DNA from: Lachnospiraceae bacterium | GTDB taxonomy: Bacteria; Bacillota; Clostridia; Lachnospirales; Lachnospiraceae | DNA length: 44,614 nucleotides | Direction of reading: 5' to 3' | Assembly: GCA_014799405.1 (NCBI GenBank) | Contig: JAAVIA010000055.1 | Coordinates: forward strand, 1 to 44,614 | Shown: positions 1-44,614 of the stretch, piece by piece | Numbering within the stretch: the first letter of the stretch is position 1 | Layout: the number at the start of each line of letters is the position of its first letter | Program-made: the position numbers and the translations under genes | Notes under the pieces: model-generated | What the model saw: only the letters and a program-made list of their open reading frames with translations | The model's database searches: none | Told to the model about the DNA's origin: nothing

Positions 1-156
1 AATGAGTGCTATGTTCTTTGTGGACATGAAAACATCTACAGCCTCCTCACCATTTGAAGCTTCCAAAACAACAAAGCCCTCCTTTACGAGAAAGTCCTTT
101 ACAAGCTTCCTCATACGGCTTTCATCATCTACAACAAGAATTTTTAACCCCTCCAT
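1..156 (-). CDS. Response regulator, N-terminal receiver fragment (runs off the window)
   Basis: The reverse strand from the ATG at 156 gives 52 codons that begin MEGLKILVVDDESRMRKL, a typical receiver-domain start. It shows the hydrophobic beta-1 strand followed by the acidic Asp pair (VVDDE) and the VLEASNGEEAVDVF helix/strand pattern. A strong ribosome site (AAAGGAGGCGCC) precedes the ATG. The phospho-acceptor Asp and the whole output domain lie outside the window, so the subfamily (OmpR, LuxR or other) and the partner kinase cannot be stated. The plus-strand ORF listed at 2-217 is its antisense shadow. Confidence 0.85.
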   Translation of the reverse strand, partial: MEGLKILVVDDESRMRKLVKDFLVKEGFVVLEASNGEEAVDVFMSTKNIALI

Positions 157-232
157 AAAGGCGCCTCCTTTGATAGGTGAAATAATTAAATATTATTATA
201 TTTCAACTTTATGTTAAAAATGTGAAATCCTA

Positions 233-793
233 TCACTTATAATATTCTTTTTCAAGCTCAAGCAGCTTATCCTCCCTGATGGTAAGCTCCTCCTCCCATT
301 TTTGCAGTCTCTCCTCCCATGCAGAATATTTATCCAGAACCTTTTCCTCAGCATTAAAATATCCTACATTTTTGTTGGTTGCCATAATAAATATCATTCC
401 CACTATGACGATTATCATGGAAACCATTGCAAGGATAAGTCTGTTTTTTGTCATGCTCTGTTTATCATACTTCTTCTGCAACTCCATATACTGCCTGTTC
501 TGTTCACTGCGGCTTTTCACCTCACCTGACGAAACAACCGGTACATATGCCACGCTTACATTATCGTTACCCTCCTTGAGAAATGTCCTTAGCTCATAGA
601 GGAAAGTAAGACCAACCGGAGTTTGAAAATATCTTTTTGAGACAAGCCTGGTATAAAGGCTGGTAACATTTTCCTGATTATTCATATCGATTTTCTGTTT
701 AAGCTCTTTTATTGTTTCATACTCTTTTTTTGCTTTATCAAATTCTCTTTTACTTCTGAAAATAAATCCGTCTACGACAAGCTTATCATCCAT
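233..793 (-). CDS. Membrane-anchored coiled-coil protein of unknown function
   Basis: I do not recognise a family for this 186-residue protein. Residues about 1-40 are charged and helical. A middle region (40-95) looks folded and has aromatic residues. One hydrophobic segment at about 118-138 is a clear membrane span, followed by a Glu/Lys-rich helix (150-186) likely to form a coiled coil. There is no signal-peptide cleavage site. The start is supported by AAGGAGG seven bases before the ATG. It lies just upstream of the response-regulator gene on the same strand, with a 76-base gap and no strong terminator between them, so cotranscription is possible. A role as a signalling accessory protein would be a guess. 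Confidence 0.7.
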   Translation of the reverse strand: MDDKLVVDGFIFRSKREFDKAKKEYETIKELKQKIDMNNQENVTSLYTRLVSKRYFQTPVGLTFLYELRTFLKEGNDNVSVAYVPVVSSGEVKSRSEQNRQYMELQKKYDKQSMTKNRLILAMVSMIIVIVGMIFIMATNKNVGYFNAEEKVLDKYSAWEERLQKWEEELTIREDKLLELEKEYYK

Positions 794-832
794 TATTTTT
801 CCTCCTTACATTTTCCAGAAATATAGGAAACA

Positions 833-940
833 AAAAAGAGTTGTCGCAGTAAGAATTTAAGACACATAGTTGTTTACCCAGGACAATCCCTCTTTTATTT
901 TATATGTGTCTTAAATTCTTACTGCAACAGCCCCCTTTTT
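833..940. repeat. Long perfect inverted repeat; terminator-like or MITE-like element
   Basis: A 23-bp arm at 846-868 is perfectly complementary to 903-925, with a 34-base loop. The outer flanks (GTTGTC / AACAGC) extend the pairing imperfectly. Read on the minus strand it follows the lipoprotein gene and ends in a T-rich run, so it can act as a rho-independent terminator. The stem is unusually long for a terminator. About 75 bp of the left arm and loop are clearly similar to sequence at 44414-44488, so this is a dispersed repeat and not just a local hairpin. Confidence 0.8.
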
Positions 941-945
941 GTAAT

Positions 946-1485
946 CTACTGTGCATCTGTCGAAGTACTTAAACTTAAATTACCATAAACCGTTATATTA
1001 TTTTCGGCAGCAAGTGCTTTAAGCTCCTGTTCATACTGTGCAAGGTATATTTCAGACTGGTTAATCATTTCCGAAGCATCTGTCAAATAGTCTGAATTTT
1101 CTTCTTTTATTGCAAGAACAACCTTATTCATCGCATCATACTGAAGCTGGCACGAAAGGGAATATAGCTCCTTTAAATCCTTAACCTCGTCCGTAACCGT
1201 TTTAATGGCATCCAACTCATCCATATATGTTTTCATACTTGGAATTGCTGTTGTTTCCATATCATTTAAGAAAATTCTTATATCAACATTTTCATTTTCA
1301 AAATATGAATTATAAATATTTATTGCCGTATTTTTTTTGTCCTCTATTGCAGGTAATTCCTTATTTACAAAATTAAGAACATCCGATTTCACGTCAGATT
1401 TTTTTTCTTTTTCCTTTTTACCGCACCCTACTGCAAGTAGAACAATCATTACCATCATGAACAGTGCATATATTTTCTTCTTCAT
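946..1485 (-). CDS. Small lipoprotein of unknown function
   Basis: This 179-residue product begins MKKKIYALFMMVMIVLLAVGCGKK: basic N-terminus, hydrophobic core and a lipobox-like AVGC cleaved before Cys, so it should be a lipid-anchored extracytoplasmic protein. A Lys/Glu/Asp-rich linker follows, then a mostly helical domain. I chose the ATG at 1485 instead of the ORF-track start at 1518 because GAGGAG sits eight bases upstream of it and the signal peptide then begins correctly. It follows trmD on the same strand, where rplS is found in many Firmicutes. The long inverted repeat lies directly downstream. I can name no substrate or partner. Confidence 0.8.
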   Translation of the reverse strand: MKKKIYALFMMVMIVLLAVGCGKKEKEKKSDVKSDVLNFVNKELPAIEDKKNTAINIYNSYFENENVDIRIFLNDMETTAIPSMKTYMDELDAIKTVTDEVKDLKELYSLSCQLQYDAMNKVVLAIKEENSDYLTDASEMINQSEIYLAQYEQELKALAAENNITVYGNLSLSTSTDAQ

Positions 1486-1597
1486 ATGTTTTCTCCTCAT
1501 AAACTTATCATACCACATTCGGTAACTGACTATTTTAATACCACATGATTATACATCAAAAAATTTACAAACACAAGTATTTAGTAAACTTACCATG

Positions 1598-2308
1598 TCA
1601 CTCTTTCCCATTTTTCGACATATATTTTTCATACAAATCAGGTCTTCTTTCCTTCGTTCTTATTAGCGACTGCTCATGTCTCCACTTTTCTATATTTTTG
1701 TGATGTCCCGAAAGAAGAACGGGAGGAACCTTCATTCCCATAAATTCCTCCGGCCTTGTATACTGGGGATATTCCAAAAGTCCGTCATAAAAGGATTCAA
1801 ATACCGCACTCTCATCACTTCCCAAAACACCCGGAACAAGTCTTGACACGGCGTCAACAATCACCATTGCAGGAAGTTCACCGCCTGTAAGCACAAAATC
1901 ACCTATAGACACGTTATCTGTAACTATAAGTTCAAGCACTCTCTCATCTATACCCTCATAATGTCCGCAGAGAATTATTAGATCTTCTTCTTCAGAAAAT
2001 TCCCTTGCCATATCCTGATTAAAAACCTTACCCTGCGGCGTCGTATAAATTACACGGGGTCTGTCTCTCTTACAATATTTTTCAATAACGTGAATATAAG
2101 ACTGATAAACGGGTTCTGCCTGCATAAGCATCCCTGCTCCGCCACCATAGGTATAATCGTCCACATGTCTTGATTTATTATTTGCAAAATCCCTTATGTT
2201 TACCACATTTGTATTTATTATGCCTTTCTCAATAGCCCTTCCTGTAATACTTTCTCCAAGACAGCCTTTTATCATGTCCGGAAAAAGCGTCAGTATATGA
2301 AAATTCAT
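1598..2308 (-). CDS. trmD: tRNA (guanine37-N1)-methyltransferase
   Basis: TrmD methylates G37 next to the anticodon of tRNAs reading CNN codons, which prevents +1 frameshifting. The 236-residue protein shows the SPOUT-family knot region [19 protein letters not shown], the early motif [15 protein letters not shown] and [10 protein letters not shown]. Length matches the family. I place the start at the ATG at 2308 ([12 protein letters not shown]), one base after the rimM stop. The ORF-track start at 2317 is a TTG inside rimM. Tight coupling to rimM is the standard arrangement in this operon. Confidence 0.97.
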
Positions 2309-2309
2309 T

Positions 2310-2819
2310 TTAATCAAGCATTCCTTTCATCAGCTTAACAATAACCTTCTTGTTTTCCGTATCAATCTCAATAACACAGTCGTTTATAACAGGCACAAGA
2401 AGCTCCTTACCATTTTCCATAGCTACTATAAATACATCGTTTGCACCAGTCTGAAGTACATCATTAACCGTCCCCAAATGACTGCCGTTATCCTCATACA
2501 CATCAGAACCTATGACATCCGAAATATAATACTCTCCTTCCTCAAGAGGAACTGCATCCTTCCTTGAAACATATATATCACAATTCCTGAATGCTTCAAC
2601 CTCATTTATATCATCATATCCCACAAATGATAAAATAACTAAATTTTTAAAAAATTTACAGGATTTTTTTTCTGCTTCTATATCCCCTTTTTTTGTCCTT
2701 ATAATACATTTTTTTAACTTTTTGAATCGCCTTGCGTCATCAGTGGTAGGAAAAACCTTTACCTCCCCCTTTAAACCGTGAGGTTTTGTTATAACTCCTA
2801 TCCTAAAAAATTCTTCCAT
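2310..2819 (-). CDS. rimM: Ribosome maturation factor RimM
   Basis: RimM assists 16S rRNA processing and 30S head assembly by binding ribosomal protein S19. The 169-residue sequence starts with the family signature [17 protein letters not shown]. It has an N-terminal RimM barrel (about 1-85) and a C-terminal PRC-barrel region ([19 protein letters not shown]...LLVPVI). The start has GGGAG six bases upstream. It is followed by trmD with a one-base gap, and a small hairpin separates it from khpA upstream. Confidence 0.96.
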
Positions 2820-2840
2820 ATTTTCTCCCGTTAAAATATT

Positions 2841-2864
2841 TAAGGGCTGTCGCAGCAGCCCTTA
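2841..2864 (-). other. Intra-operon hairpin between khpA and rimM
   Basis: A perfect 9-bp stem (TAAGGGCTG / CAGCCCTTA) with a 6-base loop lies between the khpA stop and the rimM start. On the transcribed strand it is followed by AAATATTTTAAC, not a real T-run, so it is better read as an attenuator or mRNA-processing/stability hairpin than as a full terminator. Its arm resembles the GGGCTGTCGCA arm of other terminators in this window. Confidence 0.6.
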
Positions 2865-2871
2865 CACCTTC

Positions 2872-3099
2872 TTATTTGATGTCTACAATTACCTTCTTGT
2901 CACCCTTTGACGCTGCTGCTTTCACAACAGTACGAATGGACTTGGCTATCCTTCCCTGTTTTCCAATAACCTTACCCATATCATCTGGTGCAACCTTAAG
3001 CTCAATTGTAATGGTATCTTCACTGATTGTCTCATTTACAACAACTTCTTCTGGGCAATCAACAAGAGATTTTGCTATAAATTCTACTAATTCCTTCAA
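2872..3099 (-). CDS. khpA: KH-domain RNA-binding protein KhpA
   Basis: This single KH domain carries the GxxG loop in MGKVIGKQGRIAKSIR. In other Firmicutes KhpA pairs with KhpB and binds RNAs that affect cell division and elongation. The ORF track starts at 3138, inside rpsP. I place the start at TTG 3099, giving LKELVEFIAKSLVD, which matches the usual KhpA N-terminus. GGGAGGTG sits eight bases upstream of this TTG, and the resulting 75 residues are the normal family length. It lies between rpsP and rimM, its common position. Confidence 0.93.
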   Translation of the reverse strand: MKELVEFIAKSLVDCPEEVVVNETISEDTITIELKVAPDDMGKVIGKQGRIAKSIRTVVKAAASKGDKKVIVDIK

Positions 3100-3118
3100 A
3101 AAACGCACCTCCCTTGTA

Positions 3119-3364
3119 TTACTTTTCGATACCTGCATGTTTTAAAAGCTTAGCAACTGTCTCTGTAGGCTGTGCGCCATTTGCAAGCCATTTCTTAGCT
3201 GCGTCCGCATCAATCTTTATAGCTGCAGGCTCCTGATTTGGGTCGTAAGTACCTATCTCATCGATAAATCTACCGTCTCTAGGTGACCTAGAATCTGCTA
3301 CGATTACTCTATAAAAAGGATGCTTCTTGTATCCCATTCTTCTAAGTCTGATTTTTACTGCCAT
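3119..3364 (-). CDS. rpsP: 30S ribosomal protein S16
   Basis: The 81-residue protein begins [20 protein letters not shown] and contains the family motif [22 protein letters not shown]16 is an assembly protein of the small-subunit body. The start follows AAGGAGGTG at ideal spacing. It belongs to the ylxM-ffh-rpsP-khpA-rimM-trmD operon. Confidence 0.98.
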
Positions 3365-3411
3365 ATTTTCACCTCCTTAAAAAATATTATCTATAATAGT
3401 AAAATCTATTA

Positions 3412-4758
3412 TCAGAGTCCAAAGGGCAGTTTAAAACCGCCTTTCTTCTTTCCACCCATAAGACCTGACATCTGCTTCATCATCTTTCTTGACTGCTCAA
3501 GCTGCTTTATAAGCTTGTTTACCTCACTTATGGGAACCCCTGCGCCATCGGCAATTCTTTTTTTCCTGCTTGGATTTATTATATCGGGATTGCTTCTCTC
3601 CTTCGGCGTCATGGAAAGAATTATCGCTCTCGGCATGCTGATGGCATTGTCGTCTATTTCAATGTTTTTAAGCTGTTTGTTTGAATTAAAGCCAGGGAGC
3701 ATACTAAGAAGGCTGTTCATTCCACCCATTTTTTCCATCTGCTCCATATTGTCAAGAAGGTCGTTAAAATCAAAGCTTGCCTTCTTGATTTTCTGCTCCA
3801 TCTCCCTTGCCTTTTCCTCATCAATGGCATTTTGCGCCTTCTCTATAAGGCTTTCCACATCACCCATACCGAGAATACGGCTGGCCATACGCTCAGGATA
3901 AAACTGCTCCAAATCCTCAAGCTTCTCACCCATGCCGGCAAATAAAATCGGCTTTCCCGTTACAGCCTTTATGGAAAGTGCGGCACCGCCTCTCGTATCG
4001 CCGTCCAGCTTTGTGAGAATAACGCCGTCTATGCCAATTTTATCATTAAACGAGGTTGCTACATTTACAGCATCCTGACCTGTCATGGCATCTACGGTAA
4101 GTATTGTGTATGTTACAGAAATATTTTCCTTTATGTCTATAAGCTCATTCATCATGTCCTCATCAACATGAAGACGTCCTGCTGTATCTAAAAAAACGAG
4201 ATTGAGATTGTTCTTCTCCGCATGTTCTATAGCTGCCTTTGCAATATTTACAGGCTTATGTCCGTCTCCCATGGAAAATACCGGAACTCCAACCTTTTCA
4301 CCATTTATTTCAAGCTGTTTAATAGCCGCAGGCCGGTAAACATCACATGCCACAAGAAGGGGTTTTTTTCCTTTTTTTACATACTGTCCCGCAAGCTTGG
4401 CAACTGTCGTTGTCTTACCTGCACCCTGAAGTCCACACATCATAATTACAGTCACTTCATTTGAAGGAAGAAGCTTAAGCTCCGTTGTTTCTGAGCCCAT
4501 AAGCTTATCCATTTCCTCTTTGACTATCTTTATAACCATCTGCCCCGGATTCAGTCCCTTAAGAACCTCCTCACCGACAGCTCTCTCACTCACCGAATTA
4601 ATAAACTGCTTTACAACCTTAAAGTTTACGTCAGCCTCAAGGAGCGCCCTTTTTACCTCCTTCATGGCTTCCTTAACGTCAGCCTCAGTAAGCATACCCT
4701 TGCTTCTAAGCTTTTTAAATACGTTTTGCAGTTTGTCCGTCAGACTGTCAAAAGCCAT
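3412..4758 (-). CDS. ffh: Signal recognition particle GTPase Ffh
   Basis: Ffh is the protein core of SRP. It binds signal sequences and 4.5S/scRNA and docks with FtsY to deliver membrane proteins. At 448 residues it has the usual length. Visible domains are the N helical bundle (1-90), the G domain with P-loop GLQGAGKTTTVAKLAG, DTAGRLHVDEDMM and TKLDGDTRGG, and the Met-rich M domain (about 320-448) with the RNA-binding stretch SNPDIINPSRKKRIADGAG. It is preceded by ylxM, its conserved partner gene, and followed by rpsP. Confidence 0.98.
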   Translation of the reverse strand: MAFDSLTDKLQNVFKKLRSKGMLTEADVKEAMKEVKRALLEADVNFKVVKQFINSVSERAVGEEVLKGLNPGQMVIKIVKEEMDKLMGSETTELKLLPSNEVTVIMMCGLQGAGKTTTVAKLAGQYVKKGKKPLLVACDVYRPAAIKQLEINGEKVGVPVFSMGDGHKPVNIAKAAIEHAEKNNLNLVFLDTAGRLHVDEDMMNELIDIKENISVTYTILTVDAMTGQDAVNVATSFNDKIGIDGVILTKLDGDTRGGAALSIKAVTGKPILFAGMGEKLEDLEQFYPERMASRILGMGDVESLIEKAQNAIDEEKAREMEQKIKKASFDFNDLLDNMEQMEKMGGMNSLLSMLPGFNSNKQLKNIEIDDNAISMPRAIILSMTPKERSNPDIINPSRKKRIADGAGVPISEVNKLIKQLEQSRKMMKQMSGLMGGKKKGGFKLPFGL

Positions 4759-4792
4759 GCGATACCTCCTGATAAATATTTTTTAATATATT

Positions 4793-5149
4793 CTAAAATT
4801 CATCCAAAAGCTCGTCAGTAAGCATACTAAGCTCGTCAAGAGTGTCATTCAGTTCAGGATTTGTGTTTTTCCCTTTAATATCCATAACCCTGCATTTTAT
4901 GTTTTCTGTTTTTTCTCTTGCTTTTACAAACCTCTCCACAAGCTTAAGCTTAGCTTCGTAATCCTCAAGTATTTTGTCACAGCGCTTTATCATATCATAG
5001 ACACCCTGTCTTGATATGCCATTTAAGCCTGCTATCTCGGAATATGACAAATCGTTCATAGTAACATCTTCGTATATGCTCTTTTGATGCTCCGTCAAAA
5101 GCTCACCGTAAAAATCGTAGAGCAATGACTGTCTGACTATTTTTTCCAT
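4793..5149 (-). CDS. ylxM: YlxM/p13-family helix-turn-helix protein, SRP-associated
   Basis: The 118-residue protein resembles UPF0122/YlxM proteins: MEKIVRQSLLYDFYGELLTEHQ, then a sigma-region-4-like helix-turn-helix (LSYSEIAGLNGISRQGVYDMIKRC) and a helical tail. In streptococci and Bacillus this protein is linked to SRP function. I use the ATG at 5149; the track start at 5161 is a GTG overlapping the AGGTGG ribosome site. It is the first gene of the operon, directly behind a good promoter at 5195-5223. Confidence 0.9.
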   Translation of the reverse strand: MEKIVRQSLLYDFYGELLTEHQKSIYEDVTMNDLSYSEIAGLNGISRQGVYDMIKRCDKILEDYEAKLKLVERFVKAREKTENIKCRVMDIKGKNTNPELNDTLDELSMLTDELLDEF

Positions 5150-5194
5150 ATCCCACACCACCTGTAAAGTTATTTTGCTTTACAAACCTTATGT

Positions 5195-5223
5195 ATCATA
5201 AAACATGCATGCCTACTTGTCAA
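5195..5223 (-). promoter_or_regulatory. Promoter of the ylxM-ffh-rpsP-khpA-rimM-trmD operon
   Basis: On the minus strand TTGACA and TATGAT are separated by exactly 17 bases. This gives a leader of about 40 bases before the ylxM ATG. The leader contains a 7-bp inverted repeat (CTTTACA / TGTAAAG, 5163-5184). Confidence 0.8.
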
Positions 5224-5334
5224 GTGTTTTTTCTTGACAGATATGAAGAATTATTTTCATAAAATAACATTGTACCTGTCATTTATCACACTACGACACA
5301 TATAATATAACAACGTCATTTTAGGATTTTATTT

Positions 5335-6573
5335 ATGGATTCAAATAACATCGACACAGGAAAATTAAGAATAAATGTCACAGGACCTGAGGGTATTGTT
5401 CCCATTAGTGATGCAAGTATTCAAATTGCAAATACAGGAACCCCAAATACAGTTTTGGAAACGATTAATACAGATACAAATGGTAACACCGAAACCATAG
5501 ACCTTGCGGCACCTCCCATAGAATACAGCATGGAGCCTACGGACAATCAGCCTTACTCTGAATACAACATAAGGATAAATGCTCCCGGCTATTCGGAGCA
5601 ATTAATAACTGGTGTTCAGATTTTTTCCACACAGGTAGGTATACAGAATATAAGGCTCGTCCCAAATCCAAATGAACAGGACACATATGACCCTACCGTA
5701 ATCGGAGGCCATACCTTATGGGAATTTTACCCACCAAAAATTGCTGAAGCGGAAATCAAGCCTTTAAACGAGTCGGGGGAAATTGTTTTAAGACAGGTTG
5801 TTGTTCCCGAAACAATAGTCGTACATAACGGGACACCAAGCGATTCAACTGCAAAGGATTTTTATGTTCCATATTTGGATTATATAAAAAATGTGGCAAG
5901 CTGTGAGATATACTCCACATGGCCTGAGGCAACCATACAGGCAAATGTGCTCGCCATAATGTCATTTACACTAAATAGGGTTTACACCGAGTGGTACAGG
6001 AACAAGGGCTATAATTTTACAATAACCTCATCAACAGCCTATGACCACAAATGGATGGAAGGAAAAACAATATACGAAAGCATTGACCGAGTTGTTGACA
6101 GCCTTTACAACAATTTTCTTTCACGCCCCAACATTAAACAGCCTATTCTCACCCAATATTGTGATGGCAAACGGGTGTCCTGTCCAAACTGGATGACACA
6201 GTGGGGTTCAAAGGCGCTTGGAGATGACGGATATAAGGCAATAGATATTTTAAGATATTATTACGGCAGCGATATGTATATAAACTCCGCAGAAATTATA
6301 TCAGGCATACCTGCATCCTATCCGGGATACAATCTCACAAACGGTTCCTCCGGCGAGGCAGTCATTCAGATACAGGAGCAGTTAAACCGTATTGCACAGG
6401 TTTACAGTGCAATTCCCACCATAAATGTAGATGGAATATACGGCCCTGCCACTGCTAATGCAGTAAAAACGTTCCAAAAAGTATTTAACCTGCCACAGTC
6501 AGGAATCGTTGATTATTCTACATGGTATAAAATATCACAGATATACGTCGGTGTGACAAAAATTGGAAGCTAA
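5335..6573 (+). CDS. SpoIID-like / peptidoglycan-binding domain protein
   Basis: The 412-residue protein has three parts. Residues 9-108 look like a carboxypeptidase-regulatory or Ig-like beta domain. Residues about 160-320 resemble the SpoIID family, with conserved-looking VPYLDYIKNVASCEIYSTWP followed by a helix and a Thr/Ser/Tyr-rich stretch. Residues 336-403 are a clear PG_binding_1 domain (GSSGEAVIQIQEQLN, VDGIYGPATANAVKTFQ). SpoIID proteins cleave denuded glycan strands during engulfment, so cell-wall or spore-cortex work is the best guess. No signal peptide or membrane segment is visible, which is odd for a wall enzyme. The gene stands alone on the plus strand and ends in a terminator shared with ptsI. 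Confidence 0.72.
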   Translation: MDSNNIDTGKLRINVTGPEGIVPISDASIQIANTGTPNTVLETINTDTNGNTETIDLAAPPIEYSMEPTDNQPYSEYNIRINAPGYSEQLITGVQIFSTQVGIQNIRLVPNPNEQDTYDPTVIGGHTLWEFYPPKIAEAEIKPLNESGEIVLRQVVVPETIVVHNGTPSDSTAKDFYVPYLDYIKNVASCEIYSTWPEATIQANVLAIMSFTLNRVYTEWYRNKGYNFTITSSTAYDHKWMEGKTIYESIDRVVDSLYNNFLSRPNIKQPILTQYCDGKRVSCPNWMTQWGSKALGDDGYKAIDILRYYYGSDMYINSAEIISGIPASYPGYNLTNGSSGEAVIQIQEQLNRIAQVYSAIPTINVDGIYGPATANAVKTFQKVFNLPQSGIVDYSTWYKISQIYVGVTKIGS

Positions 6574-6603
6574 GCGACATAAATAACAAGAAAAAATAAT
6601 TTT

Positions 6604-6656
6604 TATGGGGCTGCCGCACTATGGATTTACCCGTATACGGCACGCCCCGTTTTTAT
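6604..6656. terminator. Bidirectional terminator between the SpoIID-like gene and ptsI
   Basis: GGGGCTGCCG pairs with CGGCACGCCCC (one bulged base) around a loop holding GGATTTAC, followed by a T-run on the plus strand and an A-run on the other side. It lies between two convergent genes. Its arm and loop resemble the repeat family at 833-940, 22574-22628 and 44414-44488. Confidence 0.8.
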
Positions 6657-6670
6657 AATATATGGGGTAT

Positions 6671-8305
6671 CTATTTTGCAAGGTCAGTATTTCTTACCTG
6701 ATTTCTAACCTTAAGCACAAAGCCCGGGGATACGGAAAGCTCGTCAATTCCCATCCTTAAGAACCGCTCCGTCAGCGATGTATCGGCTGCAAGCTCTCCA
6801 CAAATTCCTATCCATGCACCATTTTTATGGGCATTATCTGCTGCCATCTGAATCAATCTAAGTATCGCCTCGTGGTGCGTGTCACAGAAGCTTTCAATAT
6901 TCGGATTTTGCCTGTCACATGCAAGTGTATACTGTGTCAGGTCATTTGTTCCCACACTGAAGAAATCAACCATAGGCGCAAGCAAATCACTTATAACTGC
7001 TGCGGCAGGTGTCTCTATCATAATGCCAAGTTCAACATTTTCCGAATATTCAAGACCTTCCTCCTTAAGCTCCATCTTTACCTCATCACATACGGCCTTT
7101 ATTTTTTCAACCTCCGAAACGCTTGTAATCATAGGAAACATTATACCAAGATTGCCGTAAACAGAGGCACGATAAAGTGCCCTTAGCTGCGTTTTAAATA
7201 TATCGGGTCTTGTGAGACATATTCTTATTGCCCGATACCCAAGTGCAGGATTTTCCTCCTTGTCAAGGTTGAAATAATCAACCTGCTTATCTGCACCGAT
7301 ATCAAGTGTTCTTATAATAACCTTCTTGCCGGCCATGCTCTCAAGAACCTTTCTGTATGCAATAAGCTGCTGTTCCTCCGTAGGATAATCACTATTTTCA
7401 AGATAAAGAAACTCACTTCTGAAAAGCCCTATACCGCCTGCATCATTTAAAAGCACAGCCCCGATGTTGTCCACACCGCCTATATTAGCAAATATTTTTA
7501 TTTTCGTACCGTCTATGGTGACATTTTCTTTGCCCTTAAGCTCAAGAAGGAGCTTTTTCTTCTCATTATCCTCAGCCTGCTTTCTCTCCATAGCATCAAG
7601 CGTTTCATCATCAGGATTAACATATATCTCTCCCGTAAATCCATCAACTATGGCAAGCTCTCCGTCCTTTATATCATTAAGAAAATCCTCACCCACACCT
7701 ATAATTGCAGGAATATTCATGTTTCTTGCCAGTATTGCCGTGTGGGAATTGGAAGAACCATAAGCCGTTACAAACGCAAGAACATTATCCTTGTCAAGAG
7801 CTACAGTTTCACTTGGTGCAAGGTCATCGGCGCACACAATCATTTTACCGGTGACACCGTTCATGTTCGTGCTGTCAGAAGACAAATTCTTAATTATCCT
7901 GTTTGATATATCCTTCACGTCCGCAGACCTTGCCTGCATATAAGCATCGTCCATGGCAGCAAACATCTGGGCAAAATTATCCGAGGTTAGTGCCACAGCA
8001 TACTCTGCATTTACAAGCTGTGTTTCAATTATGCTTGAAATAGATTCGTTGTAATCCTCATCCTCAAGCATCATCATGTGGATTTCAAATATCTGGGCAT
8101 TTGTCTCTCCAACCTCTCTAAGCGCCTTCTCATATATATCTGAAAGCTCCTGATTGGAAATTTCCTTTGCCCTTTCCACTCTCTTTTTTTCTGCCTCCAC
8201 ATCCTCTATACGGGTACGTTTTACCGAAAGCTCCTGCCTCTTATATACCGATATTTTTCCTATGGCAACTGCTCCGTATACTCCTTTACCTTTATATTTG
8301 TTCAT
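6671..8305 (-). CDS. ptsI: Phosphoenolpyruvate-protein phosphotransferase (PTS enzyme I)
   Basis: Enzyme I takes phosphate from PEP and passes it to HPr, the first step of the cytoplasmic PTS relay. The 544-residue protein has the HPr-binding/phosphohistidine N-terminal half with active-site motif SNSHTAILARNMNIPAIIG and the PEP-binding TIM barrel (GIGLFRSEFLY, FFSVGTNDLTQYTLACDRQ, GICGELA). Length is typical. The start is the ATG at 8305, eight bases after AAGGGG; the track start at 8311 is a TTG. It is the last gene of the fructose operon, directly after ptsH. Confidence 0.97.
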   Translation of the reverse strand: MNKYKGKGVYGAVAIGKISVYKRQELSVKRTRIEDVEAEKKRVERAKEISNQELSDIYEKALREVGETNAQIFEIHMMMLEDEDYNESISSIIETQLVNAEYAVALTSDNFAQMFAAMDDAYMQARSADVKDISNRIIKNLSSDSTNMNGVTGKMIVCADDLAPSETVALDKDNVLAFVTAYGSSNSHTAILARNMNIPAIIGVGEDFLNDIKDGELAIVDGFTGEIYVNPDDETLDAMERKQAEDNEKKKLLLELKGKENVTIDGTKIKIFANIGGVDNIGAVLLNDAGGIGLFRSEFLYLENSDYPTEEQQLIAYRKVLESMAGKKVIIRTLDIGADKQVDYFNLDKEENPALGYRAIRICLTRPDIFKTQLRALYRASVYGNLGIMFPMITSVSEVEKIKAVCDEVKMELKEEGLEYSENVELGIMIETPAAAVISDLLAPMVDFFSVGTNDLTQYTLACDRQNPNIESFCDTHHEAILRLIQMAADNAHKNGAWIGICGELAADTSLTERFLRMGIDELSVSPGFVLKVRNQVRNTDLAK

Positions 8306-8331
8306 AAGCAAAACCCCTTTTCACTTTACAG

Positions 8332-8598
8332 CTATTCCCCGAAACCTGTCTCAAAAAGCTCTACCGCCTTATCAAGGGCAGCCTGCTCATTTTCACCCTC
8401 CGCCGTTATTTCCACTTTTGAGCCGCATTTTATGCCCGAAGCCATAATCTGCATAACGGCCGTAGCCTTTGCCGTCTTTTCCCCGCATTTTAAAGTCACG
8501 TTACAATTGGGAAATTTCTTCATTTCCGCTACAAGCATTCCTGCCGGTCTCATGTGAATACCCTGTGCATTTACAACCTCAATCGTTTTTGTTACCAT
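8332..8598 (-). CDS. ptsH: HPr-family phosphocarrier protein with His15 but no Ser46
   Basis: This 88-residue HPr carries the active-site motif GIHMRPAG with His15, so it can relay phosphate from enzyme I to FruA. The regulatory region differs from Firmicute HPr. Where Bacillus HPr has LKSIMGVMSLGI, this protein has TAVMQIMASGI, so the residue aligned with Ser46 is Ala (a Thr lies one place earlier). HPr kinase would then have no normal target here. The gene sits between fruA and ptsI with AAGGAG before the ATG. It may be a dedicated fructose-PTS carrier. A protein with the opposite loss is encoded at 16048-16281. Confidence 0.93.
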   Translation of the reverse strand: MVTKTIEVVNAQGIHMRPAGMLVAEMKKFPNCNVTLKCGEKTAKATAVMQIMASGIKCGSKVEITAEGENEQAALDKAVELFETGFGE

Positions 8599-8656
8599 AA
8601 TTTTATCTCCTTTACTATTTAATTATTTTGCTGCAGCTTTTATGTTCACTGCTAAT

Positions 8657-10579
8657 TTATTGCGTCACTTTCTTTTTAAGAAGTGCCAGCAGCAGCATTC
8701 CAACAAGTGAGCCTATTACAAGTGATAATATATACATAGGCCAGTTGCTTACCACCGCAAACACAAACACACCGCCATGAGGAGCCATAAGTGTACAGTC
8801 AAATGCCATTGAAAGACCACCTGCCACAGCTGCGCCCACAAGACATGAAGGAATAACTCTGAGCGGGTCTGCTGCTGCATAAGGAATTGCGCCCTCCGTA
8901 ATGAAGCTTAAGCCCATAACGTAATTTACAGGTCCATTCTTTCTCTCCTCATCCGTCCATCTGTTCTTAAAAAATGTTGTTGAAAGAGCAATCGCTATAG
9001 GAGGTACCATACCGCCTATCATAACTGCCGCCATAATGTCATAGCTTCCTGCCGCTATTGCTGTTATACCAAATGTATATGCTGCCTTATTGAATGGTCC
9101 ACCCATATCTATTGACATCATTCCGCCCAGTATGCAACCAAGAACTATCTTACTGCTATCGCCCATATTATTCAGGAAGTTTGAAAGTCCCGTATTTATC
9201 ATTCCCATAAAAGGATTAACCGCACACATAATTACCGCTATAAGTCCAAGCCCTACAAGGGGATAGATGAGCACAGGCTTAATACCGTTCAGCGCCTTAG
9301 GCATGTGATCGCATAGCTTTTCAATTCCAAGCATAAGGTAACCGCCTACAAAGCCTGCAAAAAGCGCTCCCAAAAATCCCGAAGGAATGTCACCACCCAC
9401 GCTTGCAAAGGTTGAGCCTGTAGTTGCAAGATAGCCGCCTACAAGACCTACAAGAAATCCAGGTCTGTCAGCTATACTCATGCCTATATATGCCGCAAGT
9501 ATAGGCACCATAAAGTTAAATGCATATCCGCCGATAGTCTTCAAAAATGCAGCCGCCGCTGTATGTGTTCCAAAGTTTGCATCCTGCGGTGCCCCCGCTA
9601 TGGTGTCAATAAGAAATGCAAGAGCTATAAATATACCGCCCGCAACTACAAAAGGCAGCATATTTGATACACCGTTCATAAGCTGCTTGTATATTTTTCT
9701 TCCAAATGTTTCATCGTCACCGTCACTGCCTGATACAGCTTCTCCACTATGATGATAAACAGGTGCGTCTCCTGACTCAATTTTATTTATAAGCTCCTCC
9801 GGTATTTTTATTCCGTCGGAAACCTTTGTCTTATAAACCTTTTTGCCATCAAAACGTGACATTTCCACCGCCTTGTCAGCGGCAACTATTATTCCGTCAC
9901 ACGCCGCAATTTCTTCCTTGGTAAGCACATTCTTAGCTCCACCGGAGCCGTTTGTCTCTACCTTAATCGAAATACCCAGCTTCTTTCCTGCTTTTTCGAG
10001 AGCCTCAGCCGCCATGTAGGTATGTGCTATACCTGTAGGGCAAGCCGTAACAGCAAGCACTTTGTAAGCGCCATCTGACGCATTTTTTTCCTCATTTGCG
10101 GTATTCTTAGGCTCGTCAGGATACTTTTCCTTTTCCATATCGTCAATAATTTTAATAAATTCGTCCTTATCCTTTGCACCTAGAAGCTTTGCCCTGAAAT
10201 CCTCATCCATAAGTATTGTCATAAGCCTTGACAGCACCTCCAAGTGAACGTCACCGTCGTTAGGTGCGGCAATCATAAACAAAAGATTTGAAGGCTCGTC
10301 ATCTAAGGCTTCATAGTCAACACCCTCCGGTACTGTCATTGCCGCAAGTGAAGGTCCCTTTACCGCCTCACTTTTTGCATGGGGAATGGCTATACCTTCA
10401 CCAACGGCAGTAGAGCCCTGCTCCTCCCTTGCAAGAATGCCTTTTCTGTAGGCTTCTTTATCAGCTATTTTTCCGCCCTTGACCTGAAGCTCCACAAGGG
10501 CATCAATGGCTTCCGCCTTGTTTTTTGGTGTCCCGCCAAGAAGAATACTATCCTTACTAAGTAAGTCTACAATTCTCAT
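8657..10579 (-). CDS. fruA: Fructose PTS transporter, EIIABC fusion
   Basis: The 640-residue protein imports fructose and releases fructose 1-phosphate inside the cell. Order is IIA-IIB-IIC. The IIA domain (1-150) has active His67 in AIPHAKSEAVKG. An Asp/Lys/Glu-rich linker follows, then IIB (172-270) with active Cys180 in AVTACPTGIAHTYMAAEAL. The IIC membrane domain (about 290-640) has many spans and the motif MGLSFITEGAIPYAAADP. AAGGAGG precedes the ATG. It follows fruK by 18 bases and precedes ptsH by 58 bases. Confidence 0.96.
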   Translation of the reverse strand: MRIVDLLSKDSILLGGTPKNKAEAIDALVELQVKGGKIADKEAYRKGILAREEQGSTAVGEGIAIPHAKSEAVKGPSLAAMTVPEGVDYEALDDEPSNLLFMIAAPNDGDVHLEVLSRLMTILMDEDFRAKLLGAKDKDEFIKIIDDMEKEKYPDEPKNTANEEKNASDGAYKVLAVTACPTGIAHTYMAAEALEKAGKKLGISIKVETNGSGGAKNVLTKEEIAACDGIIVAADKAVEMSRFDGKKVYKTKVSDGIKIPEELINKIESGDAPVYHHSGEAVSGSDGDDETFGRKIYKQLMNGVSNMLPFVVAGGIFIALAFLIDTIAGAPQDANFGTHTAAAAFLKTIGGYAFNFMVPILAAYIGMSIADRPGFLVGLVGGYLATTGSTFASVGGDIPSGFLGALFAGFVGGYLMLGIEKLCDHMPKALNGIKPVLIYPLVGLGLIAVIMCAVNPFMGMINTGLSNFLNNMGDSSKIVLGCILGGMMSIDMGGPFNKAAYTFGITAIAAGSYDIMAAVMIGGMVPPIAIALSTTFFKNRWTDEERKNGPVNYVMGLSFITEGAIPYAAADPLRVIPSCLVGAAVAGGLSMAFDCTLMAPHGGVFVFAVVSNWPMYILSLVIGSLVGMLLLALLKKKVTQ

Positions 10580-10597
10580 AAAAAACTCCTCCTTACT

Positions 10598-11497
10598 TTA
10601 TAATTGTTTCAGCAGCTCATACACAAGCTCCTTATTTGCAAGTCCGTCTGAAAATGCCGTTGCGCCTCCCGCAGCAGTTCCAAGCTTAAGAGCATATTCG
10701 TAATCACCCTTTTCGCATCCTGCCAAAAAGCCTGCCACCATGGAATCACCTGCACCAACAGAATTTTTTACAGTGCCCTTACATACCCCACACTTATGAA
10801 CTCTTCCGTTTTCGTCAAGAAGTATGGCTCCGTCTCCTGCCATGGAAACAAGCACGTTCACCGCTCCCATATCCTTAAGCTTTCCCGCATAAGCAGCTAT
10901 CTCATCATCCGTTTTAAGCTCTGTTCCAAACATTTCCCCAAGTTCAAAATTATTAGGCTTAATAAGAAACGGCTTATATTTAAGAACATTCATAAGCAAC
11001 TCCTTTGTTGCATCCACAACTGCCCTTACTTTTTTTGTTTCAAGTCTTTCTAAAATCCTCTCGTATATATCGGAGGGAAGCGACCCCGGAATGCTTCCTG
11101 CAAGGACAATTGTATCTCCGTCACCTATTTCATCAAGTTTTTCAAAAAGCTTATCAATGTCCCTCTTCAAAATGTCAGGTCCCTGACCGTTAAGCTCAGT
11201 TTCATCTTTCGCTTTAATCTTAACATTAATTCGGGAAAAACCCTTATCAAGCTTTACAAAGTCTGAACAAATACCTTTTTCAGTTATTCCCTTTTCAATG
11301 GCTTCCCCTGTAAATCCTGCCACAAAGCCAAGAGCCTTCGATTTAATACCAAGTTCTCCGAGAACCATTGATACGTTAATTCCCTTACCACCAAAGTAAA
11401 TCTCCTCTTTCCTTGAACGGTTGACGGAGCCTACCATCAGCTCGTCAGAATGAACGACATAATCAACTGCCGGATTAAAAGTTACAGTATAAATCAT
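10598..11497 (-). CDS. fruK: 1-phosphofructokinase
   Basis: FruK phosphorylates the fructose 1-phosphate made by FruA to fructose 1,6-bisphosphate, which enters glycolysis. The 299-residue PfkB-family protein starts MIYTVTFNPAVDYVV and contains GGKGINVSMVLGELG and the catalytic NSVGAGDSMVAGFLAG. I use the ATG at 11497, which has AAAGGAGGTG upstream; the track start at 11530 overlaps fruR. Position between fruR and fruA confirms the assignment over tagatose kinases of the same family. Confidence 0.95.
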   Translation of the reverse strand: MIYTVTFNPAVDYVVHSDELMVGSVNRSRKEEIYFGGKGINVSMVLGELGIKSKALGFVAGFTGEAIEKGITEKGICSDFVKLDKGFSRINVKIKAKDETELNGQGPDILKRDIDKLFEKLDEIGDGDTIVLAGSIPGSLPSDIYERILERLETKKVRAVVDATKELLMNVLKYKPFLIKPNNFELGEMFGTELKTDDEIAAYAGKLKDMGAVNVLVSMAGDGAILLDENGRVHKCGVCKGTVKNSVGAGDSMVAGFLAGCEKGDYEYALKLGTAAGGATAFSDGLANKELVYELLKQL

Positions 11498-11513
11498 ATT
11501 TTCATCACCTCCT

Positions 11514-12257
11514 TTAAACAACATTAACATTCGTTGCCTCGTTGTACTTTTTATCAGCTTCCTTATCCGTTACAATTTCCGCATCCTTAATGTCCGCAAA
11601 TGTTACGGAATACTTTTGGGAAAATTTTGAATGGTCAGCCAAAATGTAGCTCTTAACACTATTTTCTATAACGGTACGTTTTACTATAGCTTCACTTTCA
11701 TCAGGTGTGGAATAACCGCCCGATATGGATATTCCATTTACACCCATAAAAGCCTTTGTAAAATTATAACTTTTTAAATCAAGTACACACTTAGCCCCTA
11801 CAATTGCCTCTGTAGATATTTTAATCTCTCCGCCCGGAATATATACCTTATATCCTTTAGCTGCCAGTTTTTTTGCATTTATAAATGCATTTGTGACAAA
11901 AACTACGTCCTTTGCAGTAATGTAGTCCGCAAGTTTCTCCGTAGTAGTTCCTGCATCAACAAATACAAAGTCACCATCATTTATAAGAGATGCGGCATAT
12001 TTTGATATGGCATTTTTTTCCTCCGTATATAATACCTGCTTCTCCTCTACATTATGTTCAATAAATAAAAAATTATCATTATTTGCAACAGCTCCACCAT
12101 GAACCTTGACTAATTTTCCTATATGATGGAGCGAGCTAAGATCACGTCTCACAGTAGAAACAGACGCATCAAGTATACTGCAAAGTTCTGTAATCTTTAC
12201 GCTTTTTTTATCATTAACAATCTCTAATATCTTTGAATATCTCTCTTCAGTAAGCAT
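11514..12257 (-). CDS. fruR: DeoR-family repressor of the fructose operon
   Basis: The 247-residue protein has the DeoR helix-turn-helix at the N-terminus (KITELCSILDASVSTVRRDLSSL) and a sugar-phosphate sensor domain (FVDAGTTTEKLADYI, VFVTNAFINAKKLA). In related operons the effector is fructose 1-phosphate; that is family knowledge, not visible here. It is the first gene of the operon, 16 bases before fruK. The phased TTGA/TTCA arrays in its upstream region are the likely sites for autoregulation. Confidence 0.93.
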   Translation of the reverse strand: MLTEERYSKILEIVNDKKSVKITELCSILDASVSTVRRDLSSLHHIGKLVKVHGGAVANNDNFLFIEHNVEEKQVLYTEEKNAISKYAASLINDGDFVFVDAGTTTEKLADYITAKDVVFVTNAFINAKKLAAKGYKVYIPGGEIKISTEAIVGAKCVLDLKSYNFTKAFMGVNGISISGGYSTPDESEAIVKRTVIENSVKSYILADHSKFSQKYSVTFADIKDAEIVTDKEADKKYNEATNVNVV

Positions 12258-12280
12258 TTATTTACTCCTTCAAATATATT

Positions 12281-12304
12281 TTGACGTTTTTTGAGTGTTT
12301 TTGA
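12281..12304 (-). promoter_or_regulatory. Phased TCAA array in the fruR leader (candidate FruR operator)
   Basis: Three TTGA tetramers (plus-strand sense) begin at 12281, 12291 and 12301, exactly 10 bp apart, each with a T-rich spacer. They lie just downstream of the predicted transcription start of fruR. DeoR-family repressors commonly bind repeats phased to the DNA helix, so this is a plausible operator. Confidence 0.5.
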
Positions 12305-12317
12305 ATTTTATAAAAAA

Positions 12318-12346
12318 ATATTACCATATTATTCCATTCTACGCAA
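12318..12346 (-). promoter_or_regulatory. Predicted fruR operon promoter
   Basis: On the minus strand TTGCGT and TAATAT are separated by 17 bases. The predicted start would fall near 12311, giving a leader of about 53 bases. The promoter is bracketed by two helix-phased tetramer arrays. Confidence 0.6.
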
Positions 12347-12363
12347 TAGTTTCATGCAAAAAA

Positions 12364-12398
12364 GTTCAAAATATTTCAAAATAATTCATTTCTGTTCA
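12364..12398 (-). promoter_or_regulatory. Phased TGAA array upstream of the fruR promoter
   Basis: Four TTCA tetramers (plus-strand sense) begin at 12365, 12375, 12385 and 12395, exactly 10 bp apart. They read TGAA on the transcribed strand, the inverted counterpart of the downstream array. The distance between the two arrays is 84 bp, close to eight helical turns. Looping between the arrays would fit, but this is inference. Confidence 0.5.
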
Positions 12399-12411
12399 AT
12401 CCACCTATACA

Positions 12412-12445
12412 ATAAAAAAACAGGCTACCACAACTGATAGCCTGC
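12412..12445 (-). terminator. Terminator of the zinc-ribbon protein gene
   Basis: CAGGCTA (12421-12427) pairs with TAGCCTG (12438-12444) around a 10-base loop. On the minus strand the stem is followed by seven or more T residues. It lies immediately after the stop of the gene at 12462-13286 and insulates the fruR promoter. Confidence 0.85.
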
Positions 12446-12461
12446 CATTATTTTTATTCAA

Positions 12462-13286
12462 TTATCTGTAATTAAAATCGGGATTATCATATGTATCCAT
12501 GTGAATAAAGTAATATTCACCAATTCCCTTTTTAAGCTTTACAAGCTGTATATCAAACTCAGTATTAACAGTTACGTCCTTTCCGGCCCTGTCCGCCGTT
12601 CCTGACATTTTGACGGTAATAAGTGTTGCACCTTTGATATTAGCAGTTTTACCGGTCTGATATTTTATGGAATCCTGAAGCTCATACGTCTCCTGCTGTG
12701 AAAGCTCTATTGCTCTGACAACCTCGCAAGTATTTATATGAGCCCCCTTCATATCATCAATAAGCTTTTGAGCCTCTGCCTGTTCATCTAAATATGCCGG
12801 CATAATACTTGCCATCTTATCAACATCGCTATCATTTACAGCCTCAACATAAATATCCATAAGCATATCAGGAGTATCAGCACCCCTTCTCTGATTTAGA
12901 TATCCTGAAATAATAATAAACGCAAAAATACATATTGCTATAATGACTATAGCTCTCGCAATAAGCTTTTTTTGTTTTTGTTTCAGTTTCTTTTCCTTAT
13001 ATGCTGCATCATCATCTATTACATTTTGCGCATATGTAAGAGGAATGGAGCCTCCTCTAAGATCATCCTCAACCTCAACATCCTCGTCCTCAGCCCGAAG
13101 TAAATCCGTAAGTCCTGAACCTGTGCTAACGGTCATTCCCATTGGATTAGAGGACTTTTTTTTCTTCTGAGGTTCCTGTGGCTTTAAAGCAAATCCTCCC
13201 GTATTTCCCACAACGGTAGCACCGCAATCAGGACAAATAAGCTCCTTGTCATCAACCTGTGCCCCACACACATGACATGTTTTCAT
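12462..13286 (-). CDS. Zinc-ribbon single-span membrane protein
   Basis: The 274-residue protein begins with a zinc ribbon (C4xxC7 and C18xxC21: CHVCG, CPDCG). A Lys- and Asp/Glu-rich linker follows, then one membrane span at about 108-130 after a KKLKQKQKK positive cluster, so the ribbon should be cytoplasmic. The C-terminal about 140 residues are outside, with an alpha+beta look of an NTF2- or TcaA-like sensor domain. Proteins of this plan are common in Lachnospiraceae and have no agreed function. It is paired with the PH-like protein gene upstream (21-base gap), so the two are probably cotranscribed. Confidence 0.78.
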   Translation of the reverse strand: MKTCHVCGAQVDDKELICPDCGATVVGNTGGFALKPQEPQKKKKSSNPMGMTVSTGSGLTDLLRAEDEDVEVEDDLRGGSIPLTYAQNVIDDDAAYKEKKLKQKQKKLIARAIVIIAICIFAFIIISGYLNQRRGADTPDMLMDIYVEAVNDSDVDKMASIMPAYLDEQAEAQKLIDDMKGAHINTCEVVRAIELSQQETYELQDSIKYQTGKTANIKGATLITVKMSGTADRAGKDVTVNTEFDIQLVKLKKGIGEYYFIHMDTYDNPDFNYR

Positions 13287-13307
13287 AAGCTAAATTCCCT
13301 CCCATTT

Positions 13308-13691
13308 TTATAATTCATCAATGCCATCATCATCTGTATCATCATTCATAATAAATTCTTTACTTGTTACCTTCTTACGTGAACGTTCCTCCTCCACATA
13401 AGAGGAAATAAGTTCCTTTACTTCACTTGGTTTTTTTATATTGTGGATTTTAAACACACCCATGGTTTTATCTGAAGAATGACACGTAATCGTTCCAAGT
13501 CCAAACATACGCTGCCACAGCTTACGCTCCAACGAAACATCCATAATACGATACAGTCTGACCTCATTTTCAGTCAGATTCAAAAACCCCGTCTCAATGA
13601 AAATCCTATCCTCCGATAAACCATACTTGGTAAAAGTCCAAGGAAGCCCGAAAATTATCCTTTTTCTGTCCTTCCATACTACATCTACCAT
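13308..13691 (-). CDS. Bacterial PH-domain-like protein
   Basis: The 127-residue protein resembles the bPH2/YdbT-type domain (family DUF304): KYGLSEDRIFIETGFLNLTENEVRLYRIMDVSLERKLWQRMFGLGTITC, a pattern of beta strands with a conserved Y-R-I-x-D-V turn and G-x-G-T-I. The C-terminal 30 residues are acidic and likely disordered. No membrane segment is present. The ATG at 13691 has GGAGGG six bases upstream; the track start at 13703 is a TTG within that site. Role unknown; it lies just before the zinc-ribbon protein. Confidence 0.75.
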   Translation of the reverse strand: MVDVVWKDRKRIIFGLPWTFTKYGLSEDRIFIETGFLNLTENEVRLYRIMDVSLERKLWQRMFGLGTITCHSSDKTMGVFKIHNIKKPSEVKELISSYVEEERSRKKVTSKEFIMNDDTDDDGIDEL

Positions 13692-13896
13692 ATTACCCTC
13701 CAAAACTTCTCCTTAGCAGTATTTATGCGTTAAAAGTATACATAGAACAAATATATTATATAATATTGTATATTGTATTTCAATAAAAAAATACCATTTT
13801 TAGTGTTTTTTTCGATAGCATAACACAAAATATAGTGTTTAATCCGTATTTTATAAATTTCTCTGCAATAAATATTATACTTTTTTAAAAAAAGTC

Positions 13897-13925
13897 TTGC
13901 ATTTATCATAAACCTTTGTTATACT
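13897..13925 (+). promoter_or_regulatory. Promoter of tRNA-Glu
   Basis: TTGCAT and TATACT are separated by exactly 17 bases, placing the transcription start about 11 bases before the mature tRNA. Confidence 0.75.
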
Positions 13926-13942
13926 TACAAAGGTTTAAAAAT

Positions 13943-14014
13943 GGTCTGTTGGTCAAGCGGCTAAGACGTCGCCCTCTCACGGCGAAAACAGGGGTTCGAT
14001 TCCCCTACAGACTG
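13943..14014 (+). tRNA. tRNA-Glu(CTC)
   Basis: A full cloverleaf can be drawn. The acceptor stem GGTCTGT pairs with ACAGACT, with a G-U at the first pair. The D arm contains GTCAAGCGGCTAAGAC. The anticodon stem TCGCC/GGCGA encloses loop CTCTCAC with anticodon CTC. The T arm is AGGGG-TTCGATT-CCCCT. The discriminator is G and CCA is not encoded. CTC reads GAG, hence Glu; this is the minor isoacceptor beside the usual TTC form. Confidence 0.93.
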
Positions 14015-14044
14015 CTAAATATAATGCATTATAATTTATGGAAG

Positions 14045-14079
14045 TCTGCAAGCCTTGATAAAGGTATTGCAGATTTTTT
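14045..14079 (+). terminator. Terminator after tRNA-Glu
   Basis: TCTGCAA pairs with TTGCAGA around a 15-base loop, followed by a run of six T residues. It ends the single-gene tRNA transcript and overlaps nothing else. Confidence 0.75.
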
Positions 14080-14111
14080 ACATTTAAAGCTCAGTATTAT
14101 ATTACGGACAC

Positions 14112-14309
14112 TTACTTTTTAAATTCTATTATATCATTCGGGGTACACTCTAAAATATCACACAATGTCTCTATCGTGGCAGTAGATATATTTTTTTCAT
14201 GTTTTAGATTATATATTGTTTTAGATTGGATATTATGCTTTTTGATAAGGGCATATGTTGTTATGCCTTTTTGTTCCATCGTATTCCAAAGTGGAGCATA
14301 GGAAACCAT
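14112..14309 (-). CDS. Small XRE/Cro-type helix-turn-helix regulator
   Basis: The 65-residue protein is a single Cro/C1-type HTH domain: LIKKHNIQSKTIYNLKHEKNISTATIETLCDILECTPNDIIEF matches the five-helix fold with the characteristic end CxxLxCTPxDI. No sensor domain is attached. AAAGGCGGTG lies upstream of the ATG. It is divergent from the small membrane protein gene at 14455; both promoters share a palindrome at 14362-14383, so it probably represses itself and that gene. Confidence 0.88.
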   Translation of the reverse strand: MVSYAPLWNTMEQKGITTYALIKKHNIQSKTIYNLKHEKNISTATIETLCDILECTPNDIIEFKK

Positions 14310-14356
14310 ATATACACCGCCTTTCCTTATATTTAAGTTACCTACATAAAAGCGGT

Positions 14357-14385
14357 TTGACTATACCGATTATTTTCGGTATAAT
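14357..14385 (+). promoter_or_regulatory. Consensus promoter with embedded palindromic operator
   Basis: On the plus strand TTGACT and TATAAT are spaced exactly 17 bases. The perfect inverted repeat TATACCGA-6-TCGGTATA (14362-14383) fills the spacer and overlaps both hexamers. On the minus strand the same repeat overlaps a TATAGT -10 element suited to the XRE gene. A dimeric HTH protein bound here would block both directions. Confidence 0.7.
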
Positions 14386-14454
14386 AAAGATGACTATGTA
14401 TATATTTTATATTTAGTTTAATATTATGCTTTTACAAAAGGGAGTTGATATACA

Positions 14455-14643
14455 ATGAGGATAAATATTTATATATATTTTTTAATATTATTAACAGGAT
14501 TTACGGCAGCAATACTAATACTGGGTATTACAGCAGGACTTATTTATTTTACAGGCAAAGCAGTAAAAAAACACATCCGATATAGAGACGAGGAGCTTCA
14601 ATTAAAAAAGGACATACTTATGGAATTAAAAAATAATAAATGA
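14455..14643 (+). CDS. Small single-span membrane protein
   Basis: The 62-residue product has one long hydrophobic segment (about residues 5-33, rich in Ile/Leu/Gly/Ala). A charged amphipathic tail follows (KKHIRYRDEELQLKKDILMELKNNK) that could pack on the membrane or form a coiled coil. GGGAG precedes the ATG by about ten bases. It is driven by the consensus promoter containing the palindrome and is divergent from the XRE gene. I do not recognise a family with certainty. A small membrane stress protein or a toxin-like peptide kept silent by the regulator are both possible. Confidence 0.7.
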   Translation: MRINIYIYFLILLTGFTAAILILGITAGLIYFTGKAVKKHIRYRDEELQLKKDILMELKNNK

Positions 14644-14657
14644 GAAAATACAGTATA

Positions 14658-15947
14658 TCAATACACTGTCTCCACAAACTCATTTACATATTTTGTGCAA
14701 TCTGTCCCGTCAGGCTTAATTTTAATAAGGATATACCTCTCTGTATGTCCCTTTATATATTGTGTTCCATTTTCCAAAACACATTCCTCCACAAGAAAAA
14801 GCTGCCTTGTCCCCTTAAATAACGCCTCATATTCTTCTTTCTGCTTCTTTGTAAGCGCAAGAAGAATATTGCTCCTTCGCTCCTTTTCCTCATCGCTCAC
14901 CTGATTTGGCATTGAATCCGCAACAGTCCCTATTCGCCTTGAATATTTAAAGACATGCATCTCATATAATTTAAGCTCACATAAATTTTTTACCGTAATA
15001 TCAAATTCTTCCTCCGTCTCACCTGGAAAACCAACTATAACATCCGTTGTAATTGCAGGCTTATCGTAGTATTTTCTTATAAGTTCGCATTTTTCCTTAT
15101 ACTCTTCAATTGTATATTTCCTATTCATGCGCCTTAAAGTATCATTGCATGCACTTTGCAGAGACAGGTGAAAATGAGGACATATCTTATTCTCCTTACT
15201 TATGACACTCAGGAAGTCCTCCGTAATAACCCGAGGCTCTAAGGAGCCCATTCTTATTCGCTCTATGCCCTCCACATCATTTACTGCCAAAAGTAAATCA
15301 AGGAGTCCTTTTCCGCAATCGTCATAGGAGGAAAGATTAATTCCAGTCAAAACTACTTCCTTTATGCCGGACGCTGCAAGTCTTTTTATTTCCTCAATTA
15401 CCTCCTCAAGGTTTCTGCTTCTTATACGCCCTCTTGTATACGGAATTATACAATAGGAGCAGAAATTATTACACCCATCCTGAACCTTCACATAAGCCCT
15501 TGTATGCTCATTCGGCTTAACAAGTGTCATTGATTCGTATTCACAGGTTTTATTTATATCTATGAAATTATCTGAAACCTTATGCTCACTTATATATTCA
15601 TCAATAATCCTTACTATGTCTTTTTTTCTGTTATTACCTACAACTATATCTATAAGCTCATCATTAATAAGGCTGTCTTTGTCAGCCTGAACATAGCAAC
15701 CTGCTGCAATTATAACTGCATCCTTGTTTTTTTTCTTTGCCCTATGTATCATCTGCCTGGATTTTCTATCAGCAATATTTGTCACAGAGCATGTGTTTAT
15801 AATACACACATCCGCAGGCTCTGAAAAAGGCACAATAACAGCGCCCTCCGATGCAAGCATGTCAGCCATGCTGTCTGATTCATACTGATTAACTTTACAC
15901 CCCAATGTATAAATTGATACTTTTATGTTATTAATATTTACAAACAT
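14658..15947 (-). CDS. mtaB: tRNA (N6-threonylcarbamoyladenosine37) methylthiotransferase MtaB
   Basis: MtaB adds a methylthio group to t6A37 of ANN-decoding tRNAs using two iron-sulfur clusters. The 429-residue protein has the N-terminal UPF0004 domain with three cysteines (YTLGCKVNQYES, INTCSVTN, AAGCYVQ). The radical-SAM core follows with DGCNNFCSYCIIPYTRGRIRSR, and a TRAM-like C-terminal end completes it. The GCKVNQYES motif indicates MtaB and not MiaB or RimO. I prefer the ATG at 15947; the upstream ATG at 15968 has no ribosome site. The 3' end is convergent with the small membrane protein gene. Confidence 0.94.
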   Translation of the reverse strand: MFVNINNIKVSIYTLGCKVNQYESDSMADMLASEGAVIVPFSEPADVCIINTCSVTNIADRKSRQMIHRAKKKNKDAVIIAAGCYVQADKDSLINDELIDIVVGNNRKKDIVRIIDEYISEHKVSDNFIDINKTCEYESMTLVKPNEHTRAYVKVQDGCNNFCSYCIIPYTRGRIRSRNLEEVIEEIKRLAASGIKEVVLTGINLSSYDDCGKGLLDLLLAVNDVEGIERIRMGSLEPRVITEDFLSVISKENKICPHFHLSLQSACNDTLRRMNRKYTIEEYKEKCELIRKYYDKPAITTDVIVGFPGETEEEFDITVKNLCELKLYEMHVFKYSRRIGTVADSMPNQVSDEEKERRSNILLALTKKQKEEYEALFKGTRQLFLVEECVLENGTQYIKGHTERYILIKIKPDGTDCTKYVNEFVETVY

Positions 15948-15973
15948 TTTACTAAAAAACTCCCACATGATTA

Positions 15974-16002
15974 TTGACTTTTATATTCTTAGCTTATATT
16001 AT
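15974..16002 (+). promoter_or_regulatory. Promoter of the Crh/HPr-like gene
   Basis: TTGACT and TATTAT are separated by 17 bases. The -10 region overlaps, on the other strand, a TATAAT that may serve mtaB, so the two divergent promoters are nearly superimposed. Confidence 0.75.
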
Positions 16003-16047
16003 AGTAACATACATATTTAATTAATGTAAACAAGGAGGTTATCTACA

Positions 16048-16281
16048 ATGATAGCAGTTCATGTATCGCTTAATTCTATTGAAAAGGTTAAAAGCTTTGT
16101 AAACGATATCAGCACTTTTAATGCTGAGTTTGACTTAGTTTCAGGAAGATATGTTATAGATGCAAAGTCTATCATGGGCATTTTCAGCTTGGATATATCA
16201 AAGCCAATCGAGCTTAACATTCACACGGAAGAAAATGACGAGGATATAATGGCAGCAATCAAACCATATCTTGCAGAGTAA
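16048..16281 (+). CDS. HPr-like protein lacking the PTS histidine (Crh-type)
   Basis: The 77-residue protein matches the HPr fold best around its regulatory segment: VIDAKSIMGIFSLDISKPIEL has the Ser (Ser41 here) and following helix of the HPr kinase site. The active-site loop is gone; the position of His15 aligns with Ser10 and the HARP motif is absent. It therefore cannot carry PTS phosphate. Bacillus Crh is the known example of an HPr-like protein working only in CcpA-type catabolite control, and this may be analogous. It is a single gene with a strong AAGGAGG, its own promoter and a terminator. No HPr kinase gene is visible in the window. Confidence 0.87.
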   Translation: MIAVHVSLNSIEKVKSFVNDISTFNAEFDLVSGRYVIDAKSIMGIFSLDISKPIELNIHTEENDEDIMAAIKPYLAE

Positions 16282-16290
16282 AAGCTTAAC

Positions 16291-16343
16291 AATGGGCTGA
16301 CGCAGTTAAAATTTTTCATAAACTGTGGCAGCCCATTTTTTTA
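16291..16343. terminator. Bidirectional terminator between the Crh-like and GNAT genes
   Basis: ATGGGCTGACGCAGTT pairs with AACTGTGGCAGCCCAT with two internal mismatches, around a 13-base loop, followed by TTTTTTT on the plus strand. It separates convergent genes and belongs to the GGGCTGNCGCA arm family seen repeatedly in this window. Confidence 0.88.
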
Positions 16344-16347
16344 TTAA

Positions 16348-16767
16348 TTATGCAATGTATTGTATCATTCCCGGTCCTAAGCTTTCTGTTGGTCTTGCAG
16401 CAAAGCCATGTTTTATGTAAAACGGTTCCCGCCCCTTTGCGCACATAAGACACAGCATCATCTCACTCCCATCCTCACATAGGGACTTTACATATGCAAT
16501 CAGTCTTTCAATAATAAGGGAGCCAATGCCTTTCCCCTGAGCCTCAGGAATAACTATAAGGTCCTGTACATAGGATATAACTGCTCCGTCCCCCACAATT
16601 CTTCCCATACCTAGAATGTTTCCGTTTTCATCCACTGCCTTGACATTAAAAAGACAGTTTGAAAGAGCAAGCCGCGCCTGTTTGTCAGTAAGACGTTTCC
16701 AGTTAACCTTATCCCTTAAATAAAAATAATCTTCCACACTGATGTCATTTTCAACTAAATCTATCAT
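16348..16767 (-). CDS. GNAT-family N-acetyltransferase
   Basis: The 139-residue protein is a single GNAT domain: beta strand VISYVQDLIVIPEAQGKGIGSLIIERLI contains the acetyl-CoA pyrophosphate-binding motif Q-G-K-G-I-G. The end REPFYIKHGFAARP is the typical Y-x-x-x-G-F strand. The substrate cannot be told. The ATG at 16767 follows GGAG; the track start is a TTG three bases earlier. It follows hisF by 17 bases and is probably in the same transcript. Confidence 0.9.
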   Translation of the reverse strand: MIDLVENDISVEDYFYLRDKVNWKRLTDKQARLALSNCLFNVKAVDENGNILGMGRIVGDGAVISYVQDLIVIPEAQGKGIGSLIIERLIAYVKSLCEDGSEMMLCLMCAKGREPFYIKHGFAARPTESLGPGMIQYIA

Positions 16768-16784
16768 CAAAAAACTCCAATCCG

Positions 16785-17546
16785 CTAAAATCTTACGGAA
16801 AGCCCTCTATCTGCCAAATACGCTTTTAAATCCATTATCTCAAGCTCCTTGTAGTGAAATAATGATGCGGCAAGCGCAGCGTCCGCTTTTCCTTCCGTAA
16901 GCGCCTCATAAAAATGCTCCTTTGTCCCTGCTCCTCCTGAGGCTATAACTGGAACAGAAACATTTTCAGATATCATTCTTGTAAGCTCTATATCATATCC
17001 GGCCTTTGTGCCGTCACAGTCCATACTCGTAAGCAATATTTCACCTGCGCCAAGCCTGTCAGCCTTAATCGCCCATTCTATGGCATCAATCCCCGTATCG
17101 ACACGTCCTCCATGTTTATATATATTCCAGCCCGTGCCATCCTCACGTCGCCTTGCATCTATGGCAACAACAACGCACTGACTTCCAAATTTGTCGGCGG
17201 CATCACTTATAAGGGTCGGATTATCTATGGCGGCCGAATTAACCGAAATCTTGTCGGCGCCCTCTCTGAGTATCGCCCTGAAATCCTCCACAGTCCTTAT
17301 TCCTCCTCCCACCGTAAATGGAATAAAAACCGTCTCAGCAACCCTTCTTACCATGTCAACAACTATATTTCTTGCATCGGAGGATGCCGTTATATCCAAA
17401 AAAACAAGTTCATCTGCACCTGCTTTGTCATATGCAGCTCCAACGCTTACCGGATCACCCGCATCCTTAAGATTAACAAAATTTATACCTTTAACAACCC
17501 TTCCGTTTTTTACATCAAGACATGGTATAATTCTTTTTGTATGCAT
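16785..17546 (-). CDS. hisF: Imidazole glycerol phosphate synthase, cyclase subunit HisF
   Basis: HisF uses ammonia from HisH to turn PRFAR into imidazole glycerol phosphate and AICAR in histidine synthesis. The 253-residue (beta/alpha)8 barrel shows both catalytic Asp residues, Asp11 ([15 protein letters not shown]) and Asp130 ([12 protein letters not shown]), plus phosphate loops (TVGGGIR, ASGGAG). GAGGAG precedes the ATG. Only hisF and hisH are present here; the rest of the pathway must lie elsewhere. Confidence 0.97.
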
Positions 17547-17593
17547 GTATTAATCTCCTCAAACCAAAAAATTGAAAAATTACTATACATCTG

Positions 17594-18196
17594 TTACAAG
17601 CTCAAAAAATTTTTCAAAATGGATAGTCCAACCTCACCGCTTTTTTCCGGATGAAACTGGCATGCAAAAATATTTTCTTTTTCAACCGATGCATGTATTT
17701 CCACAGCATAATTTGTTCTTGCGGCAACCTCAGAAGCCTTTTGGGCCTTCAGGTAATATGAATGGACAAAATATACATAGGGATTATTTGGAAGTCCCTT
17801 AAAAAGTTTTGCTCCCTCAGTTATATCAAGGCAGTTCCAGCCAATCTGCGGAACTTTAAGTCCCCGATCAGGTAGCCGGAGAATTTCTCCATCCAGTATT
17901 CCAAGTCCCGAGACACCGCTGCTTTCCTCACTGCTTTTATATAAAAGCTGAAGTCCTAGGCATATTCCCAAAAAAGGCTTTCCCGAGTCACACACGTCAT
18001 AAATAACATTTACAAGGTCATAGCCACCCAGCTTATTCATGGCATCTCCAAAGCTTCCCACACCGGGAAGTATGACCTTATCACTGCCTAATATAACATC
18101 CCTGTCTCTTGTAACTACCGCTTCTTCTCCCAAAAAGCCAACTGCCTTTTCCACGCTTTTTATATTGCCAGCGTCATAATCTATAATAGCTACCAT
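17594..18196 (-). CDS. hisH: Imidazole glycerol phosphate synthase, glutaminase subunit HisH
   Basis: HisH is the class I glutamine amidotransferase partner of HisF. The 200-residue protein begins VAIIDYDAGNIKSV. It has nucleophile Cys79 in FLGICLGLQLLY, the oxyanion/glycine region LPGVGSFGDAM and the His-x-Glu pair in CQFHPEKSGEVG. The ATG at 18196 has GGAG six bases upstream; the track start at 18208 is the ATG that contains this ribosome site. It precedes hisF by 47 bases. Confidence 0.96.
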   Translation of the reverse strand: MVAIIDYDAGNIKSVEKAVGFLGEEAVVTRDRDVILGSDKVILPGVGSFGDAMNKLGGYDLVNVIYDVCDSGKPFLGICLGLQLLYKSSEESSGVSGLGILDGEILRLPDRGLKVPQIGWNCLDITEGAKLFKGLPNNPYVYFVHSYYLKAQKASEVAARTNYAVEIHASVEKENIFACQFHPEKSGEVGLSILKNFLSL

Positions 18197-18223
18197 ACTT
18201 TTCTCCATTCAATCGCAGTTTGA

Positions 18224-19756
18224 TTATTCAATAACTATACCGGAAGAAATCTCCATAAGCCTTGTTGAGTATTCCTGTCCCTTCAAGGCAATAATGTCAT
18301 ACGCCTCCTCCTCTGAAATACCATAGGTATCCCAAAGTGCCGTTACAATTTTAGCCTTACAGCCGTCTATATCCCCAGCTATTCCAAGCTCTACCGCTTC
18401 AGCATAGTGGACATCATGCTTTTCCAAGCCCCTAAGCAACGCATCAAGGGCCTTATCAGGACGGTTAAGCGATAAATTATTTTCATATGATTCGTACAGC
18501 CTCTCAACATACATCACAGTATATATCCTGTCCTTAAGTACCTGGTCATCTTCTTTTACGTCAACTCCCGATACCTCATCATATGCCAGTCTGTACCTCT
18601 GTCTATCAAAATAATCAGTAGCCTTCTTTATAACCTGAGAATAGTTAAATTTATTTGAGCCAATCACAACCAAAACACCAAGTGCAATAAAAATTACAAA
18701 AACTATGGCAACAGCAGGAGTTGAAAGCTTCTTTTCATCCTTTTCCGCTTCAAGCTCCGCATTTAACTCTGCAAGCCTCTCTTTTTTCTTTTTTTCCTTT
18801 TCTTTTTTCTTGTCCTGACCCTGTTTTTTCTTTAAGGCTTTTTTCTCGCTACTCTTAGCCTTCTTCTCAGCCTTAATAACATCTTTTTCAGATTTCTTTT
18901 CTTCTTTTTCAGCCTTCTTTGCCTGAAGACGGCGTTCCTCCTCCTCATCATCTTCGTCAGGCTCTCCAAATAAAATTACAGAAAGTGATTTCTTTCCTCC
19001 GTTTTCTCTTTTCCCCTTTGATTTCTTTGCACCCTTTTCTCCAATTTCATTTATATCATCAATATCACCGTGCTCAAAATCCAATTCCGTAGCACCATCA
19101 ATCATGCTGTCAAGTTGATCCTGATTGGTAGTATAATCATCTTCATCTGATGAATTATCGTCATCAATGCCAAGAGCAGAAAACAAATCATCAAGATTCA
19201 TATTTTCCACATCAGCAGGCACATCCATATCTGCACCCATCTCATCCATGGACATCCCAAACATTTCTTCGTCCATACGCTGTTCCGTTTCTGCCTCACT
19301 AAACACCTCCTCGTCAAAGGAAAGGGCTTGTTCCGGCATTGGCTCAGGTTCAGGCTCCGGCTCAGACATATTTTCAAATTGAAGCTCCCGTGCCTCTGCT
19401 TCGCTCTCCATGAAGATATCCGCCTCATTGGAAGAATCAGGAGCTTCCTGTGTCTCCGCCGTCTCGGCAATGAGTGCTTCCATATCAAAATCACCGTCAT
19501 TTGAGTTATTACCGACAGCAGGTTTTTCACTGCTGAGCTTAGTAACATCAATGTCGTCAAAATCTATGTCATCTAATTCCAATGACGATAAATCTATATC
19601 ATCAAGTGCATCCAATTCATCCAATGAGATATCCTCCACATCAGAAAAATCTATATCAATGCCGGCGTCTTCTGACATACTTTTATCAAAGCTGTTTTGT
19701 TGTCCGTTATTCCCTGATAACTCACCTAATAAATTGTCAAGATAATTTTCGTCCAT
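18224..19756 (-). CDS. Large acidic, KE-rich single-span membrane protein
   Basis: The 510-residue protein has a striking charge layout. Residues 1-240 are very rich in Asp/Glu with DIDFDDIDV-like repeats and an EPEPEPEP run. Residues 243-342 are Lys/Glu-rich with long predicted helix. A membrane span at about 346-366 follows, then a 140-residue C-terminal domain with helical repeats (TPR-like in look: YFDRQRYRLAYDEV, NLSLNRPDKALDALLRGL). The N-terminal part should be cytoplasmic. I do not recognise a named family. It ends 27 bases before hisH, so it is likely in the same transcript despite no visible link to histidine. GAGGAG supports the start. Confidence 0.7.
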   Translation of the reverse strand: MDENYLDNLLGELSGNNGQQNSFDKSMSEDAGIDIDFSDVEDISLDELDALDDIDLSSLELDDIDFDDIDVTKLSSEKPAVGNNSNDGDFDMEALIAETAETQEAPDSSNEADIFMESEAEARELQFENMSEPEPEPEPMPEQALSFDEEVFSEAETEQRMDEEMFGMSMDEMGADMDVPADVENMNLDDLFSALGIDDDNSSDEDDYTTNQDQLDSMIDGATELDFEHGDIDDINEIGEKGAKKSKGKRENGGKKSLSVILFGEPDEDDEEEERRLQAKKAEKEEKKSEKDVIKAEKKAKSSEKKALKKKQGQDKKKEKEKKKKERLAELNAELEAEKDEKKLSTPAVAIVFVIFIALGVLVVIGSNKFNYSQVIKKATDYFDRQRYRLAYDEVSGVDVKEDDQVLKDRIYTVMYVERLYESYENNLSLNRPDKALDALLRGLEKHDVHYAEAVELGIAGDIDGCKAKIVTALWDTYGISEEEAYDIIALKGQEYSTRLMEISSGIVIE

Positions 19757-19772
19757 TCCGCACTCCTCATAT

Positions 19773-19816
19773 TTACAGTAATTTTATATTTTAAATTTGT
19801 TACACAATTACTGTAA
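19773..19816 (-). repeat. Inverted repeat upstream of the acidic membrane protein gene
   Basis: TTACAGTAATT (19773-19783) and AATTACTGTAA (19806-19816) are perfect 11-bp inverted copies separated by 22 AT-rich bases, just before the ribosome site of the gene starting at 19756. It could be an operator with two half sites or a leader hairpin. I see no good promoter hexamers fitted to it. Confidence 0.6.
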
Positions 19817-19858
19817 TAATACCACATACAAATTTAATTAACAAGATTTTTGCATTCA

Positions 19859-19869
19859 TTTCGACAAAA
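19859..19869. promoter_or_regulatory. Candidate Spo0A box
   Basis: The reverse strand reads TTTTGTCGAAA, which fits the Spo0A box consensus TTTGTCRAA exactly. It ends 8 bp before the -35 element of the small gene at 19970 and lies in the intergenic region shared with the acidic membrane protein gene. Confidence 0.5.
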
Positions 19870-19877
19870 GCTTATTA

Positions 19878-19906
19878 TTGATTTTTTTATTGTAATGTTA
19901 TATCAT
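19878..19906 (+). promoter_or_regulatory. Promoter of the small DUF6465-like gene
   Basis: TTGATT and TATCAT are separated by 17 bases. A candidate Spo0A box lies immediately upstream. Confidence 0.6.
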
Positions 19907-19969
19907 AGGGAATGTATTAAAATACAAGTTTGCTTTTTATTTGGAAAATATACATAAGGGGGTGTTTTT

Positions 19970-20170
19970 ATGAAATCAGCATTTTTCGTAGAATATTACG
20001 GAAAACAGGTAGAAGAAGCAGCACTTATCAAGACAGCCAAAGCAATATGGACAAAAAGCGGCAAGAAAGTGTCTGATTTAAAATCTTTAGATTTATATGT
20101 AAAACCTGAAGAAAATGCAGTTTACTATGTTTTCAATAATGACGAATCCGGAAGCTTTGCAATTGATTAA
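19970..20170 (+). CDS. Small conserved protein, DUF6465-like
   Basis: The 66-residue protein starts MKSAFFVEYYGKQVEEAALI and ends SLDLYVKPEENAVYYVFNNDESGSFAID. From memory this resembles a small family annotated DUF6465 in Lachnospiraceae; the assignment is not verified. The sequence predicts a beta-alpha-beta-beta fold without membrane segments or signal peptide. AAGGGGG precedes the ATG. It has its own promoter and a perfect 14-bp terminator, so it is a one-gene unit. Function unknown. Confidence 0.75.
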   Translation: MKSAFFVEYYGKQVEEAALIKTAKAIWTKSGKKVSDLKSLDLYVKPEENAVYYVFNNDESGSFAID

Positions 20171-20172
20171 AA

Positions 20173-20206
20173 ACAAAAAAGACCGAAAACAATCGGTCTT
20201 TTTTGT
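20173..20206. terminator. Bidirectional terminator after the DUF6465-like gene
   Basis: A perfect 14-bp inverted repeat (ACAAAAAAGACCGA / TCGGTCTTTTTTGT) has a 6-base loop and T-runs on both strands. It serves the convergent genes at 19970 (+) and 20223 (-). Confidence 0.9.
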
Positions 20207-20222
20207 TTTGCAAGAAAATTGC

Positions 20223-20636
20223 CTACACATCAAAATAATCATCATAATCGCCATTGGCATATGAGCGTGTATAATTAACATTATTTGCCCTCTTTACCTT
20301 AGGCTGCGGTCTGCTGCTTTCTCGCTTTTTGTTCTGCTTCTTTTTAATGGATTTTTGTTCCTTCTCTAGGCGAAGCATTGTTTTATTTTTATCAGGTATT
20401 GACACTGACGATTTATTATCCTTTGGACGGGATGGTCTGCTTCTTCTTCCGTTTTCCTCCTCATCATCATCCTTATCCTTTGGTGAATATCTTGGGGTAT
20501 AGCTTTTATTGCCATATCCGCCACCCTTTTCACCTTTTTTTTGATATTTCGGTCCATTTGCAGCACCTGGTTTTGTATAATCCCTTTTTGGTTTGTTTTT
20601 TCCGGAACCAATATCATTTGTCCCTTGCGTTGCCAC
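20223..20636 (-). CDS. Small basic low-complexity protein
   Basis: The 137-residue product is rich in Lys, Arg, Gly, Ser and Pro with Tyr scattered through it, and has an internal acidic patch (DKDDDEEENGRR). It looks disordered and could bind nucleic acid or another polyanion; that is inference from composition only. I move the start from the track ATG (20672) to GTG 20636, because GGAAGGAG lies eight bases before this GTG and none precedes the ATG. A promoter fits at 20678-20707. The gene lies just downstream of spo0A on the same strand. Confidence 0.6.
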   Translation of the reverse strand: MATQGTNDIGSGKNKPKRDYTKPGAANGPKYQKKGEKGGGYGNKSYTPRYSPKDKDDDEEENGRRSRPSRPKDNKSSVSIPDKNKTMLRLEKEQKSIKKKQNKKRESSRPQPKVKRANNVNYTRSYANGDYDDYFDV

Positions 20637-20677
20637 TTTTGTATCTCCTTCCAAAATAATAGAATAAATCATATACT

Positions 20678-20707
20678 ATATTACTTTAGATATTTCTTAC
20701 TCGTCAA
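20678..20707 (-). promoter_or_regulatory. Predicted promoter of the basic low-complexity protein gene
   Basis: On the minus strand TTGACG and TAATAT are spaced 18 bases. A short AT-rich inverted repeat (TATATTTTT / AAAAATATA) just upstream may end the spo0A transcript. Confidence 0.5.
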
Positions 20708-20753
20708 CATATATTTTTAAAAAAATATACATAAATTGTATTCAATCGTCACC

Positions 20754-21545
20754 TTATGCGTGCATTTTATATTCAATTCTAAGCTTATCTGCAATCAACG
20801 CTATAAATTCAGAATTCGTCGGTTTGCCTTTTCCGGCACTTACTGTATATCCAAACATTTCCTCAATCACTTCTATTTTTCCCCTGCTCCATGCCACCTC
20901 AATTGCATGTCGTATAGCCCGCTCAACACTGCTTGATGTTGTCTTGTATTTTTTCGCTATACTCGGATATAAAAGCTTTGTAATAAAATTCAGCATATTC
21001 ATATCATTTATTGCCATGATAATTCCTTCCCGAATATACTGATAGCCCTTTATATGTGCAGGTATTCCAATCTCACGTATAATCTCCGTAACATCATTTT
21101 CAATGGAAGATGCCTGCCGACTCACATTTGCCCTCGCATCAATCTCCACAAGCTCCTCATCCTTTGATAAGCCTGCAATCTGTATAATTCTCTTTGTCAA
21201 TATTTCAGGGTTACACGGCTTCATAATGTAATAATCCGCTCCAAGATTAAATGCCATGCTTATTATACGTGGTGAACCCACGTTAGTAATAAAAATAATG
21301 CTTGTCCCTGAAAATTCTTCATTTGCACGTAGCTGCTCAACAACCTCAAGCCCGTCAACATTTGCAATAAATACATCAATCAGAAGAACATCCGGTCTGC
21401 ATTCCGAAACAATGTCATAAACAGCTGCCCCATCATCTGTTGTACTTACAATATCAATAGTATCTTCGCTTTGAACCTGTAATTGCTTTGATAGGATTTC
21501 ATAGCCTGCGTCTGCAATTACAACCCGAACTTTTTGTTCAGTCAT
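20754..21545 (-). CDS. spo0A: Sporulation response regulator Spo0A
   Basis: Spo0A is the phosphorelay end point that starts sporulation. The 263-residue protein has a receiver domain with phospho-acceptor Asp57 ([13 protein letters not shown]), switch Thr87 and Lys109 (YYIMKP). The C-terminal domain is unmistakable ([49 protein letters not shown]). Two deviations are visible: the acidic pair is DA (Asp12-Ala13) instead of DD, and the recognition-helix motif reads [12 protein letters not shown] where Bacillus has [12 protein letters not shown]. Start at the ATG at 21545, after AAAGGGGAG. Its own promoter and flanking 0A boxes suggest autoregulation. A paralogue lies immediately upstream. Confidence 0.95.
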
Positions 21546-21567
21546 AACAATCTCCCCTTTAGCTATT

Positions 21568-21596
21568 CTCCATATCAATCATATAACCATATGGAG
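21568..21596 (-). other. Leader hairpin of spo0A
   Basis: CTCCATAT and ATATGGAG form a perfect 8-bp stem with a 13-base loop between the promoter and ribosome site of spo0A. It could affect translation or mRNA stability; no known riboswitch shape is seen. Confidence 0.5.
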
Positions 21597-21625
21597 ATAA
21601 TATAATTTCATTTTTTCATTGTCAA
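21597..21625 (-). promoter_or_regulatory. Promoter of spo0A
   Basis: On the minus strand TTGACA and TATTAT are separated by 17 bases, a near-consensus housekeeping promoter. It shows that spo0A can be transcribed separately from the upstream paralogue. Confidence 0.78.
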
Positions 21626-21626
21626 G

Positions 21627-21662
21627 GTCGAATTTGCTTATTTTGCCAATAATAATTCGACA
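21627..21662. promoter_or_regulatory. Pair of candidate Spo0A boxes at the spo0A promoter
   Basis: On the plus strand GTCGAA lies at 21627-21632 and TTCGACA (reverse of TGTCGAA) at 21656-21662, about 29 bp apart in opposite orientation. The first is one base from the -35 element. This placement fits direct feedback by one or both Spo0A paralogues. Confidence 0.5.
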
Positions 21663-21671
21663 TATTGTGAC

Positions 21672-22460
21672 CTAGGCGCTTTTCATTTTACTGTCAAGTC
21701 TTATCTTATCGGCAATAAGCGCTATAAACTCCGAATTTGTAGGTTTTAATTTACCCTGATTCATTGTATAACCAAACAATTCATAAATTGTATCTGTTTT
21801 TCCCCGCCCCCATGCAACCTCAATTGCATGTCTTATTGCCCTTTCAACTCTTGATGAGGTTGTCCCATACTCCTTAGCAATCGAGGGATACAACTGCTTT
21901 GTTATGGAATTCAAAACATCCATGTCACGTACCGCCATGATAATTGAGCTTCTTAAATACTGATAGCCCTTTATATGTGCAGGAACACCTATCTCATGTA
22001 TTATCTCGGTAACCTTCCGCTCCAAATTACTCTCGTAAATTTCATCTGAGCTCTCACATATGTGAATGCCTTTTTGTTTTGATTTGGACGTATTTATTAT
22101 TTCCTGAAACAAATCAATACCATCTGCCGCTTCGTCAATTATGTTTATGTATATATTATTTAATTTTCCCTTGTATATTTTTTCCAAAAATTTTATTTGG
22201 CTCATATTTGCTTTTACAAGAAACTTAAACGGACAATCCTCCCTTTTATCTATCTCATCCATTATGGCAATACCATCTAAATTAGGCAGCAATAAATCGA
22301 TAATTACAATATCAGGATTATATTTTAAAATTCCGTCCATTCCTTCCTGTCCATCCGTGAAACAGCCGCAAACATAAAAGTCTTTCTTTGTCTCAAGCAT
22401 GACCCTTAATTCATTAGCACTTCTTAAATCATGCTTGATAACAAGCACCTTTATTCTCAT
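21672..22460 (-). CDS. Second Spo0A-family protein with degenerate receiver
   Basis: The 262-residue protein has an almost perfect Spo0A DNA-binding domain ([52 protein letters not shown]). Its receiver domain is altered. The acidic pair is replaced by Lys9-His10, the switch Thr by Lys in FKFLVKAN, and the conserved Lys-Pro near position 105 is absent. The acceptor Asp55 ([13 protein letters not shown]) remains. It is therefore probably a pseudo-receiver form that cannot switch normally. It is encoded directly upstream of spo0A, same strand, with its own promoter. It could act as a phosphorylation-independent partner, competitor or heterodimer of Spo0A. Confidence 0.9.
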
Positions 22461-22495
22461 AACATTTTCCCTCTTTTCATTTTGTTTTCACTGCC

Positions 22496-22524
22496 ATTAT
22501 AGCTTTGGAAAATATTAGTAACAA
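22496..22524 (-). promoter_or_regulatory. Promoter of the second spo0A-family gene
   Basis: On the minus strand TTGTTA and TATAAT are spaced 17 bases. A near-0A-box (TGTCGCA) lies upstream, too weak to call alone. Confidence 0.6.
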
Positions 22525-22573
22525 GACCAAAGAGGACGCAAGTTGCGACACTAGGATTTGACAACATTTTCAG

Positions 22574-22628
22574 TCAAAAAAATAAGGGACCGTCACACGC
22601 AGGTAAATCCTTAGTGCAACAGACCCGC
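22574..22628 (-). terminator. Terminator of xerD
   Basis: On the minus strand GGGTCTGTTGCAC pairs with GTGTGACGGTCCC (several G-U pairs), followed by TTATTTTTTT. The loop contains AAGGATTTAC, shared with the repeat family at 6604-6656 and 44414-44488. Confidence 0.8.
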
Positions 22629-22632
22629 TATT

Positions 22633-23529
22633 TTATGTATTAATATTCATCCTCGCCCTAGGATGTGCCTTATCGTATTCCTCTTTTATTTTACTTCTTC
22701 TGCTTCTTAAATATATCTGTGTTGTTGAAATGTCCGAGTGTCCTAACATTTCCTGCACGGCCTTTAAATCAGCTCCGTTATTTACAAGATGTGAAGCAAA
22801 TGAATGCCTTATCATATGCGGTGTAATCTCCTTGTCAATTCCCGCTTTCTTTGCATAGGATTTTATAAGCTTCCAAAATCCCTGTCTCGTCATCTGTGCG
22901 CCCTTCAAATTAGTAAACAGATACTCGCTTCCCTCGCACATACTTTCCCTTGCATTATTTATATAATTTTCGAGAGCAGATCTCGCTGCATTTTCTATAG
23001 GTATAACACGTTCCTTACTTGAATCCTTACATAGAATATAACTCATGGATAAATTTACATCCTCAAGCTTGATTGAAATAAGCTCTGATACTCTCATGCC
23101 TGTGGCATATAAAAGCTCAAGCATAGCCTTATCCCTTATCTCCTTCGGCGTCTGCTTTGACGGTTGCTCAAGCAGTAAATTTATCTCCTCAATATTAAGA
23201 ACCTCCGGTATCTTCTTTTCTATCTTGGGCGGCTTAATCTGCTCTGTAGGATCTGAAGCTATAACATTTTTTTTCAGCAGATACATAAAAAATGATTTTA
23301 CACTTGCAATGTTTCTTGATATGGTAGCCGATGACATCCCCTGCTTTTCAAGCGATAGTATATATGAAGAAAGCTCTGTAGGTCCTATTGCCGTTATAGA
23401 GACAGTATCCTTATCCTCAAGGTAAACACAAAGTTTGAGCAAATCTCTTTTGTAGGAAGCCATTGTGTTATTACTGGAATGTTTTACTTTATTTAAATAA
23501 TCAATGTAATCATCTACATATTCTCTCAT
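22633..23529 (-). CDS. xerD: Tyrosine recombinase XerD-like
   Basis: The 298-residue protein has the N-terminal SAM-like DNA-binding domain (1-95) and catalytic domain. It has Arg in ATGMRVSELISI, His-x-x-Arg in TPHMIRHSFASHL, the second His in LGHSDISTTQ and Tyr in QIYLRS. In Bacillus and clostridia this gene resolves chromosome dimers at dif, and it occupies the same place near nudF and spoIIM. A phage integrase is less likely because length and context are housekeeping. Promoter and possible Spo0A sites lie upstream. Confidence 0.9.
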   Translation of the reverse strand: MREYVDDYIDYLNKVKHSSNNTMASYKRDLLKLCVYLEDKDTVSITAIGPTELSSYILSLEKQGMSSATISRNIASVKSFFMYLLKKNVIASDPTEQIKPPKIEKKIPEVLNIEEINLLLEQPSKQTPKEIRDKAMLELLYATGMRVSELISIKLEDVNLSMSYILCKDSSKERVIPIENAARSALENYINNARESMCEGSEYLFTNLKGAQMTRQGFWKLIKSYAKKAGIDKEITPHMIRHSFASHLVNNGADLKAVQEMLGHSDISTTQIYLRSRRSKIKEEYDKAHPRARMNINT

Positions 23530-23562
23530 AAGTAACCCCTCTTAGTGCTAACGCATAAGAAC

Positions 23563-23591
23563 ATTATAATGATTAATTTACATAAAATCAA
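23563..23591 (-). promoter_or_regulatory. Promoter of xerD
   Basis: On the minus strand TTGATT and TATAAT are separated by 17 bases. Confidence 0.7.
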
Positions 23592-23594
23592 ACA

Positions 23595-23636
23595 CATTTT
23601 TCGGCGAAAAATGACGATTTTAAGCCATTTTCGACA
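23595..23636. promoter_or_regulatory. Palindrome and candidate Spo0A box upstream of xerD
   Basis: CATTTTTCG-G-CGAAAAATG (23595-23613) is a perfect 19-bp palindrome ending 4 bp before the xerD -35 element. TTCGACA (reverse TGTCGAA, 23630-23636) is a good 0A-box core. An 11-bp direct repeat GACGATTTTAA occurs at 23613 and again at 23651. The cluster suggests a regulated promoter, possibly by the Spo0A proteins encoded just downstream. Confidence 0.5.
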
Positions 23637-23662
23637 CATAATACAATATAGACGATTTTAAA

Positions 23663-24208
23663 TTATCCAAGTACCATATATTGATAGTATTTAAATAAAA
23701 AAAATCTCGAAAAAAATCCTTCACACATGACTCCAATTGAAAATAATATAGCAAAAAGTATCAAAATTTTTGTTTTTTCATATCCGACTCCTCCATAATA
23801 GTCATACAGCAATTTTATAATTAAAACATAAACTATGTAATGCGGCAGTAAAAAAATGAGAAGAATCAGCATGCCGTTCATACCCAGATAATAGCTTTGG
23901 ACAGTTGCCATAATTCCAAACATCCCACTCATTAATGCAAGCAAGGTATTATAAACGTATTCCGTCTTAAGCACCTTCATCAGCATCCATATAATGGCAA
24001 GCTGTTTTCCCCGCTTAAATATAATATAGATGATAGACGGCGCCATCCTTGAGGAAAGCACATCTCGCATATCATAAGCTGACAGTGTAAGATATTCAAA
24101 GTCCAATCCCCTCCTTATAAAAAGATTTATCAAAAAGCTTGATAAAAATATTGTGACAAGAAGTATTACTCTTCTTCCACCCCTATACATATAACTACTC
24201 GTTTCCAC
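23663..24208 (-). CDS. SpoIIM-like polytopic membrane protein
   Basis: The 181-residue protein has about four to five hydrophobic spans. LLIFLLPHYIVYVLIIKLL resembles the LPHGxxE-type motif region of SpoIIM, a subunit of the DMP complex (SpoIID-SpoIIM-SpoIIP) that remodels peptidoglycan during engulfment. Primary similarity is weak and the assignment rests mainly on position between nudF and xerD, the usual spoIIM site. The track start is GTG 24208, very close to its GGAGG; an ATG at 24190 is an alternative. A terminator separates it from nudF. Confidence 0.6.
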   Translation of the reverse strand: METSSYMYRGGRRVILLVTIFLSSFLINLFIRRGLDFEYLTLSAYDMRDVLSSRMAPSIIYIIFKRGKQLAIIWMLMKVLKTEYVYNTLLALMSGMFGIMATVQSYYLGMNGMLILLIFLLPHYIVYVLIIKLLYDYYGGVGYEKTKILILFAILFSIGVMCEGFFSRFFLFKYYQYMVLG

Positions 24209-24220
24209 CGCCTCCCAAAC

Positions 24221-24254
24221 AAAAATAGAGAGTAAAAATACTCTCTATTTTTTA
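24221..24254 (-). terminator. Terminator of nudF
   Basis: AAAATAGAGAGT pairs perfectly with ACTCTCTATTTT around a 6-base loop, with A/T runs on both sides. It follows the nudF stop on the minus strand and so uncouples the SpoIIM-like gene from nudF. Confidence 0.87.
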
Positions 24255-24257
24255 TGA

Positions 24258-24818
24258 TTATATTTTGTTAATTATTCCACTATTTCGCATCTGTTTATAG
24301 GCAAATAACGCAGCAATCGTCTTGCTGTCCACTATTTCTCCTTTATATATGAGTTCAATTGCAGAGTCCACGGAAAGCTTCACGACTTCGATATATTCAT
24401 CCGGGTCAAGCTTTACATTTCCTTTGCTTAGCTCTGTACCAATATATACATCCGTCCTTTCATCAAAAGTTCCGATAGACGAAACCATATTGGCCACATG
24501 ATGCATTTTTTGCGGTATAAAACCGGTTTCTTCCTCTGCTTCACGCATGGCACACGTTATCCCTTTTTCTCCGATGTATGAATAACCTCCGGCAGGTATC
24601 TCCATATCAACAGCGTCTATGGAATTTCTGTATTGCTTAACCAAATACGTATTTTCCTCTTCATCCACAAGGAGAACGCCTGCTCCACCGCCTCTCTTAT
24701 GCTTTATATAATCATAGCAGACAGTATCACCACCGGGAGTTGTAAGATAATCCTTATAGAGCTCTACAACCTTGGCCTCGCAGACCAATTCCATTTTTTC
24801 TCTTTTAAATTCTACCAT
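24258..24818 (-). CDS. nudF: NUDIX hydrolase, ADP-ribose pyrophosphatase type
   Basis: The 186-residue protein carries a complete Nudix box (G-x5-E-x7-REAEEETGF) within GGYSYIGEKGITCAMREAEEETG. The sequence around it (LVKQYRNSIDAVDMEIPAGG and IGTFDERTDVYIG) is typical of ADP-ribose pyrophosphatases, which hydrolyse ADP-ribose to AMP and ribose 5-phosphate. The ATG at 24818 follows GGAGG; the track start at 24830 is the ATG overlapping it. Neighbours spoIIM-like and xerD match the Bacillus order. Confidence 0.92.
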   Translation of the reverse strand: MVEFKREKMELVCEAKVVELYKDYLTTPGGDTVCYDYIKHKRGGGAGVLLVDEEENTYLVKQYRNSIDAVDMEIPAGGYSYIGEKGITCAMREAEEETGFIPQKMHHVANMVSSIGTFDERTDVYIGTELSKGNVKLDPDEYIEVVKLSVDSAIELIYKGEIVDSKTIAALFAYKQMRNSGIINKI

Positions 24819-24923
24819 TATTTCCTCCATAATTATAGTACATTATATCCTAAGTCTTATATACTATAAAATATATATTCGATTATTTCAATAAAAACCG
24901 AAAATATCCAAGGTGTTACTCCT

Positions 24924-25904
24924 CTAAGAAGATGACGAATTCATAATAAGAGCCTCTATCTCGTCCCTTGACGGCATTACCCTGAGTGCGCCCTTCCTCG
25001 TGGTTATCACTGAAGCCCCCGCATTGGCAAAGGTGAGCATACGGGCAAGCTCCTCCTCACTGTAGTCCTGAAGTCCATGTTCCAACACATAATGCAGTAC
25101 AAGTGCACAAAAGGTATCGCCTGCACCTGTAGTCTCAATAGTATTAGGTTGAATAAACGGAAGAACCTTTATACTATGGCTCTTACTAAAGGCAAGGCTG
25201 CCTTCCTTGCCAAGGGATACTAAAATAAGCGGTATGTCAAAGCGTTCCCTGATGCATGCAACACCTTTGACATAGTCCTCCTCACCCGTCAGCCACTGTA
25301 TCTCATTATCAGATATTTTCAGTACATCGCAATGTGCAAGTCCAAACTCAATCTGCTTCTTTGCCTCCTCCAAACTACTCCACAGAGGTTCACGCAAATT
25401 AGGATCAAAGGAACGGATTGCCCCTGCTTCCTCAGCGAGTGCTATGGCACGCTGTGTTGCCTGTCTGCATCCGTCATGCGTCATGGACAGAGAGCCGAAA
25501 TGAAAAATCCTGCTTCCCTCTATCATTTCCCTGCACTTCTCCACCTCTGTCACATCAAGCATCATATCCGCGCCCGGATGTCTGTAAAACGAAAAGTTCC
25601 TGTCACCATCAGGCATAGTATGAACAAACGCCAGTGTTGTATGAATATCAGCATCTGTCAAAAGTCCTTTGGTATCAATTCCGACCTCCTCCAATGCACC
25701 TTTCAGCTGATTGCCGAACATATCACGGCCTACCTTTCCTACGAATGCAACAGAATGGGAAAGTCTGGCAAGCATGGCAAGCACATTACATGGCGCTCCA
25801 CCCGGATTTGCCTCCAAAAGCGGATTTCCCTGCCCGCTAACACCATTTTCGGTAAAATCAATCAGCAGTTCTCCAAGTGCAACCACATCATATCGTTTCT
25901 CCAT
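24924..25904 (-). CDS. scrK: Fructokinase, PfkB family
   Basis: The 326-residue protein begins KRYDVVALGELLIDFTENG and has the PfkB signatures GGAPCNVLAMLARLS and TTGAGDTFCALVL with catalytic Asp. The context, after an alpha-galactosidase and a sucrose-type GH13 enzyme, points to phosphorylation of free fructose at C6. Family members acting on other sugars cannot be excluded. I start at the ATG at 25904, one base after the alpha-galactosidase stop and behind GGAGGG; the track start at 25979 overlaps that gene. Last gene of the operon. Confidence 0.88.
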   Translation of the reverse strand: MEKRYDVVALGELLIDFTENGVSGQGNPLLEANPGGAPCNVLAMLARLSHSVAFVGKVGRDMFGNQLKGALEEVGIDTKGLLTDADIHTTLAFVHTMPDGDRNFSFYRHPGADMMLDVTEVEKCREMIEGSRIFHFGSLSMTHDGCRQATQRAIALAEEAGAIRSFDPNLREPLWSSLEEAKKQIEFGLAHCDVLKISDNEIQWLTGEEDYVKGVACIRERFDIPLILVSLGKEGSLAFSKSHSIKVLPFIQPNTIETTGAGDTFCALVLHYVLEHGLQDYSEEELARMLTFANAGASVITTRKGALRVMPSRDEIEALIMNSSSS

Positions 25905-25905
25905 A

Positions 25906-28107
25906 TTATCCCTCCATACTAACATAAAATGCTGTCGAATCATAACTTGTCTCCGGTATCGGAAGTAAAAGCCCCGCATTCATCAAAGCCGCTCCCGTAC
26001 GTGATTCGAGAACATGTCCGTCTCTGCAGATTTTATACACAGCATCCGCTACTAACCCTTTCAAGCGTACCGTCTTCGGCAGAGGATTCCCATGTACATC
26101 AGTAAACACGACTGCAACATATGCCTCCCGTCCATCTTTAGCCACATATTCCCATGCGGTAAAATCAGAATTCTCAAACGGAGAGGCAATTCTATAATAA
26201 TCCCCAAACTGGAACAATCGATAGTGCTGCTTAAAGGTTTTGACCTGCTCTTTGGCAAGCATCTTATCCTCATCACACATCCGGCTCAAATCCAGTTCAT
26301 ATCCAAAGGTACCCTGCATAGCACAGATTCCTCTGGTCTTAAACGGTGTCACCCGTCCATTCTGATGATTTGGACATACAGAAACATGGGCTGATACAGA
26401 TGACATCGGATATGCAAAGGACGTACCATACTGTATCCGCAAACGCTCTATGGCGTCTGTATTATCACTACACCATATCTGTGGTGTATAATACAGCATT
26501 CCCATATCAAAGCGGCCTCCGCCTCCACTGCAGCCCTCAATCAAAAGCTCCGGATATTTTGTATGCAAATCCTCCAGTATACGGTACAGACCAAGCACAA
26601 AACGGTGACGCACTTCCCCCTGATGTTCCTTCCCCAGTCCTGCACTGTAAACGGCAGCCAGAGAACGGTTCATATCCCATTTAATATATTGGATATTTGC
26701 GGAGTCTAAAAGTGCAAACAGCCGTTCCTCAATATATGAAACTACATCCTCCCTTGTCATATCCAATACAAGCTGAGCCCTTCCTCTGATGGGTTCTCTG
26801 TTTGGCACGACAAATGCCCAATCAGGATGAGCCCTGTACAAATCACTATCCTCAGATATCATTTCCGGTTCCACCCATATACCAAAGGAAAGCCCCATAT
26901 TATTTATCTTATCTACAAGCTCCTTTAGTGTGCATCCAAGCTTTTTCTCATTTACATACCAATCGCCCAAACCGGAGTAATCACTATCACGTTTTCCGAA
27001 CCAGCCATCATCAAGCACCAGCATATCAAGTCCAAGCTCCGCACCCTGCTTCGCTATTGCAAGCAGTTTTTCTGCATTAAAATCAAAATAGGTTGCCTCC
27101 CAGTTATTGACAAGCACCGGACGCTGTCTGTCTTTCCATACACTGCGTATCAGATGATGAAACACAGCGTCATGATAGTTGTGTGACAGGCAACTCAACC
27201 CATTTGGACTGTATCCCAGCATTACCTCAGGTGCCGTAAATATATCTCCGTCAGCTATTCTCCAATCTAATTCTGAATCATCAATTCCCATGACAAGCCT
27301 TGCATGCTCAAGCTGGTCCACTTCTGTCTGCATATGAAAGCCTCCACTGTAAACAAGCGCTGCACCATAGCATTCTCCCATTTCTTCATTCGTGTTTTTA
27401 TCTGCAAGTATGACAAACGGATTATGTTGATGACTGGAGGTACCTCTCGTACTTCTCAGCTCAAAAATACCATGAAACAACGGAACTCTCTCCAAATTTC
27501 TCTCATTTGCATGTCTGCCATGAAAATGAATCAGGTCATAATCGCCACGTGCAAAATCCACGCAAAATGACATCACCCTTGATACACGGATTTCCTTTCC
27601 ACTCTTATTTTCAATAAAAACAGCCCGTGTTATGATATCCTCCTCAAAAAACACACCATAGAGAAGATGGACATAGACATTCTCCCTATCCTCTTTCATG
27701 ACGATTTCCAGTGTTTCCACGTTATCATTTTCCCTAGCAAACAATGCAGGCAGCCCCGGCAGGGAATATTTCCCTGAATATGTTTTGTGAGAATCATAAA
27801 ACAGCATGCAGTCCTTAACACCCTGTCCAAGCTCCATCTCCAGACAGTTGACACGGTAATCACCACTTCCAAGAACAGGGTATTCCTGAGGAAAGTAGTC
27901 CAGAGAATATGTGCGGTCATTATCAGCAGCGGCAATGTTTCCGGAAAATCCCACGTCAGCCGCCATTATCATATACGAATAATCCGTCTCGTCTGTTCGC
28001 CTTCCGTAATAAGTATGCAAAAGAACTCCCTTATCGTCCACCTTGAGCTGATAGGTACTGTTTTTCGTATGAATTGTAAAAACCTTATCTTTAATGATAA
28101 TTCCCAT
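25906..28107 (-). CDS. Alpha-galactosidase, GH36
   Basis: The 733-residue enzyme removes alpha-1,6-linked galactose from raffinose, stachyose or melibiose. GH36 features are clear: an N-terminal beta-supersandwich, then a TIM barrel with VNNWEATYFDF, LDDGWFG, nucleophile Asp near 477 in YIKWDMNRS, GCSGGGGRFD, and the acid/base Asp near 547 in WCSDNTDAIERL. These positions agree with those known in bacterial GH36 enzymes. No signal peptide, so it acts in the cytoplasm on imported sugar. Start at the ATG at 28107 after AAGGAG. It follows the GH13 gene by 20 bases. Gene names used elsewhere include agaN and rafA. Confidence 0.95.
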   Translation of the reverse strand: MGIIIKDKVFTIHTKNSTYQLKVDDKGVLLHTYYGRRTDETDYSYMIMAADVGFSGNIAAADNDRTYSLDYFPQEYPVLGSGDYRVNCLEMELGQGVKDCMLFYDSHKTYSGKYSLPGLPALFARENDNVETLEIVMKEDRENVYVHLLYGVFFEEDIITRAVFIENKSGKEIRVSRVMSFCVDFARGDYDLIHFHGRHANERNLERVPLFHGIFELRSTRGTSSHQHNPFVILADKNTNEEMGECYGAALVYSGGFHMQTEVDQLEHARLVMGIDDSELDWRIADGDIFTAPEVMLGYSPNGLSCLSHNYHDAVFHHLIRSVWKDRQRPVLVNNWEATYFDFNAEKLLAIAKQGAELGLDMLVLDDGWFGKRDSDYSGLGDWYVNEKKLGCTLKELVDKINNMGLSFGIWVEPEMISEDSDLYRAHPDWAFVVPNREPIRGRAQLVLDMTREDVVSYIEERLFALLDSANIQYIKWDMNRSLAAVYSAGLGKEHQGEVRHRFVLGLYRILEDLHTKYPELLIEGCSGGGGRFDMGMLYYTPQIWCSDNTDAIERLRIQYGTSFAYPMSSVSAHVSVCPNHQNGRVTPFKTRGICAMQGTFGYELDLSRMCDEDKMLAKEQVKTFKQHYRLFQFGDYYRIASPFENSDFTAWEYVAKDGREAYVAVVFTDVHGNPLPKTVRLKGLVADAVYKICRDGHVLESRTGAALMNAGLLLPIPETSYDSTAFYVSMEG

Positions 28108-28127
28108 TGTTTTTCTCCTTTCAAGCT

Positions 28128-29927
28128 CTATACCAGCCATAGAAATTCATATGGTCCAAGCAAAATCGTATTCTGGTAAGACCTGATTTGTCTTCCTGTT
28201 ATAAGGTCATGCATCTCGCCCGGTAATCCAAACCAATCAAAGCTTGCTGTGTCAACCCACTGCTCATGCTCCGAAAAATTAGCAAGCACCAGCATTTTAT
28301 CTGCCTTATGGAAGCAGAATACAGCAGAGTTGCATGTTTCTACAGGAATTGCACGATAGTCTGAACTAAAATATATACATGACTTTCTGATTTCAATCAT
28401 CTGCTTCAGTTTTAGGAAAATCTGCCCCTCCACCAGACTAAGGTCATGTCTGTTCTCAGCAAGCTCCCAGTTCATTTTTCCTCTGTGAAGCCATCTGGAA
28501 TCGTTTGCATGCTCCGGTACCTCCTTGTAGCTCCAATCATTCAGTTGACCGATTTCATCACCACTATAAAGCAGCGGAATTCCCGTATAAGAAATAATCA
28601 TTGCATGTACTAGCAATATACGTTTGACCGCAAGTTCAAGCTTATATCCGTGTTTTTCATTTTGTGCCTGCTCCAATCCGCACATAGATGCCAGCGTACC
28701 ACTATTTCTCGCATCTCCTGTGACCGGATTATATTCATATAGCTCTCCCACAGAAAAGCTGCCCGGAAACTGCCCTTCCATGTAGTGAATCATAAACTGT
28801 TTATGCTGCTCCGGGTCAAAGCCCAGACTGTTCAGAATATCCGTCTCAAAGCCCCATCCTATATCATCATGGCAACGGACATAGTTAATCCATATACCGT
28901 CAGCAGGGATTCCATAGTCTTTTGACAGAGAGCGTTCCATCAGACGCACATCACGGGTTGCAAGGGAATTCCACAATAGTACCATAAAGGACGCATTGTA
29001 CATAACATTACATTCCTTATCCATCCCGTTTCCAAAATATTTGACAATCTCAAAGGGCTGTACAATCGCCTCACCGAGAAATACGACACTCGGACATACA
29101 CGTCTTGTAATCTCATACATCATTGCAACCAGCTTGTGTACATTTGGATGATTCATACAGACTGTCCCCAGTTCTTTCCACATGTACGGAATCGCATCAA
29201 GCCTGAATATATCAACACCTTTGTTGGCAAGCGTGAGCAATACCTCAACTATTTTATTAAATACCTGCGGATTCCTGTAATTCAAGTCCCATTGAAACTC
29301 ATAAAACCGTGTCATAACATATTTCCCATACTCAGGATAATATGTGAAGTTTCCGGGTGCTACCCCTGGAAATATCTGCGTCAGATTTTTTTCATATTCC
29401 TTCGGTATGGTATCGTCGTCAAACATAATATACATATCACGGTAATCTTCATCGCCCTCAAGACATTTTTTTGCCCAGATATGCTCCTTCGCCGTATGAT
29501 TTAAGACAAAATCAATGCAGGTGCGGATTCCCTTTTTTCTCATCAGGTCAATAATTCTCGTAAGTATTTCCATAGTTCCGAACCTGTCATCCACCGTAAG
29601 ATAATCTGACACTGCATAGCCTCCGTCGTTGTTTCCCTCTCTGGATTTCAAGAGCGGCATAAAATGGACATAGGTCACACCAAGCTCCGCCAGATAATCG
29701 ATTTTCTTCTCAAAGCCTTCAAGATTATCGCTGAACCTGTCCACATACAACATCATTCCCACCATTTTCTCTGAATGATACCATACATTTCCCATCGTAT
29801 CATATTCCTTAAGCACAGATGGTCTCTGGCTTTTGGCACGGTCCATAATATCCATGAGCTGTCCGTAACGGAACCTTGTTATATCATTGTCACCATAAAG
29901 CTCAAAATAACTCTGTTCTAAATTCAT
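28128..29927 (-). CDS. GH13 enzyme, amylosucrase / sucrose hydrolase-like
   Basis: The 599-residue protein is a GH13 TIM-barrel enzyme. Asp244 (DIFRLDAIPYMWK) is the nucleophile, Glu286 (VVFLGEAIV) the acid/base and Asp354 (NYVRCHDDIGWGF) the stabiliser. NYVRxHDDIGW, NDGGYAVSDYLTVDDRFG and the helical N-terminus are characteristic of amylosucrase-type GH13_4 enzymes, which split sucrose and either transfer glucose or hydrolyse it. Sucrose phosphorylase (GH13_18) fits less well. With the neighbouring alpha-galactosidase and fructokinase it would process sucrose left from raffinose. No signal peptide. GAGGAA precedes the ATG. Confidence 0.88.
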   Translation of the reverse strand: MNLEQSYFELYGDNDITRFRYGQLMDIMDRAKSQRPSVLKEYDTMGNVWYHSEKMVGMMLYVDRFSDNLEGFEKKIDYLAELGVTYVHFMPLLKSREGNNDGGYAVSDYLTVDDRFGTMEILTRIIDLMRKKGIRTCIDFVLNHTAKEHIWAKKCLEGDEDYRDMYIMFDDDTIPKEYEKNLTQIFPGVAPGNFTYYPEYGKYVMTRFYEFQWDLNYRNPQVFNKIVEVLLTLANKGVDIFRLDAIPYMWKELGTVCMNHPNVHKLVAMMYEITRRVCPSVVFLGEAIVQPFEIVKYFGNGMDKECNVMYNASFMVLLWNSLATRDVRLMERSLSKDYGIPADGIWINYVRCHDDIGWGFETDILNSLGFDPEQHKQFMIHYMEGQFPGSFSVGELYEYNPVTGDARNSGTLASMCGLEQAQNEKHGYKLELAVKRILLVHAMIISYTGIPLLYSGDEIGQLNDWSYKEVPEHANDSRWLHRGKMNWELAENRHDLSLVEGQIFLKLKQMIEIRKSCIYFSSDYRAIPVETCNSAVFCFHKADKMLVLANFSEHEQWVDTASFDWFGLPGEMHDLITGRQIRSYQNTILLGPYEFLWLV

Positions 29928-29987
29928 ACTGTTTTATTCCTCTATATATCTTGATTCCTTTATTTCATTCTACTCATAAAATCCGAT

Positions 29988-30034
29988 AAACGGCAGCCTT
30001 AAGCATCAAAGAACATCTGTTAAAGCTGCCGTTT
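29988..30034 (-). other. Strong hairpin inside the galactoside operon
   Basis: AAACGGCAGC and GCTGCCGTTT form a perfect 10-bp stem between the msmG stop and the GH13 start. On the minus strand it is followed by only a short T stretch, so it may be a partial terminator or a 3'-end stabiliser that raises transporter mRNA over the enzyme genes. Confidence 0.6.
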
Positions 30035-30077
30035 TCGAATTTTAAAAATACAATTACATTTCTATACTGCTATTATA

Positions 30078-31037
30078 CTATTTAACTGCTCCATTTACTA
30101 CACCACTGATAATCTGCTTCTGGCATATAATGTAGAATATCAATATTGGCAATAAAGCAAGCAAATAGGATGCAAATGCAAGATTGTAATTTGTTCCAAA
30201 CTGTGTCTGGAAATTAAGCTGTGCCAATGGAAGTGTGTTTTGGTCAGTTCCGGACATAATGACAAGCGGTGTCATAACATCATTCCATGTACTCATAGCC
30301 GTAAGGACCGCAACCGTTGCATGCATAGGCTTCATATTTGGGAAAATAATTTTCCAATATGTCTGCCATGCGGTGGCTCCATCCACACAGGCAGCCTCCT
30401 CTAAAGCTATCGGAATATTTTTCAGATACCCCGTATACAACATCATGTTCATCGGCATAAAGAATACAACATATAAAATAATAACACCAATCCGGTTTGC
30501 AATTCCCATCTGAGCTGTCTGCTTTACAAGAGGCATCATAAGCACTGCAAACGGAACAAACATACCACTTACGATATAAAAATATGCCGCTTTAAATGTC
30601 TTAAGCCTCGCCATTTTTCTTCCGATAACATAGCCTGCCAGGGAATGAAGCAAAATACAGATAACAACTGTCACACCTGTTAAAAGTAAACTGTTACCTA
30701 AGGAATGCCAGAAATCAGTCACCCTCATTGCCTCTGCAAAGTTATCCAAATTCCATTTTTCAGGAAAAGCAAGTGCACCTGCCACATCATTTGTCATTTC
30801 AGCCGGCTTCTTAAATGCAATAATCACAGTCATATACAGTGGAAAAAATACTGTAAGACAGCCGATAACCAATAAAATGTTTATAATCACATTTACTGCT
30901 TTTCCACCCACAGCCCCCTCAGTCTTTTTCATCTTAGGCGGTTTTTTCTCAGCTGCTTTCTCAGTCTCCTTTGGTACAACGCTCTCGGTTGCTACAGTTT
31001 CCTGTATTTCGTTATTTTCACGTTCCTTATTATCCAT
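30078..31037 (-). CDS. ABC sugar transporter permease (MsmG/MalG type)
   Basis: The 319-residue protein has six membrane spans and the EAA loop EEAACVDGATAWQTYWKIIFP that contacts the ATPase. Residues 1-45 are a cytoplasmic Lys/Glu-rich extension before the first span, longer than in typical MsmG. Its ATG overlaps the stop of the partner permease by one base (TAATG), indicating translational coupling. Together with the gene upstream it forms the membrane channel for an oligosaccharide, probably raffinose-type given the enzymes that follow. Confidence 0.92.
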   Translation of the reverse strand: MDNKERENNEIQETVATESVVPKETEKAAEKKPPKMKKTEGAVGGKAVNVIINILLVIGCLTVFFPLYMTVIIAFKKPAEMTNDVAGALAFPEKWNLDNFAEAMRVTDFWHSLGNSLLLTGVTVVICILLHSLAGYVIGRKMARLKTFKAAYFYIVSGMFVPFAVLMMPLVKQTAQMGIANRIGVIILYVVFFMPMNMMLYTGYLKNIPIALEEAACVDGATAWQTYWKIIFPNMKPMHATVAVLTAMSTWNDVMTPLVIMSGTDQNTLPLAQLNFQTQFGTNYNLAFASYLLALLPILIFYIICQKQIISGVVNGAVK

Positions 31038-31951
31038 TATAACTGCTCCTCCTTTCCACCTAAGAATTTCATCTGTAAGAATGAAATAACAACGATTACA
31101 ACAAAGAATACAAATGCATTTGCGCTTTGGAAGCCAAACTGTCCGCCACTCATACCATTATTGTAAATCAAATACGATATAGACTCCGTACTCTGTGAAG
31201 GTCCACCTTTCGTCAAGGACATAATCTGGTCAAACACCATCAATGCATTTTTCATACAGAGTACAAGGTTGATTGTTACAAAAGGCATGATAAGTGGAAG
31301 CGTAATCTTGGAAAACTTTTTCCACCCACTGGCTCCGTCCAGCATACAAGCCTCATATACCTCCTCAGGCACAGTCTGAAGACCGGATATATAAATAATC
31401 GTATTCATCGCAATGCCCTGCCATGCACCTACAATGACAATAGCAATCCACGCTGTTTTGGTGCTTGCAAGAAAACTGTTCTGAAGAAATCCGATGCCGG
31501 TTGCCTCTCCTACAGCAGGTAAAATATAAGTAAATATAAAACTGAATATATAGCCGACTACCAATCCGCCAAGTATATTCGGTACGAAGTAAATACCTCT
31601 AAGTGCATTTTTTCCTTTTATTTCCCTATTCAATCCCATAGCAAGAACAAGACTTAGGAAATTGACTAAAAACGTCATAATCAATGCATATTTAAAAGTA
31701 AATAAATAGGACTTTCCTACTCTCGCATCAGAGAACAAATCCTTAAAGTTACGCAAACCTACAAAGTCATAATTTCCGTAGCCCCTGAAATTGGTAAGAC
31801 CATAATAGAAGCCTTTAATCAGGGGAAGCGTATTGAAACAGAAGAACAAAATTAATACAGGTATCAATATTCCAAGAAAGATTTTATCATTTTTACTCCA
31901 GGTTTTCACCTTTTTTTCCGTCTTCTCTTTCTTTGCTTCATCATTTCCCAT
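31037..31951 (-). CDS. ABC sugar transporter permease (MsmF/MalF type)
   Basis: The 304-residue protein has six spans. The N-terminal segment FLGILIPVLILFFCFNTLPLIKGFYYGLTNF is typical for MsmF-type permeases, and the EAA loop is VYEACMLDGASGWKKFSKITLPLIMP. GGGGGAG precedes the ATG, three bases after the binding-protein stop. It pairs with the permease that overlaps its end. Confidence 0.92.
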   Translation of the reverse strand: MGNDEAKKEKTEKKVKTWSKNDKIFLGILIPVLILFFCFNTLPLIKGFYYGLTNFRGYGNYDFVGLRNFKDLFSDARVGKSYLFTFKYALIMTFLVNFLSLVLAMGLNREIKGKNALRGIYFVPNILGGLVVGYIFSFIFTYILPAVGEATGIGFLQNSFLASTKTAWIAIVIVGAWQGIAMNTIIYISGLQTVPEEVYEACMLDGASGWKKFSKITLPLIMPFVTINLVLCMKNALMVFDQIMSLTKGGPSQSTESISYLIYNNGMSGGQFGFQSANAFVFFVVIVVISFLQMKFLGGKEEQL

Positions 31952-31954
31952 CTT

Positions 31955-33238
31955 CTACTCCCCCTTCTCCTTATATTTCTCTACCTTTGCTATAATATCC
32001 TTATTGTAACGCACCCACTCTGTGTCAAATCTTGCCATGAATGTATCCAATGCATTATCTTTGTTATCCAAAAGGTAAGTCTGAATCATAGCATCAACTG
32101 CCATCTCACTCGGATAATGGTGGTCCTGAAAATCTGCCACAATGCCTTTGTCAATATACTCCCGCATACCGTTAAGTTCCGGTGCAAGCTCAAAATCACC
32201 CTTCTTACAAGGCACTGCACTCTGTGCCTGCAGATATAGCTCAACATTTTCATCCTCAAGCAGGAAACGCAAAACCTCATATGCCTCCTCCTTATGTTCG
32301 CAGTCATCCATGATACAGAACATCAAATCATTACCGGAATTTAATACATTCTTTGACGCATCATCGTTAGCAGGGAATACAAAAGCGTCAATATTAATAT
32401 CCGGGTTTACAGACTTAATCTGCGGAATCGCATAGCTTCCTATGACATACATTGCTGATTCCCCTCTCGCAAAAGCGGTACAGGCATCATTGTAGCTATA
32501 AGCGACCGGATTCGGCTGTGCCCAATTAAGAAGCTCACGCTGCTTTGATGCTACCTCTGCATAATGCTCCGAAAACTTTGTATTTCCGCTGTTTACTTGA
32601 TATGCTAAATCAGATGGACACAAATTTACTGCAATTGCATTCCAAGGTGCAAGACAGGTCCATGTATCCTTATAACCAAAGTAAAGTGGCTGAATGCCTG
32701 CCTGTTCAATGGTATCACACAGTGCGGTAAATTCCTCCCACGTCTCCGGAATCTCCCATCCGTGTTCTTCAAACATATCCCGATTATAGAGTACTCCTGC
32801 CGCATTTGCCATGTATGGCACCCCATATACACCCTCATGCGGAATATACTCTAAATCCTTGTTGATACTCAGATAATTCTCCTTGATGTCAGAAAGTCCA
32901 TCAAAGTCCGATATATCCATTAACATATCGGCATCCAGGAAATTAGCGTAATCAATATCGCCACCGATTCCGATAATGTCAGGATTATCTTCTCTGATAA
33001 ACCTTGTCTTTAAAATTGTCGCTGCCTCATTAGGAGAGTCAATCACTAACTCAATATCATCATGTGTGGCATTGAATTTGTCCTCAAGCTCCTCAAATAC
33101 ATCTACTGCCTCCTGCTTATACTGTACCAGTTCAATTCTGACTTTCCCATCATTGACTTTACTCGTGCTGCATCCACCGGCAAGAAGAGAAATGACCATT
33201 ACAGTTGTAGCAAAAAGTGCACACTTTTTGTTTTTCAT
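31955..33238 (-). CDS. ABC sugar-binding lipoprotein (MsmE-like)
   Basis: The 427-residue protein has a lipoprotein signal (MKNKKCALFATTVMVISLLAGGCSTS) with lipobox LAGGC, so it is anchored outside the membrane. The mature part is a family 1 extracellular solute-binding protein: VFEELEDKFNATHDDIELVI at the start, VPYMANAAGVLYNRDMFEEHGWEIPETWEEF in the middle. It should deliver the oligosaccharide to the two permeases. No ATPase gene lies in the operon; a shared MsmK/UgpC-type ATPase elsewhere is usual in Firmicutes. Confidence 0.94.
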   Translation of the reverse strand: MKNKKCALFATTVMVISLLAGGCSTSKVNDGKVRIELVQYKQEAVDVFEELEDKFNATHDDIELVIDSPNEAATILKTRFIREDNPDIIGIGGDIDYANFLDADMLMDISDFDGLSDIKENYLSINKDLEYIPHEGVYGVPYMANAAGVLYNRDMFEEHGWEIPETWEEFTALCDTIEQAGIQPLYFGYKDTWTCLAPWNAIAVNLCPSDLAYQVNSGNTKFSEHYAEVASKQRELLNWAQPNPVAYSYNDACTAFARGESAMYVIGSYAIPQIKSVNPDINIDAFVFPANDDASKNVLNSGNDLMFCIMDDCEHKEEAYEVLRFLLEDENVELYLQAQSAVPCKKGDFELAPELNGMREYIDKGIVADFQDHHYPSEMAVDAMIQTYLLDNKDNALDTFMARFDTEWVRYNKDIIAKVEKYKEKGE

Positions 33239-33294
33239 CTTTTACCTCCCTCTTTCTTTAATATTATATATTCAAAGTGTTTCCACATATAAAT

Positions 33295-33323
33295 ATGTTA
33301 TTTTGTTATTTTTTGTTTTTCAA
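33295..33323 (-). promoter_or_regulatory. Predicted promoter of the msmEFG-like operon
   Basis: On the minus strand TTGAAA and TAACAT are separated by 17 bases. The start would lie about 50 bases before the msmE ATG. The upstream 100 bases are AT-rich. Confidence 0.5.
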
Positions 33324-33327
33324 CATG

Positions 33328-33355
33328 TTATGCACAACACCAACAAAATGCATAA
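33328..33355. promoter_or_regulatory. Candidate operator upstream of the msmE promoter
   Basis: TTATGCA and TGCATAA are perfect 7-bp inverted copies separated by 14 bases, ending five bases before the -35 element. It could bind the LacI or the AraC regulator encoded in this locus. The spacing is wider than a classical LacI operator. Confidence 0.45.
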
Positions 33356-33449
33356 AAACTTATAGTTTCCCCACAAATTCCCAATATATTTTTGTTATTT
33401 TTTCACAATTTTATTAAAAAATTCTTCTCTTTGTTTTATATATACTTAA

Positions 33450-33510
33450 AAAACAATAACAAAACCGCCTCAGATAAAATAATTTTACTTTCCGAGACGG
33501 TTTTGTTTTG
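33450..33510. terminator. Terminator of the galKTE-lacI operon
   Basis: CAAAACCGCCTCAG pairs with CCGAGACGGTTTTG with two mismatches, around an AT-rich loop of about 18 bases. On the minus strand it continues into T-rich sequence. It lies between lacI and the msmE promoter and splits the locus into two transcripts. Confidence 0.8.
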
Positions 33511-33542
33511 AAATTCTCTTAATTTTCAGTTATAAATTTATG

Positions 33543-34559
33543 TTATGTATGAGAAAGCGTTATGTTTTTTACGCTATCTCTGACAATCAGCTCCACAGGA
33601 AGCCGGAACGAATTGACGGTAACCTCCTCACCGTATATCCTTTGCATCAACAATGAAACCGCCTGTTCCCCCTTCTCTACAACCGGCTGCCTTATCGTCG
33701 TGAGCATTGGTCTGCTCAGCTTGGCATATAGATTATCATCAAAGCCTGCTACAGATATATCATCAGGCACCCGAAGTCCCACTGACTCAAATATACGAAC
33801 TGCTTCATTGGCAAGATAATCCGAAACGACAAAAACCGCTGTGTAGCCCTGTTGCTTTGCCCTGACCGCAAAATCCCTTAATGTCTCCCGCATCAGGTTT
33901 TTATCATCCGGGAGATACAGATAATCTTCATTGCTATATGAAATTCCATATTTTGTCAGTACATCACAATAACCCTGAAAACGTTCCAAGGTACTTGACA
34001 CGGGAATTTTCCTGTCACAGAAAAAAGCAATCCGCCTGTGTCCCTGCTTAATCATGAACTCTGTTATCTTTTTTCCTCCCTCGTAATCGTCAATACCTAC
34101 ATTGTCGTAATGACCAACACCGCAATCAACAAAAACCACAGGCTTGCCCACCTTCTGCGAGAATGCTTCACATTCCCATGGCTTAAAGCCTACAACAATT
34201 CCTCCTTCGATATTTCTTGCCTGAAGCTTCTTGTATGTCTCCTCAGTGTCTTTCAGGCTTCCGCATACGGGATATCTTCCGTGTTCCTGAAGCTTCACAC
34301 AAATTGCATCAAGCAGCTCCGCACAGAATGGGTCCATAAAAATCCGCTTTCGAAACCTTAAATTAAAATCCACTGATATCAGCTTCAGTTCCCCCAATTC
34401 ATTGGAACGGTAGCTTCTTCTGAAATTATACTGAATCATTGCATTTTCAATCTTCCGTCTTGTCTCCTCCGACATTTTTTCGGTATGCCCATTTACCACA
34501 TTTGATATGGTGGTAGGACTGACATTCAGTATACCTGCAAGCTCCTTGATGGTTATCAT
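33543..34559 (-). CDS. LacI/GalR-family transcriptional regulator
   Basis: The 338-residue protein starts with the LacI HTH (MITIKELAGILNVSPTTISNVVNGH) and hinge. The periplasmic-binding-protein-like effector domain follows (FVDCGVGHYDNVGIDDYEGG, VAGFDDNLYAKLSRPMLTTIRQPV). It is the last gene of the galKTE operon, 19 bases after galE, with AGGGGG before the ATG. The likely targets are this operon and the adjacent transporter/alpha-galactosidase operon; the inducer is probably galactose or a galactoside. Confidence 0.93.
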   Translation of the reverse strand: MITIKELAGILNVSPTTISNVVNGHTEKMSEETRRKIENAMIQYNFRRSYRSNELGELKLISVDFNLRFRKRIFMDPFCAELLDAICVKLQEHGRYPVCGSLKDTEETYKKLQARNIEGGIVVGFKPWECEAFSQKVGKPVVFVDCGVGHYDNVGIDDYEGGKKITEFMIKQGHRRIAFFCDRKIPVSSTLERFQGYCDVLTKYGISYSNEDYLYLPDDKNLMRETLRDFAVRAKQQGYTAVFVVSDYLANEAVRIFESVGLRVPDDISVAGFDDNLYAKLSRPMLTTIRQPVVEKGEQAVSLLMQRIYGEEVTVNSFRLPVELIVRDSVKNITLSHT

Positions 34560-34578
34560 ATTATCCCCCTATTTTCTC

Positions 34579-35595
34579 CTAGTCGTCATAGCCATTCGGA
34601 TTCATACTCTGCCATCTCCACGAATCCGAACACATCTCGTCAATTCCGTATTCTGCTGTCCAGCCCAGTTCTTTCTTCGCAAGCGTCGCATCCGAGTAAC
34701 AGGTTGCAATGTCGCCTGCTCTTCTCGGTTTAATCTCATAAGCTATTTCATGTCCACATGCCTTCTCGAACGCTTTTACAACATCCAGCACACTGTATCC
34801 CTTTCCGGTTCCCAAATTATAAATCTTTACTCCCGGATTTTCCTTAAGCTTGTCAATAGCCTTCACATGCCCACGTGCAAGGTCTACCACATGGATATAA
34901 TCACGGACACCCGTTCCATCATGTGTATCATAGTCATTACCAAATACGCCTAAGCAGGAAAGCTTTCCTATGGCAACCTGTGACACATACGGAAGCAAAT
35001 TGTTTGGAATTCCTTTCGGATCCTCTCCAATCAATCCGCTCTTATGTGCACCTATCGGGTTAAAATAACGGAGCAAAATCACATTCCACTCTGAATCTGC
35101 TGTATGAAAATCTGTCAAAATCTGTTCTATCATATGTTTTGTCCAACCATATGGATTGGTTGGTGTTCCTTTCGGACATTCCTCTGTAATCGGAATAAAG
35201 GCAGGATCACCATATACAGTCGCCGATGAAGAAAAAATAATATTTTTGACACCATGCTTCCGCATTTCATCACAGAGCACAAGAGTTCCTGCGATATTGT
35301 TCTGATAATATTCCAATGGTTTTGCCACAGATTCCCCAACTGCCTTAAGCCCCGCAAAATGGATTACACAGTCAACCGCTTCCTTATCAAAAATACCATG
35401 CATTGCTGACGCATCCTGAATATCTGCCTGATAAAAAGTAAGCTCCTTCCCTGTTATCTGGCGTATTCTGTCTAGTGATTTTTCACTTGCATTATAAAGA
35501 TTATCAACTACAACTACCTCATATCCGTTCTCAAGAAGCTCCACACAGGTATGGCTTCCGATATATCCAGCACCTCCGGTTACTAATATTCTCAT
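34579..35595 (-). CDS. galE: UDP-glucose 4-epimerase
   Basis: GalE interconverts UDP-galactose and UDP-glucose, closing the Leloir cycle. The 338-residue short-chain dehydrogenase has the NAD motif [17 protein letters not shown], the [10 protein letters not shown] region with catalytic Ser/Thr, [10 protein letters not shown] with Tyr-x3-Lys, and [12 protein letters not shown]. Start at the ATG at 35595 behind AGGAGG; the track start at 35628 is upstream of that site. It lies 45 bases after galT. Confidence 0.97.
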
Positions 35596-35640
35596 ATTCA
35601 TCCTCCTGATTTTACAATTTTTAATCATTATAACATTGTA

Positions 35641-37155
35641 TTACATAACTTTATTTACATGTTCAATAAAGCGCAAAAATGCCGCCTGACCTGCCTCATC
35701 CTGTTTATAAACACCGGCACACTCCAAAATACTCTTAAACACTTTGCCAATCTCATCCTGCAATATCTGTTCAACATTTTCTGCATCTATTGTATCATAC
35801 TTATCTATAAAACTGGTAACCCAATTTGCGTGTTTCTCAATATTAGGCATATTATGCAAATCCTTTTTTTCAAGCAGGGCATTTTTTATCTCCTCAATGT
35901 CCCCTTTCAGTCTGGCAGGAAGCACCGCCAAACCCATCACCTCAATAAGACCTATGTTTTCCTTTTTAATGTGATGATATTCCTCCCATGGATGATACAA
36001 TCCCATCGGATGTTCTTTCGTCGTAATATTATTGCGGAGCACTAAATCAATCTCATAACGATTATCCCGCATTCTCGCAATTGGCGTAATTGTATTATGT
36101 TTTTCTCCATCCGTTTCAGCATATATATAGGCAGCTTCATCCGTATAAGCTCTCCATGCGTGAAGAATGCTGTCAGAAAGCTCAATGAGCCTGTCACTAT
36201 CCTCTCCGTTCAGTCGAATAACTGACATTGGCCATTTTACAATACCTGCATGAACATCCTCATAACCATGGAAACAAACTTCCTTTTCTATCGGAGCCTT
36301 TGCCATTGCAAATTCATAATTTCCTCCCTGAAAATGGTCATGGCTCAAAATAGAACCGCCTACAATCGGCAAATCAGCATTGGAGCCGACAAAATAATGT
36401 GGGAACAGCTTAATAAAATCAAACAGCTTTGCAAATGTATCTCTGTTAATCTGCATCGGCACATGCTCACCATTAAATACAATACAGTGCTCATTATAAT
36501 AAACATATGGGGAATACTGAAATCCCCAGCGGCTTCCATTTATCTCAATCGGAATAATTCTGTGATTTTGCCTTGCCGGATGATTGATTCTTCCTGCATA
36601 GCCCTCATTTTCCATGCACAGCAGACATTTTGGATAAGAAGATGATTTCACACTTCCTGCCAAGGCAATCATTTTAGGGTCCTTTTCCGGCTTTGAGAGA
36701 TTAATTGTGATGTCAAGTGGTCCATATTCCGTAGGCGTGACCCACTTCATATCCTTTTCTATCCTGTAGGTTCTTATATAATCCGTTGCCTTGCTGAGGG
36801 AATAGTAATAATCCGTTGCAGCTTTCGGAGATTCCCGGTACTTGTCCCAAAATGTCTGTATTACCTGACTCGGCTTTGGTACCAGCACGTTCATCAGCTT
36901 CGTATCAAACAAATCCCTAAGAACAACTGAATCCGTCTCAATCAATCCCTTTTCCACCGCATAATCAAGAAGTGTTTTCAACACCTGCTCAAGCTCCTGC
37001 GGTGTCTCAACAGCAGGAACATCCCCCGGCTCCTCATAGGTATCAAGAGCCAGCATATCAATCAAAATATTCGTTGTATAAATTCTATCCTCAGGTGTAA
37101 TCAAATTTTTTGCAACTCCATACTCAATAAGCTGTTTTATACTTTCTTCAATCAT
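35641..37155 (-). CDS. galT: Galactose-1-phosphate uridylyltransferase, Firmicute class
   Basis: GalT swaps UMP between UDP-glucose and galactose 1-phosphate. At 504 residues it is the longer, non-E. coli class used by Firmicutes (GalT class 2), with the central block GGSILSHDHFQGGNYEFAM holding the His/Asp-rich active-site region and the N-terminal helical domain. GGAGGGG precedes the ATG. It lies between galK (21-base gap) and galE. Confidence 0.96.
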   Translation of the reverse strand: MIEESIKQLIEYGVAKNLITPEDRIYTTNILIDMLALDTYEEPGDVPAVETPQELEQVLKTLLDYAVEKGLIETDSVVLRDLFDTKLMNVLVPKPSQVIQTFWDKYRESPKAATDYYYSLSKATDYIRTYRIEKDMKWVTPTEYGPLDITINLSKPEKDPKMIALAGSVKSSSYPKCLLCMENEGYAGRINHPARQNHRIIPIEINGSRWGFQYSPYVYYNEHCIVFNGEHVPMQINRDTFAKLFDFIKLFPHYFVGSNADLPIVGGSILSHDHFQGGNYEFAMAKAPIEKEVCFHGYEDVHAGIVKWPMSVIRLNGEDSDRLIELSDSILHAWRAYTDEAAYIYAETDGEKHNTITPIARMRDNRYEIDLVLRNNITTKEHPMGLYHPWEEYHHIKKENIGLIEVMGLAVLPARLKGDIEEIKNALLEKKDLHNMPNIEKHANWVTSFIDKYDTIDAENVEQILQDEIGKVFKSILECAGVYKQDEAGQAAFLRFIEHVNKVM

Positions 37156-37176
37156 AATATTTTCCCCTCCTTCTTC

Positions 37177-38457
37177 TTATATAAGCTTAATCCCACCATA
37201 TGGGCGTACTTTCAATATGTGACATGCTCCCGCACCGAATACAGCTTCAATCGAACTTTTATATTCTTCTGCCACGTCGTTTTTCACAAATGCCTGAATA
37301 GTTCCCGCAAATCCGCCTCCATGAACCCGGCAGACACCATTGTCCTTCAATACATACTCTGTTACAGCAAGTGCAATCGTGACATTCTGGCATGCTACAT
37401 CCTTTCCACTATATATGTTTTGTAACAGCTTTGACGAGGAGTCCCCGCTTCTCTTAATCACATCCAAAAAGCATGCAAAATCATTTTGTTTCAAAGCATT
37501 TACGCCCTCTCTCACTCTTGTCTGCTCCGTATAAAAGTGAAGGGCACGAAGCACGGACCTGTCGCTAACTTTCTCTCTAAGATTTGCAAGATTTGCAAAA
37601 AAAACACTCTCATCCATCTCTCTCAGATACTGTTTGCCGAAAAAACCGGCAACCGCTTTCATTTCCACTGGAATGGCAGCATAGTCATCTGTGAGGTCTG
37701 CATGAGAGCCCTTTGTATCTACAATACACAGACTATATTCATATGCCTCAAAATCACACGGAACCTGTTCTATTACCGGCTTCTCTGTATCCTTAAAATC
37801 GATATAAATAAGTCCTCCCACACTGCATGCCATCTGGTCCATCAAACCACATGGCTTTCCAAAGTATACGTTTTCCGCATACTGTCCGATTTTGGCAATA
37901 TCTACAGCCGAAACCTCCATATTATTGTAAAGTCCTGACAAAATAGTTCCGATGAGGCTTTCAAATGCCGCAGAGCTTGACATACCTGCTCCCATTAGCA
38001 CATCACTGGTTACAAATGCCTCAAAGCCGCCTACCTTATAGCCATGTTCCACAAGACCAGCTGCAACGCCTCGTATCAGAGCATCCGTCGTCTCCGTCTC
38101 ACTCTCCTTTTTTTGAACGTCATTAAGATCAATGACAGTCATCGGTAAATCATCCGAAACCAAACGAACAACCATATCATTCGTAGGTGCAACCACAGCA
38201 ATTGCATCTAAATTAATCGATGTTGCAAGCACATGTCCATGTTGGTGGTCCGTGTGATTTCCACACACCTCGCTTCTGCCGGGCGCTGAGAATACTTCCA
38301 CCTGTTTTTCACCAAACAAACCGCAAAACTTCCTTAACGCACCCACATAACGTGCCCGTTGCGGCATAACCAATGTCTCATCCACATACACCTTTTTAAG
38401 CTTGCTGTCGTATACTCCCTGCTGAATATCACTAATAATCTCATTTAACCCCTTCAT
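37177..38457 (-). CDS. galK: Galactokinase
   Basis: GalK phosphorylates galactose at C1. The 426-residue GHMP kinase has the galactokinase signature PGRSEVCGNHTDHQHGHVLA, the ATP loop LMGAGMSSSAAFESLIG and the third motif CRVHGGGFAGTIQAFV. It is somewhat longer than E. coli GalK because of an extra 60-residue N-terminal region, common in clostridia. GAGGAG precedes the ATG. It is the first gene of galKTE-lacI and divergent from the AraC regulator. Confidence 0.95.
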   Translation of the reverse strand: MKGLNEIISDIQQGVYDSKLKKVYVDETLVMPQRARYVGALRKFCGLFGEKQVEVFSAPGRSEVCGNHTDHQHGHVLATSINLDAIAVVAPTNDMVVRLVSDDLPMTVIDLNDVQKKESETETTDALIRGVAAGLVEHGYKVGGFEAFVTSDVLMGAGMSSSAAFESLIGTILSGLYNNMEVSAVDIAKIGQYAENVYFGKPCGLMDQMACSVGGLIYIDFKDTEKPVIEQVPCDFEAYEYSLCIVDTKGSHADLTDDYAAIPVEMKAVAGFFGKQYLREMDESVFFANLANLREKVSDRSVLRALHFYTEQTRVREGVNALKQNDFACFLDVIKRSGDSSSKLLQNIYSGKDVACQNVTIALAVTEYVLKDNGVCRVHGGGFAGTIQAFVKNDVAEEYKSSIEAVFGAGACHILKVRPYGGIKLI

Positions 38458-38536
38458 ATTACCGCTCCTCTTTCTCTATCATTGTATTTCTTTGCTTCCG
38501 ATTCCCTATCAAATTCTTATTCCATTTCAATCTACT

Positions 38537-38693
38537 CATATTTTATATGAAACACACAACATATATAATGTTTATGAGTTATAAAAAAATGTCCATTTGT
38601 TAGATTATGGAAATTTGTTACTTCCTTTAATAAAATATCTGTCAAAGCTTGCTCAAATATTATAACTTGTGATATGTTTATACATGTATAAAC
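38537..38693. promoter_or_regulatory. galK-araC divergent intergenic control region
   Basis: The region between galK and the AraC gene holds several palindromes: CATAT-TTT-ATATG (38537-38549), AACAT-5-ATGTT (38558-38572) and the perfect 18-bp GTTTATACATGTATAAAC (38676-38693). A minus-strand TTGACA lies at 38640-38645 with TAACAA 19 bases further, a possible galK promoter. Binding by the AraC or LacI protein is plausible. Confidence 0.5.
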
Positions 38694-38746
38694 TATTAGC
38701 GAAGCCATATGTACCGAGACACAGAAGAAAGCGGGGACAGTTGCCA

Positions 38747-39613
38747 ATGGAAAAAAGCATATTTATGGAATTTCAACATACTACAGACTGCGATTTATAT
38801 ATCAGTGCATTTGGTCATTCAGTGACGGAGCCAATGCACAAGGCAGGTCCTTCTGTAAGATCCTTCTATCTTATTCACTTTATTCTGGATGGTCAGGGAG
38901 ACTTCTATGTGAATAATGTCCATTATCATTTACACAGTGGACAGGGTTTTTTGATTGAACCTGACAATCAGACTACATACATATCGGATCAGAATAATCC
39001 ATGGACCTATATATGGGTTGGTTTTTCTGGCAAAAAAGCACGTGAGTATCTCCATTCCATAGGCCTGACACAGGAAACTCCTATATTTTCGTCTGCACAG
39101 GGAGATAAATTGAAAAAATATGTGTTTGATATGCTTGATCACAACTATTCTAACCGTGCGGACTCATATAGGCTTCTTGGCATGCTGTATCTTTTTCTGT
39201 CAGTAATAGCCGAGTCCCAGACAGACAAGCTTGAACCACCCTCGGGTAATACATATGTCAATCATGCTGTATCTTATATACAAAATCATTACAGCCTTCC
39301 TGTCACTATAGAGGAAATTGCTGATTATGTGGGTATTAACCGCAGCTACCTAAGCTCACTCTTTAAAAAATATACCGGCTTGTCTCCTATTAAATATTTG
39401 CAAAATTTCAGGCTCACACGTGCGGAACACATGCTTAGGGTTACTGATTTGTCCATTGAAAGTATAGCACTGTCATGTGGCTACCAGTCTTCAGAAGCCT
39501 TCCATAAAGTATTTAAAAAGACTGCGCAGATTTCTCCAAAAGAATTTCGTAGTCTGCACAGAGAACGAACCTTAAAAAATCAATCCATGCTGCGGCAAAA
39601 AAAAGAATTTTAA
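38747..39613 (+). CDS. AraC-family transcriptional regulator (MsmR-like)
   Basis: The 288-residue protein has an N-terminal cupin sugar-sensing domain (FILDGQGDFYVNNVHYHLHSGQGFLIEP) and a C-terminal pair of helix-turn-helices (TIEEIADYVGINRSYLSSLFKKYTG; SIESIALSCGYQSSEAFHKVFKK). Such regulators activate raffinose/melibiose operons in Firmicutes. I choose the ATG at 38747; its ribosome site (GGGGAC) is weak and the track start at 38669 would add 26 unlikely residues. It is divergent from galK and ends in a terminator shared with rny. Confidence 0.92.
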   Translation: MEKSIFMEFQHTTDCDLYISAFGHSVTEPMHKAGPSVRSFYLIHFILDGQGDFYVNNVHYHLHSGQGFLIEPDNQTTYISDQNNPWTYIWVGFSGKKAREYLHSIGLTQETPIFSSAQGDKLKKYVFDMLDHNYSNRADSYRLLGMLYLFLSVIAESQTDKLEPPSGNTYVNHAVSYIQNHYSLPVTIEEIADYVGINRSYLSSLFKKYTGLSPIKYLQNFRLTRAEHMLRVTDLSIESIALSCGYQSSEAFHKVFKKTAQISPKEFRSLHRERTLKNQSMLRQKKEF

Positions 39614-39642
39614 TATACAAACAATACAGCCATACAATAAAA

Positions 39643-39695
39643 AAGGAGCTGCCACACCAAGTCATTTAATAAAATAACCTAGTGGACAACTCCTT
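39643..39695. terminator. Bidirectional terminator between araC and rny
   Basis: AAGGAGCTGCCACACCAAG pairs imperfectly with CCTAGTGGACAACTCCTT around an AT-rich loop, just upstream of the rny stop. Another member of the CTGYCRCA-arm family. Confidence 0.75.
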
Positions 39696-39699
39696 GTAA

Positions 39700-41241
39700 T
39701 TACTTTGCATAATCCGTAACACGCGATTCTCTGATAAGATTTACCTTTATCTGACCCGGATATTCAAGCTCATCTTCAATCTGCTTTGAAATATCTCTTG
39801 CCAAGAGTACCATATCGGCATCACTTATCTGCTCTGGAACTACCATAACACGAATCTCTCTACCTGCCTGAATAGCAAAAGTCTTATCAACACCCTTAAA
39901 TCCATTTGCAATATCTTCAAGTGATTTAAGACGTGTGGTGTAAGTCTCCAACGTCTCACGTCTCGCTCCCGGTCTTGCAGCCGAAATTGTATCTGCCGCC
40001 TGAACGATACATGCTATTAAACTTTGCGGTTCAACATCTCCATGGTGAGATTCAACTGCATTTATAACAGTTGCTGATTCCTTATACTTTCTGCATAAGT
40101 CAACACCAATGGATACATGGGAACCTTCCATTTCATGATCAATTGATTTTCCAATATCGTGCAACAAGCCTGCACGTTTAGCCAAACGAACATCAAGTCC
40201 AAGTTCGCCGGCAAGGAGCCCCGAAAGCTGGGCAACCTCAACAGAATGTTTTAAAGCATTCTGCCCATAGCTTGTCCTGAATTTCATCTTTCCTAACAAA
40301 CGAACCAATTCCGGATGAATACCGTGCACTCCTACCTCAAGAGTGGCAGCCTCACCTTCCTCTTTCATCATGGTCTCGACCTCTCTTTGAGCCTTCTCAA
40401 CCATTTCTTCAATCCTTGCCGGATGAATTCTTCCATCGATAATAAGCTTCTCAAGGGCTATCCTTGCAACCTCTCTCCTTACAGGATCAAAGCTTGATAG
40501 GATAACTGCCTCCGGAGTATCATCTATAATAAGATCAACACCTGTCATAGTTTCAAGGGTTCTGATATTTCTACCCTCTCTACCTATGATTCTTCCCTTC
40601 ATCTCATCATTCGGCAACTGAACCAAGGATATGGTTGTCTCAGAAACATGGTCTGCCGCACATTTTTGTATGGCAGTAACAACATAATCCTTAGCCTTCT
40701 TGTCTGCTTCTTCCTTTGCTCGTGTTTCTAACTCTTTGATCATGACTGCAGTTTCGTGTTTAACTTCGTCTTCAACAGTCTTTAATAAGTATTCCTTTGC
40801 TTGTTCAGAGGTAAGTCCGGAGATTCTCTCCAGTTCCTGAGTTCTTTTTGCTTCCAAATCAGCAATCTCACTTTTGATGGCATTAAGCTCATTTTCACGC
40901 TTATTAAGAGCAGCTTCCTTCTTTTCTATAGCCTCACTCTTACGATCGAGATTTTCCTCCCTTGAAAGAAGTCTCTTTTCCATGCGCTGAAGCTCATTAC
41001 GACGATCCTTAACCTCTTTATCGATTTCATTTTTCGTCTTAAGAGCCTCCTCTTTAGCCTCAAGAAGCGTCTCGCGTTTTTTTGCCTCGGCACTTTTCAG
41101 CGCCTCATCTATAATCTCTCTAGCCTTGTCCTCAGCCTTACCCACTTTTGCTTCAGCAATATTCTTGCGATATGCAACAGCAATAAACCAAGTGGCAACC
41201 ACGGCAACAACCAGAGCTATTCCAAAGATTACATATGGCAT
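39700..41241 (-). CDS. rny: Ribonuclease Y
   Basis: RNase Y is the membrane-bound endonuclease that starts bulk mRNA decay in Firmicutes. The 513-residue protein has an N-terminal span ([21 protein letters not shown]), a long charged coiled coil (25-205), a KH domain ([21 protein letters not shown]) and an HD domain with [16 protein letters not shown]. The ATG at 41241 lies 11 bases after AGGAGG; the track start is a GTG directly abutting it. It is a separate unit downstream of recX. Confidence 0.97.
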
Positions 41242-41358
41242 ACTCAGGAGCACCTCCTTATTTAATTTTTAATGTACAAGTGTACAACAGTTAAATATTA
41301 TACTTTTTTTATAGGTGTGTCAAGAAATAATATTGTTTTTTATGCAAAAATAACAAAA

Positions 41359-41823
41359 CTAAAAAAAATCATCTTCTTTTACAAGTGAATTTATGGCATT
41401 TGTTATATCCTCATAAGCATATCCACGTCTTGCCATATAACCCTGCGCTTTTCTTCTTGTAGATAAATCAGATAAATCACCGTAGCGTGTCGAAAGCACT
41501 TTTTTAATGTCAGAATATTCGTCGAAATCTGCCATATCAAGCTTACTCTCTATTATATCTCTTGATATTCCTTTTTGTGAAAGCTTAAGTGCTATAAGCC
41601 TTGAGCCCATTTTTCCTTTTTTGCTCCTGATATAGGAAAGGGCATAGCCCTCATCATCAATGTAGCCATAACCGGCAAGTTTGCCTATGGCAGCATCAAT
41701 ATCATTTAAGCCATACCCCTTTTCAGACAGCTTATCCCTTAGCTCTTTTTCTGTACGAGCCTTGTATGTAAGATAATAAACTGCTGTATCAAAAGCACTG
41801 TACTTTGCTTTTGAATTACTCAT
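41359..41823 (-). CDS. recX: Regulatory protein RecX
   Basis: RecX modulates RecA filament growth. The 154-residue protein is made of three-helix repeats with typical motifs (TAVYYLTYKARTEKELRDKLSEKGY; IDDEGYALSYIRSKKGKMGSRLIALKLSQKGI). Its ATG is two bases after the recA stop, so the two are translationally linked. Confidence 0.95.
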   Translation of the reverse strand: MSNSKAKYSAFDTAVYYLTYKARTEKELRDKLSEKGYGLNDIDAAIGKLAGYGYIDDEGYALSYIRSKKGKMGSRLIALKLSQKGISRDIIESKLDMADFDEYSDIKKVLSTRYGDLSDLSTRRKAQGYMARRGYAYEDITNAINSLVKEDDFF

Positions 41824-41825
41824 AA

Positions 41826-42887
41826 TTACTGCTCACCGTCTCCTGTTTTATCGTTATTTTTTTTGCCGGCTTTTTCACTGTCATCACTGTCTCCGCCAAA
41901 TCCGCACTTTGCCCTTACAAGAGCCTCAACCTCAGCCATAAACTCAGGATGCTCCGACATATAAATCTTAGTATTCTCACGTCCCTGACCGATTTTCTCT
42001 CCATTATATGAATACCATGCTCCCGATTTAGCCACAACATCATGTAAAACTGCAAGGTCAAGAATATCACCCTCTCTTGAAATGCCCTTGCCGAACATAA
42101 TATCAAATTCTGCTTCTTTGAATGGAGGTGCAACCTTATTCTTAACAACCTTTACCCTTGTTCTGTTACCTACAACCTCACCGCCGACCTTTAATGTTTC
42201 GATTCTTCTAACGTCAAGTCTAACTGAGGAGTAAAACTTAAGTGCACGTCCTCCTGTAGTTGTCTCAGGATTACCGAACATAATTCCAACCTTCTCACGA
42301 AGCTGATTGATGAATATAACTACACAATTTGATTTGCTTATAATACCTGTAAGCTTCCTTAAAGCCTGTGACATAAGCCTTGCCTGAAGTCCCACATGGG
42401 AATCTCCCATCTCGCCGTCTATCTCAGCCTTAGGAACAAGAGCTGCAACAGAGTCAACTATAATAACGTCAACCGCACCGGAACGAACCATAGTCTCAGT
42501 TATCTCCAAAGCCTGCTCTCCGTTATCAGGCTGTGATATGTAAAGGTTATCTATATCCACACCTATATGTGATGCATACACAGGATCAAGTGCATGCTCC
42601 GCATCAATAAAGCCTGCTATGCCTCCCATCTTCTGTATCTCTGCAACGACATGTAGTGCAACAGTAGTCTTACCGCTGGATTCAGGTCCATAAATCTCAA
42701 CTACCCTTCCCCTAGGCATACCGCCCAGTCCCAATGCCAAATCAAGACTTAAAGAACCGGTAGGAACAACCTCTATATTCATATTGGCAGATTTGTCGCC
42801 CAGCTTCATAACCGAGCCCTTGCCAAATTGCTTCTCTATCTGTGCTAAGGCAGCATCAAGTGCCTTTATCTTTTCTTCGCTTGCCAT
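41826..42887 (-). CDS. recA: Recombinase RecA
   Basis: RecA drives homologous recombination and triggers LexA self-cleavage. The 353-residue protein has Walker [10 protein letters not shown], the DNA-binding loops and [25 protein letters not shown], and an acidic/Lys C-terminal tail ([13 protein letters not shown]). The ATG at 42887 follows AGGAGG; the track start at 42935 lies in the promoter region. Two LexA-type boxes flank a consensus promoter. Confidence 0.99.
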
Positions 42888-42903
42888 ATAATACCTCCTG
42901 TTT

Positions 42904-42975
42904 TGAACATACGTTTGTTTTATACTATAATACACTAAACTAAATTTGTCAATACATTTATCGAATTTATGTTCG
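42904..42975 (-). promoter_or_regulatory. recA promoter with two SOS boxes
   Basis: On the minus strand TTGACA and TATAGT (42924-42952) are spaced 17 bases. The Gram-positive SOS box consensus is CGAACRNRYGTTYG. Box 1, TGAACATACGTTTG (42904-42917), lies between the -10 and the ribosome site. Box 2, CGAATTTATGTTCG (42962-42975), lies just upstream of the -35. Both match closely, predicting LexA repression. Confidence 0.85.
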
Positions 42976-43154
42976 ATTTTTTGTATTTACTTTCACAGCC
43001 GCTAAACTGCCCTCATGTCTTGGATTATTTGTATGCACGATTATTTTAACCCATATTCCGTTTATATGTAAAGTGACATTTTGTACTCTTTAGTTGACAA
43101 TTTGTATTATTTAGATTATGTTCATATTAATATATTTTTGTAAGGAGACCCGGC

Positions 43155-44411
43155 ATGAAAACAGTTGCCATTATTGCAGAGTACAACCCGTTTCACAACG
43201 GACACAGCTATCAGTTTTCTGAAATCAGGGAAAACCTGAACCCTGATTATATAATTTCCCTCATGGGTGGAAATTTTCTCCAGCGTGGACATGCTGCCAT
43301 GTGGAGCAAGTACAAAAGGGCAAAAATTGCATGCCAAAACGGAATTGACGCTGTGCTTGAGCTTCCTTTTCCATATGCAACGGGAAGTGCACGTGATTTT
43401 GCAATGGGTGCAGTCTCAATCCTTAATAAATTGGGTAGCATTGATTATATTGCATTCGGAGCCGAGACGTTTAACATAACTTTATTTACCCATATTGCTG
43501 ATATTTTGGGAAATGAGCCTGAAGAATTTAAGGTATTACTTAAGCAGCTTCTTTCTGAAGGCATTTCATACCCGGCTGCAAGGCAAAGGGCGCTTGCGCA
43601 ATACCTCAAGGATGACACGATTACCGAGGTCATGTCGCTTCCAAATAATATTTTGGCAATCGAATATCTAAGGGCGCTTAAAGCCACAAATTCAAAAATA
43701 GCTCCTGTTTTAATAAAACGAACGGCCAATAATTATCACGATGAAACCATAACCGGTGAAATCAGCTCTGCAACCGCAATAAGAAAACTAATCAAACAGC
43801 CCGATTTTAATTATGATATGTACGATAACCTTTCAGAGAACATATCGGATGTAACTCTGGATACATTGAAAAAGCTTCACGGCGTGTCTGCCCCTGTTTT
43901 TACATATGATTTGGCTCCTTTTATTCAACAGTGTCTTCTCTTGGAAACGCCAAACGACAATATATGTGACCTTACGAAAGAAATGCAGAACAAGCTTGGA
44001 AAGCTTGAGCCTGCCTCCTCATATGACGAGATAATCAGCTTCCTTAAATCAAAGGAAATCACTTCATCAAGAATTAGCAGGGTTCTTATCCACCTTCTTT
44101 TAAATTATACGGAAAAAGACCGTGATACCTTTGCATCGGGGGAGTATGGCTATTATGCCAACCTTTTGGCTTTCAGAGAGGCTTCATCTGAGATTTTAAA
44201 ATGTATGGCTTCTGCCGGTGAAATCCCGGTAATTACAAAAAAGGCGGACTTTCACAGCAGTCTATTAAAGTATTCCCATATTGACAGTATTGCGGCAAAA
44301 CGTATGTGGGAGCTTGATACAAAGGCAACAAGGCTTTATAACTGTATGGTGTATAACAGATATGGAACAAGGCTTCCAAATGACTTTAACGTAAACCTGC
44401 CCATAGTTTAA
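43155..44411 (+). CDS. tmcAL: tRNA(Met) cytidine acetate ligase TmcAL
   Basis: TmcAL (YlbM in Bacillus) activates acetate with ATP and makes N4-acetylcytidine at the wobble base of elongator tRNA-Met. The 418-residue protein has the nucleotidyltransferase motif IIAEYNPFHNGHSYQ (T/HxGH type), GGNFLQRGHAAMWSKYKRA and ISSATAIRKLIK. Length is typical. AAGGAG precedes the ATG. It is divergent from recA and followed by a copy of the dispersed repeat. Confidence 0.94.
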   Translation: MKTVAIIAEYNPFHNGHSYQFSEIRENLNPDYIISLMGGNFLQRGHAAMWSKYKRAKIACQNGIDAVLELPFPYATGSARDFAMGAVSILNKLGSIDYIAFGAETFNITLFTHIADILGNEPEEFKVLLKQLLSEGISYPAARQRALAQYLKDDTITEVMSLPNNILAIEYLRALKATNSKIAPVLIKRTANNYHDETITGEISSATAIRKLIKQPDFNYDMYDNLSENISDVTLDTLKKLHGVSAPVFTYDLAPFIQQCLLLETPNDNICDLTKEMQNKLGKLEPASSYDEIISFLKSKEITSSRISRVLIHLLLNYTEKDRDTFASGEYGYYANLLAFREASSEILKCMASAGEIPVITKKADFHSSLLKYSHIDSIAAKRMWELDTKATRLYNCMVYNRYGTRLPNDFNVNLPIV

Positions 44412-44413
44412 TT

Positions 44414-44558
44414 AAAGGGAGTTGTCGCACTTAGGATTTAAGGCACATAGTTGTTTCCCCATGACAAGCCCTCTTTCATTTTGTATTTTTACAAACTGTG
44501 CTATCTAAGCATATTGAGATATTTTGCTTTTCTATTATGGCTTGTGGAGCACTCCCTT
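44414..44558. repeat. Diverged copy of the dispersed repeat after tmcAL
   Basis: The first 75 bases are clearly similar to 833-905 (both read GTTGTCGCA, then GATTTAAGGCACATAGTTGTTT or a close variant, then CCCTCTTT). In this copy the right arm is degraded. The outer ends AAGGGAGT (44415-44422) and ACTCCCTT (44551-44558) are still perfect inverted copies about 144 bp apart. It may terminate tmcAL. The remaining bases to the window end show no gene. Confidence 0.6.
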
Positions 44559-44614
44559 GAACTCGTACACAGCCATGTTGCCAATCAGTATGTGTATTTT
44601 GAATTTGACAACAA

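Follow-up and report, generated by a model that had tools for sequence, protein, structure and literature searches.

The hairpin at 833–940 of the window, the 44,614-nt stretch of DNA analysed here, is best explained (with a probability of about 0.6) as a short internal-deletion derivative of an apparently non-coding, MITE-like family of palindromic repeats, lodged in a terminator slot. In the mechanism that we propose, the family would have been dispersed by some transposition machinery that acted on the ends common to its members, the hairpin with its T run would terminate transcription arriving from either side, and palindrome-prone replication, by slippage or template switching, would shorten copies and re-match their arms. 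Bidirectional termination, which we infer, would thus allow copies to survive in terminator slots. The initial annotation had suggested a MITE-like element that doubles as a terminator; its dispersed state, terminator placement and spread are supported by our results, and strict MITE status is not established. As no target-site duplication was detected above chance and no known partner was found, we use the term “MITE-like palindromic repeat family” and not MITE, and consider that the family was probably mobile at some time.

The perfect inverted repeat was verified exactly as first described, with 23-bp arms around a 34-base loop: the left arm, GCAGTAAGAATTTAAGACACATA, occupies 846–868 and pairs with its complement in the right arm at 903–925 (both annotated on the plus strand), and the loop spans 869–902 (neither the loop nor the whole element being assigned a strand). 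Longer imperfect arms of 37 nt each (832–868 and 903–939) are 86% complementary, and the outer right end GCAACAGCCCCCTTTTT (924–940, plus strand) represents the shared end motif, as the complement of AAAAAGGGGGCTGTTGC, with a T run. As RNA, the hairpin folds at -47 kcal/mol on the plus strand and -55 kcal/mol on the minus strand (z about -13), a stability reached by none of 200 shuffles, and a T run ends it on both strands. Across the window, 15 inverted-repeat pairs of 14-mers (spacer of at most 75) were observed versus 0 in 50 shuffles, a count of overlapping words in which many of the 15 pairs stem from the 833–940 hairpin alone. A known structured RNA was rejected as the identity of the repeat, as no Rfam family matched above its gathering score.

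The reported recurrence of the left arm and loop 43 kb away is real (44414–44486, 85% identity over 73 nt, ungapped), but the second place turned out to be a truncated long copy and not a second short element. The similarity runs past 44486 to the contig end, and 44414–44614 (plus strand) comprises the first ~200 nt (~197) of a full-length type-A element of ~525 bp, cut by the contig end; this copy starts 2–3 nt past the stop codon of the open reading frame (ORF) at 43155–44411. Full-length copies are present in the same genome (G000, C1:58283–58804) and in the congeneric genomes G001, G015 and G048. The parent form is near-palindromic along its entire length, folds as RNA at about -264 to -274 kcal/mol, and has no ORF longer than 72 aa and no transposase gene. 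The window copy joins ~74 nt from the left end of this form to ~37 nt from its right end, and the two parts overlap at an ATTTTrTAT microhomology, so that the copy resembles the product of an internal deletion at short homology. The window is the entire contig C55 of the 2.80-Mb draft genome, in 61 contigs, of an uncultured bacterium, and contigs C14, C15 and C25 likewise terminate within a type-A repeat; with several contig ends falling within type-A copies, such repeats evidently break assemblies.

At least four subfamilies, type A among them, share the end AAAAGGGGCTGTYGCAnTAAG. The end motif GGCTGTYGCANTAAGRATTT, allowing up to 3 mismatches, gave 94 matches in the genome of origin versus 0 in the reversed control, and these matches, together with the BLAST copies in that genome, answer the genome-wide count called for in the initial annotation: this is not a two-copy repeat. 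The hairpins at end-motif loci, read in selected stretches surrounding the hits, range from 33 to 590 bp and combine one outer end with several unrelated interiors, namely A (that of the window hairpin), C (~137 bp), D (~50 bp) and X-containing forms (~158, 212 and ~380 bp). Terminal inverted repeats common to the copies, a dispersed multi-copy state and empty sites in relatives, all features of MITEs, were observed. More diverged hairpins also occur in the window: one with the related stem GGGGCTGCCGCACTA at 6603–6652, between the convergent ORFs 5335–6573 (plus) and 6671–8311 (minus); a terminator-like one with the related stem GGGCTGACGCAGTTA/AACTGTGGCAGCCC and a T run at 16292–16340; a weaker one with the related right end CCTTAGTGCAACAGACCC at 22585–22632 (no strand being assigned to these three); and a minimal hairpin, TAAGGGCTGCTGCGACAGCCCTTA, carrying the core stem motif of the family, at 2841–2864 on the minus strand. 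These suggest that recent copies grade continuously into ordinary terminators.

The position of the elements agrees with the proposed role in termination. Among 35 elements checked for placement, 3 run into a predicted ORF, in at least 1 case owing to over-long end pairing; the remaining 32 lie between convergent (18) or tandem (12) gene pairs or have a gene call on one side only (2), and none lies between divergent genes, while only 3 of the 38 neighbouring ORF pairs in the window are convergent. The distance from element to stop codon is mostly 4–40 nt, and the window element lies 13 nt past the stop codon of the ORF at 946–1518, downstream of rimM and trmD. A stable hairpin followed by a T run downstream of genes is the structure of an intrinsic terminator. 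After-gene placement, strong folding and T runs therefore bear out the terminator position claimed at the outset, and, judging from placement and folding, the palindromic repeats probably end transcription.

A comparison of empty and filled sites, as suggested in the initial annotation, showed that at orthologous positions relatives may carry the element, lack it or hold a different one. At site L088, G015 carries a full-length copy (~530 bp), G001 a 157-bp deletion form and G048 a ~60-bp remnant, and G000 and G042 are empty; the G001 form shares the private variants of the G015 copy and is a second deletion derivative. At the site of the 833–940 hairpin, G042 holds a C-type hairpin and G001 an unrelated short terminator, and at the site of the 44414 copy G042 has a short hairpin with matching ends and G001 is empty. 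Different interiors also occupy one orthologous site at L072 (A versus C) and at L083/L164 (C versus X). In G015, the ortholog of 790–945 (L117) contains the G001-type terminator plus an unrelated hairpin insertion of ~160 bp. As a separate observation, this insertion has the ends TAAGTAATTGCGAAACT/AGTTTCGCAATTGCCTA and the direct repeat TTATAAAGT on both sides and is absent from G001; it reads as a clean insertion of another repeat family with a 9-bp duplication.

Clear type A was detected in 4 of 37 congeneric genomes, with weak partial matches in two more, and the repeat had no match in 16 genomes from other families of the order. In small stretches from other congeners, the stem motif was of low density. 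Phage or plasmid carriage was rejected, as the repeat matched no phage or plasmid and the end pattern no viral contig. Full-length copies are 91–97% identical within genomes and 89–95% between species, whereas around trmD and recA the identity between G048 and the window is only ~70% and ~81%, respectively. That copies are so much more alike across species than genes implies, at the level of sequence, that type A spread recently, and this contrast is the best evidence for such spread. Part of the distribution, represented by sites common to several species, is vertical or a hotspot effect. In the literature on Clostridia or Lachnospiraceae, no description of such repeats was found.

The target-site duplication and the transposase with matching ends, which had been proposed as checks on a MITE-like origin, were not found. 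A comparison of the flanks of copies with shuffled flanks revealed no duplication above chance, and a duplication of 0–2 bp would be compatible with these data. A TA at equal distance from both ends was seen in 5 elements versus 3.4 expected and was not enriched. In the draft assemblies, a search for three transposase families did not turn up a gene with matching ends: IS630 (DDE_3, PF13358) was not found in 37 genomes, Y1/RAYT (PF01797) in none of 13 genomes searched, including the 4 carriers, and IS1182 (DDE_Tnp_1_6, PF13751) not in the genome of origin, the sole one searched. An IS630-like TA duplication, hinted at by site L088, was rejected given the lack of TA enrichment and of DDE_3 in the 37 genomes, and RAYT/IS200 mobilisation was rejected because no Y1 transposase was found in carriers. 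As the genomes compared are draft assemblies with contigs broken inside these repeats, and repeated genes are often missing from such assemblies, the absence of a transposase is not proof.

The X-containing forms revealed a nested organization. X is centred within its host hairpin, with flanks of 37/36, 65/62 and 35/37 nt, and the ~380-bp forms (L157, L158 and L159) consist of palindrome X within a reversed X within the common outer stem; in G042, an X-like sequence stands alone without outer ends. At L161:5047–5300 (G000:C1, about 31.35–31.60 kb), the repeat end GGCTGTTGCAGTAAGGATTTGAG is followed by further sequence and then by an X unit, and the sequence after GGCTGTTGCAGTAAGGATTTGAG presumably resembles an IS3/IS150-type end plus the first codons of its gene.

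The two arms of individual copies are also better matched than arms taken from different copies. Over the first 28 nt of type-A arms, agreement is 91.6% within a copy versus 85.7% across copies, a value reached in 0 of 5000 shuffles by a statistic that ignores the kinship of copies, and 19 matched double departures from the consensus were observed versus 6.9 coincident ones expected. Other types behaved similarly (86.8% within versus 77.6% across copies), and in copy L099 three private changes are each found in the left and the right arm. Hairpin arms can be matched in this way when replication switches template from one arm to the other, as has been proposed for RNA genes (PMC8794818); the match within copies may alternatively reflect selection for RNA pairing, the present data being compatible with either.

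Several other histories have to be weighed against an internal-deletion derivative of a mobile palindromic family. The outer stem with the common end might be an old, lineage-typical terminator, in the loops of which mobile interiors (A, C and X) insert and thereby build concentric palindromes. The centring of X in the outer stem and within another X, the X-like sequence without outer ends in G042, and the similar outer ends around different interiors at the 833–940 site, L072 and L083/L164 would all be expected in that case, as would a minimal GGAGCTGTCGCGACAGCCCC hairpin at one such site in G042, although deletion of the centre of a longer palindrome also yields minimal hairpins. However, the outer ends occur at ~100 places and are more alike than independent terminators should be, close relatives lack them entirely at some sites, and type A was never seen without them; we regard this history as doubtful, though deserving consideration. 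A variant of the nesting scenario, in which palindromes home to the centre of terminator hairpins, nest concentrically and keep terminating while template switching re-matches their arms, thus forming a class of mobile elements that target a DNA hairpin and not a sequence and leave no duplication, appears quite unlikely.

The end architecture, non-coding interior and copy number would also suit a classical MITE whose transposase belongs to a family outside those searched or is missing from the assemblies (e.g. IS1182 in other genomes, IS256, IS3 or IS110) and whose duplication is very short or decayed. The empty/filled pair at L088 is compatible with a TA duplication, but TA sites are scarcely above expectation, longer duplications do not exceed chance, and IS630 and IS1182 are absent from the genomes in which they were sought, which leaves this origin rather unlikely. 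Far less probable still is that these are ordinary intrinsic terminators, alike through selection and base composition and never mobile. Placement, T runs and the continuous gradation down to minimal hairpins that retain the core are in keeping with that idea, and it may be true of those hairpins that are shortest and have diverged most; for type A it is refuted by the full-length alignments, as 89–97% identity over ~525 bp at unrelated sites, and in species with far more diverged genes, makes convergence impossible.

The preferred mobile palindromic family recalls several known systems. RUP of Streptococcus pneumoniae and Correia/NEMIS, which are bacterial MITEs, are similarly short, non-coding elements with terminal inverted repeats and many intergenic copies, and have TA termini and duplications, RUP with a proposed IS630 partner (PMC2229807); in the family described here, in contrast, duplications do not exceed chance, IS630 was not found, and the parent, of ~525 bp, is palindromic throughout. 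YPAL/RU-2 of Yersinia, a palindromic repeat of ~168 bp that targets sites spanning or next to dyad symmetry (PMC2229807), is alike by description and differs in making duplications of 3–26 bp. The stems also resemble intrinsic (rho-independent) terminators in having a stable stem and a T run directly after stop codons, but their length greatly exceeds what is required, and here the hairpin in its entirety is a repeat with dispersed copies. REP/BIME/REPIN elements are likewise extragenic palindromes of high copy number. REPs are 20–40 bp long, carry a GTAG or CGTC tag and are linked to Y1 (RAYT) transposases, whereas the hairpins here measure 33–590 bp, nearly all above 40 bp, share the end AAAAGGGGCTGTYGCA and reside in carriers without a Y1 transposase. 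REP dimers inserted within longer palindromes provide a precedent for nesting (PMC3733652), yet the present family is a variant, set apart by the size of its parent and by the way in which several subfamilies form centred nests.

These repeats are naturally replicated long palindromes that permit a comparison of copies with orthologous empty sites, with deletion derivatives and with nested forms. The family thereby allows tests of the survival and spread of long palindromes in bacteria, of terminators as safe landing places for passengers, and of template switching, as proposed for RNA genes (PMC8794818), as the keeper of arm matching in hairpins.

In addition to the palindromic repeats, the window contains two stretches, 20763–21092 and 21684–22013, that are 73–88% identical and 921 bp apart; they fall within the neighbouring ORFs 20754–21578 and 21672–22460, which are tandem paralogs.
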